Positions 1 to 64,000 of a stretch of 64,000 bases of DNA are shown here, in pieces (positions within the stretch are counted from its first letter, which is position 1; each line of letters opens with the position of its first letter). This stretch comes from Microbispora hainanensis. GTDB taxonomy: Bacteria > Actinomycetota > Actinomycetes > Streptosporangiales > Streptosporangiaceae. Position numbers and translations under genes: made by a program. The notes under the pieces were generated by a model that saw nothing but the letters and a program-made list of their open reading frames with translations, was not told the DNA's origin and made no database searches. Location of the stretch: positions 62,001 through 126,000 of the forward strand of contig NZ_VIRM01000018.1 in NCBI RefSeq assembly GCF_006874475.1. The letters run 5' to 3'.

Positions 1-504
1 CGTCGCGTTGCGCATGAAGACGGGGGTGAAGTCGTCGTCCGCCAGCTCGGTCAGGTCGTCCTCCACCCTGACCTTCGACTCCGCGTAGGGGGTCACCGGC
101 CGGAGCGGCGCGTCCTCGTCCAGCAGGTCGTCGCCGCCCGACGCGCCGTAGACCGAGCAGGTGGACGCGTACAGGAACCGGCGCACTCCGGCGTCCCTGG
201 CGAGCCGGGCCAGCCGCGAGGAGGCGTAATGGTTGATGTCGTAGGTCAGCTCGGGGGCCAGCGAGCCGAGCGGGTCGTTGGACAGCGCGGCGAGGTGGAC
301 GACGGCGTCGAACCCCTCCAGGTGCTCGGGCCGGACGTCGCGCAGGTCCACCGCGTACGTCTCGGGGTCGGCGGGCGGAGGGCCGAGCACGCAGTCGGCG
401 AACAGCCCCGAGTCGAGGCCGGCCACCTCGTGGCCGGCCCGGGCGAGCACCGGGGCCATGACCGTGCCGAGATAGCCCTGGTGTCCGGTCAGCAGTAGCC
501 GCAT
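1..504 (-). CDS. NAD-dependent epimerase/dehydratase, 3' end outside window
   Basis: This is the N-terminal 168 residues of an extended short-chain dehydrogenase/reductase acting on a nucleotide sugar. The Rossmann motif GHQGYLG lies at residues 8-14, the active-site serine region ASTCSVYG follows at mid-length, and TPYAESK supplies the YxxxK catalytic pair. The ATG at 504 overlaps the TGA of the upstream PIG-L gene (ATGA), so the two are translationally coupled. The C-terminal substrate-binding part runs off the left edge. From context (C-methyltransferase, nucleotidyltransferase, deacetylase) it probably reduces or epimerises an NDP-hexose during branched or amino-sugar synthesis. The exact substrate cannot be read from the sequence. 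Confidence 0.88.
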   Translation of the reverse strand, partial: MRLLLTGHQGYLGTVMAPVLARAGHEVAGLDSGLFADCVLGPPPADPETYAVDLRDVRPEHLEGFDAVVHLAALSNDPLGSLAPELTYDINHYASSRLARLARDAGVRRFLYASTCSVYGASGGDDLLDEDAPLRPVTPYAESKVRVEDDLTELADDDFTPVFMRNAT

Positions 505-1151
505 CAGTTCTCCAGGTCGAGAGTGAGCTTGTCCACGTGGAATGCCTCGGCGTACCGCGCGTGGCACTCGATGCCGCGGATGCGGGCGAGGCCGAGGAAG
601 GCTTCCGGGTCGTACCAGGGGCGGTGCCGCTGTGAGGGGTAGTGGCTCTGCAGCAGGCCGGCCTTCTCCTCGGCCACGGCGGGGGTGAGCGGCTGGTAGA
701 CCGCCGGCCGGCCGAGGTCGCCGTCCCACTTGACGATCTCGTAGCCGAGAACCAGGTGGTCGCGGAAAGCGGTCGGCACCAGTTCGGCGAGGCCCCGGTG
801 ATCCTGGTGCAGGTCGCCCCGGTGGGGGGCGACGACCAGGTCGGGGTCGCCCGCCGCGCGCAGGTCCTCGACGGCGTTCTTGGCCTCGTCCCAGTGGGCG
901 GGCAACCGCCCGTCGGGCAGCTTCAGCACGGTCAGCCGCAGGTCGGCGCCGGGGCAGAAGGCGGCGAGCGCGGCCCGTTCCTCGTCCTCCCGCTCGGTTC
1001 CGCCGCCGGACAGCACCAGGGCGTCCACACGGACGCCGGGGTGCGCGGCGCAGAGGGTCAGCAGCGTGCCGCCCGCCCCGATCGCGATGTCGTCGCAGTG
1101 CGCCGCGAGTGCCGCGATCCTGCGCAGGCGGCCCGGTCGCAGCCCGATCAC
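504..1151 (-). CDS. PIG-L family deacetylase
   Basis: This 215-residue protein belongs to the PIG-L/LmbE zinc-dependent N-deacetylase family. It opens with the metal-binding motif AAHCDDIAIG (family pattern HxDD) near residues 15-24 and has a second metal-ligand region, HRGDLHQDHRG, near mid-protein. Family members remove N-acetyl groups from GlcNAc-type sugars or their conjugates. The start is the GTG at 1151, which overlaps the stop of the preceding nucleotidyltransferase (GTGA), and the stop overlaps the ATG of the next SDR gene. The tight coupling suggests it trims an acyl group from a sugar intermediate of this cluster. The substrate is not known, and a role in small-thiol metabolism is unlikely here. 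Confidence 0.88.
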   Translation of the reverse strand: MIGLRPGRLRRIAALAAHCDDIAIGAGGTLLTLCAAHPGVRVDALVLSGGGTEREDEERAALAAFCPGADLRLTVLKLPDGRLPAHWDEAKNAVEDLRAAGDPDLVVAPHRGDLHQDHRGLAELVPTAFRDHLVLGYEIVKWDGDLGRPAVYQPLTPAVAEEKAGLLQSHYPSQRHRPWYDPEAFLGLARIRGIECHARYAEAFHVDKLTLDLEN

Positions 1152-1927
1152 TCGTGCTCCCACAGCGCCCACGGCCGGTCGCCGCGCGCCCACGCCTGGT
1201 CCAGCTCCAGCCGCTGGTTGACGGTGTCGCTCGGCCGCCAGTATCCACGGTGGGGGTAGGCGAGCAGGCGGCCGCGCTTGGCCAGCTCGGCGCAGCCGTC
1301 GGCCACGAGGTCGCCGTTCAGGGGGATGTGGTCGAAGACCTCCTGGCGGAGGACGAAGAAGCCGCCGTTCACCCACAGCGGCATCTCGCTGACGGGCGTG
1401 ATCGAGCCGACCCTGCCGTCCTCGCCCACGTCCACACAGTGGAAGGTGTTGGACGGCGGGACCACCATCATCGACGCCCCGGCGTCCGCGGCGCGGAACC
1501 GCTCGATGATCTCGGACAGCGGCGCGTCGGTGAGTACGTCCGCGTAGTTCGCCAGAAAGATCTCATCGCCCTCAAGATAGGGGCGCACCCGGCGAAGCCG
1601 CTCTCCAATGGGCGAATCCACCCCTGTGTCCACGAGGGAGATCGACCAGTCGGAGATGTCGGTGGACAACAGGTCCACCCGGCCGTTGCGCAGGACGAAA
1701 TCGTTGGACGCCGTTTCCTGGTAGTGCAGGAAGTAATTCTTGATGTGTTGCGCGCCGTATCCGAGGCAGAGGACGAAATCCCGATGGCCGAAATGCGCGT
1801 AGTAACGCATCACATGCCACAGCAGAGGACGGGGGCCGACGAGCTGCATCGGCTTGGGAATGTCCCCGCCGGGGAGGTCGCTGCGCATCCTGGTGCCCCG
1901 GCCTCCGCAGAAGAGGACGACTTTCAC
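1148..1927 (-). CDS. Sugar-1-phosphate nucleotidyltransferase (glucose-1-phosphate cytidylyltransferase-like)
   Basis: This 259-residue nucleotidyltransferase activates a sugar 1-phosphate as an NDP-sugar. The signature FCGGRGTRMRSD at the N-terminus is the nucleotide-binding loop, IPKPMQLVG supplies the conserved lysine, and FLANYADVLTD carries the metal-binding aspartate. The YGAQHIKNYF segment and short length resemble RfbF-type glucose-1-phosphate cytidylyltransferases, so CTP may be the nucleotide, although dTTP or UTP cannot be excluded. The GTG start at 1927 overlaps the methyltransferase stop. It is the second gene of a four-gene coupled operon and would charge the sugar modified by the neighbouring C-methyltransferase and SDR. 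Confidence 0.85.
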   Translation of the reverse strand: MKVVLFCGGRGTRMRSDLPGGDIPKPMQLVGPRPLLWHVMRYYAHFGHRDFVLCLGYGAQHIKNYFLHYQETASNDFVLRNGRVDLLSTDISDWSISLVDTGVDSPIGERLRRVRPYLEGDEIFLANYADVLTDAPLSEIIERFRAADAGASMMVVPPSNTFHCVDVGEDGRVGSITPVSEMPLWVNGGFFVLRQEVFDHIPLNGDLVADGCAELAKRGRLLAYPHRGYWRPSDTVNQRLELDQAWARGDRPWALWEHE

Positions 1928-3138
1928 ACGATCTCCAGTCGGGGGATCGGGAAGACCAGCCGGCCTCCCCACTCGCGTACGTACGAGAGCTGGGCGGTCA
2001 ACTCCTCCCGCAGGTTCCACGGCAGCACCAGCACGTAGTCGGGGCGGTCGGCGGCGATCTGCTCCGGCGGGAGGACGGGGATCCGCGCGCCGGGGGTGAA
2101 CCGCCCGTGTTTGTAGGGGTTCCGGTCGACCGTGTAACGCAGCAGGTCGGGACGGATGCCGCAGTGGTTGAGCAAGGTGTTGCCCTTGCCGGGGGCGCCG
2201 TAGCCCACGACCGTCCTGCCCTGTGCGGCGGCGTCGAGGAGGAACGTCAGCAGCTCCCGCCGGACCCGCGCCACCCGCTCGGCGAACTGGGCGTACCCGG
2301 ACAGCTCGTGCAGTCCGGCGGCCTTCTCCGCCGCCAGCACCTCGGCCACGCGCGGGCTCGGCTCGGCGCCGAGCTCCACCGGGCGGGCCCACAGCCGGAT
2401 CGATCCGCCGTGGGTCGGCAGCAGCTCGACGTCCACCAGGGCGAGCCCGCCGCTCGCGAGCGCCCGCTCGGCCGAGGCGACCGTGTAGTACTGGAAGTGC
2501 TCGTGGTAGATCGTGTCGTACTGGTTGAGCTCCACGAGGGTGAGCAGGTGCTGCACCTCGATCGAGACCCAGCCCCGGTCGTCCAGGAGCGCGCGCAGCC
2601 CCCGGGTGAAGCCGATGACGTCGGGGATGTGCGCGTAGACGTTGTTGGCCACGACGAGGTCGGCAGGCCCGTGCTCGGCCCGTACGGCGGCGCCCGTCTC
2701 CGGCCCGAGGAACGCCGTGAGCGTCGGCACCCCGTTGTCCCTGGCCGCCTGGCCGACGTTCACCGACGGTTCGATGCCGAGGCACCGGATGTCGCGTTCC
2801 ACAACGTGCCGCAACAGATAGCCGTCGTTGCTCGCCACCTCGACCACGAACCGGGGGCGCAGCCGCTCGGCCGCGTCCGCCACGAACCGCCGCGCGTGCT
2901 CCACCCACGAGGTGGAGTACGACGAGTAGTAGGCGTACTCGGTGAAGGTGTCCTGCGGCGTGATGAGCGCGGGGATCTGGGCGAGCCAGCAGTCGGTGCA
3001 CACCCGCAGATGCAGCGGATAGGTGATCTCCGGCTCGTCGAGCTGCCGGGCGTCGAGGAACCGCTCGCACGGCGGTGTCGCGCCGAGGTCGACGACTCCG
3101 ACGAGGCTCGCGGACCCGCACAGCCGGCACGTCGTCAT
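1924..3138 (-). CDS. NDP-hexose C-methyltransferase (TylC3-type, class I SAM)
   Basis: This 404-residue protein has the three-part layout of deoxysugar C-methyltransferases. An N-terminal zinc-binding region has the cysteines CRLCG (residues 4-8) and CTDC. The SAM-binding Rossmann domain follows, with VVEVASNDGYLL, and the C-terminal domain contains GYGAPGKGNTLLN. The motif NQYDTIYHEHFQYY matches the catalytic Tyr/His-rich loop of the family. The ATG at 3138 is chosen because a GGAGG Shine-Dalgarno lies six bases upstream; a longer reading frame to 3261 lacks this support. It heads the coupled operon and would add a methyl branch, typically at C-3 of an NDP-4-keto-6-deoxyhexose. Confidence 0.9.
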   Translation of the reverse strand: MTTCRLCGSASLVGVVDLGATPPCERFLDARQLDEPEITYPLHLRVCTDCWLAQIPALITPQDTFTEYAYYSSYSTSWVEHARRFVADAAERLRPRFVVEVASNDGYLLRHVVERDIRCLGIEPSVNVGQAARDNGVPTLTAFLGPETGAAVRAEHGPADLVVANNVYAHIPDVIGFTRGLRALLDDRGWVSIEVQHLLTLVELNQYDTIYHEHFQYYTVASAERALASGGLALVDVELLPTHGGSIRLWARPVELGAEPSPRVAEVLAAEKAAGLHELSGYAQFAERVARVRRELLTFLLDAAAQGRTVVGYGAPGKGNTLLNHCGIRPDLLRYTVDRNPYKHGRFTPGARIPVLPPEQIAADRPDYVLVLPWNLREELTAQLSYVREWGGRLVFPIPRLEIV

Positions 3139-3316
3139 CAGGACCTCCTCCGACCTCTCGGGGAACTTCGCGCCGGCCGTTTTCCAGACGAATTCCGGGC
3201 AGGCGTAACCGACAGAAACTGAGCTGGCATTTTCCCCCCAGCATCGGAGTCCGACAGTCATAAGTCGGGCGTTGGACGGCGAGCGTTACAAGGCGCCTGT
3301 GTCATGCTTCCGGTTC

Positions 3317-3883
3317 ATGGAGCGGATGAGTATCGAGGGAGCGTGGAGCTTCACTCCGCGAATCCACAGCGACATCCGGGGTGACTTCCTCGAATGTTTC
3401 AGGGCGGCGGAGTTACGCGAGGCGATCGGGCACGGCATGGAGCTGGCCCAGGCCAACTGCTCGGTTTCCCGGCGCGGAGTGCTGCGCGGCATCCACTTCG
3501 CGGACGTACCGCCCGGCCAGGCCAAATACGTGACCTGCGTCTCCGGGGCCGTGCTCGACGTTGTGGTGGACCTGCGGGTGGGCTCGCCCACCTTCGGCAA
3601 GTGGGAGGGGCTCGTCCTCGATGACGTGTCCCGGCGCGCGGTGTACGTGTCGGAGGGCCTCGGCCACGCGTTCGCCGTCCTCAGCGAGCAGGCCACCGTG
3701 CTCTACCTGTGCTCCCAGCCGTACGCGCCGGGGCGCGAGCACGGTGTGCACCCGCTCGATCCGGAGATCGGCGTCGACTGGCGGCTCGGCGGTGAGCCGG
3801 TCCTGTCGGACAAGGACGCCGCGGCGCCCACGCTGAGCGAGGCGCTGGACTCCGGGATCCTCCCGAGATATCGGCTCTCCTGA
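3317..3883 (+). CDS. dTDP-4-dehydrorhamnose 3,5-epimerase family protein (RmlC-like)
   Basis: A 188-residue cupin epimerase of the RmlC family. GVLRGIHFADVPPGQAKYV contains the catalytic His, VLDVVVDLRVGSPTFGKW the conserved core strand, and YLCSQPYAPGREHGVHPLD the Tyr and substrate-lid region. It epimerises C-3 and/or C-5 of a dTDP-4-keto-6-deoxysugar. The start is uncertain: ATG 3317 or ATG 3326, neither with a good ribosome site. It diverges from the methyltransferase operon rather than sitting with rmlABD. It may therefore serve the branched sugar as a 3- or 5-epimerase, or it may supply the missing RmlC step of rhamnose synthesis. Confidence 0.85.
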   Translation: MERMSIEGAWSFTPRIHSDIRGDFLECFRAAELREAIGHGMELAQANCSVSRRGVLRGIHFADVPPGQAKYVTCVSGAVLDVVVDLRVGSPTFGKWEGLVLDDVSRRAVYVSEGLGHAFAVLSEQATVLYLCSQPYAPGREHGVHPLDPEIGVDWRLGGEPVLSDKDAAAPTLSEALDSGILPRYRLS

Positions 3884-3910
3884 CCTGGCGCGCGGGCCCA
3901 TACTGCTCCT

Positions 3911-4756
3911 GTGACGAGCGTCGTGATCCCCGCGCACAACGAGGCTCCGGTCCTCGGCCGCCTGCTCTCCGGGCTGCTGGACGACGCCCGGCCGGGCGAG
4001 TTCGACGTCGTGGTGGTGGCGAACGGGTGCACCGACGAGACCGAGCCGGTCGCGCGGGCGCACGGCGTGCGCGTGCTGAGCACGCCGGTGGCGTCCAAAC
4101 GCGAGGCGCTGCGTCTCGGCGACCGGGCGGCCCGCGGCTTTCCCCGGCTCTATGTGGACGCCGACGTCACCCTGAGCACCGCGGGGGCACGCGCGCTCGT
4201 GGCCCGTCTCGGCGGTCCGGGCACGCTGCTCGCGGCGGCGCCGGAACGCGATCTGGCGCTCGCCGGCCGGCCCTGGACCGTCCGCGCGTACTACGCGATC
4301 TGGACCCGCCTGCCGCACGTGCGCACGGGACTGTTCGGCCGCGGGGTCATCGCGGTCACCGAGGAGGGCAACGACCGGATCCGCGCGCTCCCGCCGGTCA
4401 TGGCCGACGACCTGGCCGCCTCCCTGGCGTTCGGCGAGGGCGAGCGGGTGGTCGTGGCGGAGGCGCGGGCCGGGATCCAGACCCCCCGGACGTTCGCCGA
4501 CCTGCTGCGCCGCCGCGTCCGTGCGGCGACCAGCGTGAGCGAGCTGGAGCGCGAGACCGGTCCGGGCGGGCCGTCCGCGCGCACGAGCCTGGGCGACCTG
4601 GTCCGTATCGCCGCGCGGGAGCCGTGGCTGCTCCCGGCGGCGGCCGTCTTCGCCTGCGTCACCGTGCTGGCGCGGCGCAGAGCGCGCCGCGCCGTACGGG
4701 CGGGCGACTACACGACCTGGCTGCGCGACGAGAGCAGCCGGGCCCCGGGATCATGA
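3911..4756 (+). CDS. Family 2 glycosyltransferase
   Basis: This 281-residue GT-A fold glycosyltransferase begins at a GTG and reads straight into SVVIPAHNEAPVLGRLL, the classic GT2 N-terminus. VVVVANGCTDET forms the nucleotide-binding loop and YVDADVTL carries the DxD metal site. A hydrophobic stretch near residues 235-250 (LLPAAAVFACVTVLA) suggests one membrane anchor, placing the active site on the cytoplasmic face. It follows the RmlC-like gene by 27 bases and is probably co-transcribed. It likely transfers one sugar of the polysaccharide made by this locus; donor and acceptor are unknown. Confidence 0.85.
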   Translation: MTSVVIPAHNEAPVLGRLLSGLLDDARPGEFDVVVVANGCTDETEPVARAHGVRVLSTPVASKREALRLGDRAARGFPRLYVDADVTLSTAGARALVARLGGPGTLLAAAPERDLALAGRPWTVRAYYAIWTRLPHVRTGLFGRGVIAVTEEGNDRIRALPPVMADDLAASLAFGEGERVVVAEARAGIQTPRTFADLLRRRVRAATSVSELERETGPGGPSARTSLGDLVRIAAREPWLLPAAAVFACVTVLARRRARRAVRAGDYTTWLRDESSRAPGS

Positions 4757-4767
4757 CGGACGCAAGG

Positions 4768-5937
4768 TCATGACGGACGCCGGGGCTCGAACAGCCACGC
4801 GTACAGGAGCCAGCCCAGCTCGTAGGGCCGGCATTCGCGGTCGACGGCGACCGGCGGGTAGAACCGGTCGAGGGTGGCGAGCCGGGCCGCCGGACGGGTG
4901 CGCGTGGCCACCGCGCGCAGGCCGCGCACCAGCTTCTTCGGGTCCGCCCTGGCCGCCTTCCGCCAGGTGAGGCTCAGCCGCTCGTCGACGAGGGACTCGT
5001 CGGACTCGGGCCGCTCGCTCATCCAGCGCACGCCCTCGCCGATCTCGTCGAGGTAAGCGGTGCCCCCGGCGTCGGCGAGGTCGAGCAGGGCCATCGGGGC
5101 CATCGCGAGCTGGTGGACGCTGTAGACGGGATACCCCTCGACCACGGCTCCGGTGCGGGCGTCGTAGTGCCACCACCACTGACCCTCGGCGCCCTGGGCC
5201 GCGCAGATCCCCGCGGCCACCTGTTCCGCGGCCGCCAGGGCGTCGGCGTCCCCGACGGCGGCGTGCAGCCGCGCCAGCGCCTGCAGCGGATACACCTGGT
5301 CGGCGAAGCAACCGACGTGCGCCCGATACCAGGGCACGAGCGGCCCGGACGACGGACCGAGCACGTGCCGGTAGAGGCGGTCGGCGGCCAGCCCGCCGAG
5401 CAGCCGGGCCCGGGCGCGTTCCAGCCTGCCGTCCAGCTCGGTGCTCGCGCCCAGCGCCGTCCTGGCGGCGACGAGGGCGGCGAGCTCCCACGCGGCCTCG
5501 ACCGTGTAGACCTGCCCGGAGGAGGCGAGCCGGTCGATCCCCGCCAGGTGCCGCAGCGCCTCCTCCAGCCCCGGATGCCCGGTCTCCGCCGCCGCCCAGC
5601 AGATCAATGCCGCGTCGCCGAGCCCGCGCACGCCGGGCAGCCGTTCGACGAGGCGCCCGGCCAGGTCGGCGGCGGTGTCGCCGGTGAGCGCGGCACGCTG
5701 CCGCTCCTCCGGGAGCGTGGCCACACCGAGTGCGACGATCGCCGAATAACGCACGCTGCGTCCCTCCGCGACGGCGTCCCACGTGCCGTCGGGCCGCCGC
5801 GCGCCCCTGCGGGTGAACACGAACTCGCCGTCCACGTAGCCGGGCGGCAGTCCGCGCACCGCCAGGTCCACCATGGCCGGCAGCAGGCCGGCCGGCGCGC
5901 CCGGGCCCAGCAGGGCGATTCTGCGGTGCTGCGTCAC
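4768..5937 (-). CDS. Uncharacterised helical-repeat protein of the polysaccharide operon
   Basis: No family was recognised with confidence. The 389-residue product is rich in Ala, Leu and Arg and seems almost all-helical, with repeated helix pairs and conserved-looking aromatic segments such as GQWWWHYD and YPVYSVHQLAMAPM near residues 245-275. This is typical of an alpha/alpha toroid, as found in some glycosidases, lyases and prenyl-type enzymes. There is no signal peptide or membrane segment. The GTG at 5937 is preferred because GGAG lies seven bases upstream, within the 3' end of the WecG-type gene. The coupling to that gene implies a role in glycan assembly or trimming in the cytoplasm. 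Confidence 0.72.
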   Translation of the reverse strand: MTQHRRIALLGPGAPAGLLPAMVDLAVRGLPPGYVDGEFVFTRRGARRPDGTWDAVAEGRSVRYSAIVALGVATLPEERQRAALTGDTAADLAGRLVERLPGVRGLGDAALICWAAAETGHPGLEEALRHLAGIDRLASSGQVYTVEAAWELAALVAARTALGASTELDGRLERARARLLGGLAADRLYRHVLGPSSGPLVPWYRAHVGCFADQVYPLQALARLHAAVGDADALAAAEQVAAGICAAQGAEGQWWWHYDARTGAVVEGYPVYSVHQLAMAPMALLDLADAGGTAYLDEIGEGVRWMSERPESDESLVDERLSLTWRKAARADPKKLVRGLRAVATRTRPAARLATLDRFYPPVAVDRECRPYELGWLLYAWLFEPRRPS

Positions 5938-5941
5938 GTTG

Positions 5942-6730
5942 TCACTCCAGAGAGTCGGCGGAACTCGCGAGACGGCCGCGGTCACGAATCAGTCCCGCGG
6001 CCACGAGGAGGAGGAACCTCCCGTTGGTCTTCAGATATCGAGGGCCGAGGCGCACCGGCTCCTGCAGCAGGCGGTACAACCACTCGAACCCGAGGCGCTG
6101 CCAGGAGCGCGGCGCCCGGCGGGTGCGTCCGGACAGCACGTCGAAGGCGCCGCCCACCCCGTGCACGACCTTCGCGCCGGTGGCCCCGCCCCAGTCCCGG
6201 ACGAAGATCTCCTTCTTCGGCGAGGTCATGCCGAGGAACAGCAGGTCGGCTCCCGACAGCGCGATCTCCTCCGCCACCCGCGCAGAGTCCTCGGCCGGGA
6301 AGTAGCCGTCGCGGTATCCCGCGATCCGCAGGCCGGGGAAGTCGCGCCGCACCCGCTCGACCAGCAGGGCGAGCACCTCCGGCGTGGCGCCCAGGAAGTA
6401 CGGCCGGTATCCGCGCCGCTCCGCTTCGGCCAGCAGTTCGGTGAACAGGTCGATCCCGGCCACGCGTTCCGGCAGCCGGTGGCCCAGCAGGCGTGCGGCC
6501 CACACGACGGCCTGCCCGTCGGCGAGGACGAGGTCGCAGTCGAGCACCGACCGCCGCAGCTCGGGGTCCCTGCGCATGGTCACGATCTTCGCGGCGTTCA
6601 CCACGCCGATGTCGAGCCGTCCGCCGCCGTCCACCGCCTCCACACAGGCGGCGACGACCTGCCGCATGGTCAGCGCGTCCAGCGTCGTGCCCAGCACCGA
6701 CCGCCTCTGTGCCCGTCCCGGCGCCGTCAT
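5942..6730 (-). CDS. WecG/TagA/CpsF family glycosyltransferase
   Basis: A 262-residue GT26-type enzyme. Recognisable segments are VVNAAKIVTMRRDPELR, the LVLADGQAVVWAARLLG catalytic region, YFLGATPEVL, LLFLGMTSPKKEIFV and VHGVGGAFDVLSGRTRRAP, all in family order. Members transfer a ManNAc-type sugar to a lipid-linked primer such as undecaprenyl-PP-GlcNAc at the cytoplasmic membrane. ATG 6730 gives a normal family length; a longer frame to 6784 lacks a ribosome site. It sits between rmlD and the helical-repeat gene in the operon begun by the polyprenyl-phosphate sugar transferase, so it probably adds the second sugar of the lipid-linked glycan. Confidence 0.9.
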   Translation of the reverse strand: MTAPGRAQRRSVLGTTLDALTMRQVVAACVEAVDGGGRLDIGVVNAAKIVTMRRDPELRRSVLDCDLVLADGQAVVWAARLLGHRLPERVAGIDLFTELLAEAERRGYRPYFLGATPEVLALLVERVRRDFPGLRIAGYRDGYFPAEDSARVAEEIALSGADLLFLGMTSPKKEIFVRDWGGATGAKVVHGVGGAFDVLSGRTRRAPRSWQRLGFEWLYRLLQEPVRLGPRYLKTNGRFLLLVAAGLIRDRGRLASSADSLE

Positions 6731-6844
6731 CGCAGGGCGGTCCTGTCCACGGCGTGCGTCACCGATCCGTCCACGAAGCCCCACCGTCCATGAATGCCGT
6801 CACGGGATGCCGTCCATGGGTTATCGCGCGGACGCCCGCGAACG

Positions 6845-7702
6845 TCACAACCCTCCGGAGCCGACGAGCCGGGGCCAGGCGTCGCGCAGCGCCTCGCGCC
6901 AGTCCCGCATCGGGGCCAGCCCCGCCCTCGCCCATGCCTCGTGCCCGAGGACGCCGTACGTGGGGCGCCGGGCGGGGCGGGGGAAGTCCCGGCTGCTCGT
7001 GGGCCTGACGCGATCCGGGTCGGCGCCGAGCAGGCGGAAGATCTCCCGGGCGTAGCCGTACCACGTCGTCTGTCCGGCGTTCGTCCCGTGGTAGACGCCG
7101 GGGGGCGGGCTCGCGCGCACCAGCCGCACGATCTGGGCCGCCAGGTCGGCCGCCCAGGTGGGCTGGCCGCGCTGGTCGTCCACCACGCGCACCAGGCCGC
7201 CACCGGCGGCGAGCCTGATCATCGTCTTGGCGAAGTTCGGCCCGTGCGCGCCGTACAACCAGGCGGTGCGGACGACGTAACCGCCGTACCGCAGGGCGGC
7301 CTGTTCGCCCGCCGCCTTGGTCCGCCCGTACGCGTTGACCGGGTTGACCGGCGCGTCCTCGGCGTACGGCGTCCGCGCCGTGCCGTCGAACACGTAGTCG
7401 GTCGACAGGTGGACGAGCATCGCGCCGAGGCCGGCGCACGCGGCGGCGAGCGGGCGCACGGCGTGGCCGTTGACCGCCAGCGCCTCCCACTCGCGGGTCT
7501 CCGCCTCGTCCACGGCCGTCCAGGCGGCGCAGTTCACCACGACGTCCGGTTTCCGCGTGCGGACGGCCTCCCGGACGGCCGCCGGGTCGCGCAGGTCGAG
7601 GTCGCGCCGCGACAGCGCGGCGACGTCCTCGTCCTCGCCGGCCAGCAGCGCGGTGAGTTCGGCGCCGAGCATGCCCGCGGCGCCCGTGACCAGCCATCTC
7701 AT
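6845..7702 (-). CDS. rmlD: dTDP-4-dehydrorhamnose reductase
   Basis: This 285-residue RmlD/RfbD-type SDR catalyses the last, NAD(P)H-dependent step of dTDP-L-rhamnose synthesis. GAAGMLG at residues 7-13 is the cofactor loop, STDYVFDG is the family hallmark with the catalytic Thr/Ser, and NAYGRTKAAGE gives the YxxxK pair. VRTAWLYG and the C-terminal RPTYGVLGHEA are also family-typical. It starts 10 bases after the rmlB stop, in the order rmlA-rmlB-rmlD, without an adjacent rmlC. The RmlC-like gene at 3317 on the other strand is the obvious candidate for the missing activity. Confidence 0.95.
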   Translation of the reverse strand: MRWLVTGAAGMLGAELTALLAGEDEDVAALSRRDLDLRDPAAVREAVRTRKPDVVVNCAAWTAVDEAETREWEALAVNGHAVRPLAAACAGLGAMLVHLSTDYVFDGTARTPYAEDAPVNPVNAYGRTKAAGEQAALRYGGYVVRTAWLYGAHGPNFAKTMIRLAAGGGLVRVVDDQRGQPTWAADLAAQIVRLVRASPPPGVYHGTNAGQTTWYGYAREIFRLLGADPDRVRPTSSRDFPRPARRPTYGVLGHEAWARAGLAPMRDWREALRDAWPRLVGSGGL

Positions 7703-7712
7703 GGCGTCGCCG

Positions 7713-8684
7713 TCACCGGGCCCCCGCCCGCAGCGGTTTCCACCACGACGGGTTGTCGGCGTACCACCGCACGGTCGCCTCCAGGCCGTCGTCGAAGGAC
7801 ACCTGGGGCGCGTAGCCGAGGGCGCGCAGCTTCCGGTCGTCGAGGGAGTAGCGGCGGTCGTGCCCCTTGCGGTCCTCGACCCGTCTGACGAGGTCCGGTG
7901 AGGCGCCGATCAGGTCGAGGAGGCGCTGAGTGAGCTCCAGGTTGGTCAGCTCGGCCGTGCCGGCCACGTGGTAGACCTCCCCCGGCCGGCCCACCTCGGC
8001 GACGAGCTGGATGGCCCGGCAGTGGTCGGACACGTGGATCCAGTCGCGGACGTTCCCGCCGTCGCCGTACAGGGGGACGGGCCTGCCCTCGATCAGGTTC
8101 GTGACGAACAGGGGGATGACCTTTTCGGGGTACTGGTAGGGCCCGTAGTTGTTCCCGCACCGCGTGATGGAGACCGGCAGCCCGTGGGTGACCGCGTACG
8201 CGCGGGCGATCATGTCGCCGCCCGCCTTCGAGGCGGCGTAGGGCGAGCGCGGGGCCAGCGGGGCGTTCTCGTCCCACGATCCCGTCTCGATCGACCCGTA
8301 GACCTCGTCGGTGGAGACGTGGACGACGCGCCTCACCCCGGCGGCCAGACAGGCGTCCATGAGCGTCTGCGTGCCCAGCACGTTGGTCCGCACGAAGTCC
8401 GCCGCGCCGTCGATCGACCGGTCGACGTGGGACTCGGCCGCGAAGTGGATCACTATGTCGTGGCCCGGCACCACCTCGCCGAGCAGGCCCGCGTCGCACA
8501 CGTCGCCGTGGACGAAGTCGTACCGCCCCTCCACCGGGGCGAGGTTGGCGAGGCTGCCCGCGTACGTGAGCCGGTCGAGCACCGTGACGGACGCCCCGGC
8601 GAAGGCCGGGTATCCGCCCGTGAGAAGCGTCCGGACGTAGTGGGAGCCGATGAACCCGGCGCCGCCGGTGACCAGTAACTTCAC
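7713..8684 (-). CDS. rmlB: dTDP-glucose 4,6-dehydratase
   Basis: This 323-residue extended SDR converts dTDP-D-glucose to dTDP-4-keto-6-deoxy-D-glucose. GGAGFIGSHYVRTLL binds NAD, HFAAESHVDRSI is the diagnostic RmlB segment, VSTDEVYGSIE contains the catalytic Thr-Asp-Glu triad, and SPYAASKAGGD gives the YxxxK. The length and the C-terminal DRRYSLDD segment are normal. It supplies the 4-keto intermediate for rhamnose and probably also for the branched sugar encoded at 1-3883. There is a 72-base gap between it and rmlA. Confidence 0.95.
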   Translation of the reverse strand: MKLLVTGGAGFIGSHYVRTLLTGGYPAFAGASVTVLDRLTYAGSLANLAPVEGRYDFVHGDVCDAGLLGEVVPGHDIVIHFAAESHVDRSIDGAADFVRTNVLGTQTLMDACLAAGVRRVVHVSTDEVYGSIETGSWDENAPLAPRSPYAASKAGGDMIARAYAVTHGLPVSITRCGNNYGPYQYPEKVIPLFVTNLIEGRPVPLYGDGGNVRDWIHVSDHCRAIQLVAEVGRPGEVYHVAGTAELTNLELTQRLLDLIGASPDLVRRVEDRKGHDRRYSLDDRKLRALGYAPQVSFDDGLEATVRWYADNPSWWKPLRAGAR

Positions 8685-8756
8685 AGAAGGTCCATACCTG
8701 TCTTCGAGCTCGGACGGGAAACGGATTGAGCCGGACGGGCCGGGCGCCCGCAGGGA

Positions 8757-9821
8757 TCAGGAACTGATCTGGACCCTGCTGTGGTCCCCGAGCACCAGCC
8801 GGTGCGCCTTCGGCGTGTCCGGCGCCGGAGTGATCTCGACGTCGTGGCCGATCAGCGAGGCCTCGATCCGCCTGACCCCCTCGATGGACGAACGGGCGAG
8901 CACGATCGAGTATTCGATCTCGCTGCCGCTGACCACGCAGTCGGCGCCGATCGACGTGAACGGGCCGACATACGAACGGTCGATGACGGTCCCCGGACCG
9001 ATGACCACCGGGCCGACGATGCGCGAGCGGCGCACCGAGGCGCCGGCCTCCACCACGATGCGCCCGATGAGCTCGCAGTCCTCGGCGTGGCCGTCGACCC
9101 GGTGCTCCAGGGATTCCAGCACCAGCCGGTTCACCTCGAGCATGTCGGCGACGTTTCCGGTGTCCTTCCAGTATCCCGAGATGACCGCGGGCTCGACCTC
9201 ATGGCCGGCGTCGATGAGCCACTGGATGGCGTCGGTGATCTCCAGCTCCCCCCGCCAGGACGGCTTGAGCTCCGCCACGGCGTCGTGGATCGCCGGGGTG
9301 AACAGATAGACGCCGACCAGGGCGAGGTCGCTCTTCGGCTCGCGCGGCTTCTCCTCGAGGCCGACGACCCGGCCGTCGCCGGCCAGTTCCGCGACGCCGA
9401 ACTGGCGGGGATCGGACACCCGGGTGAGCATGATCTGCGCGCTCGGGCGCCGTTGCCGGAACCGTTCGACCAGGCTCTCGATGCCGCCCACGATGAAGTT
9501 GTCGCCCAGATACATGACGAAGTCGTCGTCGCCGAGGTAGTCGCGGGCGATCAGGACGGCATGCGCCAGCCCCAGCGGCGCCTCCTGCCTGAGGTAGCTC
9601 GCCTGCAGGCCGAACCGGGACCCGTCGCCCACCGCCGCCTCGATCTCGTCCTGGGTGTCGCCCACGACGATGCCGACCTCGCTGATGCCGGCCGCCGCGA
9701 TCGACTCGAGACCGTAGAACAGGACGGGCTTGTTGGCCACCGGGACGAGTTGCTTCGCGCGCGTGTGGGTGATGGGCCGCAGCCGGGTGCCGGATCCGCC
9801 CGCGAGCACGAGGGCCTTCAT
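8757..9821 (-). CDS. rmlA: Glucose-1-phosphate thymidylyltransferase, long form
   Basis: A 354-residue dTDP-glucose pyrophosphorylase. The signature LAGGSGTRLRPITHTRAKQL at the N-terminus, the lysine in VPVANKPVLFYGLE and MYLGDNFIVGG with the metal aspartate identify the catalytic domain (about 1-235). The C-terminal part (about 245-354) shows left-handed beta-helix hexapeptides such as VVIGPGTVIDRSYVGPFTSIG, so this is the long-form enzyme common in actinomycete deoxysugar clusters. It starts one base after the sugar transferase stop and catalyses the first dedicated step of the dTDP-sugar pathway. Confidence 0.93.
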   Translation of the reverse strand: MKALVLAGGSGTRLRPITHTRAKQLVPVANKPVLFYGLESIAAAGISEVGIVVGDTQDEIEAAVGDGSRFGLQASYLRQEAPLGLAHAVLIARDYLGDDDFVMYLGDNFIVGGIESLVERFRQRRPSAQIMLTRVSDPRQFGVAELAGDGRVVGLEEKPREPKSDLALVGVYLFTPAIHDAVAELKPSWRGELEITDAIQWLIDAGHEVEPAVISGYWKDTGNVADMLEVNRLVLESLEHRVDGHAEDCELIGRIVVEAGASVRRSRIVGPVVIGPGTVIDRSYVGPFTSIGADCVVSGSEIEYSIVLARSSIEGVRRIEASLIGHDVEITPAPDTPKAHRLVLGDHSRVQISS

Positions 9822-9822
9822 G

Positions 9823-11292
9823 TCAGTAGGCCCCCCTGCCGCTGGTGACCGCGGACCACGTCTTCCACAGGATCTGCAGGTCGAGCAGGAGCGACCAGTT
9901 CTCCACGTAACGCAGGTCCAGCCGGACCGACTCCTCCCAGGACAGGTCCGATCTGCCGCTGACCTGCCACAGTCCGGTCATGCCCGGCCGTACGACGAGG
10001 CGCCGGTGCACGTCCGTGCCATACCGCTCGACCTCCGCGGGCAGTGGCGGGCGCGGCCCGACGAGCGACATCTCCCCGCGCAGCACGTTGAGGAGCTGGG
10101 GCAACTCGTCCAGCGAGTAACGACGCAGCAGCAGGCCCACACGGGTGATGCGTGGATCGTTCCGAATCTTGAACAACACGCCGTCCGATTCGTTGGACGC
10201 GGCCAGCACCGGCCTGAGCCGCTCGGCGTCCATGACCATGGTCCGGAACTTCAGCATGTGGAACTCCCGGCCGTACCGGCCGATCCGGGTCTGCCGGAAC
10301 AGGGCGGGGCCGGGGCTGGTGGCGCGCACGACCGCCGCGATGGCCAGCATCGGGAAGAGCAGGACGAGCAGGGACGCGGCCGCCACGAACCTGTCGAAGC
10401 CGTTCTTGACGAGCCTCCGGGAGCCTTGGAGGTCGGGGTGCTCGACGTGCAGCAGCGGCATCCCCGCGACCGGGCGGACGCTGATGCGCGGACCCGCGAC
10501 GTCCATCAGCGCGGGGGCGACGAACAGTTCGGTCCCCCGCGACTCGATCCCCCAGGCGAGGCGGCGCAGCGCGGCACCGTGGAGTTCGGGACACGCGAGG
10601 ACCGCGACCGCCTCCGCGTCGACCTTGTCGACCACGGCGGGCACGTCCCGGAAGTCTCCGAGCACGGGCACGCCGTCGATGGCGGAGCGCTGCTTGCGAT
10701 ACTGCGTGCTCGGCACGCAGGCGGCCACCACCCGCATGCCGTGGTACGGCTGCCGCCTGAGCTGCTGCACGAGCTCGCGGATGGACTGCCGATGCCCCAC
10801 CGCCACGACCGGCCGCATGTACCGGCCCTTCATGCGGAGCCGATGCAGCCGCTTGCGCATGCGGTGCCGGGTCAGCAGCGTCAGCACCGTGACGAGCGGC
10901 AGCATCGCCATGACGTAGCTGCGGGCGACGTTCGTCTGCGTGAGGTACGCCCCGATCGCGACGGCCGCGATGAGGCCCAGACCCGCCTGGGCGACCGAGC
11001 GGAACTCCTCCGTCCCCTCACCGTGGGCGCGTCCGCGGTAGCCGCCGGCGACACCCACGACCAGAGGCCAGGCGATCGTCAGGGTCGCGCCGAACACGAG
11101 GTCGTACATCGGGATGAAGGCGCCGAACCACAGCCGCGTGCACTCGACACCGGCGAGGGCGACGACGGCGCAGAGCAGATCTCCGGCCAGAAGGATCTTC
11201 GAATAGGAACCCGACGACACGCTCACCGGCAGCCGCACATGGACTTCGCGGGGTAACTCCCCCGATTCCGCCAACTCCGTTTGCGATTCCAT
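9823..11292 (-). CDS. Polyprenyl-phosphate sugar-1-phosphate transferase (WbaP/WcaJ type)
   Basis: This 489-residue membrane enzyme starts glycan synthesis by moving a sugar 1-phosphate to undecaprenyl phosphate. About four hydrophobic segments fill residues 35-140, a CoA-binding-like soluble region with VAVGHRQSIRELV follows, then another membrane segment (FVAAASLLVLLFPMLAI). The C-terminal bacterial sugar-transferase domain has FRQTRIGRYGREFHMLKFRTM, SLDELPQLLNVLRGEMSLVG and RPGMTGLWQVSGRS. ATG 11292 is the best start since the family begins just before the first helix. It heads the operon containing rmlABD and the WecG-type gene. Confidence 0.93.
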   Translation of the reverse strand: MESQTELAESGELPREVHVRLPVSVSSGSYSKILLAGDLLCAVVALAGVECTRLWFGAFIPMYDLVFGATLTIAWPLVVGVAGGYRGRAHGEGTEEFRSVAQAGLGLIAAVAIGAYLTQTNVARSYVMAMLPLVTVLTLLTRHRMRKRLHRLRMKGRYMRPVVAVGHRQSIRELVQQLRRQPYHGMRVVAACVPSTQYRKQRSAIDGVPVLGDFRDVPAVVDKVDAEAVAVLACPELHGAALRRLAWGIESRGTELFVAPALMDVAGPRISVRPVAGMPLLHVEHPDLQGSRRLVKNGFDRFVAAASLLVLLFPMLAIAAVVRATSPGPALFRQTRIGRYGREFHMLKFRTMVMDAERLRPVLAASNESDGVLFKIRNDPRITRVGLLLRRYSLDELPQLLNVLRGEMSLVGPRPPLPAEVERYGTDVHRRLVVRPGMTGLWQVSGRSDLSWEESVRLDLRYVENWSLLLDLQILWKTWSAVTSGRGAY

Positions 11293-11738
11293 CTCACCGC
11301 GCCTAGGTAGTCGGACCGTCCAGGTGATTGACGCCTCTGGCGTCCCAAAGGTTGACCCATGACTCACCCATTTGAGGGCGTGCCCGCACGAGGATGATGT
11401 TAGACAGCGACCGATCAGTAGGGAACGTAAGCCACCTGTCCACAATTGGTCGCAATGACCCCGCGTGAAGGACTTGACGGGAACGGTCCAATATGGCATC
11501 ACCGGCCCCCGAGCATGGCATATGTCGCCACTAGAGCCGGTGCGCAACACGCCTGGACGGGTACCTCACACCGCCGGGAAGACCGGAGCGGCGGGCTCGC
11601 GTATGAGCGAATACCTACCTGCCTGCACCTCGAAAATGCTTTTTGGTCGAATCGACTCCGGAATCGGACTCGCCTTTACTCGCCGATTCAATGAAACCGG
11701 AATGAGATGCCGATTGGACGGGCCGGCGGCCAGGACTT
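11293..11738. other. 446-base gene-free region upstream of the sugar transferase operon
   Basis: The region lies between the start of the sugar transferase gene and the 3' end of a hypothetical gene and must hold the promoter of the polysaccharide operon. It is clearly less GC-rich than its surroundings around 11380-11460 and 11620-11710. Only short frames are present and none has codon use like a real gene. I could not identify a convincing -35/-10 pair or a terminator. Confidence 0.5.
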
Positions 11739-12140
11739 CTAGTCGTATTCCAGGTCGGGGAGAGGGGAGGGCGGCTCCGGGCTGCGCCACACGACGACGT
11801 AGTCCGACCGCGCGCTCGCGACCGCCGTGCTCAGACGTTCGAGGTCGAAGTCGGGCAGGTAGCGCAACCGGGCCAGGAAGTTCGCGTCCGTCGCCGAGTG
11901 CGGCACCACGCACCCCTCGCCCTCACGGTCGAGAAGGACGATGAAGACGTCCTCCGGGTGGCCGGGCGGCTCCTTCTCGCCGTGGCCGCCGACGCGTACC
12001 TCGACCACGTCCTCCCAAGCGAGTGCCTCGACGCTGCCGTCGGCGTAGTGACGTGTCACGCCTTCTTCGGTGACGTACACATAGGTGTCCGGCACAGGGT
12101 TCCCGTGCATGGCCGCGATTGTGACGACTTCAAGCGGCAT
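11739..12140 (-). CDS. Hypothetical acidic protein
   Basis: No family recognised. The 133-residue product is acidic and soluble, with an N-terminal beta-rich half (DTYVYVTEEGVTRHYADGS, then AWEDVVEVRVGG) and a C-terminal helix with LPDFDLERLSTAVASAR. The strand-turn pattern with a WEDV motif loosely recalls the small PH-like proteins of actinomycetes, but this is only an impression. ATG 12140 is chosen because upstream lies a 29-base tandem repeat that would otherwise be translated; ATG 12110 is an alternative. It follows the GntR gene in the same direction. Confidence 0.6.
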   Translation of the reverse strand: MPLEVVTIAAMHGNPVPDTYVYVTEEGVTRHYADGSVEALAWEDVVEVRVGGHGEKEPPGHPEDVFIVLLDREGEGCVVPHSATDANFLARLRYLPDFDLERLSTAVASARSDYVVVWRSPEPPSPLPDLEYD

Positions 12141-12141
12141 G

Positions 12142-12257
12142 GTGCAAGAGAATCGGCACCCAGGAGAGCCGTGCAAGAGAATCGGCACCCAGGAGAGCGG
12201 CGCAAGAGAATCGGCACCCAGGAGAGCGGTGCAAGGGAATCGGCACCGGGGAGAGCA
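12142..12257. repeat. Four tandem copies of a 29-bp repeat
   Basis: Units at 12142-12170, 12171-12199, 12200-12228 and 12229-12257 follow each other without spacer. The core GAGAATCGGCACCCAGGAGAG is nearly invariant in the first three, and the fourth diverges at a few bases. The unit is not a multiple of three, so it is not a coding repeat. It fills almost the whole gap between the GntR gene and the hypothetical gene at 11739. Confidence 0.9.
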
Positions 12258-12268
12258 CGGCGGGCGAA

Positions 12269-12883
12269 TCAGGCGTGCCGCCACCGCAGGTGCTCGCGCA
12301 CCGCGCGGACGGCCGCGTCCGCCGGTCCCTCGGTGATGACGCGCAGCAGCGCGGCGTGCTCCACGGCGAGCTCTCGGGGATCCTCGTAGGCGTGCCTGAG
12401 CCCGACCAGCCCGAGGCGCGTCTCGGCGGCGAGCGTGGCGTACAGGCGCTCAAGGCGGGGGCTGCCGACGGCGGCGACGAGCGCCTCGTGCAGCGCCATG
12501 TGCTCGGCCACCACGGCCGCCCAGGGCGCGCCGGCCGGCAGGCCGGACAGGCGGTCCAGCGCCTCCTCCGCCGCCGTCACGCGGCGCCCGGCGACGGCCC
12601 GCGCCATCAGCTCCTCCAGCGGCGCGCGCACGTACATGAGGTCGGCGAGGTCGGCGGAGGTGAGCACCGGGACGTACGCGCTGCGGTTGCGCTCGCGCCG
12701 CAGCAGTCCCTCATGGACGAGCAGCGCCAGCGCCTCCCGGACGGTGGGGCGGGCCACGCCGTATCGGGCGGACAGTTCCTGCTCGGGCAGCGCGGCCCCC
12801 GGCTCGATGTCCCCGGACAGCACCCGCTCGCGCAGCGCGGCGGCGAGCGCCTCGACGGTGGAGACGGGCCTCAGGGTGGTCAC
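12269..12883 (-). CDS. GntR family regulator, FCD domain (FadR subfamily)
   Basis: A 204-residue repressor-type regulator. The N-terminal winged helix (about 10-75) contains LPEQELSARYGVARPTVREAL, the GntR recognition helix, and the all-helical FCD ligand domain fills the rest. In that domain YVRAPLEELMARAVAG, HMALHEALVAAVGSPRL and HAALLRVITEGPADAAVRAVREHLR supply the usual Asp/His metal-ligand positions. It begins 9 bases after the stop of the EamA transporter and is therefore cotranscribed with it. A perfect FadR-type palindrome sits at the transporter promoter (13974-13984), so autoregulation and control of the transporter are likely. The effector is unknown. Confidence 0.92.
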   Translation of the reverse strand: MTTLRPVSTVEALAAALRERVLSGDIEPGAALPEQELSARYGVARPTVREALALLVHEGLLRRERNRSAYVPVLTSADLADLMYVRAPLEELMARAVAGRRVTAAEEALDRLSGLPAGAPWAAVVAEHMALHEALVAAVGSPRLERLYATLAAETRLGLVGLRHAYEDPRELAVEHAALLRVITEGPADAAVRAVREHLRWRHA

Positions 12884-12892
12884 GTGCCGAGC

Positions 12893-13966
12893 CTAGTGGG
12901 GGCTCCGGGCCGGCGCCTTCGGCGGTGCGGCGGCGTCCAAGTCGGCATCCAAGTCGGCATCCAAGTCGGCGTCCACGTCGGCGTCCGCGGTGGTGTCCAC
13001 GTCGGCGTCCGCGGTGGTGTCCACGTCGGTGTCCAAGTCGGTGTCCACGGCTGTGTCCACGGCTGTGTCCACGGCTGTGTCCGGCGTACGCGCCCGGGCG
13101 GGCAGCGCCACCACGACCAGCCCGAGGGCGAGCAGCACCAGACCGGCCCACGAGACGAGGGACAGGTGCTCGCGCAGCGCCACGACGCCCAGCAGGGCCG
13201 CGACGGCCGGCTCGGCCAGCGCGAGCGTGGCCGCCGTGGCGACGGGTGTGGTGCGCAGGCCCCGGCCGTACAGGAGGTAGGCCAGCCCCGTCGTGGCGCA
13301 GCCGAGGTAGAGCGCGGTGAGCAGGCCGCCCGGGCTCGCGAGCCAGCCCGGGCCGGTCAGGGCGAGCACCGGCAGCATGAGCACGGCCGCGCCGCCGAAC
13401 ATGACGCCCATGACCGTCCCCGACTCCATGCCCCCGCCGATGGCCCGGGCCGCCACGACCGCGTAGAAGGCGTACAGGAGCCCGCCGAGGAGGGCGAGCG
13501 CGACGCCGCCCGCGTCCACGCCGCCCGTTCCCCGCCCGCCGGTGACGAGCACCGCGCATCCCGCGACCGCGGCGGCCGTGGCGAGCGCCCAGCGCCCGCT
13601 CGGCCGCTCGTGCCCGACGATCCAGGACAGCAGCCCGGTGAAGACCGGCCCGCTGCCGATGGCCACCACGGTGCCGACCGCCACGCCCGTCCTGCCGACG
13701 GCGGCGAAGTAGCACAACTGGTAGGCCGCGACCGCGGCGGCTCCGAAGATCAGCGACCGGCGCAGCGGCCCGCGCGCCGGAACGTTCCGGCCAGGGGCGC
13801 GGCGGTGCGCGACCAGCGCCAACGCCCCCAGCAGGGCCCCGCCGAGCACGAGCCTGGCCGCGGCCAGCGAGACGGAACCGGCGGTGGCGAGGGTGCCCAC
13901 GGTGCCCGCGGTCCCCCACAGGACGGCCGCCGCCACCACGGCGAGCGGGCCCGATCGTGAGTTCAT
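12893..13966 (-). CDS. EamA/DMT family transporter with Asp-repeat tail
   Basis: This 357-residue inner-membrane protein has ten predicted helices in two five-helix EamA halves (VLWGTAGTVGTLATAG near the start; GGLLYAFYAVVAARAIGGG opening the second half). Members export small metabolites or amino acids. The last 60 residues are unusual: a run of two- to four-residue Asp-x units (DTAVDTAVDTAVDT, then DVDADLDADLDADLDA) forms a strongly acidic cytoplasmic tail absent from normal members. ATG 13966 is preferred over TTG 13984 because the latter lies in the operator. The gene is first in an operon with the GntR gene. Confidence 0.9.
   Translation of the reverse strand: MNSRSGPLAVVAAAVLWGTAGTVGTLATAGSVSLAAARLVLGGALLGALALVAHRRAPGRNVPARGPLRRSLIFGAAAVAAYQLCYFAAVGRTGVAVGTVVAIGSGPVFTGLLSWIVGHERPSGRWALATAAAVAGCAVLVTGGRGTGGVDAGGVALALLGGLLYAFYAVVAARAIGGGMESGTVMGVMFGGAAVLMLPVLALTGPGWLASPGGLLTALYLGCATTGLAYLLYGRGLRTTPVATAATLALAEPAVAALLGVVALREHLSLVSWAGLVLLALGLVVVALPARARTPDTAVDTAVDTAVDTDLDTDVDTTADADVDTTADADVDADLDADLDADLDAAAPPKAPARSPH
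12931..13081. repeat. In-frame short repeats coding for an Asp-rich tail
   Basis: About 150 bases consist of degenerate 12-base and 6-base units of the GTCCAAGTCGGC / GTGTCCACGGCT type, all in frame with the EamA gene. They expand into alternating Asp and Thr/Val/Ala/Leu residues. The near identity of neighbouring units implies recent slippage. Confidence 0.85.
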
Positions 13967-13973
13967 GGGAGGA

Positions 13974-13984
13974 TTGTCTGACAA
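13974..13984. promoter_or_regulatory. Predicted GntR (FadR-type) operator
   Basis: TTGTCTGACAA is a perfect 5+1+5 palindrome and matches the published TNGTNNNACNA consensus of FadR-type GntR regulators. It lies 7 bases before the ATG of the EamA gene, whose operon encodes such a regulator, so binding would block transcription or early elongation. Confidence 0.7.
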
Positions 13985-14141
13985 CTAGACAGGCATGAGC
14001 AAGCAATTTCCCCCCGGAACGTTGAGACTGTCCCGATATGGGCTGTGGCCCAAGTCGTTAGGAACGATCCCTGGTGACGGGACTCACCGATTGCTATGGT
14101 TTCGCCACTGTTAACACATATGTAACCGACGGGCAGGTCTA

Positions 14142-16265
14142 ATGGCTGGTCGGAAACGGTCCATCCGCTTCAAGATATTCGCGATTCTGCTGGTGCCTGT
14201 GACCGCCCTGGTGGTGATCTGGGGGTTCGCCGCCAAGCTGACCATCGAGCAGGGGCAGCAGCTCCTGCGCATTCAGAAGGTCTATGACAACGTCGTCTCT
14301 CCCGTCGCTGAAGCCATCAACGAGCTGCAGACCGAGCGGTTCGTGTCGGTGAGCTACCTCGCCTGGCGCACCTCGTCGCTGCGCACCGATCTCCAGGTGC
14401 AGCGCCGCAAGACCGACGCCGCCGCCGTCGTGCTGACCCGCCTGTCGGAGCAGGCCAGGGACGAGACGCCTCCCGCCATGTGGGACCGGGTCCAGGACCT
14501 GATCCGGCAGATGGAGCGGCTCGACGTCCTGCGCGGCCAGATCGACGACCATCGGCTCACCCGCCTCGACGCGATCGAGGAGTACAGCTTGGTCGTCGAG
14601 ACGGCCCACCAGGTGTACGACCGGCTGATGATCTCCCCGGACATCGACATCATCGAGCAGGCCAAGGCGCTCATCCTGATCACCCGCAGCCGCGAGCTGG
14701 TCAGCCAGCAGTCCGCGCTCGTGCTGGGCGCGCAGGCGGCCGGGCGGATGACGCAGGACGAGCGCGACGCCTTCTCGGGCATGGTCGGCAAGCGCCGCCT
14801 GCTCTACCAGCTCGGCACGAGCCAGCTCGACGCCGGCCTGCTCAAGCAATACGGCGCGCTCAACTCCACCCCGGTCTACACGGCGTTCATCGCGCTGGAG
14901 GGCGACGTGATCGCCCGGGTGCGGCCGGGTCAGCCGCTCCCGCCGGAGGCCATCGCCTGGCCCACGACGGCCCAGGCCCTGACCCGCCAGCTCACCGAGA
15001 CGACCAACGCCGCCGCCGACGCGACCGCCGCCAGCGCCGCGCCGCTGGCGCGGAGCGTGCTCTGGGACATCGGCGTCGTCGGCGGGCTCGGCCTCGCGGC
15101 CGTGCTCGCGACCGCGTTCATCTCCTTCCGGTTCGCCCGAACGGTGACCGGCGAGCTGAGCACCCTGCACCAGGCCGCGGCCGACCTGGCCGGGCGGCGG
15201 CTGCCCGACCTCGTACGGCGGCTGCGGCGCGGCGAGGACGTCGACGTGGCGGCCGTGACGCCGCCGGTGGTCCGGGCCAGCAGCACCGTCGAGGTCGAGA
15301 ACCTCGGACGCGCGTTCACCTCCGTGCAGCACACCGCCATCGAGGCGGCCGTCGGCCAGGCCGAGCTGCGCAAGGGTGTCAACAAGGTCTTCCTGAACCT
15401 GGCCCGGCGCAGCCAGTCGCTGCTGCAGCGCCAGCTCGGCATGCTGGACGGCCTGGAGAAGGAGATCAACGACCCCGACCTGCTGGAACGGCTGTTCGGC
15501 GTCGACCACCTCACCACCCGCATGCGCCGCCACGCGGAGGGCCTGATCATCCTGTCCGGCGCCGTCCCCGGCCGCGGCTGGCGCAGACCGGTGCGGCTGT
15601 ACGACGTGGCCCGCGCCGCCACCGAGGAGGTGGAGGACTACCTGCGGGTGGACGTGAACATGCCGCACGGCTACTCGCTCGCCGGCAGCAGCGTCACCGA
15701 CGTCGTCCACCTGCTCGCCGAGCTGATCGAGAACGCCACGGTCTTCTCCCCGCCGCAGACCCGCGTGCAGGTCAGGGGGGAACTGGTCGCCCGGGGCTTC
15801 GCCATCGAGGTCGAGGACCGCGGGCTCGGCATCCCTCCGGAGGAGCTGGCGCACCTCAACGCGCGGCTCGCCGACCCGCCGGAGTTCGACCTGGCCGACA
15901 GCGACAGGCTCGGGCTGTTCGTCGTCGGGCTGCTGGCCCGGCGGCACAACATCCGCGTCTCCCTGCGCACCTCGCCGTACGGCGGGACGAGCGCCGTGCT
16001 CCTGCTCCCGCAGGAGATCGTGGTGGAGAACGACACCAGGGAGCCGGTGGTCGAGCGCCTCGCCCAGCCGGACACCCCGCCCCCCGCCCTGGCCCTCACG
16101 CCGCCGATCGGCGGCGGCGCCCAGGACTCCCTCCCCCGCCGGGTGCGGCAGGCCAGCCTGGCGCCCCAGCTCAAGCCACAGCTCAAGCCACAGCTCAAGG
16201 AGGAGCGGGGCGACCTGTACTCCTCCTTCCAGGCGGGCTGGCAACGCGGTCAGGAGGACTCGTGA
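14142..16265 (+). CDS. Conservon-type sensor histidine kinase (CvnA-like, nitrate/nitrite-sensing domain)
   Basis: This 707-residue membrane kinase has a first helix at about 10-30 (FKIFAILLVPVTALVVIWGF), a long extracellular NIT-type helical domain with LQTERFVSVSYLAW and a second helix near 305-328. The atypical dimerisation region NLARRSQSLLQRQLGMLDGL and the ATPase domain with ELIENATVFSPP (N box) and DRGLGIPPEEL (G1 box) follow. This is the CvnA layout of actinomycete conservons, where the kinase works with a roadblock protein, a DUF742 protein and a Ras-like GTPase. The Pro-rich tail has a short KPQLKPQLK repeat. It overlaps the DUF742 start. The roadblock and GTPase genes are missing here. 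Confidence 0.9.
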   Translation: MAGRKRSIRFKIFAILLVPVTALVVIWGFAAKLTIEQGQQLLRIQKVYDNVVSPVAEAINELQTERFVSVSYLAWRTSSLRTDLQVQRRKTDAAAVVLTRLSEQARDETPPAMWDRVQDLIRQMERLDVLRGQIDDHRLTRLDAIEEYSLVVETAHQVYDRLMISPDIDIIEQAKALILITRSRELVSQQSALVLGAQAAGRMTQDERDAFSGMVGKRRLLYQLGTSQLDAGLLKQYGALNSTPVYTAFIALEGDVIARVRPGQPLPPEAIAWPTTAQALTRQLTETTNAAADATAASAAPLARSVLWDIGVVGGLGLAAVLATAFISFRFARTVTGELSTLHQAAADLAGRRLPDLVRRLRRGEDVDVAAVTPPVVRASSTVEVENLGRAFTSVQHTAIEAAVGQAELRKGVNKVFLNLARRSQSLLQRQLGMLDGLEKEINDPDLLERLFGVDHLTTRMRRHAEGLIILSGAVPGRGWRRPVRLYDVARAATEEVEDYLRVDVNMPHGYSLAGSSVTDVVHLLAELIENATVFSPPQTRVQVRGELVARGFAIEVEDRGLGIPPEELAHLNARLADPPEFDLADSDRLGLFVVGLLARRHNIRVSLRTSPYGGTSAVLLLPQEIVVENDTREPVVERLAQPDTPPPALALTPPIGGGAQDSLPRRVRQASLAPQLKPQLKPQLKEERGDLYSSFQAGWQRGQEDS

Positions 16266-16615
16266 CCGAACACGAGGACGGGCCGCTGCTGCGCCCCTAC
16301 ACGCTCACCCGTGGCCGTACGCGGCCGAGCGGGCCCGACTTCGACCTGATGACCGTGATCAGGACGGCTTCCGCGGCGTACAGCGGGATCTCCGGGCTGG
16401 CCCCCGAGCACTGGCGGATCCTGCAGCTGTGCCGGGTCCCGCTTTCCGTGGCCGACCTGGCCTCGGATCTCGGCCTGTCGCTCAACGTCGTACGCATCCT
16501 GCTGAGCGACCTGCGCGACCAGGGGCTGATCACCGCGCGGCCGCAGGCCACGGTCGCCCAGCTGCCCGAGGAACGCATCCTCCGCGAGGTGATCCAGGGA
16601 CTCCAGGCGCTGTGA
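16262..16615 (+). CDS. DUF742 protein (CvnC-like)
   Basis: This 117-residue protein begins with a GTG that overlaps the kinase stop (GTGA). It has the DUF742 layout: LLRPYTLTRGRTRP at the N-terminus, then a winged-helix fold with LCRVPLSVADLASDLGL, VVRILLSDLRDQGLI and the C-terminal ILREVIQGLQAL. In complete conservons it is the third member (CvnC) of the complex with CvnA, CvnB and the GTPase CvnD at the membrane. Here it is the last gene of a two-gene unit, with a convergent gene starting four bases beyond its stop. Confidence 0.9.
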   Translation: MTEHEDGPLLRPYTLTRGRTRPSGPDFDLMTVIRTASAAYSGISGLAPEHWRILQLCRVPLSVADLASDLGLSLNVVRILLSDLRDQGLITARPQATVAQLPEERILREVIQGLQAL

Positions 16616-16619
16616 GGCG

Positions 16620-17024
16620 TCAGGAGTCCTCCTCACAGGACTCGATGAGCCGCTGCACGTGCCAGCGGGCCGGTGTCGTCAGCTCGTCGACGTAGCGGTC
16701 CAGCAGGGCCGCGCACGCCGTCGCGTCGGCGGTCTCGACCGGCGGCAGGACGAGGATCTCCTCCTCGCCGTCCAGCACAAGGCCGCCCCGCACGCTGAAC
16801 ATCCCCTCGCCGGCCGCGACGGCGGTCTCGAACACGAGGTCGTGCCCCGGGAGCGCCAGCGCGGCGCCGAGCCGTACGACGGGCCCTGCCAGGTCGGAGA
16901 CGGGCTCGGCGCGGACGTGGGGGAAGAAGTCGCGGGAGACGGACCGCCCCATCTCGCTGAACCTCGCCGCCGTTCGCATCAACGCTTTCAGGAGTTCGGC
17001 GGCGACCTGACTGTTGGCGTCCAC
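16620..17024 (-). CDS. Hypothetical protein
   Basis: No family recognised. The 134-residue soluble protein starts with a helix (VAAELLKALMRTAARFSEMG), continues with a beta-rich central part (VRLGAALALPGHDLVFETAV, then GLVLDGEEEILVLPP) and ends in an acidic helix with RLIESCEEDS. GTG 17024 is proposed; GTG 17042 is equally possible, since neither has a strong ribosome site. It converges on the conservon unit with a 4-base gap. The absence of a roadblock gene in that conservon makes a functional link tempting, but the sequence does not resemble the roadblock/LC7 family to my eye. Confidence 0.6.
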   Translation of the reverse strand: MDANSQVAAELLKALMRTAARFSEMGRSVSRDFFPHVRAEPVSDLAGPVVRLGAALALPGHDLVFETAVAAGEGMFSVRGGLVLDGEEEILVLPPVETADATACAALLDRYVDELTTPARWHVQRLIESCEEDS

Positions 17025-17104
17025 CCCCGCAGGGTAGATCACGGAAAGTTGCGGTTTGGCCAAATATTTAGGTTGGACCGGAGATTTGGCCGGAAAGGGC
17101 GGCC

Positions 17105-17539
17105 TCAGCGGAAGGCGTAGCACTCCACCTCGGCCCGCCGGCGGGTCAGCCCGCCGCCCACCGACTCCTCGACACAGGCGCGTTGCGGAGCGCTGAGTTC
17201 GAGCACGCCGCAGACGCTGACCCCGGAATAGGTGCGGCAGTCGAGGGCCGGGTTGAACGCGCCCACCCTGTACTGCTCGCGCGCCTGCGTGAGGCAGCGT
17301 TGCCGGACCTCCTTCGTCTTCGCGTAGCGGCATTGGCCGATGAGGATGTCGTACTGCTCCTGGCTCACCTCCTGGCGCTTCACACCCCCTTTGGGCGGCG
17401 CGGGCGCCTGCGGTGCACTCCCGGCCCACTGGCCGGTCCTCGGGTGGCCGCCGGTTTCGGTGGCCACCGACGCGACTGCGGCGACCGTGCCGAGCATGGT
17501 CATCGCAGCGAGCAGGGCGACAGCGACGATCTTTCTCAT
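17105..17539 (-). CDS. Secreted Cys-containing hypothetical protein
   Basis: A 144-residue product with a clear signal peptide (MRKIVAVALLAAMTMLGTVA, cleavage after about residue 30), so it is exported. The mature part has six Cys residues in segments such as LIGQCRYAKTKEVRQRCLTQ, LDCRTYSGVSVCG and AEVECYAF, suggesting three disulfides in a compact helical domain. ATG 17539 is supported by GGAGG seven bases upstream. No known family is recognised. The gene lies alone between convergent and divergent neighbours. Confidence 0.75.
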   Translation of the reverse strand: MRKIVAVALLAAMTMLGTVAAVASVATETGGHPRTGQWAGSAPQAPAPPKGGVKRQEVSQEQYDILIGQCRYAKTKEVRQRCLTQAREQYRVGAFNPALDCRTYSGVSVCGVLELSAPQRACVEESVGGGLTRRRAEVECYAFR

Positions 17540-17799
17540 GGCGATCCTCCCGGTCAGGAACGTACCCACGGGCGAACGGCCGCTCCCTGCGCCGCGCCGC
17601 TCCTCACATGCACGGTCGTGACCAGGCGTCACGCCCGCGCCACGGCCGCACTACACATAGTAAACAGATCATTGCCAAGTGTGACAGAAGACGATCAAGG
17701 GTAGGTGTGGCCACGGAGCCGACGGGGACGGCGTTCGCGCCATTCACACCCGATTCCCGGTTCGAAATCCGGTCATTTCCGATAAGACGGAGCTTTTAC

Positions 17800-18156
17800 G
17801 TGCGATTTGTTCACGCAATCACGACAGGTGCGCTGGTTCTCACCGGGCTCACGGTCACCGGCACGTGCGCGAGCGCGCTGGCCGACGGGGGCCCGCAGAC
17901 CGCGTCCCCAGCCGTCGTCGACGGCTACCAGATCGTGACGCTGCCCAACGCGAACGTGCCGAACTTCACCCGGCGCACCGTCTACTGCCCGCAAGGCAAG
18001 CGCGCCGTGGGCGGCGGCGGCGAGGCGCAGGGCAGCGACGCGGTCCTCGTGGGCAGCTTCCCCACCCCGGACGGCACCGGATGGATCGCCCTCGGCCGGC
18101 AGAACTACTACAACACCGTCGGCATCAGCGTCTACGCCATCTGCGCCAAGGCCTGA
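17800..18156 (+). CDS. Small secreted hypothetical protein
   Basis: A 118-residue exported protein: a hydrophobic signal (ITTGALVLTGLTVTGTCASA) is followed by a roughly 90-residue mature domain with TVYCPQGKRAVGGGGEA and ISVYAICAK. The pattern of CPxGKxxxGGG and a terminal YAIC is seen in small secreted actinomycete proteins of unknown function, and the two Cys probably pair. The GTG at 17800 has GGAG eight bases upstream. A strong terminator follows the gene directly. Confidence 0.75.
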   Translation: MRFVHAITTGALVLTGLTVTGTCASALADGGPQTASPAVVDGYQIVTLPNANVPNFTRRTVYCPQGKRAVGGGGEAQGSDAVLVGSFPTPDGTGWIALGRQNYYNTVGISVYAICAKA

Positions 18157-18165
18157 TCATCGTGC

Positions 18166-18192
18166 AGGGGAGCGGGCGGCGCCCGCTCCCCT
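18166..18192. terminator. Bidirectional rho-independent terminator
   Basis: A perfect 12-bp inverted repeat (AGGGGAGCGGGC and its complement) closes a 3-base loop, with a T-rich tract 10 bases downstream. It sits 10 bases after the secreted-protein stop and 19 bases beyond the stop of the minus-strand pseudogene, so it can serve both. Confidence 0.85.
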
Positions 18193-18210
18193 GTGTCGCT
18201 CCGTTTTTCG

Positions 18211-19040
18211 TCAGGGAGTGCGCAGGCGCGCCGCCGCCGGGCTCGCGGCCGGCCCGATGAAGGCGGCAGAGGCCCCGCCCAGCGCCAGGCGGGCCGGCAA
18301 CGCCGTCGTCCGGCTCTGCCGCGCGGCGCGCGCGAGCCCGCCCACGGTCAGCGTCCCGTCGCACGGCCACTCGTCCGTACGCTCGCCCGACCTGTCCCAC
18401 ACGGCAAGCGGGCCGTCCAGGCGCGCGGCGAGCAGATACTGCAGCGGAGTGCGCGGCAGGAACACCTCCGCGTCGGGCGTCGCACGCCGTACGGCCCGGG
18501 GCAGCACCGGCTCGCGCAGCCGCACCAGCGTGGCGGGCTCGGCACGCTCGACCAGCGCGCGGATGTCCGGTGCGGTCAGGTTCGCCAGCTCCCGTGCCAT
18601 CGAGACGTTCCTCACCAGCACGCGCACCGGTCCGGCCGCGCCGTCCATGCGAGCCAGCGCCCGCTCCGACGTGGCGTCGCAGACGACCTGGTCGGCGAAC
18701 AGGTCGTGCACGCCGGCCACTCCCCCGGCCCGGATCGCCGCCACGGCCGCGGTCAGCGCGCCGGCGCCCGTGGCCGCCTGCCACCGGAGGGCGGGACCGC
18801 AGGCCGCGCACCCCGTCGCGACGGACGCGGACCTGCGGACGTCCGGCTCCCGGCTCTCCCGTCCGCAGTCCTCGCACAGGACGACGGACGGCGGCCCGGC
18901 CGCGGGCGGGCGGCAGTCGTCGCAGCAGACGAGCGGGGATACAGATACCTGCGGCCGGCCCGGTCGAACAGCTCACGCACGCAGGCCGCACAGAGCCCCC
19001 GCCCACTTCGCCGAGCGCCGGGGGAAGCGGAGATGACCAT
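18211..19040 (-). pseudogene. Frameshifted HypF-like fragment (zinc fingers plus YrdC-like domain)
   Basis: Two frames join into one protein-like sequence. From ATG 19040, GLCAACVRELFDRAGRRYLYP matches the first HypF zinc finger. After a frame change near 18935-18938, where a run of four G's (C's on the coding strand) looks one base short, the text continues as LVCCDDC, LCEDCG and GCAACGPALRW, the other CxxC pairs. A YrdC-like domain follows with VAGVHDLFADQVVCDATSERA, VLVRNVSMARELANL and VFLPRTPLQYLLAA. HypF is a carbamoyltransferase for NiFe-hydrogenase maturation. The acylphosphatase and Kae1-like parts are absent and no other hyp gene is nearby, so this is a remnant or a divergent paralog. 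Confidence 0.7.
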
Positions 19041-19105
19041 GGAAGCGGCACTGCCCCCGGCCTGCCCCTCTAATCACGGCCGTCACACCGATGCCGTGCG
19101 GCCCC

Positions 19106-19660
19106 TCAGCCGTCGGCGAGGGCGCGCAGGGCCGGGCGGAGCGTCTCGGCGATCCGTTCCGGGGACGCGTCGCGCAGGGCCGTGAGGCCGAGCAGCTGAT
19201 GGGCGATCGTCACGCCCAGCATCGTGCTGACCATCAGGGCCGCCCGCAGCTCGGCGTCGCCGGCGTCGAGCGCGCCCGCCAGTTGCGCCACCTGCGCGTC
19301 GAGCCTGCCGCGCACCTCCTCGGCGGCGTCAGGATGGGTGAGCATGGAGCGCATCATCGCCACAGTCGCCTGCGGCAGCGGCCCCATCTTCATGCCGATC
19401 CTGCCCAGCAGCTCCTCGACCGGCTCCAGCTCGCCGTCGAGCGGCGGGATCGACGGGATCCGCACGGCCTGCTCGAACAGCTCCTGCTTGGACCCGAAGT
19501 ACTGCATGACCAGGGCCGGATCGACCTCGGCGGCGGCCGCCACGGCCCGGATCGTGGTGCGCTGGAAGCCGCGCTCGGCGAAGATCGCGCGCGCGGCCGA
19601 CAGGATGCGCTCCTCGCTGCGGCGCCGGCGCTCTGCCCGGCTCGTCGGCGTCCCCTCCAC
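19106..19660 (-). CDS. TetR/AcrR family regulator
   Basis: This 184-residue repressor has the TetR helix-turn-helix at about 15-60: EERILSAARAIFAERGFQRT, then IRAVAAAAEVDPALVMQYFG. The C-terminal domain is helical and would bind an unknown ligand (MMRSMLTHPDAAEEVR, MLGVTIAHQLLGL). It diverges from a SnoaL-like gene. Two overlapping palindromes lie between the genes, just downstream of a good promoter, and are the likely operator. Confidence 0.9.
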   Translation of the reverse strand: MEGTPTSRAERRRRSEERILSAARAIFAERGFQRTTIRAVAAAAEVDPALVMQYFGSKQELFEQAVRIPSIPPLDGELEPVEELLGRIGMKMGPLPQATVAMMRSMLTHPDAAEEVRGRLDAQVAQLAGALDAGDAELRAALMVSTMLGVTIAHQLLGLTALRDASPERIAETLRPALRALADG

Positions 19661-19678
19661 GCGTCGACTCTACCGGTG

Positions 19679-19729
19679 TTGACCCGATCGGCCCGTTCGC
19701 TCTACAGTCGTTGAGTCAACAACTGTTGA
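19679..19729 (+). promoter_or_regulatory. Promoter with TetR-type operators for the SnoaL-like gene
   Basis: TTGACC (19679-19684) and TACAGT (19703-19708) are separated by 18 bases. Directly downstream lie GTTGAGTCAAC (19710-19720) and TCAACAACTGTTGA (19716-19729), two overlapping palindromes that would cover the transcription start. Confidence 0.6.
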
Positions 19730-19750
19730 GCGAAGCCCCGAGCGATCGGA

Positions 19751-20212
19751 ATGAACGAGATGCCACTCACCCCACGCGAGGTCCTGGCCCGCTATCACCG
19801 GGCGATGGCCGGCAGGTCGGCCGACGACCTCGCCGACCTCTACGCCGCCGACGCCCTGCACACGTTCCCGTTCCGGACGCCGCTGTTCCCCGCCCGCCTG
19901 GAGGGACGGGAGGCGGTCCGCGCCCTCTATCGGGCGGCGTGGGGCGCGACCCCCGTGCGGATCGCCGAAATCCACGACGTCGTCGTCCACGAGGCGGCCG
20001 ACCCCGAGGTCGTCATCGGGGAGTGGGAGGGCACCGGCACGATCGAGCCGGACGGCCGGCCGTTCCGGGCCACGGGCCTGCTGACCCTGCGCGTACGGAA
20101 CGGCGAGATCGTGGACGCACGCGACTACATGGACGTGTTCGGCACCTACAACGCGATGGGCCGGCTGAAGGACGTCGTGGCCGCCGCGGAGAGCGCCACG
20201 GCCACGGGCTGA
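19751..20212 (+). CDS. SnoaL-like/NTF2 family protein
   Basis: A 153-residue cone-shaped NTF2-fold protein: a helical start (REVLARYHRAMAGRSADDLA) followed by DLYAADALHTFPFRTP and beta strands including EVVIGEWEGTGTI and GEIVDARDYMDVFGTYNAMG. This family includes polyketide cyclases, dehydratases and many proteins of unknown activity. The start is ATG 19751 or 19760. It is transcribed away from a TetR gene and probably controlled by it. The substrate is unknown. Confidence 0.85.
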   Translation: MNEMPLTPREVLARYHRAMAGRSADDLADLYAADALHTFPFRTPLFPARLEGREAVRALYRAAWGATPVRIAEIHDVVVHEAADPEVVIGEWEGTGTIEPDGRPFRATGLLTLRVRNGEIVDARDYMDVFGTYNAMGRLKDVVAAAESATATG

Positions 20213-20252
20213 TCGGGGTCACCCGTCCGCGAGCGCGGCCACAATGGTGCCC

Positions 20253-20768
20253 ATGACGATCTCGGGGACCGTGGTCCGCCGGGCGGAAGCGGCGGACGCC
20301 GCGGCCCTCGTCCGCCTGCGCGCCGTGATGCTGGAGGACATGGGGGCGGACGTCGGAGACGAGAGCGCGCCCTGGCGGGCGGCGGCCGAGGCGTGGTTCA
20401 GCCGGCGGCTGAGCGATCCGGGGGACTTCGCCGCGTTCGTGGTGGACGACCCGGAGCTCGGCGTGGTGAGCTGCGCGGCGGGCACCTGTGACTCCCACGC
20501 GCCGGGGCCGACGAACCCGAGCGGCCTGCAGGGCCACGTCTTCAACATCTGCACCGACCGGCGCCGCCGCCGGCTCGGCCTCGCCCGCGCCTGCCTCGAC
20601 GCGCTGCTCGCCTGGTATCGCACCGAGACGGAGGTCCGGACGATCGACCTCAACGCCACGTCGTACGGGATCGAGCTCTATCAGTCCCTCGGGTTCGGCG
20701 CGCCCCGCTATCCGGCTCTCCAGCTGCGGCTGGGCCCGCCGCTCGGCCGCGGTTTCGCCGCTCGCTAG
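20253..20768 (+). CDS. GNAT family N-acetyltransferase
   Basis: This 171-residue acetyl-CoA-dependent acetyltransferase shows VVRRAEAADAAALVRLRAVM at the N-terminus, the acetyl-CoA binding loop DRRRRRLGLARACLDALLAW and a C-terminal LNATSYGIELYQSLGFG, the usual GNAT end. ATG 20253 is preferred to ATG 20244. Its stop overlaps that of the convergent second GNAT gene by three bases (CTAG). The substrate is unknown. Confidence 0.88.
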   Translation: MTISGTVVRRAEAADAAALVRLRAVMLEDMGADVGDESAPWRAAAEAWFSRRLSDPGDFAAFVVDDPELGVVSCAAGTCDSHAPGPTNPSGLQGHVFNICTDRRRRRLGLARACLDALLAWYRTETEVRTIDLNATSYGIELYQSLGFGAPRYPALQLRLGPPLGRGFAAR

Positions 20769-21646
20769 AGGTCGAGCCGGTAGCGCACGGTGCGGTGCGT
20801 CGGCACGTAGCCGAACGCGTCATTGATGGCCCGCATGTGCGCGTTGCCGTCGGCGGTGTCGGCGAGCAGCCCGCCGAGGTCCGGGTGGCGTTCCCGGACC
20901 AGCCGGATCATCTCGGCCTTCATCCAGCGGCCGAGGCCGCGCCCGCGGTGCTCGGGAAGGACGCCGGTGCCGTAGTGCTGGCCGTCGCCCTTGCCGTCGC
21001 CCGCGACCACCAGCTCGGTGAAGCCCATGATCGTCCCGTCGGCCTCGTCGACCGCCGCGACGGTGTGCAGGAGCTCGCCGCGCCGCGCTATCGCCTCGGC
21101 GGCGGCCCTGACCCGGGCGACGTCCCAGGGCGCCGGCCTGTAGTCGAGGCCGTCCATCGGCATGTCGTCCATGGCGCGGCGGGACGCGGCGAATGTCTCG
21201 GCCAGCTCGTCCGGGACGACGCCCTCCCAGGAGACCAGCCGATATCCCGGATGCGGTTCCGCGAGGGCCGCGGCGACGACGGCGGGGTCCACACCGGCCA
21301 GCGGCAGGCGGGTGAACGTCAGGCCCAGCGCCGGGCGGAAGCCCCGCGCGGCCAGGAACGCCTCTCCGGGGGCGCCGGCCACCGCCTCCGCGGTAACACA
21401 CCGGCGGCCCTCCTCACGCGCCGCCGCCAGGGCCGCGGCGAGCAGGCGCGACCCCACCCCGGCACGGCGCTCGGCCGGATGGACGTGCAGGTCGAGCTCG
21501 GCGAGATGCTCGTGCCCGGCGGCGGTGAACAGGCGCAGGTACGCCGATCCCGCCGGTGCGCCGTCGGGCCGGGCGGCCAGCCAGGCCAGGCGGTGGCTCG
21601 ATGTGCCGGTGTGCGGATCGACCAGACGGGTCAGCTGCGAAGACAT
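20765..21646 (-). CDS. Double-domain GNAT acetyltransferase
   Basis: This 293-residue protein carries two GNAT units. The first (about 1-145) has HPAERRAGVGSRLLAAALAAA as the acetyl-CoA loop. The second (about 150-293) has VLPEHRGRGLGRWMKAEMIR and ends with NAHMRAINDAFGYVPTHRTV. This tandem form is common in actinomycetes and is related to mycothiol synthase and aminoglycoside-type acetyltransferases, usually with one active unit. ATG 21646 is chosen to start at MSSQLTRLV. No substrate can be assigned. Confidence 0.85.
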   Translation of the reverse strand: MSSQLTRLVDPHTGTSSHRLAWLAARPDGAPAGSAYLRLFTAAGHEHLAELDLHVHPAERRAGVGSRLLAAALAAAREEGRRCVTAEAVAGAPGEAFLAARGFRPALGLTFTRLPLAGVDPAVVAAALAEPHPGYRLVSWEGVVPDELAETFAASRRAMDDMPMDGLDYRPAPWDVARVRAAAEAIARRGELLHTVAAVDEADGTIMGFTELVVAGDGKGDGQHYGTGVLPEHRGRGLGRWMKAEMIRLVRERHPDLGGLLADTADGNAHMRAINDAFGYVPTHRTVRYRLDL

Positions 21647-21689
21647 GAGCGCACACCGTAGCTTTCCGCCCACTCGCCGATCAACAGGG

Positions 21690-22139
21690 TTAGCGGAACT
21701 CCTGCGACGGCAGGGCGGACAGGATCCGCAGCACCCGCACGAACGCCTCCCTGTCGTCGTCGGGCAGCCGGGACAGCAGCCGTTCCTCCATCCGGCGGAT
21801 GCCCGCCTGGGCCGCGTCCCGCAGGCGGCGGCCCTCCGGGGTGATGGACAGGAGCCGCACGCGGCGGTCGGCCGGGTCCGGGCTGCGCTCGATCAGCCCT
21901 CTGCGCTGGAGGTCGTCCAGGACGCGGATGATGCGTGTCTTGTCCGCGCCGATCGACTCCGCCAGCGCGGCCTGCGTGCGCACGGGCCGTTCGTCGAGGC
22001 CCAGCAGCACGCCGTACGCCCACATCGACAGGCCGTGCTCCCGCAGGATCGGCGTCTCCGCGGCCATCAGCGCCCTGGTCAGGGGGATCGCCATCGCGGC
22101 GAGATCGGGGCGGTCGGGCATGCCCCACAGCTTAGACAT
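21690..22139 (-). CDS. MarR family regulator
   Basis: A 149-residue winged-helix regulator: LDERPVRTQAALAESIGADKT contains the recognition helix, IIRVLDDLQRRGLIERSPDPADRRVRLLSI the wing with the typical DxRxR motif, and MEERLLSRLPDDDREAFVRVLRIL the dimer helix. The start may be ATG 22139 or 22121. It diverges from a TIGR03086-type gene, and an imperfect inverted repeat lies between the two starts, so it likely represses that gene and itself. Confidence 0.9.
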   Translation of the reverse strand: MSKLWGMPDRPDLAAMAIPLTRALMAAETPILREHGLSMWAYGVLLGLDERPVRTQAALAESIGADKTRIIRVLDDLQRRGLIERSPDPADRRVRLLSITPEGRRLRDAAQAGIRRMEERLLSRLPDDDREAFVRVLRILSALPSQEFR

Positions 22140-22150
22140 TGACAGAAAAT

Positions 22151-22179
22151 AAGCGTGCGCATATCGTCTGCGTGCGCTT
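22151..22179. promoter_or_regulatory. Possible MarR operator
   Basis: AAGCGTGCGC (22151-22160) and GCGTGCGCTT (22170-22179) form an imperfect inverted repeat, with 8 of 10 pairs matching, in the 56-base gap between the MarR start and the divergent gene. Confidence 0.4.
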
Positions 22180-22195
22180 ACGATTTGGAGGAGAG

Positions 22196-22831
22196 ATGGA
22201 CATCCGGGAGCTGGACCGGCGGGCCGTGCAGGCGAGCGTCGACATCGTGGCCGAGGTGCGGCCGGGCGACCTGGCGCGCCCGACCCCCTGCGCGGGCTGG
22301 ACCCTGGGCGGCCTGCTCGCGCACATGACCGCCCAGCACCTCGGCTTCGCCGCGGCGGCGGAGGGCCGCGGAGCCGACCTCGACGTGTGGCGGGAGCGGT
22401 CCGCCCCCGATCCGGTCTGGGCCTACGCCGCGGCGGCCGAGCGCGTCACCGCCGCGTTCGCGGTCGAAGGGGTGCTCGACCGCGGGTTCGTCCTCCCCGA
22501 AGTGGGGGTGGACGCGCCGTTCCCGGCCGTGCAGGCCATCGGGTTCCACTTCATCGACTATCTGGTCCACGGGTGGGACGTCGCCCGCGCACTGGGGATC
22601 GCCTACGACCCCGCGCCCGACCTCGCCGAGGCCGCCTGGCCGATCGCACTGGCGGTGCCGGACGGCGACTATCGCGAAAGGCCGGGCGCGGCGTTCGCGC
22701 CGAGCGTGCCTGCCGCTCCCGGCGCCTCCCGCTTCGACCGGATCCTCGCCCGCCTCGGCCGGACCCCCGCTCCCGCTCCCGCTCCCGCTTCTGCTCACGG
22801 TCACGATCACGGGAGCAGCAGACCCCAGTAG
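22196..22831 (+). CDS. TIGR03086-type metal-binding protein (DinB/maleylpyruvate isomerase superfamily)
   Basis: This 211-residue four-helix-bundle protein starts at ATG 22196, four bases after GGAGGA. The segments LARPTPCAGWTLGGLLAHMTAQH, HFIDYLVHGWDVARALG and the C-terminal FDRILARLGRTP are characteristic of the mycothiol-dependent maleylpyruvate isomerase-like group, whose metal ligands are His residues such as H107-type positions. An unusual tail, PAPAPAPASAHGHDHG, is rich in Pro, Ala and His. The last 25 bases overlap the convergent hydrolase gene. The function is unknown; it is probably MarR-regulated. Confidence 0.85.
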   Translation: MDIRELDRRAVQASVDIVAEVRPGDLARPTPCAGWTLGGLLAHMTAQHLGFAAAAEGRGADLDVWRERSAPDPVWAYAAAAERVTAAFAVEGVLDRGFVLPEVGVDAPFPAVQAIGFHFIDYLVHGWDVARALGIAYDPAPDLAEAAWPIALAVPDGDYRERPGAAFAPSVPAAPGASRFDRILARLGRTPAPAPAPASAHGHDHGSSRPQ

Positions 22832-24264
22832 AGCGCCCACGGCAGGAACAGTGCGCCGCCGCCCAGCAGCAGCCCGAGACGGAGCCGCTCACCCCTGGTC
22901 CCGGCCCGCCGCCACGCCAGGACGGTCCGTACGGAGGCGGCCACGGTCGTCAGCGCCAGGGCCTGCAGGGCCAGCCAGACGACCGGGCGGCCGAGCAGCA
23001 CCGGCCCCGGCGCGGCCAGCTTGCCCCCGGTCATGAGCAGATAGAACAGGAAGGCGAACGACCCGAGCACCGCCACCAGCCCGGCGGCGCTGACCACACG
23101 CGGCGCGGCCGGCGGGGCCGTACGGGCCCGCCCGCGCAGCCGCCGGACGAGGGCGGTCACCGGGTAGGCGGCGAACGCGGCGATCAGCAGCAGCATCGCG
23201 GCCAGCTGCACCGTGGCCGACTCCCACGGCGCCGGACGGTCCACCGGCACGGTGGACGACGCCTGCTCGGGCGCGGGGCCCGAGACGCTCGCCAGCGGCG
23301 GCCGCCCCGCGACGACCTCGCGGACCCAGGAGCCGACGAGGTCGGCGTACCCGGGGGCGAGGGCGGGAAGCCGGGTGACGCCGCCGTCGGGCGTGAGGTG
23401 GGCGGCGTGGTCCGCCCCCGGGAAGAACCGGAACGTGTAGTGCCGGTTGCCGCCCTTCTCCAGGGCCCGCGCGAAGATCGGCGGGGTCTCCTCCGGCGGC
23501 GTCAGCAGGTCGTGGACTCCCCAGACGGCGAGCACGGGCTGCCGCACCGCGGCGAGGGCCGGCTCGGGGTCATACCAGGGCTCGGGAAACAGGCCGCCGT
23601 CGGCGATCGCCCGATACAGGGCCGGCTCGGTCCGGTCCACCAGCGATCCCGCGACCCCCGCCTTGCGCAGGCCGGCGGCGACGGCCCAGGTCTGCTGGCG
23701 CAGTGGCGGGAGCGCGTTGGCGCCGACGACCACGACGAACGCGACGTCCCGCGATCGGGAGGCGGCGAGTGGCGCGACCCAGCCGCCCTCACTGAGCCCC
23801 CAGACACCCACCTTCGCCGGGTCCACGCCCGGCTGCGACCGCAGCGCGGCCACCGCGCCCAGCGCGTCGTCGGCGAGCGCGGAGTAGGAGCGGTGGAAGG
23901 TCGAGTAGCCCTCCGATCTCTTGTCGTAGACGAGCACGGACATGCCCGTGCGGGCGAACGCCACGGCTTCGCCCATCAGTTTGGTGCGCGGCGTGCCGGT
24001 GCCCGCCCCGTGGACGAGCACCATGCCGGGGCGCCCGGGTGCCGCCTTCGCCTGCGACAGCACGGTGCCGTGCAGGGTGAGGCCGCCGCTTCCGGCGAAA
24101 CTCACGTCTCTTCCGGTCAGATCGGCGGGAACGGCGACCGCCTCCCCGATGGCGGGGGACGGCGGGGCGGCGGCAGCCGCAGTGGCGGACGGTGGACCGG
24201 CAGCCGCCGCGGGGGCCGCCGTCAGGGTGAGAGCGAGGCCGATGGCCAGAGCGATTCGACGCAT
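22807..24264 (-). CDS. Secreted/membrane alpha/beta hydrolase
   Basis: A 485-residue protein with a signal peptide (ALAIGLALTLTAAPAAAAG), an extracytoplasmic alpha/beta-hydrolase domain and a C-terminal membrane part. The hydrolase shows MVLVHGAGTG (oxyanion hole), VGVWGLSEGGWVAPLAA (nucleophile elbow GLSEG), and VWGVHD and FFPGADH for the acid and histidine. At least three hydrophobic helices follow (AAMLLLIAAFAAYPVTALV, LVAVLGSFAFLFYLLMTG, LQALALTTVAASV). The domain is therefore tethered to the outer face of the membrane. It diverges from an ArsR-like regulator with a clear operator between. The substrate, possibly an ester or peptide, is unknown. Confidence 0.85.
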   Translation of the reverse strand: MRRIALAIGLALTLTAAPAAAAGPPSATAAAAAPPSPAIGEAVAVPADLTGRDVSFAGSGGLTLHGTVLSQAKAAPGRPGMVLVHGAGTGTPRTKLMGEAVAFARTGMSVLVYDKRSEGYSTFHRSYSALADDALGAVAALRSQPGVDPAKVGVWGLSEGGWVAPLAASRSRDVAFVVVVGANALPPLRQQTWAVAAGLRKAGVAGSLVDRTEPALYRAIADGGLFPEPWYDPEPALAAVRQPVLAVWGVHDLLTPPEETPPIFARALEKGGNRHYTFRFFPGADHAAHLTPDGGVTRLPALAPGYADLVGSWVREVVAGRPPLASVSGPAPEQASSTVPVDRPAPWESATVQLAAMLLLIAAFAAYPVTALVRRLRGRARTAPPAAPRVVSAAGLVAVLGSFAFLFYLLMTGGKLAAPGPVLLGRPVVWLALQALALTTVAASVRTVLAWRRAGTRGERLRLGLLLGGGALFLPWALYWGLLLP

Positions 24265-24279
24265 ATTGCCGAAGCTAGT

Positions 24280-24313
24280 CTGCAGAGACTTCTCGGCAAA
24301 GCGATCTCTGCAG
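24280..24313. promoter_or_regulatory. Operator-like inverted repeat
   Basis: CTGCAGAGA (24280-24288) and TCTCTGCAG (24305-24313) form a perfect 9-bp inverted repeat with a 16-base spacer, placed between the divergent hydrolase and HTH genes. It is a natural binding site for the encoded winged-helix regulator. Confidence 0.6.
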
Positions 24314-24334
24314 ATATCGTTCTGGAGGACTAGG

Positions 24335-24907
24335 GTGATCCTCATGGAGGACGAGGAGCCGTTCCTGCTCGACGATCCGGGCCGACTCAAGGCGCTGGCC
24401 CACCCCATGCGGCGGCTCATCCTGCGCCACCTCGCCATCCACGGGCCGGCGACCTCCACGACGATCGGCGAGCTGCTCGACGCGAAGACCGGCACGACCA
24501 GCTATCACCTGCGCCAGCTCGAGAAGTACGGCTTCATCGAGGAGATCCCCGAGCGTTCGGGCGGCCGGGAGCGCTGGTGGCGGAGGGCGCGGACGCCACG
24601 CGACCTGCGCGCGCCGGCCCCCGCGCAGCTCGCCCCCGAAGACCGCCCGGTGCTCGAGGAGTTCCATCGCGTCGGCTTCGAGGAGGACCGGGCGCTGCTC
24701 GAACGCTTCCCCGAGGCCTACCGGCGCGACCCCGAGTGGGCCAACGGCTCGCGCGGTCTCGGTTGGATGACCAAGGAAGAGTTCGCCGAGTTCTTCGACG
24801 CCTACATCGCGCTGCTGCTGAGGTACAGCCACCGGGCGCAGGACGCGCCGCCCGGCGCCCGGCCCCTGTACATCCGGATGTTCGCCCTCCCCGCCGACGA
24901 GTCCTGA
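24335..24907 (+). CDS. ArsR-like winged-helix regulator
   Basis: A 190-residue regulator: an N-terminal winged helix with LKALAHPMRRLILRHLAIHG and GELLDAKTGTTSYHLRQLEKYG, which is the HTH of the ArsR/DUF5937-like group, then a helical C-terminal part (EFHRVGFEEDRALLERFPEA, WMTKEEFAEFFDAYIALLLR). GTG 24335 is favoured because GGAGG lies seven bases upstream. It diverges from the membrane-anchored hydrolase and probably represses it. Confidence 0.85.
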   Translation: MILMEDEEPFLLDDPGRLKALAHPMRRLILRHLAIHGPATSTTIGELLDAKTGTTSYHLRQLEKYGFIEEIPERSGGRERWWRRARTPRDLRAPAPAQLAPEDRPVLEEFHRVGFEEDRALLERFPEAYRRDPEWANGSRGLGWMTKEEFAEFFDAYIALLLRYSHRAQDAPPGARPLYIRMFALPADES

Positions 24908-25049
24908 GTCCCCCTGGACTCACGCGGCCCAGCCCGCGAGCTGGGTTATCGTGAAAATGCCGTCAATGGACGCCAATGTCCGGATTAGTCATGCCGGCAC
25001 CGCGCATGCGTACCGACGGCCGCTCTCGTCAGGAGGAAGGGAACGTCCG

Positions 25050-25487
25050 ATGTCCGAAGTGCTCCTAGCCGTGGACAGGCTGAGGCAGGCCATCAACCGT
25101 CATGACCTCGACGCCTTGGCGCAGTGCTTCGACGAGCGGGCCGTTCTGGTGTCCCCCGACGGCATCGCCGAGAGCAGGGAGGAGATCGCCTCCTATTACG
25201 GCCAGTGGCTGGAGGCGTACCCCAACATGGTGATCACTCCGCAGTCGGTGACCATGTTCGGAGACACCGTGGCGGCGGAGTTCACCATCACCGGCACCCA
25301 CAAGGGGCCGCTCCTCTTCCCCGGCGGGGAGGTTCTCGAGGCGACCGGGCGGCCCGTCATCCTGCGCTCATGCAGCTTCTCCACTGTGGAGGACGGGCTG
25401 ATCCTCAGTCACCGGCTCTTCTACGACCAGTTGGAGGTGGCGGCCCAGCTCGGCGGCCGTCTCTCTCTCGACGGCAACGCCCCGTAG
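25050..25487 (+). CDS. NTF2-like (SnoaL/DUF4440 type) protein
   Basis: This 145-residue protein begins at ATG 25050, 14 bases after AGGAGG. It has the NTF2 pattern: LRQAINRHDLDALAQCFDERAV, then strands with TVAAEFTITGTHKGPL and DGLILSHRLFYDQLEVAAQLG. Family members bind small hydrophobic ligands or act as cyclases or isomerases; this one resembles predicted ester-cyclase/ketosteroid isomerase-like proteins. There is no obvious partner: it lies between the HTH gene and a convergent Lnt. Confidence 0.8.
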   Translation: MSEVLLAVDRLRQAINRHDLDALAQCFDERAVLVSPDGIAESREEIASYYGQWLEAYPNMVITPQSVTMFGDTVAAEFTITGTHKGPLLFPGGEVLEATGRPVILRSCSFSTVEDGLILSHRLFYDQLEVAAQLGGRLSLDGNAP

Positions 25488-25494
25488 TGCTCCG

Positions 25495-26979
25495 TCACGG
25501 CGCGGCGGCGCCCGCCGGACGCTCTGCGCGGGCCGTGCGCCGGACGTGGGCCGGGGACACGAGTGCGAGCAGCAGCAGGAGCGCGCAGGCCCAGGCGAAC
25601 CAGTCGCCGAACCTCGTGTAGAGCGTGCCGGCCGAGCCGGCGGGCAGCGTGGCGATGACGGACACGACGGGCGCGTCCGCGCTGTGCGCCTCGGCCAGGA
25701 TCCGGCCGTTGGGGTCGCTCACGACCAGGTCGCCGTCGCGCGCCGCGCGCGCCACCGTGAGCCCGTTCTCGACGCCCCGGGTGACCGCCATCCTGCCGTG
25801 CAGCCAGCGGTCCCGGTCGAAGTCCCAGGCGGGCACGAACATCGTCGTGGCGCCGCTCCTGCGGTAGTCGCGCACCAGGCCGGGCAGGTCCAGGTCGAAA
25901 CAGATCGCGATCCCCCAGCGGGAGCCCGAACCGGGCACGAAGGCGTCGCGGTCCCCGGGCCGGAAGTCGCCTTCCAGCCCCGGGATGAGGTGGCGCTTGA
26001 AGTACTCCACCGGCCGGCTCCCGTCGGCGGGCACGTCGACGGCCGTGTTGCGGAGGCCGCCCGCCCCCTTGAGGACCAGCCCGGCGATGATGTCGACGTG
26101 GTGGTCCGCGGCGAGCCGCGCCAGCGGCGCCACCAGCTCGGGCAGCGTCGCGTCGTCGGCGGCGAAGACCTTTTCCGGCATGACCACGACCCGCGCGCCG
26201 CGCGCGGCGAGGTCGGGGATCCGCGCCGTGTACGTCCCGAGCAGGGCGCGTCCCTCCGCCGAGCCGACCGGGACCCAGCCGCCCCGGTCGGCGGCCAGCA
26301 GCGCCACCTTCTCCGCACCCGGCCCATCCCCGCCCCGGCCGTCCCCGTACGGCGTGCGCAGCCGCCAGGCGCCGTACCCCATCGCCAGGGCCAGGACGAC
26401 CACGGCGGTCACCGTTACCCGCAGCCGCCCGGCCGCCCTCGGGGCGGACAGCGCGGCGACGGCCGCGGGAACCCCGACAAGCAGGAAGGTGATCCCCCAC
26501 GGTCCGGTGACCGAGACGGTCTGCAGCACCGGCAGGACGTCGGCCTGGGTGTAGGCCAGGCTCCACCACGCCCCGTTCGGCGACAGCACCGAGACCGCGT
26601 ACTCGACCACGACCCAGGCCGCCGGCACGACGGCGGCGGCCGACAGGGCACGGCCTCGCAGCATCAGGGCCCGTGACAGCAGGACGACCAGCCCGAACAG
26701 CAGCGCCGAGCCGACGAGCATCGACACGACCATCGGTGGCGGGATCCGCACCGTGCCGAGGAAGTAGCCCCACATCGCCGTCTCACCGCCGAGCCAGGCG
26801 GCCGACGCCGCGAGGAACGCGGTGCGGGCGCCGGTGCGATGAGCGAGGACGAGCACCGGCAGCGGTGCGAGCCAGGTGACCCAGGGCACCGGCGTGAGCC
26901 CGGTGCCGAAGTGGAACAGCGTCGCGGACAGCGCCGTGGCGGCGAGCGCCACCACCAGACGCCGAATGGGTGGATTCAT
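25495..26979 (-). CDS. lnt: Apolipoprotein N-acyltransferase
   Basis: A 494-residue membrane enzyme with six or more N-terminal helices (1-215) and a nitrilase domain outside the membrane. The nitrilase triad is visible as Glu in VVVMPEKVF, Lys in IIAGLVLKG and Cys in GIAICFDLDLPG. It would N-acylate the lipidated Cys of lipoproteins, as known for actinobacterial Lnt proteins. A last helix (FAWACALLLLLALVSPA) and a short cytoplasmic tail close the protein. ATG 26979 follows AGGAGG by seven bases. It diverges from a two-component system. Confidence 0.9.
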   Translation of the reverse strand: MNPPIRRLVVALAATALSATLFHFGTGLTPVPWVTWLAPLPVLVLAHRTGARTAFLAASAAWLGGETAMWGYFLGTVRIPPPMVVSMLVGSALLFGLVVLLSRALMLRGRALSAAAVVPAAWVVVEYAVSVLSPNGAWWSLAYTQADVLPVLQTVSVTGPWGITFLLVGVPAAVAALSAPRAAGRLRVTVTAVVVLALAMGYGAWRLRTPYGDGRGGDGPGAEKVALLAADRGGWVPVGSAEGRALLGTYTARIPDLAARGARVVVMPEKVFAADDATLPELVAPLARLAADHHVDIIAGLVLKGAGGLRNTAVDVPADGSRPVEYFKRHLIPGLEGDFRPGDRDAFVPGSGSRWGIAICFDLDLPGLVRDYRRSGATTMFVPAWDFDRDRWLHGRMAVTRGVENGLTVARAARDGDLVVSDPNGRILAEAHSADAPVVSVIATLPAGSAGTLYTRFGDWFAWACALLLLLALVSPAHVRRTARAERPAGAAAP

Positions 26980-27102
26980 CGAGCAGCCTCCTTCTCCAGC
27001 CGCCCCGACCCTCTGGCACCCGGCCCCGACGCACATCACCGGCGAGAGCGAACCGGGTGCAGGTCGCGGGGACCGGAACCGCTCGGAGCCTGGTGGCATC
27101 GC

Positions 27103-27124
27103 GTCTCACTCGAAGGAGTGAGAC
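27103..27124. promoter_or_regulatory. Perfect inverted repeat between lnt and the two-component genes
   Basis: GTCTCACTC and GAGTGAGAC, separated by GAAG, form a 9-bp palindrome. It could be an operator for the downstream response regulator, or an mRNA hairpin in the leader of the kinase gene 86 bases before its start. Confidence 0.55.
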
Positions 27125-27209
27125 GATCATCGCCCGGGCGGTGGAGGCGGCCGCGGGCGCGACCCGAATACCCTTGCCGGGTTCCCTCCGACAACCTCCG
27201 GAGCCGGCC

Positions 27210-28343
27210 ATGCGGGCGAGCATCCTCAGTCCATCGAGGGCCGACGTCGCGATCGCCGTCGTCGTCACCGTGATGACGGTGACGCCCGTGCTCGTCCCCC
27301 ATCGGCAGCCGTGGTGGGCCGTGGCGCTCGCCGTGCTGATGTCGGTGCCCGTGCTGTGGCGGCGCCGCGCCGTCCTGTCCGCCGGGGCGGTCGTGGGCTG
27401 CGCCACGACGGCCTTGTCGATCGCGATGAAGTCGCTGCCGCACTCCGGGGCTCTGGTGCTGCTGCTGCCGTACGGCGTGCTGGTGTGCACCTACACGTTC
27501 GCGGCGGCGGATCTCTCCCGGGTGCGGCGCGCCGCGGGCATCGCGGGGCTCGTCGCGGGCGTGGCCGTGTCGCTCGTCGTCCCGCACGAGAACCTGGAGA
27601 CCTACCGTTATCTCCTCACCGCGATCGTCGCCGCGTACGCCGTCGGCGTGGGCGCACGCGCCCGGCGGGCCGTCCGGGACGCCGAACGGGAGCGCGAGGC
27701 CCGCATCCGCGAGGAACGCGCCGCCGCCGTCGCACGCGAACGCACCCGCATCGCCCGCGACATGCACGACATCGTGACCCATTCGGTCGGCCTCATGGTG
27801 ATCCAGGCGGAGACCGGCCCGCTGGTGGTGCGCGACCATCCGGAGAAGGCCGAGGCGGTCTTCGAGGCGATCGCGGCGGCCGGGCGCGACGCGATCGGCC
27901 AGCTCCGCCTGATCCTCGGCGCGCTGCGCGCGGGCGAGACACCCGGCGGCCCGGCTCCGGCGCGGGGGCCGCAGCCGGGGCTCGACGCCCTGCCCGGTCT
28001 GCTGGACAACGCCCGCCGGGCCGGCCTGGAGGTCTCCGCAGACGTACACGGCGAGCCGCGGCGCCTGCCCTCCGACGTGGACATCGCCGCATACCGGATC
28101 ATCCAGGAGGCGCTGACCAACACGATCCGGCACGCTGGAGCGAGCGCCGTCCGGGTGGGGCTCCGCTGGTCCGGTGACACCCTGGACGTCGAGGTCGCCG
28201 ACGACGGGCGGGGCGCGCGGGAGCCACGGGAGGGACACGGCATGATCGGGATGCGGGAGCGGGTCGCGGCGTGCGGCGGCCGCCTGGCCGTGCGGGCCGG
28301 AAACCCGGGTCTCACCGTGACCGCGACCCTGCCGATCGGCTGA
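27210..28343 (+). CDS. NarL-type sensor histidine kinase
   Basis: This 377-residue kinase has four or five N-terminal membrane helices (VAIAVVVTVMTVTPVLV, VALAVLMSVPVLW, LVAGVAVSLVV, LLTAIVAAYAVGVGA), a coiled linker rich in Arg and Glu and a HisKA_3 domain. The phosphorylated His lies near residue 185 in RIARDMHDIVTHSVGLMVIQ. The ATPase domain shows IIQEALTNTIRHAGASAV, VADDGRG and GHGMIGMRERV. The input domain is buried in the membrane, so the signal is probably envelope-related. It is followed four bases later by its response regulator. Confidence 0.93.
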   Translation: MRASILSPSRADVAIAVVVTVMTVTPVLVPHRQPWWAVALAVLMSVPVLWRRRAVLSAGAVVGCATTALSIAMKSLPHSGALVLLLPYGVLVCTYTFAAADLSRVRRAAGIAGLVAGVAVSLVVPHENLETYRYLLTAIVAAYAVGVGARARRAVRDAEREREARIREERAAAVARERTRIARDMHDIVTHSVGLMVIQAETGPLVVRDHPEKAEAVFEAIAAAGRDAIGQLRLILGALRAGETPGGPAPARGPQPGLDALPGLLDNARRAGLEVSADVHGEPRRLPSDVDIAAYRIIQEALTNTIRHAGASAVRVGLRWSGDTLDVEVADDGRGAREPREGHGMIGMRERVAACGGRLAVRAGNPGLTVTATLPIG

Positions 28344-28347
28344 CGGC

Positions 28348-29013
28348 ATGCTGCGCGTGCTCGTCGCCGACGACCAGGACCTGTTCCGCGGCGGCTTCGC
28401 GATGATCCTCGACGCCCATGACGACATCACGGTGGTCGGCGAGGCGGCCGACGGCGCCGAGGCCGTCGCGAAGGCCGTCGAGCTGGAACCCGACCTGGTG
28501 CTCATGGACATCCGCATGCCCGGCATGGACGGCGTCGAGGCCACCGGCGAGGTGTGCCGCAGGACCGGCGCGAAGGTGCTGGTGCTGACCATGTACGACG
28601 TCGACGAGTACGTCTACGACGCCCTGCGCGCCGGGGCAAGCGGCTTCCTGCTCAAGGACGTGCGGCGGGACGACCTCGTGCGCGCCGTCCGCCTGGTCGC
28701 CGGCGGGGAGTCGCTGCTGGCCCCGGCGATCACCCGGCGCCTGATCGCCGAGTTCGTCGGCCGCGGCCGCGCCCGGCCCCGGCTGCGGCAGCGGCTCGGC
28801 GAGCTGACCGACCGGGAGATGGACACGCTGCGGCTGCTCGCCCGCGGCCGGTCCAACGCCGAGATCGCCGCGGAGCTGGTGGTCACCGAGCACACGGTCA
28901 AAAGTCACGTGAGCAACCTGCTGACGAAACTCGGCCTGCGCGACCGCGCCCAGGCCGTCGTCTTCGCGTACGAGTCCGGCCTGGTGGTCGCCGGTGATCA
29001 GGAAATGCCGTGA
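28348..29013 (+). CDS. NarL/FixJ family response regulator
   Basis: A 221-residue transcription factor: a receiver domain with VLVADDQDLFRGGF, the phosphoacceptor in LVLMDIRMPGMDG (about Asp54), VLTMYDVDEYVYDAL and the Lys in GFLLKDV, then a LuxR-type HTH with LTDREMDTLRLLARGRSNAEI and VTEHTVKSHVSNLLTKLGLR. It forms an operon with the kinase and would be phosphorylated by it. Targets are not evident. Confidence 0.95.
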   Translation: MLRVLVADDQDLFRGGFAMILDAHDDITVVGEAADGAEAVAKAVELEPDLVLMDIRMPGMDGVEATGEVCRRTGAKVLVLTMYDVDEYVYDALRAGASGFLLKDVRRDDLVRAVRLVAGGESLLAPAITRRLIAEFVGRGRARPRLRQRLGELTDREMDTLRLLARGRSNAEIAAELVVTEHTVKSHVSNLLTKLGLRDRAQAVVFAYESGLVVAGDQEMP

Positions 29014-29323
29014 ACCGCGCGCCGTCAGAGCGTGATCGCGCCATGAATATTTCACCGAATCCGGCGGCGGGCGGCGGGTCTCGCGCGGAGTTTTCCGAGG
29101 TGCCGCGCGATCCCGGCTGATTCGGCACGGAACGGAAGATTTCCGCTTCGGCGAATCGTGTACACGAGCCGGGCCATTGCCGAATCTGGGAAGCGTCGGC
29201 CCCCATGCGCGAACCCCTGCTCGAGAACCCCTGCTCGAGAACCCCTGCTCACGAACCTCGTGCGCGCACCGGGGCGGGAGCCGGCACGCCAGAGCCGGTC
29301 ACCGCACCCCTGGAGACGATCCC
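29014..29323. other. 310-base leader region of the GH6 cellulase gene
   Basis: This gene-free stretch holds the end of the two-component operon and the control region of the cellulase. It includes an AT-richer part (29040-29160), the three 14-base repeats at 29211-29252 and a GGAG ribosome site. No canonical CebR box TGGGAGCGCTCCCA was seen. Confidence 0.5.
29211..29252. repeat. Three 14-bp tandem repeats upstream of the cellulase gene
   Basis: GAACCCCTGCTCGA at 29211 and 29225 is followed by GAACCCCTGCTCAC at 29239, and a degenerate partial copy (GAACCTCGTGC) continues. The array lies 72 bases before the GH6 start, so it may be an iterated regulator site. Confidence 0.85.
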
Positions 29324-31156
29324 ATGCCCTTCGGCCACCAACGGTCAGTCCGCAGAATCCTGACGGCCGCCGCGGCGGCCGTCCCCCTCGTGGCGGCGGC
29401 CCTGGCGACACCGCTCCTGGGCGCGGCGCCCGCCGAGGCCGCGGTCACCTGTCAGGTGACCTACACAAGCACCCAGTGGGGCACGAACTCGGGCGGCTTC
29501 ACGGCCGGGGTCACGATCAGGAACACCGGCGAAGCCCTGACCAGCTGGAAGCTGACCTTCACCTTCCCCGGCTCACAGAAGCTCACGCAGGGCTGGTCGG
29601 CCCGGTGGACCCAGTCCGGCAACCGCGTCGTCGCCGGCAACGAGTCGTGGAACGGCGCGGTGGCGTCCGGCGGGACGTTGCAGCCCGGGTTCAACGGCTC
29701 CTGGACCGGGAGCAACCCGCCGCCGACGGACTTCGCCGTCAACGGCGTGCCCTGCCAGGTCGTCGTGCCGGGCACGTCGCCGAGCCCGTCCCCCAGCCCC
29801 AGCCCCAGCCCGAGCCCGAGCCCGTCCCCCAGTCCCAGCCCGAGCCCGAGCCCGTCCCCCAGTCCGAGTCCGAGCCCGGACGTACCGGTGGACAACCCGT
29901 TCCTCGGCGCCCAGGGGTACGTCGACCCCGCTTGGGCGGCCGACGTGGAGTCCTCCGCCACGCGGGTGGACGACGCGACCGCGCAGAAGATGCGCGGCCT
30001 GGAGCAGACGCCCACCGCGGTCTGGCTCGACCGGATCGCGGACGTCACCGGCGGCTCCGGAGTCACCCGTACGCTGAAGGACCACCTCGACACCGCCGTC
30101 GAGCAGGGGGCCGGCTACATCACGCTCGTCCTCCACAACCTGCCCGACCGCGACTGCCGGTCGCTGGTCTCCGACGCCGAGCTGCACGCGCAGGAGAACG
30201 GCCTCAACCGCTACAAGGCGGAATACGTCGACCCCATCGCCGCGCTCCTGGCCAGGCCCGAGTATCGCGACCTGCGCGTCGCGGCCGTCATCGAGCCGCA
30301 TGCCCTGATCGACCTCGTCGTGGGACGCTTCAGCATCTACCCGTGTGACCAGGCGGCGGGGTCGGGCGTCTACGTGACGGGCATCCGCTACGCCCTCGAC
30401 AAGCTCGCCCCCCTGCCCAACGTCTACACCTACCTCGACGCGGGCAGCGCGGGATGGGGCGGCTGGGACGAGAACTTCAGCGCGTTCACGAACCTGATCA
30501 CCGACACCGTGAGCGGCACGGCGGCGGGCCTGAACAGCCTCGACGGCATCGCCACGAACGTCGCCGACTACGTCCCCCTCGTGGAGCCCTTCCTGACCGA
30601 CGCGAACCAGACCGTGGCCGGCGTGCCGATCAAGCAGAGCAGGTTCATCGACTGGAACCCCTTCCTGCACGAACGGGACTACGCCCTCGCGATGCGGACC
30701 GCCCTGATCGCCAAGGGCTTCTCCAGCGCGCTCGGCGTGGTCGTCGACACCTCCCGCAACGGCTGGGGCGGGCCCGACCGGCCCACGGAGGTGAGCACCT
30801 CGCTCGACATCAACACCTTCGTGGACCAGAGCCGCATCGACCGGCGTCCGTCGCGCGGCGCGATGTGCAACCAGAAGGGCGCGGGGCTGGGGACACGGCC
30901 GATCGCCGCTCCCGCCCCCGGCGTCGACGCCTACCTGTGGATCAAACGGCCCGGCGAGTCGGACGGCGCGGGCGGGCCGATCCTGCCGGAGGACTCCGAC
31001 CGGCTGCTCGACGGCACGTGCGACCCCACCGGCTCCCTCGGGCCCGTGTCGGACTCGATCCGGCCGACCGGCGCCCTCCCCAACGCGCCGCTGCCGGGCG
31101 ACTGGCACCACGAGCAGTTCGTGATGCTGGTGAACAACGCCTACCCGGCGCTGTGA
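29324..31156 (+). CDS. Secreted GH6 cellulase with N-terminal CBM2
   Basis: A 610-residue exported enzyme. The signal peptide (to about residue 40, ending AAPAEAA) precedes a CBM2 cellulose-binding domain (41-150) starting VTCQVTYTSTQWGTNSGGF, bounded by Cys and with the exposed Trp residues. A Ser-Pro linker of about 34 residues follows, then the GH6 domain (about 190-610). GH6 marks include TAVWLDRIADVTGG, NGLNRYKAEYVDPI, YLDAGSAGWGGW, VVVDTSRNGWGG and DAYLWIKRPGESDG. It hydrolyses cellulose by inversion as an endoglucanase or cellobiohydrolase. ATG 29324 follows GGAG by eight bases. Confidence 0.95.
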   Translation: MPFGHQRSVRRILTAAAAAVPLVAAALATPLLGAAPAEAAVTCQVTYTSTQWGTNSGGFTAGVTIRNTGEALTSWKLTFTFPGSQKLTQGWSARWTQSGNRVVAGNESWNGAVASGGTLQPGFNGSWTGSNPPPTDFAVNGVPCQVVVPGTSPSPSPSPSPSPSPSPSPSPSPSPSPSPSPSPSPDVPVDNPFLGAQGYVDPAWAADVESSATRVDDATAQKMRGLEQTPTAVWLDRIADVTGGSGVTRTLKDHLDTAVEQGAGYITLVLHNLPDRDCRSLVSDAELHAQENGLNRYKAEYVDPIAALLARPEYRDLRVAAVIEPHALIDLVVGRFSIYPCDQAAGSGVYVTGIRYALDKLAPLPNVYTYLDAGSAGWGGWDENFSAFTNLITDTVSGTAAGLNSLDGIATNVADYVPLVEPFLTDANQTVAGVPIKQSRFIDWNPFLHERDYALAMRTALIAKGFSSALGVVVDTSRNGWGGPDRPTEVSTSLDINTFVDQSRIDRRPSRGAMCNQKGAGLGTRPIAAPAPGVDAYLWIKRPGESDGAGGPILPEDSDRLLDGTCDPTGSLGPVSDSIRPTGALPNAPLPGDWHHEQFVMLVNNAYPAL

Positions 31157-31171
31157 GCTTGCGGTGCGTCC

Positions 31172-33670
31172 TCACCTGTCCGTCCGGCCCAGGAGCACCT
31201 GCGCGTCGGCGCCGATCGGCGTCTGGGCCGAGGTGTCCACCTGCGAGGTGATGTCGATGCCGTTCCTGAGCTGACTCCACAGGCCGAGGATGGCCGCCGT
31301 CTGCGCGACGATGAGCGCGACCCCGCTGCCCGCCGTACCGAGCCGGTAGACGACGGCCACCGGGGTGAGCCGCGACGCGAGACCGCCCGGGCGGGTCTGG
31401 AGGGTCCGCGCGTCCATGAGGACGGCCACGACGGTCAGCACCAGGAACAGCAGCAGCACCCGCACGAGCGAGCCGCGCACGGGGGCCTGGCCGATGACGT
31501 TGTTCAGCATGGCGTGGGCCCCCGTCGCCGCGGCGTACGCGAGGACCGGCACGACCCCCTTGAGATAGCCGCGCCTGCCGGGCAGGCGGCGCCACAGCGC
31601 GCCCAGCACGAAGCCCGCGACCGGCCAGATCAGCAGCCCGCCGATCAGGTCGCCGGCCAGGCCGTAGAACCCGTTGGGGTCGCCGAGCCGGTCGAGCCAG
31701 CCGTCGTGCCCCCGGCTGTCGGTGCTCCACGTGGCCCAGATCAGGAACACGGCGGCGGGCGCGCCCACGTAGGACGCGTATCGGGCGGCGAGCCGCGCGT
31801 TCGCCCACCACGTCACGCCCGGGCCGCGCGACAGCGCGACGTCGAGCGGGCTGAGCCCGTCCTCCCTGCCGGGGTCGAGGCCGATCTCCATGCGGAGGCC
31901 GCGGATGCGGTCGACGACCGGCCCGAGCTCCTTGGTGTGTTCCTCGTCGTCGAGCTCCCCCGCCGCCCAGCGCCGCCGCAGCCCCTTCTCCCGCTGCTCC
32001 AGGTCGCGATACTCGTCCACGATCATCGCGAGCCTGCGGCGGGACACGCCCGGGTCGGCCACCTCGGCCCGCCGCGTCAGCCGCAGCAGCAGGGGCAGGG
32101 GCAGCGCGGCCAGCCCCACGAGCCCGGCCAGCGGAAAGGGCATCCCCGCGTACGTGTTGAGCCACCTGATCGTGCCCACGACGAACAGGAACACCAGGAG
32201 CGACAGGGTGGACGGCGCGACGGAGTCCGTACGCCGCCCGTGCAGGCGGAGCAGCAGCAGAAGCAGGAGCACCACCAGCGGCCACATCAGATAGGCGAGG
32301 CCGCGCAGCAGGAAGAAGGGCGACATCGCCGTGACCGGCACGAAGCCCGAGGTCCGCAGGCCGGCGACGACCGCGTGGGCCACGTAGGCGAGGGCGAGCA
32401 GCGCGAGGCCGGGGACGCTCCAGCACAGCAGGACGCGCACGGCGCGCGGCGTCCGGCCCCGGACGCGGGCGGCCCGGGCCGCGATGGCCCACGCCGCCCC
32501 GGTGAGCAGCAGCGCCGTGACGACCGACGGCGCGACCCACAGGGCGTCCGACGGCGGGTCGCCGAAGAGCCGGGCGGCCAGGAGCGCCAGCCCGCCCACG
32601 ACGGCGAGCGCCACGCCGGCGAACACCGGGCCGGCGAACACCGGGCCGGCGAACACCGGGCCGGCGAACAGGGGGGGCCTCCACCGGAGCCCGGTGCGCG
32701 CCGGCCTCCACACCGCCAGGCACAACGGCACCGCCACCACGAGGATCGCCAGCATGTCCGGCACGTGGAACACGCCGGCCAGGAAGAGCGTGCCGGTCAG
32801 CGCGCCCACGGCCAGCAGTGTCTCCGTCGCCGTGATCATCGCCAGGGCGCCGAGGGCGATCCGGATCAGGAGGCGCTCGTCCCGGTCGCCGGAACGCCGA
32901 TAGAGCACCACGAGCAGCCCGGCCAGCAGCAGGTAGGGCAGCGCGAAGCCCAGGTAGGTCGCGACCATGAGCGCGTCCTGCCCCCGCAGCTCGCTCCAGC
33001 GCTGGAACGCCGACCGCGCCGACAGCGGCACGGCGACCTCGACCCGCGGTGCGGCGGTGGCGTCGCGCCAGACGTAGACGCCGCCGGGGAGCACCTCCGA
33101 CGGCAGGGGCGTCACGGTGCGGGCCCGGGACTCCGGCGTCTTGACGACCACGGTCCGCCATCGCGCCCCGGCCAGCCCGGGCGGCAGGTCCCCGGGCGTG
33201 GGCAGCAGCGCCACGAACCGGGTGTCGCCGGACGTACGGCTCGACCACAGCCCGGCCGGCTCCCCCCACTCGGTGTGGTACAGCTCCAGCGGGGTCTCCT
33301 GGGTGACCTGGACCACGACGTCGGCGCCGTCGTCCGGCATCGTGACGCTCGGCGTGCCACCGTCCGCGCCGTTCGCGCCGGACGGCAGCAGGCAGCCGAC
33401 GGCGCGCCCGTCGCCGAGCAGGGCGGCGGCCCCCGGCCAGTCGCGCGGGACGCCGACGCGCGTCGTGCTCGTCATCACGGGGGTGTCGTGGCCGCGTTCC
33501 GCGACGGCCACCGACGTCTCCACCCACGACGAGCGGGGAGGCCCGAACCCGCAGGACGTGTCGTCCGCGAGCGCCGGGCGCGGGCTCAGCGCGCACAGAC
33601 CGAGCACCACCAGGATGAGCAGCGCAACCGCGATGGGCCTTGTTCCGGCATTCGTCGTCCGCCGCCGCAC
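31172..33670 (-). CDS. Large polytopic membrane protein of unknown function
   Basis: This 832-residue protein starts at a GTG six bases after GGAGG. A signal-like helix is followed by an extracytoplasmic beta-rich domain (about 35-240) and then roughly 14 membrane helices, interrupted near residues 560-640 by a charged cytoplasmic coiled region (IVDEYRDLEQREKGLRRRW). Near 345 it contains four FAGPV units from a 15-base DNA repeat. The layout resembles the uncharacterised DUF6185-type proteins of streptomycetes as far as I recall, but no catalytic motif is visible. It converges on the GH6 gene with a 15-base gap. Confidence 0.75.
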   Translation of the reverse strand: MRRRTTNAGTRPIAVALLILVVLGLCALSPRPALADDTSCGFGPPRSSWVETSVAVAERGHDTPVMTSTTRVGVPRDWPGAAALLGDGRAVGCLLPSGANGADGGTPSVTMPDDGADVVVQVTQETPLELYHTEWGEPAGLWSSRTSGDTRFVALLPTPGDLPPGLAGARWRTVVVKTPESRARTVTPLPSEVLPGGVYVWRDATAAPRVEVAVPLSARSAFQRWSELRGQDALMVATYLGFALPYLLLAGLLVVLYRRSGDRDERLLIRIALGALAMITATETLLAVGALTGTLFLAGVFHVPDMLAILVVAVPLCLAVWRPARTGLRWRPPLFAGPVFAGPVFAGPVFAGVALAVVGGLALLAARLFGDPPSDALWVAPSVVTALLLTGAAWAIAARAARVRGRTPRAVRVLLCWSVPGLALLALAYVAHAVVAGLRTSGFVPVTAMSPFFLLRGLAYLMWPLVVLLLLLLLRLHGRRTDSVAPSTLSLLVFLFVVGTIRWLNTYAGMPFPLAGLVGLAALPLPLLLRLTRRAEVADPGVSRRRLAMIVDEYRDLEQREKGLRRRWAAGELDDEEHTKELGPVVDRIRGLRMEIGLDPGREDGLSPLDVALSRGPGVTWWANARLAARYASYVGAPAAVFLIWATWSTDSRGHDGWLDRLGDPNGFYGLAGDLIGGLLIWPVAGFVLGALWRRLPGRRGYLKGVVPVLAYAAATGAHAMLNNVIGQAPVRGSLVRVLLLFLVLTVVAVLMDARTLQTRPGGLASRLTPVAVVYRLGTAGSGVALIVAQTAAILGLWSQLRNGIDITSQVDTSAQTPIGADAQVLLGRTDR
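32615..32674. repeat. Four 15-bp in-frame repeats (FAGPV units)
   Basis: GCCGGCGAACACCGG occurs at 32615, 32630 and 32645, and in altered form at 32660. In the reading frame each copy yields one FAGPV pentapeptide in a membrane segment. The three identical copies suggest recent slippage. Confidence 0.85.
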
Positions 33671-33758
33671 AACCGACCTCCCGTACGCGATCGCTCCCGA
33701 AGGGTGAGTCGCGCGAAAGGCCGGAACGGTTACGGATCTCCGCCTGCCAGGCCTCTCG

Positions 33759-34715
33759 TCAGGGACCGGTCAGACGGCGCTCGCCCTTCGGGGTGATCAC
33801 GTAGACCTGCCAGGTGTAGTAGGCGTAGTAGTTCCTGATGTCCCGCTTCATCTGGCGTGCGTGCAGCAGGACCGCGTCCACGTACGCGTTGGAGTGGTTG
33901 TAGGCGTACAGCGCGCGCCGATAGTCGCCGGGGGCGCCCGACGCGTGGAGGTAGTTGGCCGCGCCGAGCAGAGCGTCGCCCGTGTCGTCGATGTCGCCGC
34001 CCATGCCGTACGCCTTCCAGGTGCCCGGCATGAACTGCATCGGGCCCTTGGCGCCCACGTAGCTCGGCGAGCGCACCCGCCCGAACTTGGTCTCCACGAG
34101 CATCACCGCCGCCAGCACCTCCCAGTCGACGCCGAACCGGCGTTCGGCGCGCCGGAAGGCGGCGAGCAGGGCGTCGGCGGGCTCGGCCGGCCTGATCTTG
34201 ATCTTGATGGGCCCGCTGACGGGGTGGGCGAGGGAGAGCAGGTCGCGGATGGCCGTCACGTTGTCGCGCGCCCGCGCGGCCGTGTCCTTCGGCAGCTTGG
34301 CGTAGGTGCGGGACGCGACCCCGGGATTGCGGGCGAGATAGCGGTAGACGCGCTGCTCGTACAGGGACAGCAGGACCACCGGCTCGGGCGCCTCCCCCTT
34401 CGCGGGGTCGCCCGTACGTCTCCAGTCGTCGATCGCGTCACGCAGCCGCCCCACCGTGTGGGCGAGGGCGTCGGCCAGTCGCTTGGGGTCCTTGGGGATC
34501 GCCGCGTCCGGCCCGGGCAGGTCCCCTGCCGACGGTTCCGGGCTCGCGAAGGACCGTTCCGGCGCGGTCGGGGTCACGCGCTCGCGGGGAGCGGCCGAGG
34601 CGGCCTCGCCCGCCGCGCCCGCGCATCCCGAGAGCGGGACGACGACGACGGCGAGCACGGCGGCCAGGAGCGTACGGCGCGGCGGCAGCAGGTTCACGGC
34701 AGGCTGATCGTTCAT
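33759..34715 (-). CDS. Lipoprotein lytic transglycosylase (SLT domain)
   Basis: A 318-residue exported lipoprotein. The signal has the lipobox LSGC at about residue 31, so the mature protein would be lipid-anchored outside the membrane. A linker of Ala, Pro and Ser precedes a C-terminal lytic transglycosylase domain: VDWEVLAAVMLVETKFGRVRS (catalytic Glu in VETKFG), AKGPMQFMPGTW and YNHSNAYVDAVLLHAR. It cleaves peptidoglycan glycan strands non-hydrolytically. ATG 34715 is chosen for its placement before the signal. It diverges from the RiPP-like locus. Confidence 0.92.
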   Translation of the reverse strand: MNDQPAVNLLPPRRTLLAAVLAVVVVPLSGCAGAAGEAASAAPRERVTPTAPERSFASPEPSAGDLPGPDAAIPKDPKRLADALAHTVGRLRDAIDDWRRTGDPAKGEAPEPVVLLSLYEQRVYRYLARNPGVASRTYAKLPKDTAARARDNVTAIRDLLSLAHPVSGPIKIKIRPAEPADALLAAFRRAERRFGVDWEVLAAVMLVETKFGRVRSPSYVGAKGPMQFMPGTWKAYGMGGDIDDTGDALLGAANYLHASGAPGDYRRALYAYNHSNAYVDAVLLHARQMKRDIRNYYAYYTWQVYVITPKGERRLTGP

Positions 34716-34830
34716 CGTCACCAACGTATTCCCAGCGGTGACGATCCATGTCCTCTTCACCGGGATGCGACGCCCGTTGTGAGAAAGTGTTTTACGGCCG
34801 ACCCATTTTTCCCCTCCGCGGAATTCGGTG

Positions 34831-34858
34831 TTGACTAGCACACTTATCGCCCACTAAT
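34831..34858 (+). promoter_or_regulatory. Predicted promoter of the E1 enzyme gene, leaderless type
   Basis: TTGACT (34831-34836) and ACTAAT (34853-34858) are spaced by 16 bases. The predicted start of transcription falls within a few bases of GTG 34868, which has no Shine-Dalgarno, so the gene is probably leaderless. Confidence 0.5.
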
Positions 34859-34867
34859 CGTCGTCAC

Positions 34868-35995
34868 GTGCGACTCCCCCGCGTGAAATTCGAACACCGA
34901 CCGCACCGATACGAGGACGGCACCATTCGCATCGGCGGCGAGATTTACGGGATCGCCGCCGAAATCGCGGACCCGGACGGCTGGGTGTGGACGGCCCTCA
35001 CTCTGATGGACGGCACCCGTTCTCGCGAGGAGATCGCCGAACGGCTGCGCCTGGCCCATCCGGAGCTGCCGGACGCGACGTCGGTCGTCGAGGAACTGGC
35101 GGCCACCCGATATGTGGAGGACGCCGCGGCGGCGGCGCCCGCCGGGCTGAGCGAGCGCGAGCTCGACCGCTACAGCAGGAACCACGCGTTCTTCCGCACC
35201 GTCGACGCCGTCCCGCGCGCCCACGGCTGGGAGGTCCAGGTGCGGCTGAAGGCCGCGCGGGTCGTGGTGCTCGGCCTGGGCGGCACGGGCTGCCACGCGG
35301 CCTGGGCCCTCGCCGCCGTCGGCGTCGGCACGATCCACTGCGTGGATCCCGACCTGGTGGAGCTGTCCAACCTCAACCGCCAGGTGCTGTACGGCGAGGC
35401 CGACGTGGGGCGCCCGAAGGCGGAGGCGGCCGTCGACCGGCTCAGGAGCGTCAACTCCGACATCACGGTCACCGGCGAACGCCGCCGCATCGGCAGCAGG
35501 CGCGAGCTGGACGAGCTCATCGCCGGGTATGACGCGCTCGCCCTCTGCGCGGACCAGCCCACGGGGCACGGCCTCAGGGTGTGGGCCAACCGCGCCTGCG
35601 CCGCAGCGAACATCCCCTGGGCCGGTGGCGGATACAGCGGACCGCTGGTCACCGTCGGGTGTTTCGCGCCGGGTGCGGGCGCCTGCTACGAGTGCCTGAG
35701 CAGCGGCGAGGAGGCGCGGCGCCGTCCCGGCACGCCGGTGAACCTCGGCGGGCCCGGCGTGATCGCCACCTCGGCGGGCGTGTCCGGCCAGCTCGTCGCC
35801 CACGCGCTGCTGGGGCTGCTGACCGGGGTGCCCGTGCCGCCGGTCGGCACCATCCAGGGCGTCAACCTGATCGCCGCGGACCACCACGTGTGGGTCCGGC
35901 ATCCGCCGCGCCCCGGCTGCCCGGTGTGCGGGACCCGGGCCATCGGCCCGGCACACAAATCGACGCGGGAAATGACCGAAAAAGACGCCCACTGA
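34868..35995 (+). CDS. ThiF/MoeB-type E1 adenylating enzyme with N-terminal peptide-binding-like domain
   Basis: This 375-residue enzyme has a winged-helix N-terminal region (about 1-95) resembling a RiPP recognition element and an E1-like adenylation domain from 99 on. RYSRN at 101-105 begins that domain, GLGGTG at 136-141 binds ATP, CVDPDLVELSNLNRQ (158-172) supplies the metal-binding Asp and Arg finger, and CADQP (227-231) is the crossover region. Two zinc knuckles, CYEC (273-276) and CPVC (351-354), are complete. The order clamp domain, adenylation domain, zinc site matches microcin C MccB. It adenylates or amidates a peptide rather than a sulfur carrier, since no thiamine or molybdopterin gene is near. 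The precursor-like peptide is encoded 99 bases downstream. Confidence 0.88.
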   Translation: MRLPRVKFEHRPHRYEDGTIRIGGEIYGIAAEIADPDGWVWTALTLMDGTRSREEIAERLRLAHPELPDATSVVEELAATRYVEDAAAAAPAGLSERELDRYSRNHAFFRTVDAVPRAHGWEVQVRLKAARVVVLGLGGTGCHAAWALAAVGVGTIHCVDPDLVELSNLNRQVLYGEADVGRPKAEAAVDRLRSVNSDITVTGERRRIGSRRELDELIAGYDALALCADQPTGHGLRVWANRACAAANIPWAGGGYSGPLVTVGCFAPGAGACYECLSSGEEARRRPGTPVNLGGPGVIATSAGVSGQLVAHALLGLLTGVPVPPVGTIQGVNLIAADHHVWVRHPPRPGCPVCGTRAIGPAHKSTREMTEKDAH

Positions 35996-36012
35996 ATAAA
36001 GAGACAGAGGTC

Positions 36013-36073
36013 TTGACCGCTCCGGTCAACAGACGAATCATGAACGCGTTCTCTCGAGAACATCCATGTTCTC
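36013..36073 (+). promoter_or_regulatory. Internal promoter and operator region of the peptide gene
   Basis: TTGACC (36013-36018) with AATCAT (36036-36041) makes a possible promoter. The -35 is one arm of TTGACC-N5-GGTCAA (36013-36029). Downstream lie a perfect palindrome GTTCTCTCGAGAAC (36048-36061) and a further half site GTTCTC (36068-36073), all before the peptide start at 36095. Together they suggest repressor control of peptide expression. Confidence 0.5.
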
Positions 36074-36094
36074 TCCCCTCCAGAGAGGAATCGG

Positions 36095-36220
36095 ATGAAC
36101 ACGAACGAGCACGAGACCGAACCCGTCGACGAGGCGGCCGCACCACCGAAGACGAAGATCACCATTCGGCTTCTCGACAAGATCGAGACCACGACCAGCA
36201 GCAACAGCGTCGGCAACTGA
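36095..36220 (+). CDS. Putative RiPP precursor peptide
   Basis: A 41-residue peptide begins at ATG 36095, with AGAGAGGAA seven bases upstream. It has three parts: an acidic N-terminus (MNTNEHETEPVDEAAAPPK), a beta-strand-like segment KITIRLLDKI that could dock on a recognition element, and a polar C-terminus ETTTSSNSVGN. It contains no Cys and ends in Asn, the residue modified by MccB in microcin C. It lies between the E1 enzyme and the other cluster genes and is followed by a strong hairpin, the usual layout of RiPP precursors. It matches no family I know, so it is a candidate only. Confidence 0.75.
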   Translation: MNTNEHETEPVDEAAAPPKTKITIRLLDKIETTTSSNSVGN

Positions 36221-36227
36221 CGAAGTG

Positions 36228-36277
36228 CCGGCCGCGGCGTACGGGGTGCCGCGTGGCCCCTCGCGCGCCGCGGCCGG
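36228..36277 (+). terminator. Strong stem-loop after the peptide gene, probable partial terminator
   Basis: CCGGCCGCGGCG (36228-36239) and CGCCGCGGCCGG (36266-36277) form a perfect 12-bp stem, and the 26-base loop holds a second GGGG/CCCC stem. There is no U tract, so termination would be incomplete and RNA protection is equally possible. It separates the peptide from the downstream genes. Confidence 0.7.
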
Positions 36278-36314
36278 TGCGAGCCCGCACACGCCGTAGC
36301 CCAGGGAGGGAAGG

Positions 36315-36986
36315 GTGGCACACGCCGGAGACGTCTTCGACGACATACGGCAGGCCGAGGCGCCGGTGCTGTCCGCCGACGCCTACCAGGCCGAGTTCGC
36401 CGAAGAGTTCGAGCGGTCCACCGAGGGGGTGTGGAAGCTCGAACGCGCGCAGGAGTTCTTCGAACCCGACGTGGCGAGCTGGCGGGCGATGATGGCGGGC
36501 GAATGGGAGCGGTCGCTCGCCATGCTCGACGAGCTGCGGGAGGCCCTCGCCGGCTACTACCGGACCCGGCCCCAGGCTCACCGGGTCCGCGTCGTGGAGA
36601 CGCCGTTCACCCCCTATCTCCAGTGGGAGCTCAACGTCCTGGCCGTGCGGGCCGCGGCGGGCGAGCGCCCCCGGGCGCTCCACGCCGACGCCGTACGGGA
36701 GCTGGAGCGCGACGGGCCGCTGCCCGAGATCGTCGTGCTCGGCTCCTCGCTGCTCTACGAGGTGCTGTACGACGAGATCGGCGGCCACGTGGGCGCGCGG
36801 AGGATCACCGATTCCCGCCTCGTCGGCCGCTGCCTGGCCGCGATCAAGGAGCTTTACGGCCGGGCGGAGGACATGCGGACCTACGTCGAGCGAGAGGTCG
36901 CCCCGCTGCCGCCGCCCACGATCTCCGGACGTACGCGCGAGCTCCTGCCCCGCTTCTCCCACCACACCGGGACCTTCCGCCCCTGA
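36315..36986 (+). CDS. DUF6879-type protein
   Basis: A 223-residue soluble protein that starts at GTG 36315 after GGGAGGGAAGG. The segments VWKLERAQEFFEPDVASWRAMMAGEWERSL, RVRVVETPFTPYLQWELNVL and the Arg/Ala-rich central part resemble the actinomycete DUF6879 family, often found next to XRE/DUF397 regulators. Its biochemical role is not known. Its position between the peptide and the M50 protease, in one transcription unit, suggests peptide handling or a signalling partner. An ELLPRFSHHTG tail is unusual. I see no catalytic motif. Confidence 0.75.
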   Translation: MAHAGDVFDDIRQAEAPVLSADAYQAEFAEEFERSTEGVWKLERAQEFFEPDVASWRAMMAGEWERSLAMLDELREALAGYYRTRPQAHRVRVVETPFTPYLQWELNVLAVRAAAGERPRALHADAVRELERDGPLPEIVVLGSSLLYEVLYDEIGGHVGARRITDSRLVGRCLAAIKELYGRAEDMRTYVEREVAPLPPPTISGRTRELLPRFSHHTGTFRP

Positions 36987-37026
36987 CACCGGCCGTACGC
37001 CGTGGAGCCCACGTCTGGAGGTCACG

Positions 37027-38241
37027 GTGACCCAGGACTCCGGTGAGACGAGGGCCCGCGCCGAGGTCCGGCTGCGCGACCTCGCGTTCCGCCGGGACGG
37101 CGACCAATGGATCGTCGGCCGTCCCGGCGGCGAGGACTTCGTCGCCGTGCCGTACGAGGGGATGCGGGCCATCCGGCTGCTGTCGGCGGGCGCCACGGTC
37201 GAGGAGACCGAACGGCGGCTGCACGCCGAGACAGGCGTCCACCTCGACGTCCGCGGTTTTGTCCGCGTCCTCGGCGAGCTCGGCTTCCTCGACGAGCCCG
37301 GCGGTCCGGTCGCCCTCCCCCGGCGTCCGACCTTCCCCTGGCTGCGCCCCGAGCACGTGCGGTGGACGCTGCACCCGCTGGTCCACCTGCTGGTCGCGGT
37401 CCTGGTCGCCGCCGGAATCGTGACGGCGGTCGCGCGCCGGGACACGCTGCCGGGCTGGCACGACCTGCTGTGGAACGCGCACGGCACGCTCGTGCTCGCC
37501 TCGCAGATCGCGGCCGGCTGGACGTTGATCTTCCTGCACGAGACGGCCCACCTGTCCACCGCCAGGGCCGCCGGGGTGCCGGGCAGGATCCGGCTCGGCA
37601 CCCGGCTGCAGTTCCTGGCCGTCCAGACCGTGGTGTCCGGCGTGTGGCTGGCCGAGCGGCGCGTCCGCCTGACCGTCTACCTCGCCGGAATGGCCGTGGA
37701 CGCCGCGGCCTGCTCGGCCGCGCTCCTGCTGACCGCCGCTGTGGGGCGCCATCCCGCGCTGTCGCTGGTCGCGCTGACCTCGCTCACCATGCTGGCCACG
37801 CAGTTCCTGGTGTTCATGCGCACCGACGTCTACTTCCTGCTCCAGGATCTGAGCGGGTGCCGCAACATGTACGGCGACGCCTCCGCCTACGTCCGCCACC
37901 TGGCGCTGCGGTCGCTGCGCCGTCCTTCCCCGGACCCGCTGGCCGGGCTGCCGCGCCGGGAGCGCCGCAGCCTCCGGGCGTACGCCGCGCTGCTGGTCGT
38001 GGGCACCACGGCCTGCCTGGGGGTGGCGTTCGCGGTTACGGGGCCGGCGACGCTGACACTGCTCGGCCGGGCCGCGAACACGCTGATCGCCCCCGCGGAT
38101 CCGCTCGCCGCGCTGGACGCCGCGGCGGTGCTGCTGTCCGTGGTCGCGTTCCAGGCGGTCTGGGCGCGGGCGTGGTGGCGCAGGCACGGCCCCCGCGTAC
38201 GGCGCGCGCTGCGCCGGCGAGCCGGTCAGGACCCCGCGTAG
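37027..38241 (+). CDS. PqqD-like/M50 membrane zinc metalloprotease
   Basis: This 404-residue protein has a cytoplasmic PqqD-like winged-helix domain at about 10-95 (RLRDLAFRRDGDQWIVGRPGG, FVRVLGELGFLDEP), then about six to seven membrane helices. HETAH at 171-175 in the second helix (LIFLHETAHLSTARAAG) is the zinc site of site-2-type M50 peptidases. A later Asp (D267 in MRTDVYFLLQDL) is a possible third ligand. Such fusions (YydH-like) mature or export peptides in RiPP systems. GTG 37027 has GGAGG upstream. Its 3' end overlaps the convergent SDR gene by 16 bases. It probably cleaves the precursor or a signalling peptide. Confidence 0.85.
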   Translation: MTQDSGETRARAEVRLRDLAFRRDGDQWIVGRPGGEDFVAVPYEGMRAIRLLSAGATVEETERRLHAETGVHLDVRGFVRVLGELGFLDEPGGPVALPRRPTFPWLRPEHVRWTLHPLVHLLVAVLVAAGIVTAVARRDTLPGWHDLLWNAHGTLVLASQIAAGWTLIFLHETAHLSTARAAGVPGRIRLGTRLQFLAVQTVVSGVWLAERRVRLTVYLAGMAVDAAACSAALLLTAAVGRHPALSLVALTSLTMLATQFLVFMRTDVYFLLQDLSGCRNMYGDASAYVRHLALRSLRRPSPDPLAGLPRRERRSLRAYAALLVVGTTACLGVAFAVTGPATLTLLGRAANTLIAPADPLAALDAAAVLLSVVAFQAVWARAWWRRHGPRVRRALRRRAGQDPA

Positions 38242-39110
38242 GAGCCGGTGGTCAGCTCCTCGATCAGCCCGGGGCCCGCGGGGGACCAGCCGTACAGGCG
38301 GCGGGCGCGCGAGGCGTCCAGCGGCGACGAACGGGTGAGCGTGGCGGCGAGCGGCCCCATCGCGGCGGTTCCCTGCTCCAGCGTGAGCGACACGGCCTGG
38401 GCGCCGGTCAGGGCGGCGGCGGCCTCGGCGATCCGCCGCATCGGGGTCCGCTCGGCCGACGCGGCGTTGACGACGGCACCCGGCCCGCCGTGCTCCAGCG
38501 CGGCGACGTACAGCGCCGCGAGGTCGTCGACGTGCACCGACGACCACTCGTTGGCGCCATCGCCGATGTAGGGCACCATCCCGTTCTGCCTGCCGGCGCC
38601 GATGAGCCCCTGGAGCAGGCCCGACCCGCCGCGCCCGTAGACCAGCGCCGCCCGGATCACCGTGCCCGCCACGTGGCCGGCGTCGAGGACCTGCCGCTCG
38701 CCGAGGACCTTGTAGGGCTGGGGCGACGTCTCGGGGGCGACGGGGTGGTCCTCGTCCACGGTCGCGCCCTGCCGGTCGGGGTAGACCAGGCCCGTGCTGG
38801 TGTAGACGAACCGGCCGCCCGCGTTCAGGCCGTCCAGCAGCGCCGCGAGGGCGTCGCGCTCGATGTCGCCCATCTCGGGATCGGTGTAGTCGACGGCGGT
38901 GTGCACGACGGCCTCGGCCGCCGCGGCGGCGCCGCGCAGGGCGGCGAGGTCGCGCAGGCTTCCGGACACCGCCTTGGCGCCCAGCGCTTCGACCCGCTCC
39001 CGGGCCCGGCCGGACCGGGCCAGGGCGACCACCTCGTGCCCGGCCCTGACGAGGTGCTCGGCCACGGCTCCGCCGACGTAGCCGCTCGCACCCGTGATGA
39101 GAACGCGCAT
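38226..39110 (-). CDS. NAD(P)-dependent epimerase/dehydratase (SDR)
   Basis: A 294-residue extended SDR: GASGYVGGAVAEHLV (7-13 motif GxxGxxG), VVHTAVDYTDPEMGD, FVYTSTGLVYPD with the active-site Ser/Thr region and a Tyr-Lys pair (SPQPYKVLGERQ) that deviates from strict YxxxK. Substrates are likely non-sugar or NADPH-linked small carbonyls, as in many atypical actinomycete SDRs. It diverges from an MmyB-type HTH regulator gene at 39271, a pairing frequent in actinomycetes, and is probably its target. Confidence 0.88.
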   Translation of the reverse strand: MRVLITGASGYVGGAVAEHLVRAGHEVVALARSGRARERVEALGAKAVSGSLRDLAALRGAAAAAEAVVHTAVDYTDPEMGDIERDALAALLDGLNAGGRFVYTSTGLVYPDRQGATVDEDHPVAPETSPQPYKVLGERQVLDAGHVAGTVIRAALVYGRGGSGLLQGLIGAGRQNGMVPYIGDGANEWSSVHVDDLAALYVAALEHGGPGAVVNAASAERTPMRRIAEAAAALTGAQAVSLTLEQGTAAMGPLAATLTRSSPLDASRARRLYGWSPAGPGLIEELTTGSYAGS

Positions 39111-39270
39111 GATCACATGCCTTCCGTGAGGTCGTGACCGGCGGCGCGTCACGCGTCAGCCGCCGGTCGATGCCATCCCCACCGTCGCCTGCGCCGTCCG
39201 GCACAACCAGGGACCAGGAGTCCGTGGCTGCGCGGTCCGCGCGGCCTTTTTCCGACGTACCGTCGCAGGT

Positions 39271-40137
39271 ATGGACAAGCACGGCCTGGCGACGTTCCTG
39301 CGCGGCAAGCGTGAGCAGGTCGGTCCCGCCGACGTCGGCCTGCCCGAGGGACGCCGCCGCCGCACGCCCGGCCTGCGGCGCGAGGAGGTCGCCCAGCTCG
39401 CGTACATCTCGGTGGACCACTACGCGCGGCTGGAGCAGGCGCGGGGCAGGCACCCGTCGCGGCGCGTGCTCGACGCCATCGCCCGCGCCCTCCGCCTGTC
39501 GGACCAGGAACGGGCCCACCTGTTCGACCTGGCCGGGGAGCGGGAGGAGAGCCGGTCTCCCGAGCCCGTACGCGAGGTGCGGCCGAGCACGATGCAACTG
39601 GTCAACCGGCTGACCGACGCCGCCGCGATCGTCGTGGACGACACCTGCCGGGTGCTGGCCTGGAACCCGCTGGCCGCGGCGCTGTTCGAGGACTTCTCCG
39701 CGCTGGCGGGTCAGGAGCGCAACGTCATCCGGCGCTACTTCCTGCACCCCGACCCCGAGCGGCGGCACTACGGCATGGGCGTCTCGGAGCGGTTCGTCGT
39801 CACGGCGGTCAGCTATCTGCGCGTCGCCCTCACCCGCTATCCCGGCAGCCCCGAGCTGAAGAGCCTGGTCGGCGAGCTGCTGGCCGGGAGCGGCGACTTC
39901 GCCCGCCTGTGGAACTCCCAGCGGTTCCACATCGAGCGGCACCTGCACCACACCGTACGGCACCCGCGCGCCGGGCAGATCGAGCTGGACTACGACGTGC
40001 TGACCGTGCCCGACCAGGAGCAGCAGGTGGTCATCTTCACCGCCGAGCCCGGGTCTCCCGCGTACGAGTCCCTGCAGTTCCTCAAGGTCGTCGGCGCCGA
40101 ACAGGTGGGCGCCGAGCAGGTGGCCGCCGAAGCCTGA
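39271..40137 (+). CDS. XRE regulator with MmyB-like ligand domain
   Basis: A 288-residue transcription factor: a HTH at about 5-80 with RRRRTPGLRREEVAQLAYISVDHYARLEQARG (the RREEVAxLAGxSxxYYxRLE motif of this group), then the PAS-like MmyB domain (about 105-275) with DDTCRVLAWNPLAAALF, and the closing VLTVPDQEQQVVIFTAEPGS. The MmyB domain binds fatty-acid-like ligands in known cases. The C-terminus carries a small VGAEQVGAEQV repeat. It diverges from an SDR gene and probably controls it. Confidence 0.92.
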   Translation: MDKHGLATFLRGKREQVGPADVGLPEGRRRRTPGLRREEVAQLAYISVDHYARLEQARGRHPSRRVLDAIARALRLSDQERAHLFDLAGEREESRSPEPVREVRPSTMQLVNRLTDAAAIVVDDTCRVLAWNPLAAALFEDFSALAGQERNVIRRYFLHPDPERRHYGMGVSERFVVTAVSYLRVALTRYPGSPELKSLVGELLAGSGDFARLWNSQRFHIERHLHHTVRHPRAGQIELDYDVLTVPDQEQQVVIFTAEPGSPAYESLQFLKVVGAEQVGAEQVAAEA

Positions 40138-40215
40138 CCCCGCCCGCGATGCCGCGGCGCGCGGCGCCGCGCGATGCGGTGTAAAAAGTTCTGTACATCA
40201 AGTCAAAGACAGATT

Positions 40216-40226
40216 ACCTTGAAGGT
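40216..40226. promoter_or_regulatory. Operator-like palindrome upstream of the membrane protein-XRE operon
   Basis: ACCTTGAAGGT is a perfect 5+1+5 palindrome, flanked by TCAAAGA direct repeats and TGTACA motifs within 40190-40245. It is a plausible site for the XRE protein encoded in the downstream operon. Confidence 0.45.
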
Positions 40227-40260
40227 GTCAAAGATTTTGTACACCCGAAGGGAATCGATC

Positions 40261-40689
40261 ATGACTCACGAGGAGAAGCGCGCCTGGATCCGGCTGATCG
40301 TCGCCGTGATCGCCTACACCGCGTACGTCGTCGCCATCCTCAGACGGGCGGACGGAGGCCCGTTACCCGACGTGCCGTACGCCGCCGCCCTGCTGTGGAC
40401 GATCGGCGGGGCGATCGCCGCGGCGATCCTGGCCGAGATCGGGATGGCGATCGTCAACCCGCGGGCATCGCGCGTGATCGACGCCCGCGACAGGGAGATC
40501 GGACGGTTCGGCGACTACACCGGCCAGGCGTTCGTCGCCATCGGCGCGGTCGCGGCGATGCTCATGGCCGTGGCCGAGTGGGACAGGTTCTGGATCGCCA
40601 ACGTGATCTACCTCTTCTTCGTCCTGTCGGCGGTCCTCGGCGACGTCACCAAGATCATTCTCTATCGCAGGAGCGTTCCGACGTGGTGA
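40261..40689 (+). CDS. Small membrane protein
   Basis: A 142-residue protein with four predicted helices (IRLIVAVIAYTAYVVAIL, AALLWTIGGAIAAAILAEI, AFVAIGAVAAMLMAVAEW, WIANVIYLFFVLSAVLG), conserved charges between helices 2 and 3 (RVIDARDREIGRFG) and a C-terminal RRS tail. It resembles the DUF2178-type partners of small XRE regulators in Firmicutes and Actinobacteria. Its TGA overlaps the GTG of the XRE gene, so the two are coupled. It may control the regulator by membrane sequestration, which is inferred. Confidence 0.75.
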   Translation: MTHEEKRAWIRLIVAVIAYTAYVVAILRRADGGPLPDVPYAAALLWTIGGAIAAAILAEIGMAIVNPRASRVIDARDREIGRFGDYTGQAFVAIGAVAAMLMAVAEWDRFWIANVIYLFFVLSAVLGDVTKIILYRRSVPTW

Positions 40690-40916
40690 AGCCCACCCAT
40701 GTGACGAACCGCATCCGCGTGCTGCGGTTCGCCCACGACGAGATGACCCAGGCCGAGCTCGCCGAGCGCATCGGCGTGACCAGGCAGACCGTCATCGCCA
40801 TCGAACAAGGGCGTTACTCGCCGTCTCTGGAGATGGCGTTCCGGATCGCCCGGGTGTTCGGTGTCCCGCTCGACGACGTGTTCCAGTATCCCGACCTCCC
40901 CGAGGAGACGAAGTGA
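40686..40916 (+). CDS. Small XRE-type HTH regulator
   Basis: A 76-residue protein that is essentially one helix-turn-helix: MTQAELAERIGVTRQTVIAIEQGRYSPSLEMAFRIARVFGVPLDDVFQ. It starts with GTG 40686 (GTG 40683 is possible) overlapping the membrane-protein stop, and its own stop overlaps the MDR oxidoreductase start (GTGA). Such short regulators usually repress their own operon with an integral membrane partner. Confidence 0.92.
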   Translation: MKPTHVTNRIRVLRFAHDEMTQAELAERIGVTRQTVIAIEQGRYSPSLEMAFRIARVFGVPLDDVFQYPDLPEETK

Positions 40917-41905
40917 AGGCCATCGTCCAGGACACGTACGGCCCGGCCGACGTGCTCGAACTGCGTGACGTCGACCGCCCCCCGATCGGCGACGAGGACG
41001 TGCTCGTCGAGGTCCGCGCCGCCGCCGTCGACCCCGGCGTGTGGGTCCTCATGACCGGCCGGCCCTACCTCGTGCGCGTTGCGGGCTTCGGAATGCGCCG
41101 GCCCAAGGTCAAGGTCCGGGGCCGCGACCTGGCCGGGGTGGTGACGGCCGTCGGCGCCCGCGTCACCCGCTTCCGGCCCGGTCAGGAGGTGTACGGCACC
41201 TGCGAGAGCGGCTCGTACGCCGAATACGCGAGCGCGCGGCAGAGCAGGCTCGCGCCGAAGCCGGCGGGCCTCACCTTCGAGCAGGCCGCCGCGGTGCCGG
41301 TCTCCGGCATGACGGCGCTGCAGGCCGTCCGCGGCGTCGCCCGCGTCCGGCCGGGCCAGCGGGTGCTGGTGATCGGCGCGTCGGGAGGCGTGGGGTCGTT
41401 CGCCGTCCAGCTCGCCAAGGCGGCCGGCGCGAGCGTCACCGGCGTGTGCTCGGCGGCGAACGCCGGGCTCGTGCGATCGCTCGGAGCCGACGACGTCATC
41501 GACTACGCCCGCGAGGAGATCGACCGCGACGGCGCACGTTATGACGTCGTCGTCGACACCGCGGGCAACCGGCCGCTGTCCCTGCTGCGCCGCGTCCTGA
41601 CCCCGCGCGGGACCCTGGCGATCGTCGGGGGCGGCCATGTGGCATACCGCTTCACCGGAGGCATGGGACGCACCTTCCGGGCGCCGCTGCTGTCGATGGT
41701 CACGGGGTCGATGTTCAGGGGGCAGCGGCTGCGCCCGGTGATGTCCAGGGATCGCGCCGATCACCTGGAGGAGCTCACGCGGCTCATCGAGTCGGGCGCC
41801 GTCACCCCCGCGGTCGACCGCGCCTATCCCCTGGGCCAGGCGCCCGACGCGATCCGCCACCTCATGGAAGGCCACCCCGCCGGCAAGGTCGTCGTCACCG
41901 TCTGA
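40913..41905 (+). CDS. Quinone oxidoreductase-like MDR family dehydrogenase
   Basis: A 330-residue zinc-independent medium-chain reductase: an N-terminal GroES-like domain with KAIVQDTYGPADVLELRDV and VRGRDLAGVVTAVGARVTRF, and a Rossmann domain with VLVIGASGGVGSFAVQLAKAAGA (AxGGVG, NADPH type). The C-terminal end is HLMEGHPAGKVVVTV. It would reduce quinones or enones with NADPH. The GTG at 40913 overlaps the regulator's stop, giving a three-gene coupled operon whose metabolic role is unclear. Confidence 0.92.
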   Translation: MKAIVQDTYGPADVLELRDVDRPPIGDEDVLVEVRAAAVDPGVWVLMTGRPYLVRVAGFGMRRPKVKVRGRDLAGVVTAVGARVTRFRPGQEVYGTCESGSYAEYASARQSRLAPKPAGLTFEQAAAVPVSGMTALQAVRGVARVRPGQRVLVIGASGGVGSFAVQLAKAAGASVTGVCSAANAGLVRSLGADDVIDYAREEIDRDGARYDVVVDTAGNRPLSLLRRVLTPRGTLAIVGGGHVAYRFTGGMGRTFRAPLLSMVTGSMFRGQRLRPVMSRDRADHLEELTRLIESGAVTPAVDRAYPLGQAPDAIRHLMEGHPAGKVVVTV

Positions 41906-41908
41906 CCC

Positions 41909-41944
41909 CTCAAGGAGTGCCTCAAGGAGTCCCTCAAGGAGTCA
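41909..41944. repeat. Three 12-bp direct repeats
   Basis: CTCAAGGAGTGC, CTCAAGGAGTCC and CTCAAGGAGTCA are contiguous. They lie between two convergent stop codons, and the last one overlaps the end of the SnoaL-like gene. Confidence 0.8.
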
Positions 41945-42335
41945 GGGGCATCCGGCGGGCGCGGACGACGCGACGGCTGATCCGCCAGCCATGGTCGCCG
42001 CGCACGAGCGTGTCCTCGTAGGTCACGCTGCCCGTGGTCCCGTCGGCGTTGACCCCGAGGCCCTTCGAGATCGCTCGCGCCCCGCCGTCCGCCGCCTCGG
42101 TGACGACGATGTTGGTCACGTGATGGGCGACCGGGTTCCCCGCGCCCAGGGCGAGCGCGGCGTCGCGCAGCGCCGCGAGCCCGACGATCACTCCGCCACC
42201 GAGATCACCGACGTCGTAGACCACGTCGGGCACGAACACCTCGCGCAGGCCGTCGAAGTCCCCGCCGTCCGTGAGATGGCCGTGCAGGTTGATCAGGTCC
42301 GCGATGGCCGCGCGGTCGTCGGCAGTCAGGGTCAT
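41934..42335 (-). CDS. SnoaL-like protein
   Basis: A 133-residue NTF2-fold protein: DDRAAIADLINLHGHLTDGGDFDGL, VYDVGDLGGGVIVG, HHVTNIVVTEAADGG and a final strand RISRRVVRARRMP are typical of SnoaL_4-type polyketide cyclase/dehydratase-like proteins. ATG 42335 has GGAGG six bases upstream. It diverges from a TetR gene, and two GGGG-N4-CCCC operators lie in the shared promoter region. Confidence 0.87.
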   Translation of the reverse strand: MTLTADDRAAIADLINLHGHLTDGGDFDGLREVFVPDVVYDVGDLGGGVIVGLAALRDAALALGAGNPVAHHVTNIVVTEAADGGARAISKGLGVNADGTTGSVTYEDTLVRGDHGWRISRRVVRARRMPLTP

Positions 42336-42359
42336 CGTCCTCCGCCGTTCCGTCCAAGT

Positions 42360-42405
42360 GGGGAGCTCCCCGGTCAGGGCTGTTACCCCAAACGGGGAAC
42401 TCCCC
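42360..42405. promoter_or_regulatory. Twin palindromic operators in the SnoaL/TetR promoter region
   Basis: GGGGAGCTCCCC (42360-42371) is a perfect palindrome and GGGGAACTCCCC (42394-42405) differs by a central base. Their centres are 34 bases apart, about three helical turns on the same DNA face. They are probable sites for the TetR protein at 42445. Confidence 0.65.
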
Positions 42406-42444
42406 AGATAGCAAGAGAGCGGATAGCAAGAGAAGGGAGTGCGG

Positions 42445-43017
42445 ATGACATCGCACGATCCTGAGCCCGCGCCCCCCGGCCGTACGCGCAGGGCGGACGC
42501 CTCGCGCAACGCCGCACTGCTGCTCGCCGCCGCACGCGAGCTCGTCGCGGAGTCGGGGCCGGAGGTCGCGCTGGACGAGGTGGCGCGGCGGGCCGGCGTC
42601 GGCAACGCCACCCTGTATCGGCACTTCCCCACCCGCGCCGACCTGCTCGTCGCCGTGTACGCGGACGAGGTGGCGGAGTTGTGCCGCCCGTGCGCCGGCC
42701 CGTCCCCGGCCGACGCGCTCTTCTCCTGGCTGGACGCGTTCGTCGTGCACGTCGCGACGAAGCGGCCGCTCGCCTTAGCGGCCACGGAAGGTCCCACCGG
42801 CCGTCGCAGCGCGTTGTTCGACCAGTGGCACGCCTCGATCCGCGCCACCGCATCCGACCTGCTGCGGCGGGCGCAGGACGCCGGAGCCGTACGGCCCGGC
42901 GTCACCGTGACCGACCTGCTGGCCCTCGCCGGCGGCGCGGCACTCACCGGAACCGACGTGGCCCACGCCCGGCGGCTCACCGCGCTCCTGCGCAGCGGCC
43001 TGGAAGCCGGCGACTGA
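42445..43017 (+). CDS. TetR family regulator
   Basis: A 190-residue repressor. The N-terminal HTH is RNAALLLAAARELVAESGPE, then DEVARRAGVGNATLYRHFPTRADLL. The C-terminal domain (WLDAFVVHVATKRPLALAA, ALAGGAALTGTDVAHARRLTALL) matches the SCO4008-like C-terminal type often annotated for TetR genes next to SnoaL or reductase genes. ATG 42445 is preferred (GGAG five bases upstream). It most likely controls the divergent SnoaL-like gene. Confidence 0.9.
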   Translation: MTSHDPEPAPPGRTRRADASRNAALLLAAARELVAESGPEVALDEVARRAGVGNATLYRHFPTRADLLVAVYADEVAELCRPCAGPSPADALFSWLDAFVVHVATKRPLALAATEGPTGRRSALFDQWHASIRATASDLLRRAQDAGAVRPGVTVTDLLALAGGAALTGTDVAHARRLTALLRSGLEAGD

Positions 43018-43052
43018 GGGTTCGGCTCCTCGGGCGGGAACGGGTCTGGCGA

Positions 43053-43068
43053 AAAGTGATATCACTTT
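43053..43068. promoter_or_regulatory. 16-bp perfect palindrome upstream of the SPFH operon
   Basis: AAAGTGATATCACTTT is fully self-complementary and sits 33 bases before the SPFH start. A -10-like TAGTGT follows. A ribbon-helix-helix protein is encoded in the same operon and is a candidate for binding here. Confidence 0.6.
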
Positions 43069-43100
43069 GCTAGTGTCGTGCTAGACACCGAGGAGAAGAG

Positions 43101-44027
43101 ATGACAGACCTGCAGATCTCCGTCGACATGCCGGCCCCCCAGACCCACGAGCGGACGGCGTGGGCGACAGCCGGGTGGCCGCTGCTGGTCCTGGCCCTGA
43201 TCGGCCTGCTGAGCCCGTTCGCGCTGATCCCGATAGGAGCCGTCGTCGCGGCCGGCGGCAGCGGCGGCACGGGGGCGGCGCTGATCATCGCCGGGGTGCT
43301 GCTCCTCCTGGCGGCCGTCGTGGTCCTCACCGGGCTCACCGCGGTCGCCCCCGGCGAGGCGCGCGTGATCCAGCTGCTCGGCCGCTACGTGGGCACGGTC
43401 CGCACGCCCGGCCTCCGGTTCGTCGCTCCCTTCACCCAGAAGCGCCGGGTGTCGACCCGGATCCGCAACCACGAGACCGACATCACCAAGGTCAACGACG
43501 CCGACGGCAACCCGATCGAGATGGCAGCCGTGGTCGTGTGGCAGGTCGAGGACACCGCGAAGGCCGTCTTCGAGGTCGACGAATTCGTGGAGTTCGTCGC
43601 GTTCCAGACCGAGACCGCGGTGCGTCACATCGCCGGCAGCTACCCGTACGACGGGCACGACGACATGCTGTCCCTGCGGCAGAACGCCGAGGAGATCACC
43701 GGCCGCCTGTCGGCCGAGATCCAGGCCCGGGTGGCCTCCGCCGGGGTCAAGGTCATCGAGTCGCGCATCACCCGCCTGGCGTACGCCCCCGAGATCGCGC
43801 AGGCGATGCTCCGCCGCCAGCAGGCCGGAGCGATCGTCGCGGCCCGCCAGCGCATCGTGGACGGCGCGGTCGGCATGGTCGAGGCCGCCCTGGCCCGCCT
43901 CGACGAGCACGACGTGATCGAGCTCGACGAGGAGCGCAAGGCCACCATGGTCAGCAACCTGCTCGTCGTCCTGTGCGGCGACCGCGACGTGCAGCCCGTG
44001 GTGAACACCGGCTCCCTGTACCACTAG
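43101..44027 (+). CDS. SPFH/band 7 domain membrane protein
   Basis: A 308-residue protein with two N-terminal hydrophobic helices ([36 protein letters not shown]) and a long cytoplasmic SPFH domain: [44 protein letters not shown], and a helical C-terminal arm with [21 protein letters not shown] proteins build membrane scaffolds and affect proteostasis. The next gene is an RHH DNA-binding protein starting four bases on. GGAG lies 7 bases before the start. Confidence 0.9.
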
Positions 44028-44030
44028 ACC

Positions 44031-44288
44031 GTGGCGACCGAGAGAAAGAGCATCCTGCTCAGGCTGGACCCGGCGGTGCACGACGCGCTGGCCCGCTGGG
44101 CCGGCGACGAACTACGCAGCACCAACGCCCAGATCGAGTTCCTGCTGCGCCGGGCGCTGTCGGAGGCGGGACGGCTGCCCGGCAACGCCGGTCGCATCCC
44201 CCGGCGCGGCAGGCCCGCCAAGAAGGAGGCCCCGCCTCCGGAGACTCCCACCGCCGATCCGCCCGCCGCCGATCCACACGACGACTGA
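44031..44288 (+). CDS. Ribbon-helix-helix (Arc-type) protein
   Basis: An 85-residue protein whose first 50 residues match the Arc/MetJ fold: RKSILLRLDPAVHDALARWAGDELRSTNAQIEFLLRRAL, where the first strand binds DNA and the helices dimerise. The rest is a basic and Pro-rich tail (RRGRPAKKEAPPPETP). The GTG start follows the SPFH stop by three bases. Frequent pairing of SPFH and RHH genes suggests a linked regulator rather than a toxin-antitoxin pair, since no toxin-like gene is present. Confidence 0.87.
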   Translation: MATERKSILLRLDPAVHDALARWAGDELRSTNAQIEFLLRRALSEAGRLPGNAGRIPRRGRPAKKEAPPPETPTADPPAADPHDD

Positions 44289-44303
44289 GAGGAAGGCAGC
44301 TCC

Positions 44304-44930
44304 GTGGACGTTCCCCGCTCCCTGACGGCTCAGCTCTACCTGCTGGCCTACGACCCCCGCAAGGAGCGGGTGGTGACGAACTTCCGCTTCCCCTACCTGC
44401 TGCGCGCCGCCGCGCTCACCGACCTGCTGCTGGCCGGCCGGATCGCCGACGACGGCGGCAAGGTGCGCGTGGTGACGGAGGAACGGCTCGCCGACCCGGT
44501 CCTCGACGGCCTGCTTCAGCAGATCGCCCGGTCGGGGCCCCGGCCGTGGCGGCACTGGATCGGCAAGGACGCCCGCGCGACGGTCCGGGCGGTCCGCGAC
44601 GAACTCGAGACGGGACGCTGGGTCAGGGTCGAGCTGCGCCAGCCCTTCCTCGTCTTCAACAGGAGCCACGTCCGCGTACGCGACCCCCGTGTGGTGAAAC
44701 GACTCACGACGCAGGTCTCCGCCGCTCTCACCGGCCCGGTCTCCCGGGTCGGGGACCGGGAGGCCGCCCTCATCGGCCTGGCCGCGGCGGCGGAGCTCGG
44801 GACGATCCTCCCGCGCGCCAGGCGGCGGGCGCACAAGCAGCGCATCGCCCTGCTGTCCGAACGCGGCGGCCCGGCGACCCCGGCCCTTCGCAAGGTCATC
44901 CAGCAGGCCCAGGCCATGAGCGGTGGCTGA
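44304..44930 (+). CDS. GPP34 (Golgi phosphoprotein 3) family protein
   Basis: A 208-residue protein of the GOLPH3/VPS74-like fold: TAQLYLLAYDPRKERVVTNF, PYLLRAAALTDLLLAGRIADDG, then PRPWRHWIGKDARATVRAVRDEL. In eukaryotes this family binds PI4P on Golgi membranes; in bacteria the role is unknown, though peripheral membrane binding is expected. It is coupled to the SPFH-RHH pair with a 15-base gap, which would fit a membrane-organisation module. Confidence 0.88.
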   Translation: MDVPRSLTAQLYLLAYDPRKERVVTNFRFPYLLRAAALTDLLLAGRIADDGGKVRVVTEERLADPVLDGLLQQIARSGPRPWRHWIGKDARATVRAVRDELETGRWVRVELRQPFLVFNRSHVRVRDPRVVKRLTTQVSAALTGPVSRVGDREAALIGLAAAAELGTILPRARRRAHKQRIALLSERGGPATPALRKVIQQAQAMSGG

Positions 44931-45121
44931 GGGGCGGGCCGCATGGTGCCGTCTGCCGTGGGTTCTGCCGGGGGGTTTGCCGTGGGGTTTGCCGATCCGG
45001 CAACAGGATGCGGACGAATGGCCAGGTCGGCGGGATGATCGGTGGCAGCTCTCGCGGAGCGGACGAGGCCCGGAACCAGGAGCACCGCCGCCGGCAGGAG
45101 CACGCCACCTGGAGGAAACGC

Positions 45122-46105
45122 ATGTCGCACCACGTCCCAGAGATCACGCATCGTACGGTGTCCGTGCCGGGCGGCCGGATCCATGTCGCGGAGCAGGGCA
45201 TCGGACCGCTGGTGCTGCTCGTCCACGGCTTTCCGGAGTCGTGGTACTCCTGGCGCCATCAGCTTCCGGCGCTCGCGCAGGCCGGATATCGGGCCGTCGC
45301 GCTCGACGTCCGCGGCTACGGCCGATCCTCGAAGCCGGCCGCGGTGGACGGCTACCGGATGCTCGCCCTGGTGGAGGACGACGTCGCGCTGGTGCACGCC
45401 CTGGGCGAGGAGTCCGCGGTGATCATCGGTCATGACTGGGGCTCGAACATCGCGGCGACGTCCGCCCTGCTGCACCCCGAGGTGTTCCGCGCGGTGGGGC
45501 TGCTGAGCGTGCCCTACGCGCCGCCCGGCGGCCCCCGTCCCACCGACGTCTTCGCCCGGATGGGCGGTGACCAGGAGTTCTACATCTCCTATTTCCAGGA
45601 GCCGGGCCGTGCCGAGGCCGAGATCGAACCCGACGTGCGGGGCTGGCTCGCGGGCCTTTACGCGGCGCTGTCCGGCGACACCATGCCCGGCCCCGACGCT
45701 CCCGACCCGCACTTCGTCGGCCCCGGGGCGACGCTGCGCGATCGGTTCCCCGGCGGGCCGCTGCCGTCCTGGCTCACGGAGGAGGACCTGGAGGCGTACG
45801 CCGGGGAGTTCGAACGCACCGGCATGACCGGCGCGCTCAACCGCTACCGCACCATGGACCGCGACTGGGAGGACCTCGCCGGTTTCCACGGCGCCCCCAT
45901 CAAGCAGCCCTCCCTGTTCATCGGCGGCAGTCTGGACGCCTCCGTGACCTGGATGGCCGGCGCGATCGACGCCTTCCCGGATACCCTTCCCGGGCTGGTC
46001 TCCTCCCACCTGCTGGACGGCTGCGGCCACTGGGTCCAGCAGGAACGTCCCGACGAGGTCAACCGGCTCCTGACCGAATGGCTCGACGCCCTGCCCACCG
46101 CGTGA
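45122..46105 (+). CDS. Alpha/beta hydrolase, epoxide hydrolase-like
   Basis: A 327-residue cytoplasmic hydrolase: LVLLVHGFPESWYSWRHQLP is the HGFP oxyanion motif, ALDVRGYGRSSKP matches the epoxide hydrolase DxRGYGxS motif, and VIIGHDWGSNIAA is the nucleophile Asp in GHDWG. The cap (about 140-240) has the expected Tyr in FYISYF, and the acid/His end is FIGGSLD and DGCGHWVQQERP. GGAGGAAACGC precedes the ATG. It would open epoxides to diols. The 191 bases upstream contain short GTTTGCCGTGGG repeats without obvious function. Confidence 0.93.
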   Translation: MSHHVPEITHRTVSVPGGRIHVAEQGIGPLVLLVHGFPESWYSWRHQLPALAQAGYRAVALDVRGYGRSSKPAAVDGYRMLALVEDDVALVHALGEESAVIIGHDWGSNIAATSALLHPEVFRAVGLLSVPYAPPGGPRPTDVFARMGGDQEFYISYFQEPGRAEAEIEPDVRGWLAGLYAALSGDTMPGPDAPDPHFVGPGATLRDRFPGGPLPSWLTEEDLEAYAGEFERTGMTGALNRYRTMDRDWEDLAGFHGAPIKQPSLFIGGSLDASVTWMAGAIDAFPDTLPGLVSSHLLDGCGHWVQQERPDEVNRLLTEWLDALPTA

Positions 46106-46136
46106 GGACACGCTCGGCCCGCGCCGCCGGACCTGT

Positions 46137-46802
46137 TCACCCGCCGCAGGTGCGGAGCATGTTGAGCAGGGCGACCCTCTCCTTGCGGGTCACGAAGAGC
46201 CGGTAGTGGTGCTTCACCGAGATCCACGAGGTCGCGTAGCGGCACCAGTAGGCGCGGCGCGGCGGACGCCAGCTCTGCGGTCCCTGGCCTCCCTTGGCGA
46301 TGTTGACGGAGTGGCTCACCACGACCAGCTCGGGGCGGCTCACGTCGTTGGCGAACGCGCGCCGCTTCGCCTGGCTCCATCTCTTCGCGCCGGAGCGCCA
46401 GGCGTACGCCAGGGGCACGACGTGGTCGACGTCGATCTGCTTCACGCTCTTCAGCACCTTGCCGTCGTACGGGCTGTGCCAGACGCCCTTCACGGCCTGA
46501 CACGCCCCGTTCCTCCGTACACCCCGGCCCTGGCGGGCGAGAACCAGCTCTCGTGCGTCGCACTCCCCCTTGTGGTGCGCCCATCGCGGCTGGAACCGCC
46601 GGTGGCTGTAACCGCGCAGCGACAACGGCTTGGCCACCTTCAGATCCGCCAGCATGCGGCGGGCCGACGCCCCCGGGTGCGCCCGGCCGCGGGCGTCGGC
46701 GGCGGCCTGCGGGGCGACCGCGACAGCGGTGATCGGGAGGACGGCCAGGGAGAGAGCGGCGGCCTGGAGGGTGCGAGGTACGGAGATCATGCGTTCAGCC
46801 AT
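46137..46802 (-). CDS. Secreted HNH endonuclease
   Basis: A 221-residue protein with a signal peptide (ALSLAVLPITAVAVAPQAAA) and an extracytoplasmic HNH-type nuclease domain: Cys-rich segments (KGECDARELVLARQGRG, NGACQAVKGVWHSPYDGK), then IDVDHVVPLAYAWRSGA, containing the His-Val-Val-Pro of the catalytic beta-beta-alpha finger, and SHSVNIAKGGQGPQSWRPP with the Asn/His. Such secreted nucleases are common in actinomycetes and are thought to degrade external DNA. ATG 46802 follows GGGAGGG. Confidence 0.9.
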   Translation of the reverse strand: MAERMISVPRTLQAAALSLAVLPITAVAVAPQAAADARGRAHPGASARRMLADLKVAKPLSLRGYSHRRFQPRWAHHKGECDARELVLARQGRGVRRNGACQAVKGVWHSPYDGKVLKSVKQIDVDHVVPLAYAWRSGAKRWSQAKRRAFANDVSRPELVVVSHSVNIAKGGQGPQSWRPPRRAYWCRYATSWISVKHHYRLFVTRKERVALLNMLRTCGG

Positions 46803-46923
46803 ATCAGTCCCTCCCCGTGGCGCGTGACGATATGCGTGGGGCACCGGGGATCTTCGGGGAATGTCCGGCGATCGCCGATGGTTCCAAGCCCACGGAAGTT
46901 GAACATTCAATTAGGAGGCGGCC

Positions 46924-47913
46924 ATGCCCGCTGTCACCGCCGACACCCTGACGCTGCCCCGCGTCGCCGCACCGGATCCCGCCGTCGCGGCACCCCGCCC
47001 CGTTCGCTCGGTGACGACCGCGCCCAGCGGCTTCGAGGGCGAGGGCTTCCCCGTACGGCGCGCCTTCGCCGGAGTGCCGCAGCAGGTGCTGGACCCGTTC
47101 ATCCACATGGACCAGATGGGCGAGGTGGAATACGCCCCCGGCGAGCCGAAGGGCACGCCGTGGCACCCGCACCGCGGTTTCGAGACCGTCACCTACATCA
47201 TCGACGGCGTCTTCGAGCACCAGGACTCCAACGGGGGCGGCGGCACCATCACCAACGGCGACACCCAGTGGATGACCGCCGGGGCCGGCCTGCTGCACAT
47301 CGAGAAGCCGCCGGAGCACCTGGTGGTCTCGGGCGGGCTCTTCCACGGCATCCAGCTCTGGGTGAACCTTCCTCGCGCGCACAAGTTCCACCTGCCCCGC
47401 TACCAGGACATCCGGGGGCGCGAGGCGGCGCTGCTGGCCTCGTCCGACGGCGGCGCGCTGCTGCGCGTGATCGCCGGGGACCTGGACGGGCACGCCGGCC
47501 CGGGCGTCACGTTCACCCCGATCACGATGGTGCACGCCACCGTCAGCCCCGGCGCCCGGCTCGACCTGCCGTGGAACCCGGAGTTCAACGCCCTCGCCTA
47601 CGTGCTGGCCGGTCAGGGCACCGTGGGCGACGAGCGGCGGCCGGTCCGCAAGGGGCAGCTCGCCGTCTTCGGCCCCGGCGGGTCGCTCACCCTCGCGGCG
47701 GACACCGCCCAGCCGCAGGCCGAGCCCAATCTGGAGGTGCTGCTGCTCGGCGGGCGGCCGATCCGTGAGCCGGTCGTGCACTACGGGCCGTTCGTGATGA
47801 ACACCCGCGCCGAGATCCTCCAGGCGATGGAGGACTACCAGGCGGGCCGCCTGGGCGTCATCCCCGCCGAGCGGGTTCCGCACGCCGACGGACCCCTGAC
47901 CACGACGGACTGA
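46924..47913 (+). CDS. Pirin family protein
   Basis: A 329-residue bicupin protein: FIHMDQMGEVEYAPGEPKGTPWHPHRGFETVTYIIDGVFEHQDSNGG includes the metal ligands in HPHRGFE and FEHQD. Further segments are MTAGAGLLHIEKPP and HGIQLWVNLPRAHKF. The C-terminal domain has DLPWNPEFNALAYVLAGQG. Pirins have quercetinase-like or redox-related activities. It sits alone, with a terminator following. Confidence 0.93.
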   Translation: MPAVTADTLTLPRVAAPDPAVAAPRPVRSVTTAPSGFEGEGFPVRRAFAGVPQQVLDPFIHMDQMGEVEYAPGEPKGTPWHPHRGFETVTYIIDGVFEHQDSNGGGGTITNGDTQWMTAGAGLLHIEKPPEHLVVSGGLFHGIQLWVNLPRAHKFHLPRYQDIRGREAALLASSDGGALLRVIAGDLDGHAGPGVTFTPITMVHATVSPGARLDLPWNPEFNALAYVLAGQGTVGDERRPVRKGQLAVFGPGGSLTLAADTAQPQAEPNLEVLLLGGRPIREPVVHYGPFVMNTRAEILQAMEDYQAGRLGVIPAERVPHADGPLTTTD

Positions 47914-47919
47914 CCCCCA

Positions 47920-48012
47920 CCGGCGCCCGCCGACCGCGCGGGCGCCGGTAGAAGGCCGGCCGAGGAGCGTGCCGGGCACGCTAGCGCGCCCACCCGCCGC
48001 TCGGCCGGCCTT
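47920..48012. terminator. Compound bidirectional terminator between pirin and TetR genes
   Basis: Two hairpins follow each other: CCGGCGCCCGC/GCGGGCGCCGG (47920-47948), then AAGGCCGGCCGAG/CTCGGCCGGCCTT (47952-48012), with an internal AGCGTGC/GCACGCT hairpin (47966-47982). It ends the two convergent genes on both sides. Confidence 0.85.
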
Positions 48013-48038
48013 ACGCGGCGGAGCCGCGATTTCCGCCG

Positions 48039-48620
48039 TCACTCCGTCCCGAGCCGCCCGCTGATCGTGCGCAGCGCTTCGAGGAGATCGCGGGCCGACG
48101 GGGCCTGCTCGGGATCGACGAGCCACTGGGACGCCATGCCGCCGAGCAGCGCCTGATAGAACGCGCCTACGGCCATGGCCTTGCGTTCGTCCGCCGCCGG
48201 ATCCAGATGTTCGAAGATCGACGCCAGGCCCAGCTTCGCCTGCCGGTTGGCGGCGGCGAACGCCGCGCGCAGCTCCGGCTGCCGGTCCATCTGGGCGATG
48301 AGCTCGAACTGGATGGCCCACAGCGGCCTCATCGCGGCGAACGACTCGATGATCCGCGTCCAGGTCGCCTCGAATCGCTGCACGGGCGAGCCGTCGAGTG
48401 ACGCGTCCGCGGCCAGGGTCTGCTCGATCTCCTTTCCCCATTCCTCCATCGCCTCGATGAGGGCCGCGTCGAGCAGGGCCTTCGTCGATCTGAAGTGATA
48501 GCCGATGGCGGCGAGGCTCGTGCCGGCGGCCGCCGCGATGTCACGCGCGGTGGTGCCGGAGTATCCCTTCTCCATCAGGCACCGCTTGGCGCCCGCGAGC
48601 AGATCTTCCCGGTTTCCCAT
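48039..48620 (-). CDS. TetR family regulator
   Basis: A 193-residue repressor with HTH NREDLLAGAKRCLMEKGYSGTTARDIAAAAGTSLAAIGYHF and a C-terminal TetR domain (AMRPLWAIQFELIAQMDRQPEL, AVGAFYQALLGGMASQWLVDP). It diverges from the FAD monooxygenase, and an AATGTC-N3-GACATT palindrome lies between the two. Confidence 0.92.
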   Translation of the reverse strand: MGNREDLLAGAKRCLMEKGYSGTTARDIAAAAGTSLAAIGYHFRSTKALLDAALIEAMEEWGKEIEQTLAADASLDGSPVQRFEATWTRIIESFAAMRPLWAIQFELIAQMDRQPELRAAFAAANRQAKLGLASIFEHLDPAADERKAMAVGAFYQALLGGMASQWLVDPEQAPSARDLLEALRTISGRLGTE

Positions 48621-48648
48621 GCTCAGAGCCTAGCGTACGGTTCATACA

Positions 48649-48663
48649 AATGTCTTGGACATT
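48649..48663. promoter_or_regulatory. Predicted TetR operator
   Basis: AATGTC-TTG-GACATT is a perfect 6-bp inverted repeat 42 bases before the monooxygenase start. A -35-like TAGACA (48669-48674) and -10-like TACAGT, 17 bases apart, lie downstream of it. Confidence 0.6.
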
Positions 48664-48704
48664 CGTGCTAGACAGGCGATTAAGACGCTTGTACAGTTCC
48701 TGGC

Positions 48705-49913
48705 ATGACGAACATCCTGATCTCCGGCGGAAGCGTCGCCGGGCTGACGCTGGCGTACTGGCTCCGCGAGCACGGCTTCGCGGTGACCGTCGTCGAACGC
48801 GCGTCCTCCCTTCGGGACGGCGGCTACAAGATCGACATCCGGGGGGCGGCACTCGACGTCGTCGCCCGCATGGGCCTGCTCGACGAGGTGCGGCGGCACA
48901 GCACGGACATGCGGGTCGCGCGTTTCGTCGACGCGCGGGGCCGGCAGATCGGCACGATGAGCGCGCAGTTGTTCGGCGGCCGCGAGGGCGACGACGTCGA
49001 GATCATGCGCGGCGACCTCACCCGGCTCCTGCACGCGGCGGCCGGAGACGGCGTCGAGTACGTCTTCGACGACTCCATCACCGCCCTGCGGGAAACCCCC
49101 GAAGGGGTGCACGTCACCTTCGCGGACAGCGCCCCGCGTACGTTCGACGTGGTGGTGGGGGCCGACGGCCTGCACTCGAACGTGCGCGCGCTGGCCTTCG
49201 GCGAGGAGTCGCAGTTCGTCCACGACCTCGGGCACTACATCTCGATCTTCACCGTGCCGAACCACCTCGGCCTGGACCGCACCGAGATGATGCATCCGGC
49301 GCCGGGCAGGAGCACCGGGATGTACAGCACGGCGCGCGGCGACGACGCCAAGGCGATGTTCCTGTTCTCCTCGCCGCCGCTGGAGTATGACCGGCGGGAC
49401 CCCGCCCAGCAGAAGAAGCTGCTCGCCGGCCTCTTCTCCGGCCAGGGCTGGGAGGTTCCGCGCCTCCTCGACGCCATGGAGGACGCGCCGGACTTCTATC
49501 TCGACTCGATCAGCCAGGTGCGCATGGACCACTGGTCGTCGGGCCGGGTGGCGCTCGTGGGCGACGCGGCCTACTCGGCCTCGCCGGCGTCCGGTCAGGG
49601 CACCAGCCTGGCCCTGGTGGGCGCCTACGTCCTCGCGGGCTGCCTCGCCGAGGCGGCGGGAGACCACGCCGCCGCCTTCGCCGCGTACGAGCACGAGCTG
49701 CGGCACTTCGTGGAGGAGAACCAGAAGCTCGCCGCGGGCAACCTCAAGGGCATGGTGCTGAAGTCCGCGGCGCAGATCCGGTTCCAGATGCTGATGCTGC
49801 GGCTGATGCCGCACCTGCCGGGGAAGAACCGCATGATCGAGCGGGTCACCGAGCCGATCCGCAAGGCCGCGACCGCGATCACGATCAGGGACTACCGGAC
49901 CCCGGCCGCGTAG
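48705..49913 (+). CDS. FAD-dependent monooxygenase (UbiH/TetX-like)
   Basis: A 402-residue flavoprotein: NILISGGSVAGLTLAYWLREHGFAVTVVERA is the N-terminal GxGxxG FAD fold, DVVVGADGLHSNVRALAF the second conserved DG motif and VALVGDAAYSASPASGQGTSLALVGAY the GD motif contacting FAD. It belongs to the aromatic-hydroxylase/TetX group and would hydroxylate an aromatic or antibiotic-like substrate. It is under the divergent TetR gene with a visible operator. Confidence 0.94.
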   Translation: MTNILISGGSVAGLTLAYWLREHGFAVTVVERASSLRDGGYKIDIRGAALDVVARMGLLDEVRRHSTDMRVARFVDARGRQIGTMSAQLFGGREGDDVEIMRGDLTRLLHAAAGDGVEYVFDDSITALRETPEGVHVTFADSAPRTFDVVVGADGLHSNVRALAFGEESQFVHDLGHYISIFTVPNHLGLDRTEMMHPAPGRSTGMYSTARGDDAKAMFLFSSPPLEYDRRDPAQQKKLLAGLFSGQGWEVPRLLDAMEDAPDFYLDSISQVRMDHWSSGRVALVGDAAYSASPASGQGTSLALVGAYVLAGCLAEAAGDHAAAFAAYEHELRHFVEENQKLAAGNLKGMVLKSAAQIRFQMLMLRLMPHLPGKNRMIERVTEPIRKAATAITIRDYRTPAA

Positions 49914-49964
49914 CCACCCGCACGCATCCGCAACATTTCCGGGTTGTCCGGCATCTCACCCCAC

Positions 49965-50879
49965 ATGAGACTGCGCACGGTTCTCGCGACACTCCTCCTG
50001 ACCGCCGTACCGCTGGGCGGGCAGCCCGCGGCGGCCGCCGCACCGGTCACGATCGCGTACGCCCGGTGGACCCAGACCTGGGAACTGGTGCTGACCAACG
50101 GAGCCGTGGTGAAGGTGCCGGAAGCGCTCGCCGTGGCGCCCCCCGACGCGGTCAACCCCGGGGTGCGGGCCGCGTTCCTGGTCAGCGGGGACGGCCGGCA
50201 CTTCTTCTACTTCCGCAAGTCGGACGGCCGGTTCGCCGAGCGGACCCCGCACGGCAGGGAACATGTGATCCGGAAGCTCACGGTGTACACGACCGGCGAA
50301 GAATGGCCCTCGGTGTCGTACGACGGCGGTTTCGTGGTCACCGAAACCTCGGCGCCGGGCCTGGGGGCCCTGATCGACCTGCGGAAGGGCAAGAGCCTGC
50401 CGCTGCCCGGAAAGACGGACATGTGGAGCTTCGCGGGATTCAGCCCGGACGGCGAGCGGCTGCTGATGCAAGGGGGCGAAGACGGCCGGATGACGGTGTT
50501 CGACCGGGGGCTGCGCATCTGCCTGCGGTCGAAGACGCGGCTGTGGGCGACGGCCCTGGCGAACGACCACGTGACGGCGGCCGAGCCCCTCGGCTCGTGG
50601 CCGAAGTCGCGCAAGCTGCGCCTGGTCGACCTGCGCACCGGCAAGGCGAGCGGCACCGTGACCGTGCGGCTCCCCCGCGGGCAGCAGATCGACGACCTCG
50701 GCTTCGACAAGGCGGGACACCTGATCGTCCGGTCGAAGACCAAAACCGGGGTGACGGTCTACCGGGTCTCGAAGACGACCGGCGCGGTGACGCCGCTGCG
50801 GACGCTGGTCAGGCCCGACGCGAAGATCTGGGTGCTCCCCGGGGACGACGAATACGAGCCGTGGACGGAGAAGAAGTGA
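49965..50879 (+). CDS. Secreted beta-propeller-like hypothetical protein
   Basis: A 304-residue product with a signal peptide (VLATLLLTAVPLGGQPAAAA) and repeated strand-turn units (FFYFRKSDGRFAE, EWPSVSYDGGFVV, SFAGFSPDGERLLMQGG, DLGFDKAGHLIVRSK) that suggest a WD40/TolB-like propeller. The function is unknown. ATG 49965 is used; a TTG at 49944 is less likely. A second secreted propeller gene follows 74 bases later. Confidence 0.75.
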   Translation: MRLRTVLATLLLTAVPLGGQPAAAAAPVTIAYARWTQTWELVLTNGAVVKVPEALAVAPPDAVNPGVRAAFLVSGDGRHFFYFRKSDGRFAERTPHGREHVIRKLTVYTTGEEWPSVSYDGGFVVTETSAPGLGALIDLRKGKSLPLPGKTDMWSFAGFSPDGERLLMQGGEDGRMTVFDRGLRICLRSKTRLWATALANDHVTAAEPLGSWPKSRKLRLVDLRTGKASGTVTVRLPRGQQIDDLGFDKAGHLIVRSKTKTGVTVYRVSKTTGAVTPLRTLVRPDAKIWVLPGDDEYEPWTEKK

Positions 50880-50953
50880 CTCCGGCCCTTCCGCGACGTG
50901 TGAACGGCTCCCTTCGGTCAAACGTCGTACTGGTGAGCGGAAGGGGAAGCATC

Positions 50954-52045
50954 GTGCGCACCGGACTCGTCTCGGGCATGACGGCGCTCGGGCTGGCGTT
51001 CCTGCCGGCCGTGGCGGCCTCGGGAGCGGCCCACCAGGGCGGCCAGGCCGGGAAGACCGCGCCGGCGTGGCGGCTGACCAAGGTGAACACCCTGCCCGGG
51101 GACGACGTGCTCGACGACGTGACGGTCCTCGGCAACGGGTCGGTGTGGGCGGCCGGTCACCGGGTCGTGAACAGCACGCGGCGGGGCCTGGTCGAGTGGT
51201 TCGACGGCCGATCGTGGAAGGTGCTCCCCGGCAGCCCGTCGTACGAGCTGAAGGCCGTGACCGCCGGCTCGGACAAGGACGTGTGGGTCTTCGGCCCGGG
51301 AAAGGCGAGCCGGTGGAACGGCCGGGCGTGGGCCACCTTCTCGCTCGGCAGCGGCTTCTCCGCGACGGACGCCGACGGAACGGGCGCGAAGGACGTCTGG
51401 GCGGTCGCCGGCTCGTCGGCTTCGGCCAGGCACTGGAACGGGTCGTCGTGGCGGAGCGTCCGGCTGCCGGCCCGCGCCGCCGCCGTCGACGCGTACAGGG
51501 CCGGTGACGTCTGGGCGGCGGGGAGCAGGGGCACCCGTCCCGCGATCATGCGGTGGAACGGGAAGTCCTGGGCGCTGGTGCCCACCCCCGCGATCAAACC
51601 GCCCGCTCCCGACGCCGCCGCGGTGCTCACCGACATCGCCGTCCTGGGCCCCCGCGACGTGTGGGCCGTCGGCGGCGTGAGCTGGGAGGGCACCAACGAC
51701 GAGGGCGACGACATGACGTACGACCGCCCCCTGGTCATGCACTGGAACGGCCGCTCGTGGACCGCCTCGGTCGGCACCGTCAACGCCCAGCCGTACACCG
51801 AGGTGGAGCCCGACGGCGCGGGCGGCGTGTGGGTGGTGCAGAGCGACTGGAACTCCACCCTGTGGCATGTCACGGGTTCGACGTGGCGGAGCACCCCGAT
51901 CCCCCGGAAGGCCGGCACGGACGCCGCGCTGTTCTCGATCGCGCGCAGGCCCGGGACGACGACGCTGTGGGGCGCGGGGTTCACCGTGCCGCAGGGCGAC
52001 CCCGACGACCCCTCGGCCAACGGCGCCTTCTGGCGTACCAACTAG
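50954..52045 (+). CDS. Secreted beta-propeller-like protein with WNG repeats
   Basis: A 363-residue product with a signal sequence (ALGLAFLPAVAASGA) and at least six repeats with the pattern DVWAVG...RWNGxxW (DVWVFGPGKASRWNGRAW, DVWAVAGSSASARHWNGSSW, RPAIMRWNGKSWALVP, LVMHWNGRSWTASV). The repeats form blades of a propeller of the Kelch/sialidase-like type used for binding. GTG 50954 is proposed; GTG 50933 is an alternative. Function unknown; probably a paired partner of the preceding gene. Confidence 0.75.
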   Translation: MRTGLVSGMTALGLAFLPAVAASGAAHQGGQAGKTAPAWRLTKVNTLPGDDVLDDVTVLGNGSVWAAGHRVVNSTRRGLVEWFDGRSWKVLPGSPSYELKAVTAGSDKDVWVFGPGKASRWNGRAWATFSLGSGFSATDADGTGAKDVWAVAGSSASARHWNGSSWRSVRLPARAAAVDAYRAGDVWAAGSRGTRPAIMRWNGKSWALVPTPAIKPPAPDAAAVLTDIAVLGPRDVWAVGGVSWEGTNDEGDDMTYDRPLVMHWNGRSWTASVGTVNAQPYTEVEPDGAGGVWVVQSDWNSTLWHVTGSTWRSTPIPRKAGTDAALFSIARRPGTTTLWGAGFTVPQGDPDDPSANGAFWRTN

Positions 52046-52090
52046 CCGGCGTACGGGTCACACCAGCTACGCGCCCTTCCGCCCTTCCGC

Positions 52091-52160
52091 GCAGGTCAGG
52101 CCTGCAGTCGGACAGATGTGACGAGCGCCACATCTCCTCTGCAGAAGCCTTCTGACCTGC
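52091..52160 (+). terminator. Nested hairpin, probable terminator
   Basis: GCAGGTCAG (52091-52099) pairs with CTGACCTGC (52152-52160), and AGATGTG (52114-52120) pairs with CACATCT (52129-52135) inside it. It lies between the propeller gene and the riboswitch. Confidence 0.65.
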
Positions 52161-52319
52161 CGCTTCGCGCTTTTGATCCCTTTTATGCAGCACTTACCCT
52201 TTTGATGCTCTTTGCGGCGGTATGGGGCTCTTGGTAGTTTCCTTGCCCATCGATGGGGTCCAAGTGACTCCGCCGTTACGAGCCCGGCCCCGCCGAGTTC
52301 GACCATCCACAGTCACCGT

Positions 52320-52500
52320 CGCCACGCCTCTCCGCCCCCCTGGGCGCCGGTGATGCCGAATCCGTGCAGCAAGGAGGCTCGGAGCCGGGGAACCAATCGA
52401 CCTTCGACGAAGGTCTGGGGTGAATCGGCGCGTCAGCGCCGTAGGGCGACTTCCCTGCCCGAATCCGTCAGCTAACCCGGTAGGCGCAAGCGGAAGACCA
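52320..52500 (+). ncRNA. ydaO/yuaA-type c-di-AMP riboswitch
   Basis: Sequence blocks match the ydaO consensus in order: GCCGAATCC, CGGAGCCGGGGAACC, GGGGTGAATC, TAGGGCGACTTCC, then CCCGAATCCGTCAGCTAACC with GGTAGGCG. The element binds c-di-AMP and usually turns off downstream cell-wall hydrolase genes. Here it precedes an NlpC/P60 gene, a known arrangement in actinobacteria. The exact ends are approximate. Confidence 0.92.
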
Positions 52501-52515
52501 AAGGGAGAGATCCCC

Positions 52516-53151
52516 CTGTTCACCAACTCCACCACTCTGCTCCGCATCGCCTGCGTCACGATCGGTGGCGCGGCGCTCACCGCGTCGGCCGGAGCATTGA
52601 GCGCACTCCCCGCAGCCGCCGCGTCGGCGACGGTGACATCCCCGCCCCCGGCCCCGGCCCCCGCCCCGGCCCTCACCTCGGCGGTCATCCCGCCCGCGCC
52701 TCCCACCACGACGACGACCACCACCACGTATCCCGCGCCCATGGCGGAGAACTCCGCCACGAGGAAGCTCACCAAGGCCGCTCTCCAGCAGGAGAAGGCC
52801 GAGCGCGCCATCAAGGTGGCGAAGAAGCAGCTCGGCGACCCGTACGTATGGGGCGCCACGGGTCCGGGGGCCTTCGACTGCTCCGGGCTGGTCCAGTTCG
52901 CCTGGCGCAAGGCCGGCGTCAAGCTCCCGCGTACGACGTGGGCGATGCTCGGCCACGCCAAGAAGAAGGTCTCCCTGTCGCGCCTCAAGCCCGGCGATCT
53001 CATCTTCACGAGTGGCGGCGGCCACGTGGGCATGTATCTCGGGCACAAAAAAGTGATCAGCGCCCCCCACAGCGGTGCGGTGGTCAGCGTCGACAGGCTC
53101 AACGCCTACTGGAGGGGCAGCTTCCTCACCGCCGTGCGCCCCGGCGTCTGA
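52516..53151 (+). CDS. Secreted NlpC/P60 peptidase
   Basis: A 211-residue exported protein with a signal peptide (ACVTIGGAALTASAGALSA), a Pro-Ala/Thr linker with an eight-Thr run, and an NlpC/P60 domain (about 100-211): YVWGATGPGAFDCSGLVQFAW with catalytic Cys, GDLIFTSGGGHVGMYLG with catalytic His, and a third polar residue in KVISAPHSG. It cuts peptidoglycan peptides. There is no ATG, GTG or TTG between the riboswitch and the signal; CTG 52516 with GGGAG upstream is the best start. A GTG at 52420 lies inside the riboswitch, and the first in-frame ATG (52741) would remove the signal peptide. Confidence 0.85.
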   Translation: MFTNSTTLLRIACVTIGGAALTASAGALSALPAAAASATVTSPPPAPAPAPALTSAVIPPAPPTTTTTTTTYPAPMAENSATRKLTKAALQQEKAERAIKVAKKQLGDPYVWGATGPGAFDCSGLVQFAWRKAGVKLPRTTWAMLGHAKKKVSLSRLKPGDLIFTSGGGHVGMYLGHKKVISAPHSGAVVSVDRLNAYWRGSFLTAVRPGV

Positions 53152-53165
53152 CCTGGAACGTCCTC

Positions 53166-53200
53166 GGTGGAGACGCACCGCCGCGCGGGGCGTCTCCACC
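53166..53200 (+). terminator. Rho-independent-like terminator of the NlpC/P60 gene
   Basis: GGTGGAGACGC and GCGTCTCCACC form a perfect 11-bp stem with a 13-base loop, 14 bases after the stop. Confidence 0.8.
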
Positions 53201-53229
53201 GCACCTCCACCGCATTCCACCGGAGGACA

Positions 53230-53766
53230 CGGCAGGAGCTATGTGTCCTTTCCTCCCTCGGCGGCTGGACCGCCGCCGAGATGGCCGTACGCGACACGGC
53301 GGGCGTCATCACCGGGCTGGTGCTGATCGACGCCGTGGGCGTGGACATCCCCGGCGAGCCGATCCGCGGCTTCTTCTCCCTGGACGCCCGCGGCGTCGCC
53401 GGATACTCCTGGCACGACTCGCAGCGCTTCTACGTCGACCCGGCCGGCGTCCCCGCCGACCAGCTCGCGCGCCGGGCGGCCGGCATGGCCACCATGCGTA
53501 CGCTGGCGGGCGACCCCTACATGCACGATCCCAAACTGCTCCGCCGGCTGCGGCACGTCGACGTGCCCGCACTCCTGGTGCGGGGGGAGAGCGACCGGAT
53601 CGTCACCCCCGCCTACGGCGACGCCTACGCCGGCGCTTTCGCCAACGGCCGGCTGGAGGTGATCCCGGAGGCCGGTCACCTGCCGCACATCGAGCAGCCC
53701 GCGGCCGCCTTCGCCGCGATCGACCGCCATCTGCACGCGACAGATTCCCCGGCGGCCACCGCGTAG
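53230..53766 (+). pseudogene. 5'-truncated alpha/beta hydrolase
   Basis: The readable frame starts abruptly at LSSLGGWTAAEMAVR, the region after the nucleophile elbow of an alpha/beta hydrolase, and continues through GVITGLVLIDAVG, YMHDPKLLRRLRHVDVPALLVRGESDRIVTPAYG and the final acid/His part (VIPEAGHLPHIEQPAAAF). The N-terminal half with the oxyanion loop is absent, the elbow has lost its first Gly, and no start codon with a ribosome site precedes it. The break occurs just after the terminator of the preceding gene, so this looks like a deletion remnant. Confidence 0.7.
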
Positions 53767-53809
53767 CTCACCGCTACCCGGTAGCCCGTCGTCACCCGGT
53801 AGCCCGCCG

Positions 53810-54799
53810 TCATCCGGCGGTCCTGCGGGCGGAGGCCGCGAGCCGGTCCGCGAGCGCGGCGACCCGGTCGCGCAGCTCGTCCGGCCGCTCGATGACGAAC
53901 GGCCGGTCGAGCGAGGCGAGCACCGGAGGCAGCCAGTCGAGCCGCTCCGCCCGCACCTCGATGCGGAGCCACCCCTCGTCCCCGGAATCCGCCGCGGGCG
54001 GCAGCTCCTCCACGGCCGCGACGGCGGCGGGAAGCCGGGCGCGGATCTGCTCGACCGTCCCCTGGATCCGCAGGACCACGTCGTGCCGATATCGAGCCGT
54101 GGCGAACCCGGCCAGGACGTGCTGCGCCGGATCGAACCCGGCGGGCGGCTCGAACGAGCCGGGCAGGGTCCTCGCGTCCGCGATGCGATCCAGCCGGAAG
54201 GTGCGATCCTCGCCGATCTCCGGATCCGCCCCCGTGACGTACCACCGGCCAGAATGGGCGACGAGCCCGTACGGATGCAGGGTGCGCTCGCTGCGCCGCC
54301 CGTCGGCGGCGGTGTACCTGATCGAGATCGGCCGGTGATGGCGCACCGCGTCGGCGACGCAGAGCAGCACCGCGGTCCCGGGAACGGCGGACTCGCCGGG
54401 CGGAGCCGTGAAGGCGAGGGATTCGAGCACGGTGTCGAGCCGGCGGGCGAGCCGCTCGGGCAGGACCCGCCGGATCTTGGCCGCCGCCGTCTCGCTCGCC
54501 GTGCCCGTCGCCGTCGTCAGCCCCGCGCGGCGACCGGCGACCAGCCCGAGCAGCACGGCGAGCGCCTCGTCGTCGCTCAGCATGAGCGGGGGCATGCGAT
54601 ATCCGGGGGCGAGGCGATAGCCGCCGTATCGGCCGCGCACCGACTCGACGGGAACGTCGAGGTCGATCAGGTGGTCCACGTATCGCCGCACGGTGCGCTC
54701 GTCGACGCCGAGCCGGTCGGCGAGCTCGGCCATCGTCCGGGTGCCGCCCGACTGCAGGAGCTCCAGCAGCGTGAGAACGCGATGAGTAGGTCGGGCCAC
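53810..54799 (-). CDS. WYL domain regulator (YafY type)
   Basis: A 329-residue transcription factor: HTH_11 domain at the N-terminus (VLTLLELLQSGGTRTMAELADRLGVDERTVRRYVDHL), then a WYL domain with RPISIRYTAADGRRSERTLHPYGLVAHSGRWYVTGAD and the WCX C-terminal extension (LRIEVRAERLDWLPPVLASLD). WYL domains bind nucleic-acid-like or small ligands. GTG 54799 is preferred over a longer frame to 55156. It diverges from the VOC gene and probably regulates it. Confidence 0.92.
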   Translation of the reverse strand: MARPTHRVLTLLELLQSGGTRTMAELADRLGVDERTVRRYVDHLIDLDVPVESVRGRYGGYRLAPGYRMPPLMLSDDEALAVLLGLVAGRRAGLTTATGTASETAAAKIRRVLPERLARRLDTVLESLAFTAPPGESAVPGTAVLLCVADAVRHHRPISIRYTAADGRRSERTLHPYGLVAHSGRWYVTGADPEIGEDRTFRLDRIADARTLPGSFEPPAGFDPAQHVLAGFATARYRHDVVLRIQGTVEQIRARLPAAVAAVEELPPAADSGDEGWLRIEVRAERLDWLPPVLASLDRPFVIERPDELRDRVAALADRLAASARRTAG

Positions 54800-54892
54800 G
54801 TCACACAATCTAGTGACAATACTGGGCGGTTTCTGTCCGGTATCCGCCCTAGTGTTCCCGGGAGAACGACCCCGGGAACCAGGGAGATCACC

Positions 54893-55291
54893 ATGGACTT
54901 CGTATCCATCCGCATCATCACCGACGACGTCGCACGCCTCGTGGGCTTCTACGAGCGGGCCACGGGCGTGCGGGCACGTTGGGCGAGCGAGGATTTCGCC
55001 GAGATCAAGACCGCCTCCGCCACCCTCGCGATCGGCAGCACCCGCACCGTCCCGCTCTTCGCGCCCGGCGCCGCCCGGCCGTCCGACAACCACAGCGTGA
55101 TCGTCGAGTTCCTCGTCGACGACGTGGACGGCGTGCACCGGAGCCTGGCCGGCCACGTCGAGGAGTTCGTCCAGGAGCCCACCACGATGCCGTGGGGCAA
55201 CCGGTCGCTCCTGCTGCGCGACCCCGACGGCAACCTGGTCAACTTCTTCACCCCCGTCACCCCGGCCGCCGTCGCGAGGTTCACCCGCTGA
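54893..55291 (+). CDS. VOC family (glyoxalase-like) protein
   Basis: A 132-residue single-domain VOC protein: VSIRIITDDVARLVGFYERATGV at the N-terminus, NHSVIVEFLVDDVDGVHRSL in the second half and the RDPDGNLVNFFTPV metal-site ending. Enzymes of this superfamily include glyoxalase I, dioxygenases and resistance proteins. ATG 54893 follows GGGAG by 6 bases. Upstream, TTCCCGGG (54855-54862) and CCCGGGAA (54871-54878) form a leader hairpin. Its 3' end overlaps the GH68 gene by 11 bases. Confidence 0.9.
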   Translation: MDFVSIRIITDDVARLVGFYERATGVRARWASEDFAEIKTASATLAIGSTRTVPLFAPGAARPSDNHSVIVEFLVDDVDGVHRSLAGHVEEFVQEPTTMPWGNRSLLLRDPDGNLVNFFTPVTPAAVARFTR

Positions 55292-56465
55292 CGGCTCCCG
55301 CGGACTCGGGAACGACCACGGAAGTGGCGTCCTCGCGCAGGGTGAGTTCGAGAACCGGCGCGATCGTCCCGCCGAAGGCGGCCCTCGCCGCGGCGGGCCC
55401 GGCCGTCCACGGATCCGGCCCTCCGATGGCGCGGTAGTTGAGGAAGCTCACGACCTTCAGGTCGGGCAGGACCAGCCAGGCGTACGCCTGGTCGGGCTCC
55501 TCCACGGGATTGGCCAGCACGAGCCCCGAGCCGTTCAGCGGCGCGTACGGCCCGGCGAGGGCGGGCGCGACGAAGCCGTAGAGCCCGGTGGGGGCGCTTC
55601 CGCGAGGGTGGAACGACTGCCGCTGCGTGCAGAAGAAGAGGTAGTACGACGACCCGTGCACCACGATGTGCGGCCGTTCGATCTCGTGGTTGACGCCGTC
55701 GGCCACGAGGAGGGGCGGCCGCAGCGACCAGCCGCCCGGTTCGGCCGCGGCGAGGGCCACCGCGCCCATGAAGGGGTGGTCCGCGCCGGGGGACGCCGCG
55801 ACGGACGCGGCGACGAGCAGATATTCGCGTCCGTCGGCGGGGTCGCGGAACCAGCCGGGATCACGGAAGGCCTTGATCCGCCCGGGTCCTCCCTCGATCT
55901 CGTCGGCGGGCAGGTAGGTCACGCCGTCGGAGCGGAGGACCTCCCGGTGCTCGGCGGCCTGGTCGAGCAGGATCCGGCCGCCGTCGGTGACCAGCCGGGT
56001 GCGGGCCTCCACGACGGTCTGGGCGAACGTCGGGCGGGCCTCCCCCCGGCGGCCGGCGGCCGTGTAGAACACCGACACCGTGCCGTCCGCCCTGCGGACC
56101 GTCGACCCCGACCATTCGCGGCTGCCCGGCGAGGCGCCGTCGGCGAAGACGTGGCCGAGGTCGGCCCAGCCGCCGGCGTCCCTGGCGAGCAGCCGGAGAC
56201 GGGCGCGGTCGTGACGCTCCTCGGGGTGGCCGAGCGCGGGCGCGGCGAGCGCGATCCACAACTCACGGCCCCCGGCCACGGTCGTCGAGCCGTCCTCCTC
56301 CTGGATCGGCCACAGATCCCAGATGTCGTCGTGGGGGAGCACACGCGGCGGCGAGGGAAGGCCGATGACCGGCGCCGTCGTCGCCGGGCCGCCGACCGGC
56401 GCGGCGAGGTGCCCCCGCGTCCAGCGCGCGGGCTCGCCCCGCACCGGTTCGGCGACGCCGTTCAC
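55281..56465 (-). CDS. GH68 family fructosidase, no signal peptide
   Basis: A 394-residue glycosidase with the GH68 five-blade pattern. DDIWDLWPIQ (46-55) contains the nucleophile Asp50, REWSGSTVRRADG follows, IKAFRDPGWF is the RDP motif of the transition-state stabiliser, EIERPHIVV carries the acid/base Glu and YYLFFCTQ is the conserved blade strand. GH68 enzymes hydrolyse sucrose or make and cut fructans. Most are secreted, but here there is no signal peptide and the gene ends an ABC-transporter operon, so it should act on imported fructosides. The start is GTG 56465. The gap of 157 bases from the kinase gene has only a small hairpin. Confidence 0.88.
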   Translation of the reverse strand: MNGVAEPVRGEPARWTRGHLAAPVGGPATTAPVIGLPSPPRVLPHDDIWDLWPIQEEDGSTTVAGGRELWIALAAPALGHPEERHDRARLRLLARDAGGWADLGHVFADGASPGSREWSGSTVRRADGTVSVFYTAAGRRGEARPTFAQTVVEARTRLVTDGGRILLDQAAEHREVLRSDGVTYLPADEIEGGPGRIKAFRDPGWFRDPADGREYLLVAASVAASPGADHPFMGAVALAAAEPGGWSLRPPLLVADGVNHEIERPHIVVHGSSYYLFFCTQRQSFHPRGSAPTGLYGFVAPALAGPYAPLNGSGLVLANPVEEPDQAYAWLVLPDLKVVSFLNYRAIGGPDPWTAGPAAARAAFGGTIAPVLELTLREDATSVVVPESAGAVSG

Positions 56466-56622
56466 GCGGCACCCCCGTCACGTCGCCGTCCCCCGGCGAG
56501 CACCTCGTGCGCGCCGGACCGGGTCTCCGGTCCGGGCGTGCCGTGTCGCCGCCCCCATGCCGCCATTCGAAGAACCTCCAACTCGATCGCGCGGGGCGTT
56601 TCCCCGCACGTCTCAGAAAGCG

Positions 56623-57537
56623 TCACCACGACGCGGGTGCATCGGGCCGGGCCGCGCGTGCGAGCTCCACGGCTCCGGCCACCCCCGAACGGTCGCCGAG
56701 ACCGGGGCCGGCGACGTACTCGTCCATGGCCGCAGGGCCGGCGGGCACCGGCGGCCCCGGATAACCGGCGGTGAGCGTGAGCAGCCGCGCCCGCACGGCG
56801 GGGAGCAGCGCGGGGTGCTTGGCGACGCCCCCGCCGACGACGATGCGCTCGGGCGACAGCGCGTAGGTCAGGTTCACGACCGCGAGAGCGATGTATTCGG
56901 CCTCGAGTTCCCAGGCCGACGGGTCGTCCAGGTGCTCGGCGCGACGCCCCCATCGGCGGCGCATCGCCTCGCCCGACGCGAGCCCTTCGAGGCAGTCGCC
57001 GTGGAAGGGACAGCTCCCCGCGAACGGGTCCCTGACCGCGTCGTGCGGGATGCGGATGTGCCCGAACTCGGGATGCAGGAGCCCGTGCACGAGCCCGCCG
57101 TTCACCACCGCACCCACGCCGATGCCGGTGCCCACGGTCATGTACGCGATCGTGCCGAGCCCCTCGCCCGCTCCGCGACGCCACTCCCCCAGCGCGGCGG
57201 CGTTGACGTCGGTGTCCAGGCGGACGGGTACGCCCAGCGCGGCGCGGAAGGGAGAGACGACGTCGACGTCCGCCCAGCCCGGCTTGGGCGTGGCCAGGAT
57301 GCGGCCGTACGTCGGCGAGCCCGGGCGCACGTCCACCGGGCCGAAGGTGCCGACGCCGAGCGCGGCGACAGGCCCATGGGCGCCGAAGAACCGCAGCGCG
57401 GCGCCGATGGTCGTCTCCGGCGTCGTCGTGGGGATCACCTCGGTCGCGAGGACGTCTCCCCCGGCGCCGGCGACCGCGCACACCCACTTCGTCCCGCCCG
57501 CCTCGATTCCCCCGAAGAACGGGGCAGTTCCGTCCAC
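56623..57537 (-). CDS. ROK family sugar kinase (fructokinase-like)
   Basis: A 304-residue kinase: GGIEAGGTKWVCAVAG is the N-terminal phosphate loop, LDTDVNAAALGEWRRGAGEG and YMTVGTGIGVGAVVNGGLVHG hold the catalytic Asp and ATP loop. HPEFGHIRI and the zinc-type CPFHGDCLEGLASG motif follow. This variant (GIEAGGTK, HGDCLEG) is typical of ROK fructokinases. GTG 57537 is preferred over 57546 because of AAGGGG spacing. It phosphorylates fructose released by the GH68 enzyme in the same operon. Confidence 0.9.
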   Translation of the reverse strand: MDGTAPFFGGIEAGGTKWVCAVAGAGGDVLATEVIPTTTPETTIGAALRFFGAHGPVAALGVGTFGPVDVRPGSPTYGRILATPKPGWADVDVVSPFRAALGVPVRLDTDVNAAALGEWRRGAGEGLGTIAYMTVGTGIGVGAVVNGGLVHGLLHPEFGHIRIPHDAVRDPFAGSCPFHGDCLEGLASGEAMRRRWGRRAEHLDDPSAWELEAEYIALAVVNLTYALSPERIVVGGGVAKHPALLPAVRARLLTLTAGYPGPPVPAGPAAMDEYVAGPGLGDRSGVAGAVELARAARPDAPASW

Positions 57538-57542
57538 GCGCG

Positions 57543-58367
57543 TCACCCCTTCAGGGAGCCTTGGAGCAGAGCCGTGACGAACCGGCGCTGGAAGATCAGG
57601 AAGACCACGAGTGTAGGGGTCAGGATCAGCAGCGACCCCGCGCAGAGCAGCGGCATGTTGGTGCCCCACTGCCCCTGGAAGGCGCCCAGGGCCCCGGACA
57701 TCGTCCGTTTCAACGGATCGTCGACGAGGACGATCGCCAGGAGGAACTGATTCCAGGTCCACAGGAACAACAGGATGGCCAGGGACGACAGCGCCGGCAT
57801 GGCCAGCGGCACGTGGATGCGCCAGAAGAGCTGCCACACGTTCGCGCCGTCCATCCGGGCGCTCTCCGACAGCGCGTCGGGCACGTTGACGAAGTGCGCC
57901 CGCATCCAGAAGACCGCGAACGGCATGAACAGCCCGATGAGCGGCAGGATGATCGCCCACCTGGTGTTCAGCAGCCCCATGTCGCGCACCTGGTAGTACA
58001 GCGGCGTGATGATGCCCTCGAACGGCAGCGTCAGCCCGAGCACGAACAGCAGGAACACCAGGTTGCGTCCCGCCATCCGCAGGTGACCGATGGCGAACCC
58101 CGCCAGCGTCCCGAGCAGCAGCGAGAGGGGCACCACGCCGAGCACGATGAGCGTGCTCGACTTCACCAGCTCGATCATCCGGGCGGCCTTGAACGCCTCG
58201 GCGAAGTTGCCCCACTGCGGATCGCTCGGCCACTCCAGGCCCGAGGGGTAGCTGCCGGACGGGTGCAGTGCGGTGACGAACAGGCTGACGAACGGCATGA
58301 GCGTGACCGCCATCAGCACGACGAGCAGCAGCCTTCCGGTCCACGTCTCCCGACGCCCGACGATCAT
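57543..58367 (-). CDS. Carbohydrate ABC transporter permease (MalG type)
   Basis: A 274-residue inner-membrane permease with six helices, including LLLVVLMAVTLMPFVSLFVTAL and LVFLLFVLGLTLPFEGIIT. The cytoplasmic EAA motif, DALSESARMDGANVWQLFWRIHVPLAMPAL, contacts the ATPase. It pairs with the MalF-type permease; their genes overlap (ATGA). The ATPase (MsiK-like) is not in the operon, as usual in actinomycetes, where one ATPase serves several sugar systems. Confidence 0.93.
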   Translation of the reverse strand: MIVGRRETWTGRLLLVVLMAVTLMPFVSLFVTALHPSGSYPSGLEWPSDPQWGNFAEAFKAARMIELVKSSTLIVLGVVPLSLLLGTLAGFAIGHLRMAGRNLVFLLFVLGLTLPFEGIITPLYYQVRDMGLLNTRWAIILPLIGLFMPFAVFWMRAHFVNVPDALSESARMDGANVWQLFWRIHVPLAMPALSSLAILLFLWTWNQFLLAIVLVDDPLKRTMSGALGAFQGQWGTNMPLLCAGSLLILTPTLVVFLIFQRRFVTALLQGSLKG

Positions 58368-59317
58368 GAGGACCTGTCCTTGGTGAGCCACTGGATGGGA
58401 AGGGCGACGAGGAGGACGAGCACCATGAGCACGACGGCCAGCGCGGACGCCATGCCCACCTGCCGCTCGGTGAAGGCCAGATAGTAGATCTCCAGACCCG
58501 GGACCATGGTCGCGTTCCCCGGGCCGCCCTGTGTGGAGACGTACACGATGTCGAAGCTCGCCAGCGCGGCGATCACGGTCACCGTGACGCAGACGCCGAT
58601 CTCCTGCCGCAGGCTGGGCACGGTGATCGAGACGAACTCGCGCAGCGGTCCCGCTCCGTCCATCCGGGCCGCCTCGTAGAGCGCCGGATCGATCTTGCTC
58701 ATGCCGGACAGCAGAAGGATCGTGCACAGGCCGAGCAGCACCCACGCCCCGATCACGCCGACCGCCGGCAGGGCCGTGGAGAAGTCGCCCAGCCACGCGC
58801 GGGCCACCCCGCCGAGCCCGGCCCACCTGAGCAGCTGGTTGACCAGCCCGGTCGACGACAACAGCCAGCTCCAGGCGATGCCTGCGGCGACGAGCGGGAT
58901 GACCTGCGGCAGGAACAGGACCGTCCGCGCCACCAGGGCGAGCCGGCTCGTGGCGATCCGCCGGATCGTCGAGGCGATCGCGAGGCTCAGCACGACCGGG
59001 ATCACGCTGAAGAAGACGATCAGCTTGACCGCGTTGAGGATGGAGGCGAACAGGTCGGGGTCGGTGAAGACCTTGACGTAGTTGCCCAGCCCGGCCCAGG
59101 TGGACGTGCCGATGCCGTCCCAGCGATACATCGAATACTGGACGGTCAGGGCGATCGGCCGCAGCACGAAGACCGCGTAGACGATGAGCGCCGGAGCCAC
59201 GAACAGCCAGGCCACCCATCCCGGCGTGCGGAGCCCCGCCGCGCGGGCGGAGCTCCGCTTCCTCCGCCCGCCCGCGCCCTCGACGGACTCGTTCGAGCGG
59301 AGAGTCGGCCGTGTCAT
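58364..59317 (-). CDS. Carbohydrate ABC transporter permease (MalF type)
   Basis: A 317-residue permease: basic N-terminus, WLFVAPALIVYAVFVLRPIALTV as helix 1, further helices (LVARTVLFLPQVIPLVAAGIAW, VIGAWVLLGLCTILLLSG) and the EAA loop DPALYEAARMDGAGPLREFVSITVPSL. It forms a heterodimer with the MalG-type partner. The start is ATG 59317, six bases after the binding-protein stop. Confidence 0.93.
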   Translation of the reverse strand: MTRPTLRSNESVEGAGGRRKRSSARAAGLRTPGWVAWLFVAPALIVYAVFVLRPIALTVQYSMYRWDGIGTSTWAGLGNYVKVFTDPDLFASILNAVKLIVFFSVIPVVLSLAIASTIRRIATSRLALVARTVLFLPQVIPLVAAGIAWSWLLSSTGLVNQLLRWAGLGGVARAWLGDFSTALPAVGVIGAWVLLGLCTILLLSGMSKIDPALYEAARMDGAGPLREFVSITVPSLRQEIGVCVTVTVIAALASFDIVYVSTQGGPGNATMVPGLEIYYLAFTERQVGMASALAVVLMVLVLLVALPIQWLTKDRSS

Positions 59318-59323
59318 CGGTGC

Positions 59324-60679
59324 TCAGCTCCCCCCGACCTGGCTCGTGTAGTCGCTCTGCACCGACTTCAGCAGCTCTTCGGGGGTCTGCTGCCCGGCGA
59401 CCAGCTTCTGCAACTGGGGCGTCCAGCTCTTGGCGTAGATCGCGCCGGTGGCGTTGGCGATGAAGTCCATCGCGCCGTTGTCCTCGGCGATCTTCGCTCC
59501 CGCCGCCAGCGTGCTCGCCGTGACCGTGTCCTTGGCCACCTCGGGCATGGGGGCGTCCGCCGGGCCCATGGGGTGCGACCCGCCGACCTTCACGCCGATC
59601 TCACGGGCCTTCGGGTCGGTCGCCACCCAGTTGAGGAAGAACGCCGCGCAGTCCGCGTTCTTCGCCCTGGAGCTGATCCCGTAGGTGAGGGGCGCCGACA
59701 TCGCGGCCTGCTTGCCGCCCTGCTGCGCCGGAGGCATCAGGAAGAAGCCAACGTCGCCCGGCATCTGCTTGTCGAGGTTGCCCGACTCCCAGTCGCCGTT
59801 GAACATGAACAGGCCGTCGCCCTTGATGAAGCGGCTCATCATCGTCGCGTAGTCGACGGCGTTGACGTCCTTCCAGAAGTAGCCGCCCTTGATCCACTTC
59901 TGCAGGTGCCGCGTCGCGTCCAGGTTCGACGGGGTGTCGATCGTGGCGCCCTGCTTCTGGTAGATCCAGTCGTTGATCGGCCCCGGAGGACCGTACGCGG
60001 CCATGAGGTCCTGGAGGGGGAAGGCGAGACCGCCGGTGGCCCCGCCGTTGAACTGGGCGATCGGGGTGATGCCCGCGCTCTTGGCCTTCGCCAGCGCGTC
60101 GTCCAGCTCGGCCAGGGTGGCCGGCGGGGACGACATGCCGATCTTGGCGGCGAGCTTCTTGTTGTAGAACACGCCGGTCATGCTGAAGTTCAGCCCCATG
60201 GCGTACAGCGACCCCTCGCCGCGCGTCTTCCCACCGGGAGCCAGGCGCATCTGCTCCAGCTGGGAGGCGGGCCAGGAATCCCAGCCGAACGCCTTGGCGT
60301 AGCCGTCGAGGTTCTTCAGCAGGTTGTTCTTCACCAGCTCCGACACCTGCGGAAGCCGCATCAGGTCCGGCGGATCGTCGGCGAGGACGCGCGGCGCGTT
60401 CTGCGTGATCACCGCGAACTGGTCCTCGCGGATGTTCCACTTCACGTTCGGATACTGCTTGGAGAACTCGGTGCTGAGCTCCTTCGGCAGGGGGAAGCCG
60501 GTCTCGATATAGGCGTTGAGCGTTACCGGCGCCGTGCCGCATGTCGGCGCGGCCGACAGGGACGCACTGGTGGCCTCCGGCTGAGGGGCGTCGCCGCCGG
60601 GCGCCCCGCAGCCCGCCGCCAGCGCCCCTCCCATCACGACCGCGAGCGCGGCCCCGTTCCAGCGAATTCGACGCGACAT
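59324..60679 (-). CDS. ABC transporter sugar-binding lipoprotein
   Basis: A 451-residue family 1 extracellular solute-binding protein. A lipoprotein signal (AAGCGAPG, lipobox Cys at about residue 24) anchors it outside. The mature protein shows the usual clam-shell pattern: VTLNAYIETGFPLPKELSTEFSKQYPNVKW, GLNFSMTGVFYNKKLAAKIG and MMSRFIKGDGLFMFNGDWESGN. The Trp-rich WDSWPASQL segment may form the sugar site. The start ATG has AAGGAG upstream. It heads the operon under the LacI regulator and is probably specific for fructo-oligosaccharides or sucrose-like sugars, which is inferred from the operon. Confidence 0.92.
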   Translation of the reverse strand: MSRRIRWNGAALAVVMGGALAAGCGAPGGDAPQPEATSASLSAAPTCGTAPVTLNAYIETGFPLPKELSTEFSKQYPNVKWNIREDQFAVITQNAPRVLADDPPDLMRLPQVSELVKNNLLKNLDGYAKAFGWDSWPASQLEQMRLAPGGKTRGEGSLYAMGLNFSMTGVFYNKKLAAKIGMSSPPATLAELDDALAKAKSAGITPIAQFNGGATGGLAFPLQDLMAAYGPPGPINDWIYQKQGATIDTPSNLDATRHLQKWIKGGYFWKDVNAVDYATMMSRFIKGDGLFMFNGDWESGNLDKQMPGDVGFFLMPPAQQGGKQAAMSAPLTYGISSRAKNADCAAFFLNWVATDPKAREIGVKVGGSHPMGPADAPMPEVAKDTVTASTLAAGAKIAEDNGAMDFIANATGAIYAKSWTPQLQKLVAGQQTPEELLKSVQSDYTSQVGGS

Positions 60680-60741
60680 CTGCGTCTCCTTGATTGCTCG
60701 GGGACTCGCCGGCACACGCCGGACGCCCCAGGACTCAGGTT

Positions 60742-60759
60742 TGCTAAATCGGATTAGCA
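60742..60759. promoter_or_regulatory. LacI-type operator between binding protein and regulator genes
   Basis: TGCTAAATCGGATTAGCA is an 18-bp near-perfect palindrome with a central CG, the common LacI-family architecture. It lies 62 bases from both divergent starts, so one site can control both genes. Confidence 0.75.
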
Positions 60760-60821
60760 GTGCGATAGTCTCATCACACGTGTCGCGGGGTGTCAACCCC
60801 CACATTGCAGGAGGTCACCCG

Positions 60822-61883
60822 GTGAGCCCACGACGGGTCACGCTGGCGGACGTCGCAAAGACCGCCGGTGTCTCGCCGACCACCGCGTCGCTCGTGCTGT
60901 CCGGACGGGGCCGGGAGCTGCGCATCTCCCAGGACGTCGAGCAGCGTGTCCTCAAGGCCGCCGCCGAGTTGCAGTATCGGCCGAACATCGTATCCGTAGG
61001 CCTCCGAACTGGGACAACTCGTACTATTGGTTTCATTTCGGACACGGTTGCCACGACACGGCTCGCCGGCGACATGATCAAGGGAGCCCTCGAGGCCGCC
61101 CGGGAGCGCGGCTTCATGCTGTTCATCGGAGAGACGGAGGGGGACGCCGAGCTCGAACGGCTCCTGCTGCAGGCCATGCACGACCGTCAGGTGGACGGGA
61201 TCATCCTGGCCTCGATGTACACGAGAACCATCAAGGTGCCGAAGGCCATGGCGGCCGCCCCCGCCGTCCTGCTCAACGCGCTCCCCAAACAGCCGTCGCC
61301 GCTGCCCTCGGTCGTCCCCGACGAGATCGAGGCCGGACGCGTCGCCGCGCGAGCGCTGCTCGACGCCGGCCATCGCGAGGGCATCCACCTGATCGGCGCC
61401 GGTCCCGCACGGCGCAACCTCCCGGCGGGTGGCAGCGTCGCGGCGGTCGAACGGCTCATCGGCATCCGCGAGGTGCTCGCCGAGGCGGGGGTCAAGCCGG
61501 CGGGCGGCCACGTCTGCCCCGACTGGCAGCCGGAATATGGCCTCGCCCTGACCCGGGCGCTGCTGGAGAAGGAGCGCCCGCAGGCGTTGATCTGCTTCAA
61601 CGACCGGCTCGCCCTCGGCGCCTACCAGGCACTCGACGACTTCGGGCTCAAGGTGCCCGGCGACGTGTCCGTCGTGTCCTTCGACGACCACCCGATCGCC
61701 TCGTGGATGCGCCCCCAGCTGACGACGGTGGCTCTCCCTCACTACGAACTCGGCCGCAAGGCCGTCGACGTGCTGTTCACGGAAATCGGCCGTGACCGCG
61801 AGGACGATGGCGGGCAGGGCGAGGTGCATCGCGTGCCGATGCCCATCCGCGTCCGGGAGTCGATCGCGTCGCGGAGCGCCTGA
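60822..61883 (+). CDS. LacI family regulator
   Basis: A 353-residue repressor: VTLADVAKTAGVSPTTASLVLSGRGRELRIS is the HTH with hinge, and the rest is a periplasmic-binding-like ligand domain (TIGFISDTVATTRLAGDMIKGA, LICFNDRLALGAYQALDDFGL, DVSVVSFDDHPIASWM). GTG 60822 is preferred because AGGAGG lies seven bases upstream. It diverges from the sugar-transport operon and likely releases the 60742-60759 operator in the presence of the sugar. Confidence 0.94.
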   Translation: MSPRRVTLADVAKTAGVSPTTASLVLSGRGRELRISQDVEQRVLKAAAELQYRPNIVSVGLRTGTTRTIGFISDTVATTRLAGDMIKGALEAARERGFMLFIGETEGDAELERLLLQAMHDRQVDGIILASMYTRTIKVPKAMAAAPAVLLNALPKQPSPLPSVVPDEIEAGRVAARALLDAGHREGIHLIGAGPARRNLPAGGSVAAVERLIGIREVLAEAGVKPAGGHVCPDWQPEYGLALTRALLEKERPQALICFNDRLALGAYQALDDFGLKVPGDVSVVSFDDHPIASWMRPQLTTVALPHYELGRKAVDVLFTEIGRDREDDGGQGEVHRVPMPIRVRESIASRSA

Positions 61884-62561
61884 ACGGCGCTCTGGGCGCC
61901 TGAGCGCTCAGCCCCCGAACGGCACTCCGGCCGCGTGAGTAGCACTCGGGCCTCGATCGGCCCGGCCACCGACGGCGAAAAGGGCGGCCTCGCCCCCGGA
62001 AACGCAATGCCGCAGACGATGAAATTTACATCGCGGCGTCTCTGACAGCCGGGGCTTCTTCCCTGGTGAAAACTCACGGCACGGACGCCCGCACGCGAGA
62101 GATTCCCGGCGATCAGACAAGTGCCTTGACATGCCGTGCGACTTCATATTTGCTCCGCTTCACCACCACTTACAGTCGCCCGGCAGGAAGGAGCACTCAC
62201 GCGCCCCCGTCTCTGTTATCGCTAACACTCATTGGCCCGACGCCAGCCGATCGGATCGCCGAATCCCGGCACGATCCGCCTTTATCTGGCGTCCACCAGG
62301 CCACCCGCCGCATTCCACGGAAGACGGCAGCAGGATATTCGCGATAACGGAAACCTGAGTTCGCCCTGCTCTTCCACAACGGAGAAGAGCGAACACACGC
62401 GCGCCGACGACGACCGGTCGCCGCGCCCCTCCGGGGTCGACTGACGGTGGGCTCACGCAGCGTTCGAATCCGTTCCGCAAGACCGCCCGCCGGGGCTCAC
62501 CGGCAAACCCGATTGCTTCCCCATCGACGTACGTCGGCTTTAGAACGACAAAGGGAGTTGC
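61884..62561. other. 678-base gene-free region upstream of the esterase gene
   Basis: The region contains a TTGACA (62126-62131) and a palindrome-like TGTTATCGCTAACA (62214-62227), a related TTCGCGATAACG (62337-62348) and a G/A-rich ribosome site before 62562. No open frame has gene-like codon use or family similarity. The leader is unusually long, and it may hold regulator sites for the esterase. Confidence 0.55.
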
Positions 62562-63932
62562 GTGAAGTTGAGACAGAGATCCATCTTTACCGCTGTCGCG
62601 GCCGCCGCGCTTCTCGTCCTGGCCTCGGGACGCATGGCGCTGAGCGACAGCCTCGGCGCGGCCACGCCGTCCTCGGCGAGCGCCGTCGCGGCGGCGACCT
62701 CCGGCTGCGGGAAGACCCCGACGCTGAGAAGCGGTTCACAGACGATCACGACCAGCGGCAAGAGTCGCAGCTGGATCCTGCGGATTCCCGACAACTACGA
62801 CAACAACCGCCCCTACCGGCTGATCTTCGCGTACCACTGGCTGAACGGCACGGCGCAGATCGTCGACTCGGGCGGATCGGACGGATCCGTCTGGGCCTAC
62901 TACGGGCTCAAGCAACTCTCGAACAACAGCACGATCTTCATCGCACCCCAGGGCATCAACAACGGCTGGGGCAACTCCAACAACGAAGACCTGACGTTCA
63001 CCGACGACGTGCTGCGGCTCGTCGAGAACGACCTCTGTGTCGACACGACGCAGCGCTTCGCCATGGGGTGGAGCTACGGCGGCTCGATGAGCTTCGCGGT
63101 CGCGTGCGCCCGGCCGACGATCTTCCGTGCGGTCGCGGTCTACTCCGGCGCGCAGCTCAGCGGATGCAACGGCGGCACCCAGCCGGTCGCCTACATGGGC
63201 ATCCACGGCACCCATGACTCGGTGCTCAACATCTCCATGGGCCGGCAGCTGCGTGACAAGTTCGTCTCGAACAACGGCTGCACCCCCACCAGCCCCAGGG
63301 AGCCCGCGCAGGGCAGCCTGACGCACATCATCACCAACTACTCGGGATGCCGGGCCGGCTATCCGGTCGTATGGGCGGCGTTCGACGGCGACCACACCCC
63401 CTCCCCCAACGACGGGTCCACCTCCACGAGCGGCGCCAGGACCTGGACGTCGGCTGAGGTGTGGAAGTTCTTCACCCAGTTCCAGTCCGGGACGTCTCCG
63501 TCGCCGTCTCCCTCGGCTTCGCCCTCCGCGTCCCCGTCCGCGTCTCCGTCGGCGTCGCCGTCCGCGTCCCCGTCCGCGTCGCCGTCTCCGTCCGCGTCGC
63601 CCAGCGGCGGTTCGGGCGCCTGCCGGGTCAGCGCCACCGTCAACGCCTGGAACGAGGGCCTGACCGAGCAGATCGCCATCACCAACACCGGCTCCTCCAC
63701 CGTCAACGGCTGGTCCCTGACCTTCACCCTGCCTGGCGGGCAGACCATCACCAACGGGTGGAACGCCACCTACTCGCCCTCCAGCGGACAGGTCACAGCG
63801 CGGAACATGAGCTACAACGGCACGATCGCGCCCGGCTCCACCACCGAGATCGGCTTCCAGGCCACCCACACCGGCAACACCGGCAAGCCCACCGCGATCT
63901 CGCTCAACGGAAACCCCTGCACCATCGCCTGA
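62562..63932 (+). CDS. Secreted CE1-type esterase with C-terminal CBM2
   Basis: A 456-residue exported enzyme. Signal peptide (FTAVAAAALLVLASG), an alpha/beta-hydrolase domain of the polyhydroxybutyrate depolymerase/feruloyl esterase (LpqC-like) type (about 47-310), an Ala-Ser-Pro linker of about 38 residues and a CBM2 (about 350-456). Catalytic elements are MGWSYGGSM (GxSxG), YMGIHGTHDSVLN (acid) and WAAFDGDHTPSP (His). CBM2 shows CRVSATVNAWNEGLTEQIAI and GTIAPGSTTEIGFQA, ending CTIA. It probably removes feruloyl or acetyl groups from plant polysaccharides. GTG 62562 follows GGGAG by five bases. Confidence 0.92.
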   Translation: MKLRQRSIFTAVAAAALLVLASGRMALSDSLGAATPSSASAVAAATSGCGKTPTLRSGSQTITTSGKSRSWILRIPDNYDNNRPYRLIFAYHWLNGTAQIVDSGGSDGSVWAYYGLKQLSNNSTIFIAPQGINNGWGNSNNEDLTFTDDVLRLVENDLCVDTTQRFAMGWSYGGSMSFAVACARPTIFRAVAVYSGAQLSGCNGGTQPVAYMGIHGTHDSVLNISMGRQLRDKFVSNNGCTPTSPREPAQGSLTHIITNYSGCRAGYPVVWAAFDGDHTPSPNDGSTSTSGARTWTSAEVWKFFTQFQSGTSPSPSPSASPSASPSASPSASPSASPSASPSPSASPSGGSGACRVSATVNAWNEGLTEQIAITNTGSSTVNGWSLTFTLPGGQTITNGWNATYSPSSGQVTARNMSYNGTIAPGSTTEIGFQATHTGNTGKPTAISLNGNPCTIA

Positions 63933-63945
63933 TCACGAGGATCAC

Positions 63946-63976
63946 CGGGGGTGGCGCCCGACCGGGCCCACCCCCG
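63946..63976 (+). terminator. Rho-independent-like terminator of the esterase gene
   Basis: CGGGGGTGG (63946-63954) pairs with CCACCCCCG (63968-63976), with an inner GCCC/GGGC pair. A 22-bp unit repeats at 63957-63978 and 63979-64000, at the right edge of the window. Confidence 0.75.
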
Positions 63977-64000
63977 AGCCCGACCGGGCCCACCCCCGAG

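Follow-up and report, generated by a model that had tools for sequence, protein, structure and literature searches.

A locus of Microbispora hainanensis that looks like a new subclass of ThiF-type RiPP pathway

What would a bacterium do with an E1-type enzyme, a peptide of 41 residues, a protein of the family DUF6879 and a membrane protease, all encoded one after another on the same strand? The question is raised by Microbispora hainanensis, in a window of 64,000 nucleotides (the whole stretch of DNA that was analysed). A sequence-only reading of this DNA had proposed that the four genes make and mature a modified peptide, and we find that proposal largely right, with the qualifications that the DUF6879 and protease genes are not obligate parts of such loci and that RiPPs made by RRE-ThiF enzymes were already known. 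We put at about 0.88 the probability that the locus is a RiPP pathway in which the E1 enzyme modifies a leader-bound precursor, an RRE-bearing protease removes the leader and the DUF6879 protein acts as a binding partner. The gene content of the locus, its conservation, the predicted folds of its products and their intact catalytic residues are matters of observation, and we begin with these.

Layout, control signals and neighborhood

As had been claimed, the four genes share one strand and all four frames are present, in the order E1, peptide, DUF6879, M50-like protease. They lie between an SLT transglycosylase and an epimerase, and neither an exporter gene nor a regulator gene is found within the locus in the window.

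34831..34860, + strand: promoter of the E1 gene, read from the sequence (TTGACT at 34831-34836, CTAATC/TAATCG near 34854-34860)
34868..35995, + strand: E1/ThiF-type adenylyltransferase with N-terminal RRE (375 aa, GTG start)
36013..36041, + strand: promoter of the precursor gene (TTGACC, 17 nt, AATCAT)
36048..36061, + strand: operator-like palindrome GTTCTCTCGAGAAC, near the expected transcription start of the precursor gene
36095..36220, + strand: precursor peptide MNTNEHETEPVDEAAAPPKTKITIRLLDKIETTTSSNSVGN (41 aa; called from its family, selection and a whole-genome profile search)
36315..36986, + strand: DUF6879 protein (223 aa; predicted phospholipase-D-like fold that lacks HxK)
37027..38241, + strand: RRE-fused site-2-type intramembrane metalloprotease, M50-like (404 aa; called from its AF2 fold and conserved residues)

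The suggestion that the locus carries its own control signals also stands: TTGAC(T/C) is kept before both the E1 gene and the peptide gene in 12/12 aligned orthologous loci, and the palindrome GTTCTCNNGAGAAC is exact in 10 of the 12. A consensus scan of 34600-38500 returned the precursor promoter as its sole promoter-like site (shuffles, mean 0.1), with the E1 promoter below the threshold of the scan; the E1 transcript may be leaderless, since the GTG start comes only a few bases after that promoter. Shuffled sequence yields the palindrome at a mean of 0.07 per 64 kb with one mismatch allowed, and the genome has a single copy of its extended pattern.

How far does the arrangement travel? The set of four genes recurs across a family of soil actinobacteria. 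Within the genus it is well kept, with E1, peptide, DUF6879 and protease together in 11 of the 13 genomes that have a close E1 orthologue and E1 alone in the other 2. More widely the four-gene neighborhood gives way: among 71 named E1 loci (74 minus three weak Streptomyces matches of 27-30% identity, L247-L249, omitted from all counts), DUF6879 adjoins 37 and the protease, within the stretch examined, 30, and neither is an obligate neighbor of E1. An MFS-group gene accompanies 11 loci, 9 of them with the order pep>E1 (one representative was named), and comparable layouts occur on plasmids of Streptomyces, Actinacidiphila and Nocardia. A class-wide search of 394 genomes gave at least 3 genomes outside the family, a lower bound because five candidates were scored per genome (at E 1e-50).

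The peptide and the two RRE-bearing proteins

Is the small frame a gene at all? Its relatives have in common the motif I-x-I-R-x-L-x-x-x-E-T, behind which comes a short core that varies (in the window, a leader with ITIRLLDKIET and a core of about TTSSNSVGN), and a profile recovers members of this family from 64/71 named loci. The strict motif occurs in 59/71 loci on the gene strand, in 1/71 on the other strand and in 0-3/71 across 10 shuffles; the whole-genome profile search reached E-values down to 2.7e-17; and motif and core are under purifying selection (dN 0-0.062, dS 0-0.434 against 10 Microbispora orthologues). We take these results to rule out a chance frame. The loci where even the profile finds no precursor number seven: five of a solitary-E1 Microbispora lineage, one of M. 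rosea, in which the other three genes are lost, and one partial E1 match (L246). An adjacent leader-core precursor of this kind is what a ThiF-type RiPP pathway would be predicted to have. The pathway is easy to overlook: at E 1 the NCBIfam models give no match to the window precursor, and for three inspected plasmid loci the gene table, itself incomplete, lists no gene at the precursor.

The cores (6-11 residues) are nearly constant inside Microbispora and diversify between genera. At their border, with the position left unconstrained, Glu stands in 49/57 different frames with the motif on the gene strand and in 0/4 on the other, and Thr or Ser lies within two residues of Glu in 72/72 strict tails, a count to be read with the strict pattern itself, which required E, R/K and T/S/A after E in all 72. 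Thr or Ser stands just after the Glu position in all precursors found except one, and four cores have no other Ser, Thr, Cys or Lys. The idea that Glu is strictly invariant was dropped; the strict pattern had demanded it, and the profile, although trained on Glu-bearing precursors, found five more among the 71 loci, each of them from Nonomuraea (L217, L218, L220, L223, L224), of which two read EPT, two GPT and one GAA. Gly thus replaces Glu in three, and two of these (L220, L224) adjoin E1 and DUF6879. All five end in Asn, as do the window peptide and 35/72 of the strict tails; the remaining 37/72 end in other residues.

The E1 enzyme appears to have the two parts ascribed to it, an adenylating domain and a clamp-like N-terminal domain. 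Pfam recognizes ThiF at 9.7e-49 and, below its cutoff, PaaA-like_N at 8.1e-4, and the profile of the enzyme aligns with PaaA, from its residue 7 across the N-terminal domain, which points to the RRE expected at this end of a ThiF-type RiPP enzyme. By profile the best PDB matches are MccB (1e-41) and PaaA (9e-41, profile positions 3-204), followed by MoeB (1e-37) and ThiF (1e-34), and in this comparison the enzyme groups with the RiPP enzymes MccB and PaaA. Its ATP site, and with it the ThiF/E1 adenylation core, is intact: R171 and K184 are present in 123/123 aligned rows and D229 in 122/123 (105 rows are distinct, and named and unnamed loci overlap in the same genomes, so the rows are not independent), and these residues correspond to essential residues of EnfB by motif position, not by alignment.

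One might still imagine a housekeeping or defense E1—for a sulfur carrier, a ubiquitin-like protein or E1-E2 anti-phage defense—beside a small frame that is there by chance, and the ThiF domain does match MoeB/ThiF models and, partly, PADLOC E1-E2 models. We reject this as scarcely credible. The NCBIfam matches listed for the enzyme all fall far under their cutoffs, and the small frame recurs in 64/71 loci, with the strict motif on the other strand in 1/71, under purifying selection. Nor were genes for thiamine or molybdopterin synthesis, which would have spoken for such an enzyme, recognized among the 40 conserved neighbor groups listed (the BLAST grouping covered 70 loci, and Pfam names were given to seven of the proteins).

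The protease had been called a PqqD-like/M50 protein, and the call is weak by sequence (Pfam Peptidase_M50, 0.2) and by Foldseek alone (best E 0.043). Its fold and its conserved residues uphold the call. In the AF2 model (pLDDT 90.1), the stretch 12-90 resembles leader-bound lasso RREs (Z 9.9), and the protein matches SpoIVFB over residues 102-281 (Z 8.5) and an archaeal site-2 protease over 102-322 (Z 7.7); it is modeled as a fusion of an RRE domain with the core of a site-2 protease. That core carries the HExxH and distal Asp of the M50 family in the membrane, with H171, E172, H175 and D267 in 39/39 aligned homologues.

A proposed route from leader to product

How might these parts work together? 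The substrate relation, the chemistry, the order of the steps and the whole role of DUF6879 are our inference. The peptide is probably the substrate of the E1 enzyme, a reading supported in that the two co-occur, the peptides have a common leader-like motif and two of the proteins bear RREs. Expression of the precursor would be driven by its own promoter, and its leader strand, I-x-I-R-x-L, would then bind the RRE of the E1 enzyme. With ATP, the enzyme would convert one carboxylate of the precursor into an adenylate. The likeliest site is the C-terminus, which EnfB and IndF are described to activate, and a nucleophile of the peptide would close a macrolactone, a macrolactam or an imide with loss of water; the most general side-chain candidate would be the Thr or Ser right after Glu, because of the four cores that offer no other. 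At the membrane, the RRE-fused protease would bind the same leader and cut near the ET-T/core border, releasing the product and perhaps also exporting it (one lineage adds an MFS transporter). Last, DUF6879 would be a binding partner dedicated to the peptide, whether receptor, immunity protein or carrier.

Precedents exist for several of these steps. The RRE-ThiF enzymes EnfB (PMC12250964), which requires (V/I)RKA in the leader, a motif that recalls the I-R found here, and IndF (PMC12150305) both activate the C-terminus. Their systems differ from this actinobacterial one in ending with WWIVI (enterofaecin) or NWYFI (Ind), which are absent from the window peptide and the listed tails, and in the protease IndP, which is an M16 enzyme and not an RRE-fused site-2 protease. 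The protease is like the daptide peptidase MpaP (PMC10036551), an RRE-dependent intramembrane peptidase that removes the leader; the protease here scores 22.5 bits against the NCBIfam daptide_HExxH cutoff of 300 bits, and none of the enzymes that form the C-terminal amine of daptides lies beside the locus in the window. EpeP, another M50 protein, is thought to cleave and to export.

Could it instead be the conserved Glu, through its side chain, that is adenylated in the manner of PaaA or GrcB, so that an internal ring forms and "ET" belongs to the core? We consider this rather unlikely. PaaA does align across both the RRE and the ATP core, GrcB links an internal Glu to Cys, and the frequency of Glu where it was not demanded, with Thr or Ser so close in the strict tails, would suit such a ring. 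The Gly-for-Glu precursors beside E1 and DUF6879 argue against it, unless they are decayed, and the ET block runs on from the RRE-type strand and may equally be a recognition or cleavage sequence. Pantocin A itself has the core Glu-Glu-Asn, which is absent from the window peptide and the listed tails; here a leader-type motif precedes the core, and a protease and DUF6879 are added.

Still less probable, in our view, is a microcin-C-like route in which the E1 enzyme, like MccB, attaches a nucleotide at the C-terminal end of the core, with a peptidyl-nucleotide as product and DUF6879 as immunity protein. MccB is the top solved relative of the E1 enzyme, with the same ThiF core behind an RRE-like N-terminal domain, and many tails, together with the five later ones, end in the Asn that microcin C would use as its nucleotidylation site. 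That Asn is, however, missing from slightly more than half of the strict tails, the precursor, unlike MccA, has 41 residues divided into leader and core and carries I-x-I-R-x-L...ET, and in place of the McC gene set stand an RRE-site-2 protease and DUF6879; the locus between its transglycosylase and epimerase boundaries has no McC-type exporter or tailoring gene.

Some observations sit uneasily with our main reading of leader-guided modification at the C-terminus. A varying C-terminal residue is unusual if the C-terminus is strictly recognized, and the seven loci without precursor, the lack of an exporter in the window's locus, the Gly-bearing Nonomuraea precursors and the weak M50 sequence identity also count against it.

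DUF6879 and what the locus offers

The assignment to DUF6879 was sound (Pfam 5.1e-33), and the literature searched, with most subscription papers outside its scope, yielded no publication on the family. What, then, is it? The AF2 model (pLDDT 88.7) resembles the PLD superfamily (Z up to 9.8, rmsd 4.2-4.5 Å, 134-145 aligned residues; best three Foldseek matches E 8e-4 to 1.1e-3), and we predict a PLD-like fold with moderate confidence. Catalytic PLDs carry the HKD motif, HxKx4D; the HxK is found in 0/26 homologues, which rules out a catalytic PLD. FAM83 and the TrmB effector domain are PLD-superfamily proteins without catalysis, and both match the DUF6879 fold at Z 7.5-9.2, with the difference that DUF6879 is genetically tied to a small peptide gene. 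In C203-type clusters a second precursor has its own DUF6879, and one precursor-DUF6879 pair shows no E1 within the 3.1 kb examined. DUF6879 is probably a partner dedicated to binding precursor or product, because its PLD-like fold lacks the His-Lys pair and because it accompanies precursors also in places that lack an adjoining E1. On the E1 tree (63 of the 71 loci) its presence changes at least 7 times, which suggests repeated association or loss; the thought that core type decides its presence was dropped, as loci with similar cores (YSGNSNS) may have DUF6879 or lack it.

Might the module be one for signaling, with DUF6879 as a regulator-associated pseudo-PLD that senses the E1-modified peptide? 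This would be compatible with our main reading and is possible, if the less likely case. The fold common to DUF6879 and TrmB-family regulators speaks for it, as do the near constancy of the core within Microbispora and the wider distribution of DUF6879, which is also found apart from these loci, next to a different small frame and, in Kitasatospora, as the beginning of a 1014-aa protein. Against it, the locus in the window has no regulator gene, and cores that differ among genera would fit products with varied targets equally well. A fuller scheme—E1 closing a lactone between C-terminus and border Thr/Ser, the RRE-protease releasing it at the membrane and DUF6879 receiving it as a signal throughout the Streptosporangiaceae—would make a RiPP class of its own within the Actinomycetota, and we think it doubtful. 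The ring would there be autoinducer-like and DUF6879 a catalytically dead PLD-fold protein.

That no named RiPP class matches the locus holds for microcin C, pantocin A, enterofaecin/Ind and daptides, and TMcin (PMC13252029) is a different system. It does not hold for the ThiF-type kind as a whole: the locus lies outside every described subclass tested, but since RRE-ThiF RiPPs are already known, what it adds looks like a further subclass of them and not an entirely new kind. The literature we searched, most subscription papers and supplements being beyond its scope, gave no description of this ThiF-peptide system and nothing on the motif of its precursor; this family of loci may be among the several further RRE-ThiF clusters that PMC12150305 places in supplementary Figure S1.

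Few reactions are known so far for RRE-ThiF enzymes, a young family in RiPP biosynthesis; the literature consulted gives those of MccB, PaaA, GrcB, EnfB and IndF. To these the locus family adds a coherent set, with dozens of different putative substrates from nature, a well-defined recognition motif and a protease with an RRE of its own, and the E1 enzyme with its precursor makes a minimal test system of two genes. It also gives a handle on DUF6879, whose pseudo-PLD fold here goes together with small peptides.

The four-gene locus and its upkeep in Microbispora

Coordinates and strand of the four genes
34868-35995, +, E1 gene
36095-36220, +, precursor peptide gene
36315-36986, +, DUF6879 gene
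37027-38241, +, M50-like protease gene

All four frames lie on one strand, as the sequence-only reading had it, namely the + strand (34868-38241), and they are flanked by a divergent SLT transglycosylase gene and a convergent epimerase gene. The genome that holds them is 8.7 Mb, with named Microbispora as its same-genus relatives. An E1 orthologue (84-100% identity) was found in 13 of the 15 genus genomes searched; the order E1-peptide-DUF6879-M50 is kept in 11 of these (in four of the 11, the fetched piece breaks off inside the M50 gene), and E1 stands alone in two, where the peptide through the M50 end is deleted, with a 64-base remnant in one. Precursor-to-protease deletions that leave E1 behind are seen at L178 (M. 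rosea) and L039 (genome G009); at the former, the palindrome and precursor start persist beside the deletion.

The locus was also said to carry its own control signals, and it does: TTGAC(T/C) precedes both E1 and the peptide in 12/12 aligned loci, and 10 of the 12 share, base for base, a palindrome downstream of the peptide promoter. The extended form of this palindrome occurs once in the genome; a further copy of the GTTCTCNNGAGAAC palindrome, with one mismatch, lies at 54854-54867 of the window. The precursor motif and core are under purifying selection (dN 0-0.062, dS 0-0.434, against 10 Microbispora orthologues), and the N-terminal part is less constrained in the same comparison (dN 0.07-0.23).

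A precursor family that travels with the E1

Within the taxonomic family, a search at E 1e-50 detects the E1 in 62 of the 200 genomes and in 20 of the 68 genera. In a class-wide draw at the same cut-off, 13 of 394 genomes carry it, at least three of them outside that taxonomic family. GTDB genome contigs returned 74 E1 loci, of which 71 (52-91% identity) were kept and three weak Streptomyces matches excluded; two of the 71 are Streptomyces (L225, L228), and the rest belong to genera such as Microbispora, Planotetraspora, Herbidospora, Nonomuraea, Microtetraspora and Sphaerisporangium. More distant loci sit on plasmids of Streptomyces, Actinacidiphila and Nocardia, their E1s annotated "ThiF family adenylyltransferase", with a "site-2 protease family protein" also on the Nocardia plasmid. 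On the Streptomyces sp. NBC_00464 plasmid (L251:7437-7700), two tandem precursors with Cys-bearing cores follow E1 and protease, near an MMPL transporter gene.

Gene order at the 71 loci (pep, precursor)
E1>pep>DUF6879: 15
E1>pep>DUF6879>M50: 14
E1>pep: 9
E1 only: 8
pep>E1>M50: 8
pep>E1: 6
E1>pep>M50>DUF6879>pep>DUF6879: 3
E1>DUF6879: 3
E1>pep>M50>DUF6879: 2
E1>pep>M50: 2
E1>M50: 1

A precursor that fits a strict pattern is found in 59/71 loci, DUF6879 in 37/71 and, within the fetched stretch, the protease in 30/71. In 11 loci an upstream MFS-group gene may provide export; nine of these have the precursor ahead of E1. The window has no such gene. Seventeen loci (L188-L191, L193, L194, L196, L198, L200-L202, L205-L207 and others) occupy one chromosomal site common to several genera, adjoining an aconitase-like gene (by eye) and YdjM, PadR and DUF1707 proteins. 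Several Microbispora also keep a second E1 that stands alone, at about 55-60% identity and with no precursor close by (G000:C1:131219-132292, or L037, in the window's own genome; L213, L214, L216, L239, L240).

Is the precursor pattern real? On the opposite strand it matches 1/71 loci, and ten shuffles gave 0-3/71. A profile built from 28 precursors raised the count to 64/71, so that absence of the peptide frame from homologous loci, which the sequence-only reading said would tell against it, is not what we found. The five loci added are all Nonomuraea (EPT twice, GPT twice, GAA once); the seven without a profile match are five solitary Microbispora E1s, the M. rosea locus after its deletion and a partial match, L246. 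With the Glu position left free, Glu occurs in 49 of 57 distinct gene-strand frames versus 0 of 4 on the opposite strand.

The strict pattern yielded 69 distinct tails over all loci and both strands, one from an unrelated coding frame, and plasmids add four. In the 72 tails compared, Glu, Arg/Lys and T/A/S are fixed by the search itself; where the pattern left the choice free, Leu (not I/V/M) fills motif position 6 in 72/72, Arg outnumbers Lys 70 to 2, Thr (not A/S) follows Glu in 69/72, and Thr or Ser falls within two positions after Glu in 72/72. Cores are 6-11 residues long, four lack any Ser, Thr, Cys or Lys, and the C-terminal residue is Asn in 35 tails, Gly in 13 and Ser in 11. Leader-core peptides normally consist of a conserved strand-like block and then a variable tail; the same succession is seen here, and we read the family as leader plus core.

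Protease and DUF6879

The protease had been called an M50 enzyme with a PqqD-like domain, and its predicted model (pLDDT 90.1) bears this out: residues 12-90 match leader-bound lasso RREs (Z 9.9, 79 residues, 2.4-2.5 A), and the membrane core matches two proteins, SpoIVFB (Z 8.5 over 127 residues) and a site-2 protease from an archaeon (Z 7.7 over 122). Foldseek was weak (E 0.043) and ranked the same lasso RREs first. PMC10036551 describes a daptide peptidase that is intramembrane and depends on an RRE, and the protease here would likewise join an RRE to a membrane peptidase core.

The DUF6879 model (pLDDT 88.7) matches the phospholipase D superfamily, with Nuc (1byr) at Z 9.8 over 134 residues and 4.2 A; in the tool's own check, the best Z for models with no clear match is 7-8. 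PLD3, F13, TrmBL2 and FAM83B follow, and since the top rows share one fold we assign the predicted fold to that superfamily with moderate confidence. A classical PLD enzyme was considered and rejected, because HxK is absent from all 26 homologues.

On an E1 tree covering 63 of the 71 loci, DUF6879 presence requires nine changes, at least seven forced by supported branches. The C203-type cluster has two precursors and a DUF6879 for each, and another Microbispora genome has a precursor-DUF6879 pair with no E1 within the 3.1 kb fetched. Pairs with no E1 directly adjoining the precursor occur at L148:1501-1629 and following and L036:3465-3590 on the minus strand, with the tails ...ETSACSNSTGN and ...ETAVCSNSTGN. 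Outside E1/precursor loci, DUF6879 comes after a different small frame, which carries WxLxNGDIA(V/I)IGRDLT (L038, upstream of 5963; L250:4718-4987; L254:3769-3960). In the Kitasatospora locus L250, DUF6879 begins a 1014-aa protein whose remainder resembles, by eye, a P-loop/TPR regulator. Our reading is that DUF6879 binds small peptides as a partner protein; a role as receptor, in immunity or as carrier would fit the data.

Which carboxylate?

RRE-ThiF RiPPs are already a known kind. The sequence-only reading knew of no named class that fits, and this stands within the literature partly covered: no subclass there corresponds to this precursor family, to a ThiF enzyme with an RRE-S2P protease next to it, or to DUF6879, and no NCBIfam model matches the window precursor. 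Against solved structures, a 13-sequence E1 profile finds MccB (1e-41) and PaaA (9e-41), then MoeB (1e-37) and ThiF (1e-34), and its alignment to PaaA takes in the N-terminal domain. R171 and K184 are each kept in 123/123 aligned rows (105 rows distinct) and D229 in 122/123; the one exception, the stand-alone E1 that the window's own genome carries on contig C1, has Gly there (CAGEP). Certain EnfB residues are essential, according to PMC12250964; we take these three as their putative counterparts, matched by position in the motif.

In the chemistry we propose, the E1 would adenylate a precursor carboxylate under RRE guidance, a ring or imide would then close, and the RRE-protease would cut off the leader at the membrane. 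The main alternative to the C-terminus as the site of adenylation is the Glu side chain, for which GrcB is a precedent, but some precursors have no Glu. We favour the C-terminal carboxylate as the probable site because of those precursors and because EnfB (PMC12250964) and IndF (PMC12150305) are precedents for activating it. In the divergent Nonomuraea precursors (L217, L218, L220, L223, L224), ET(T) gives way to EPT, GPT or GAA, with Gly replacing Glu in three of the five; they are a natural experiment on the importance of the Glu.
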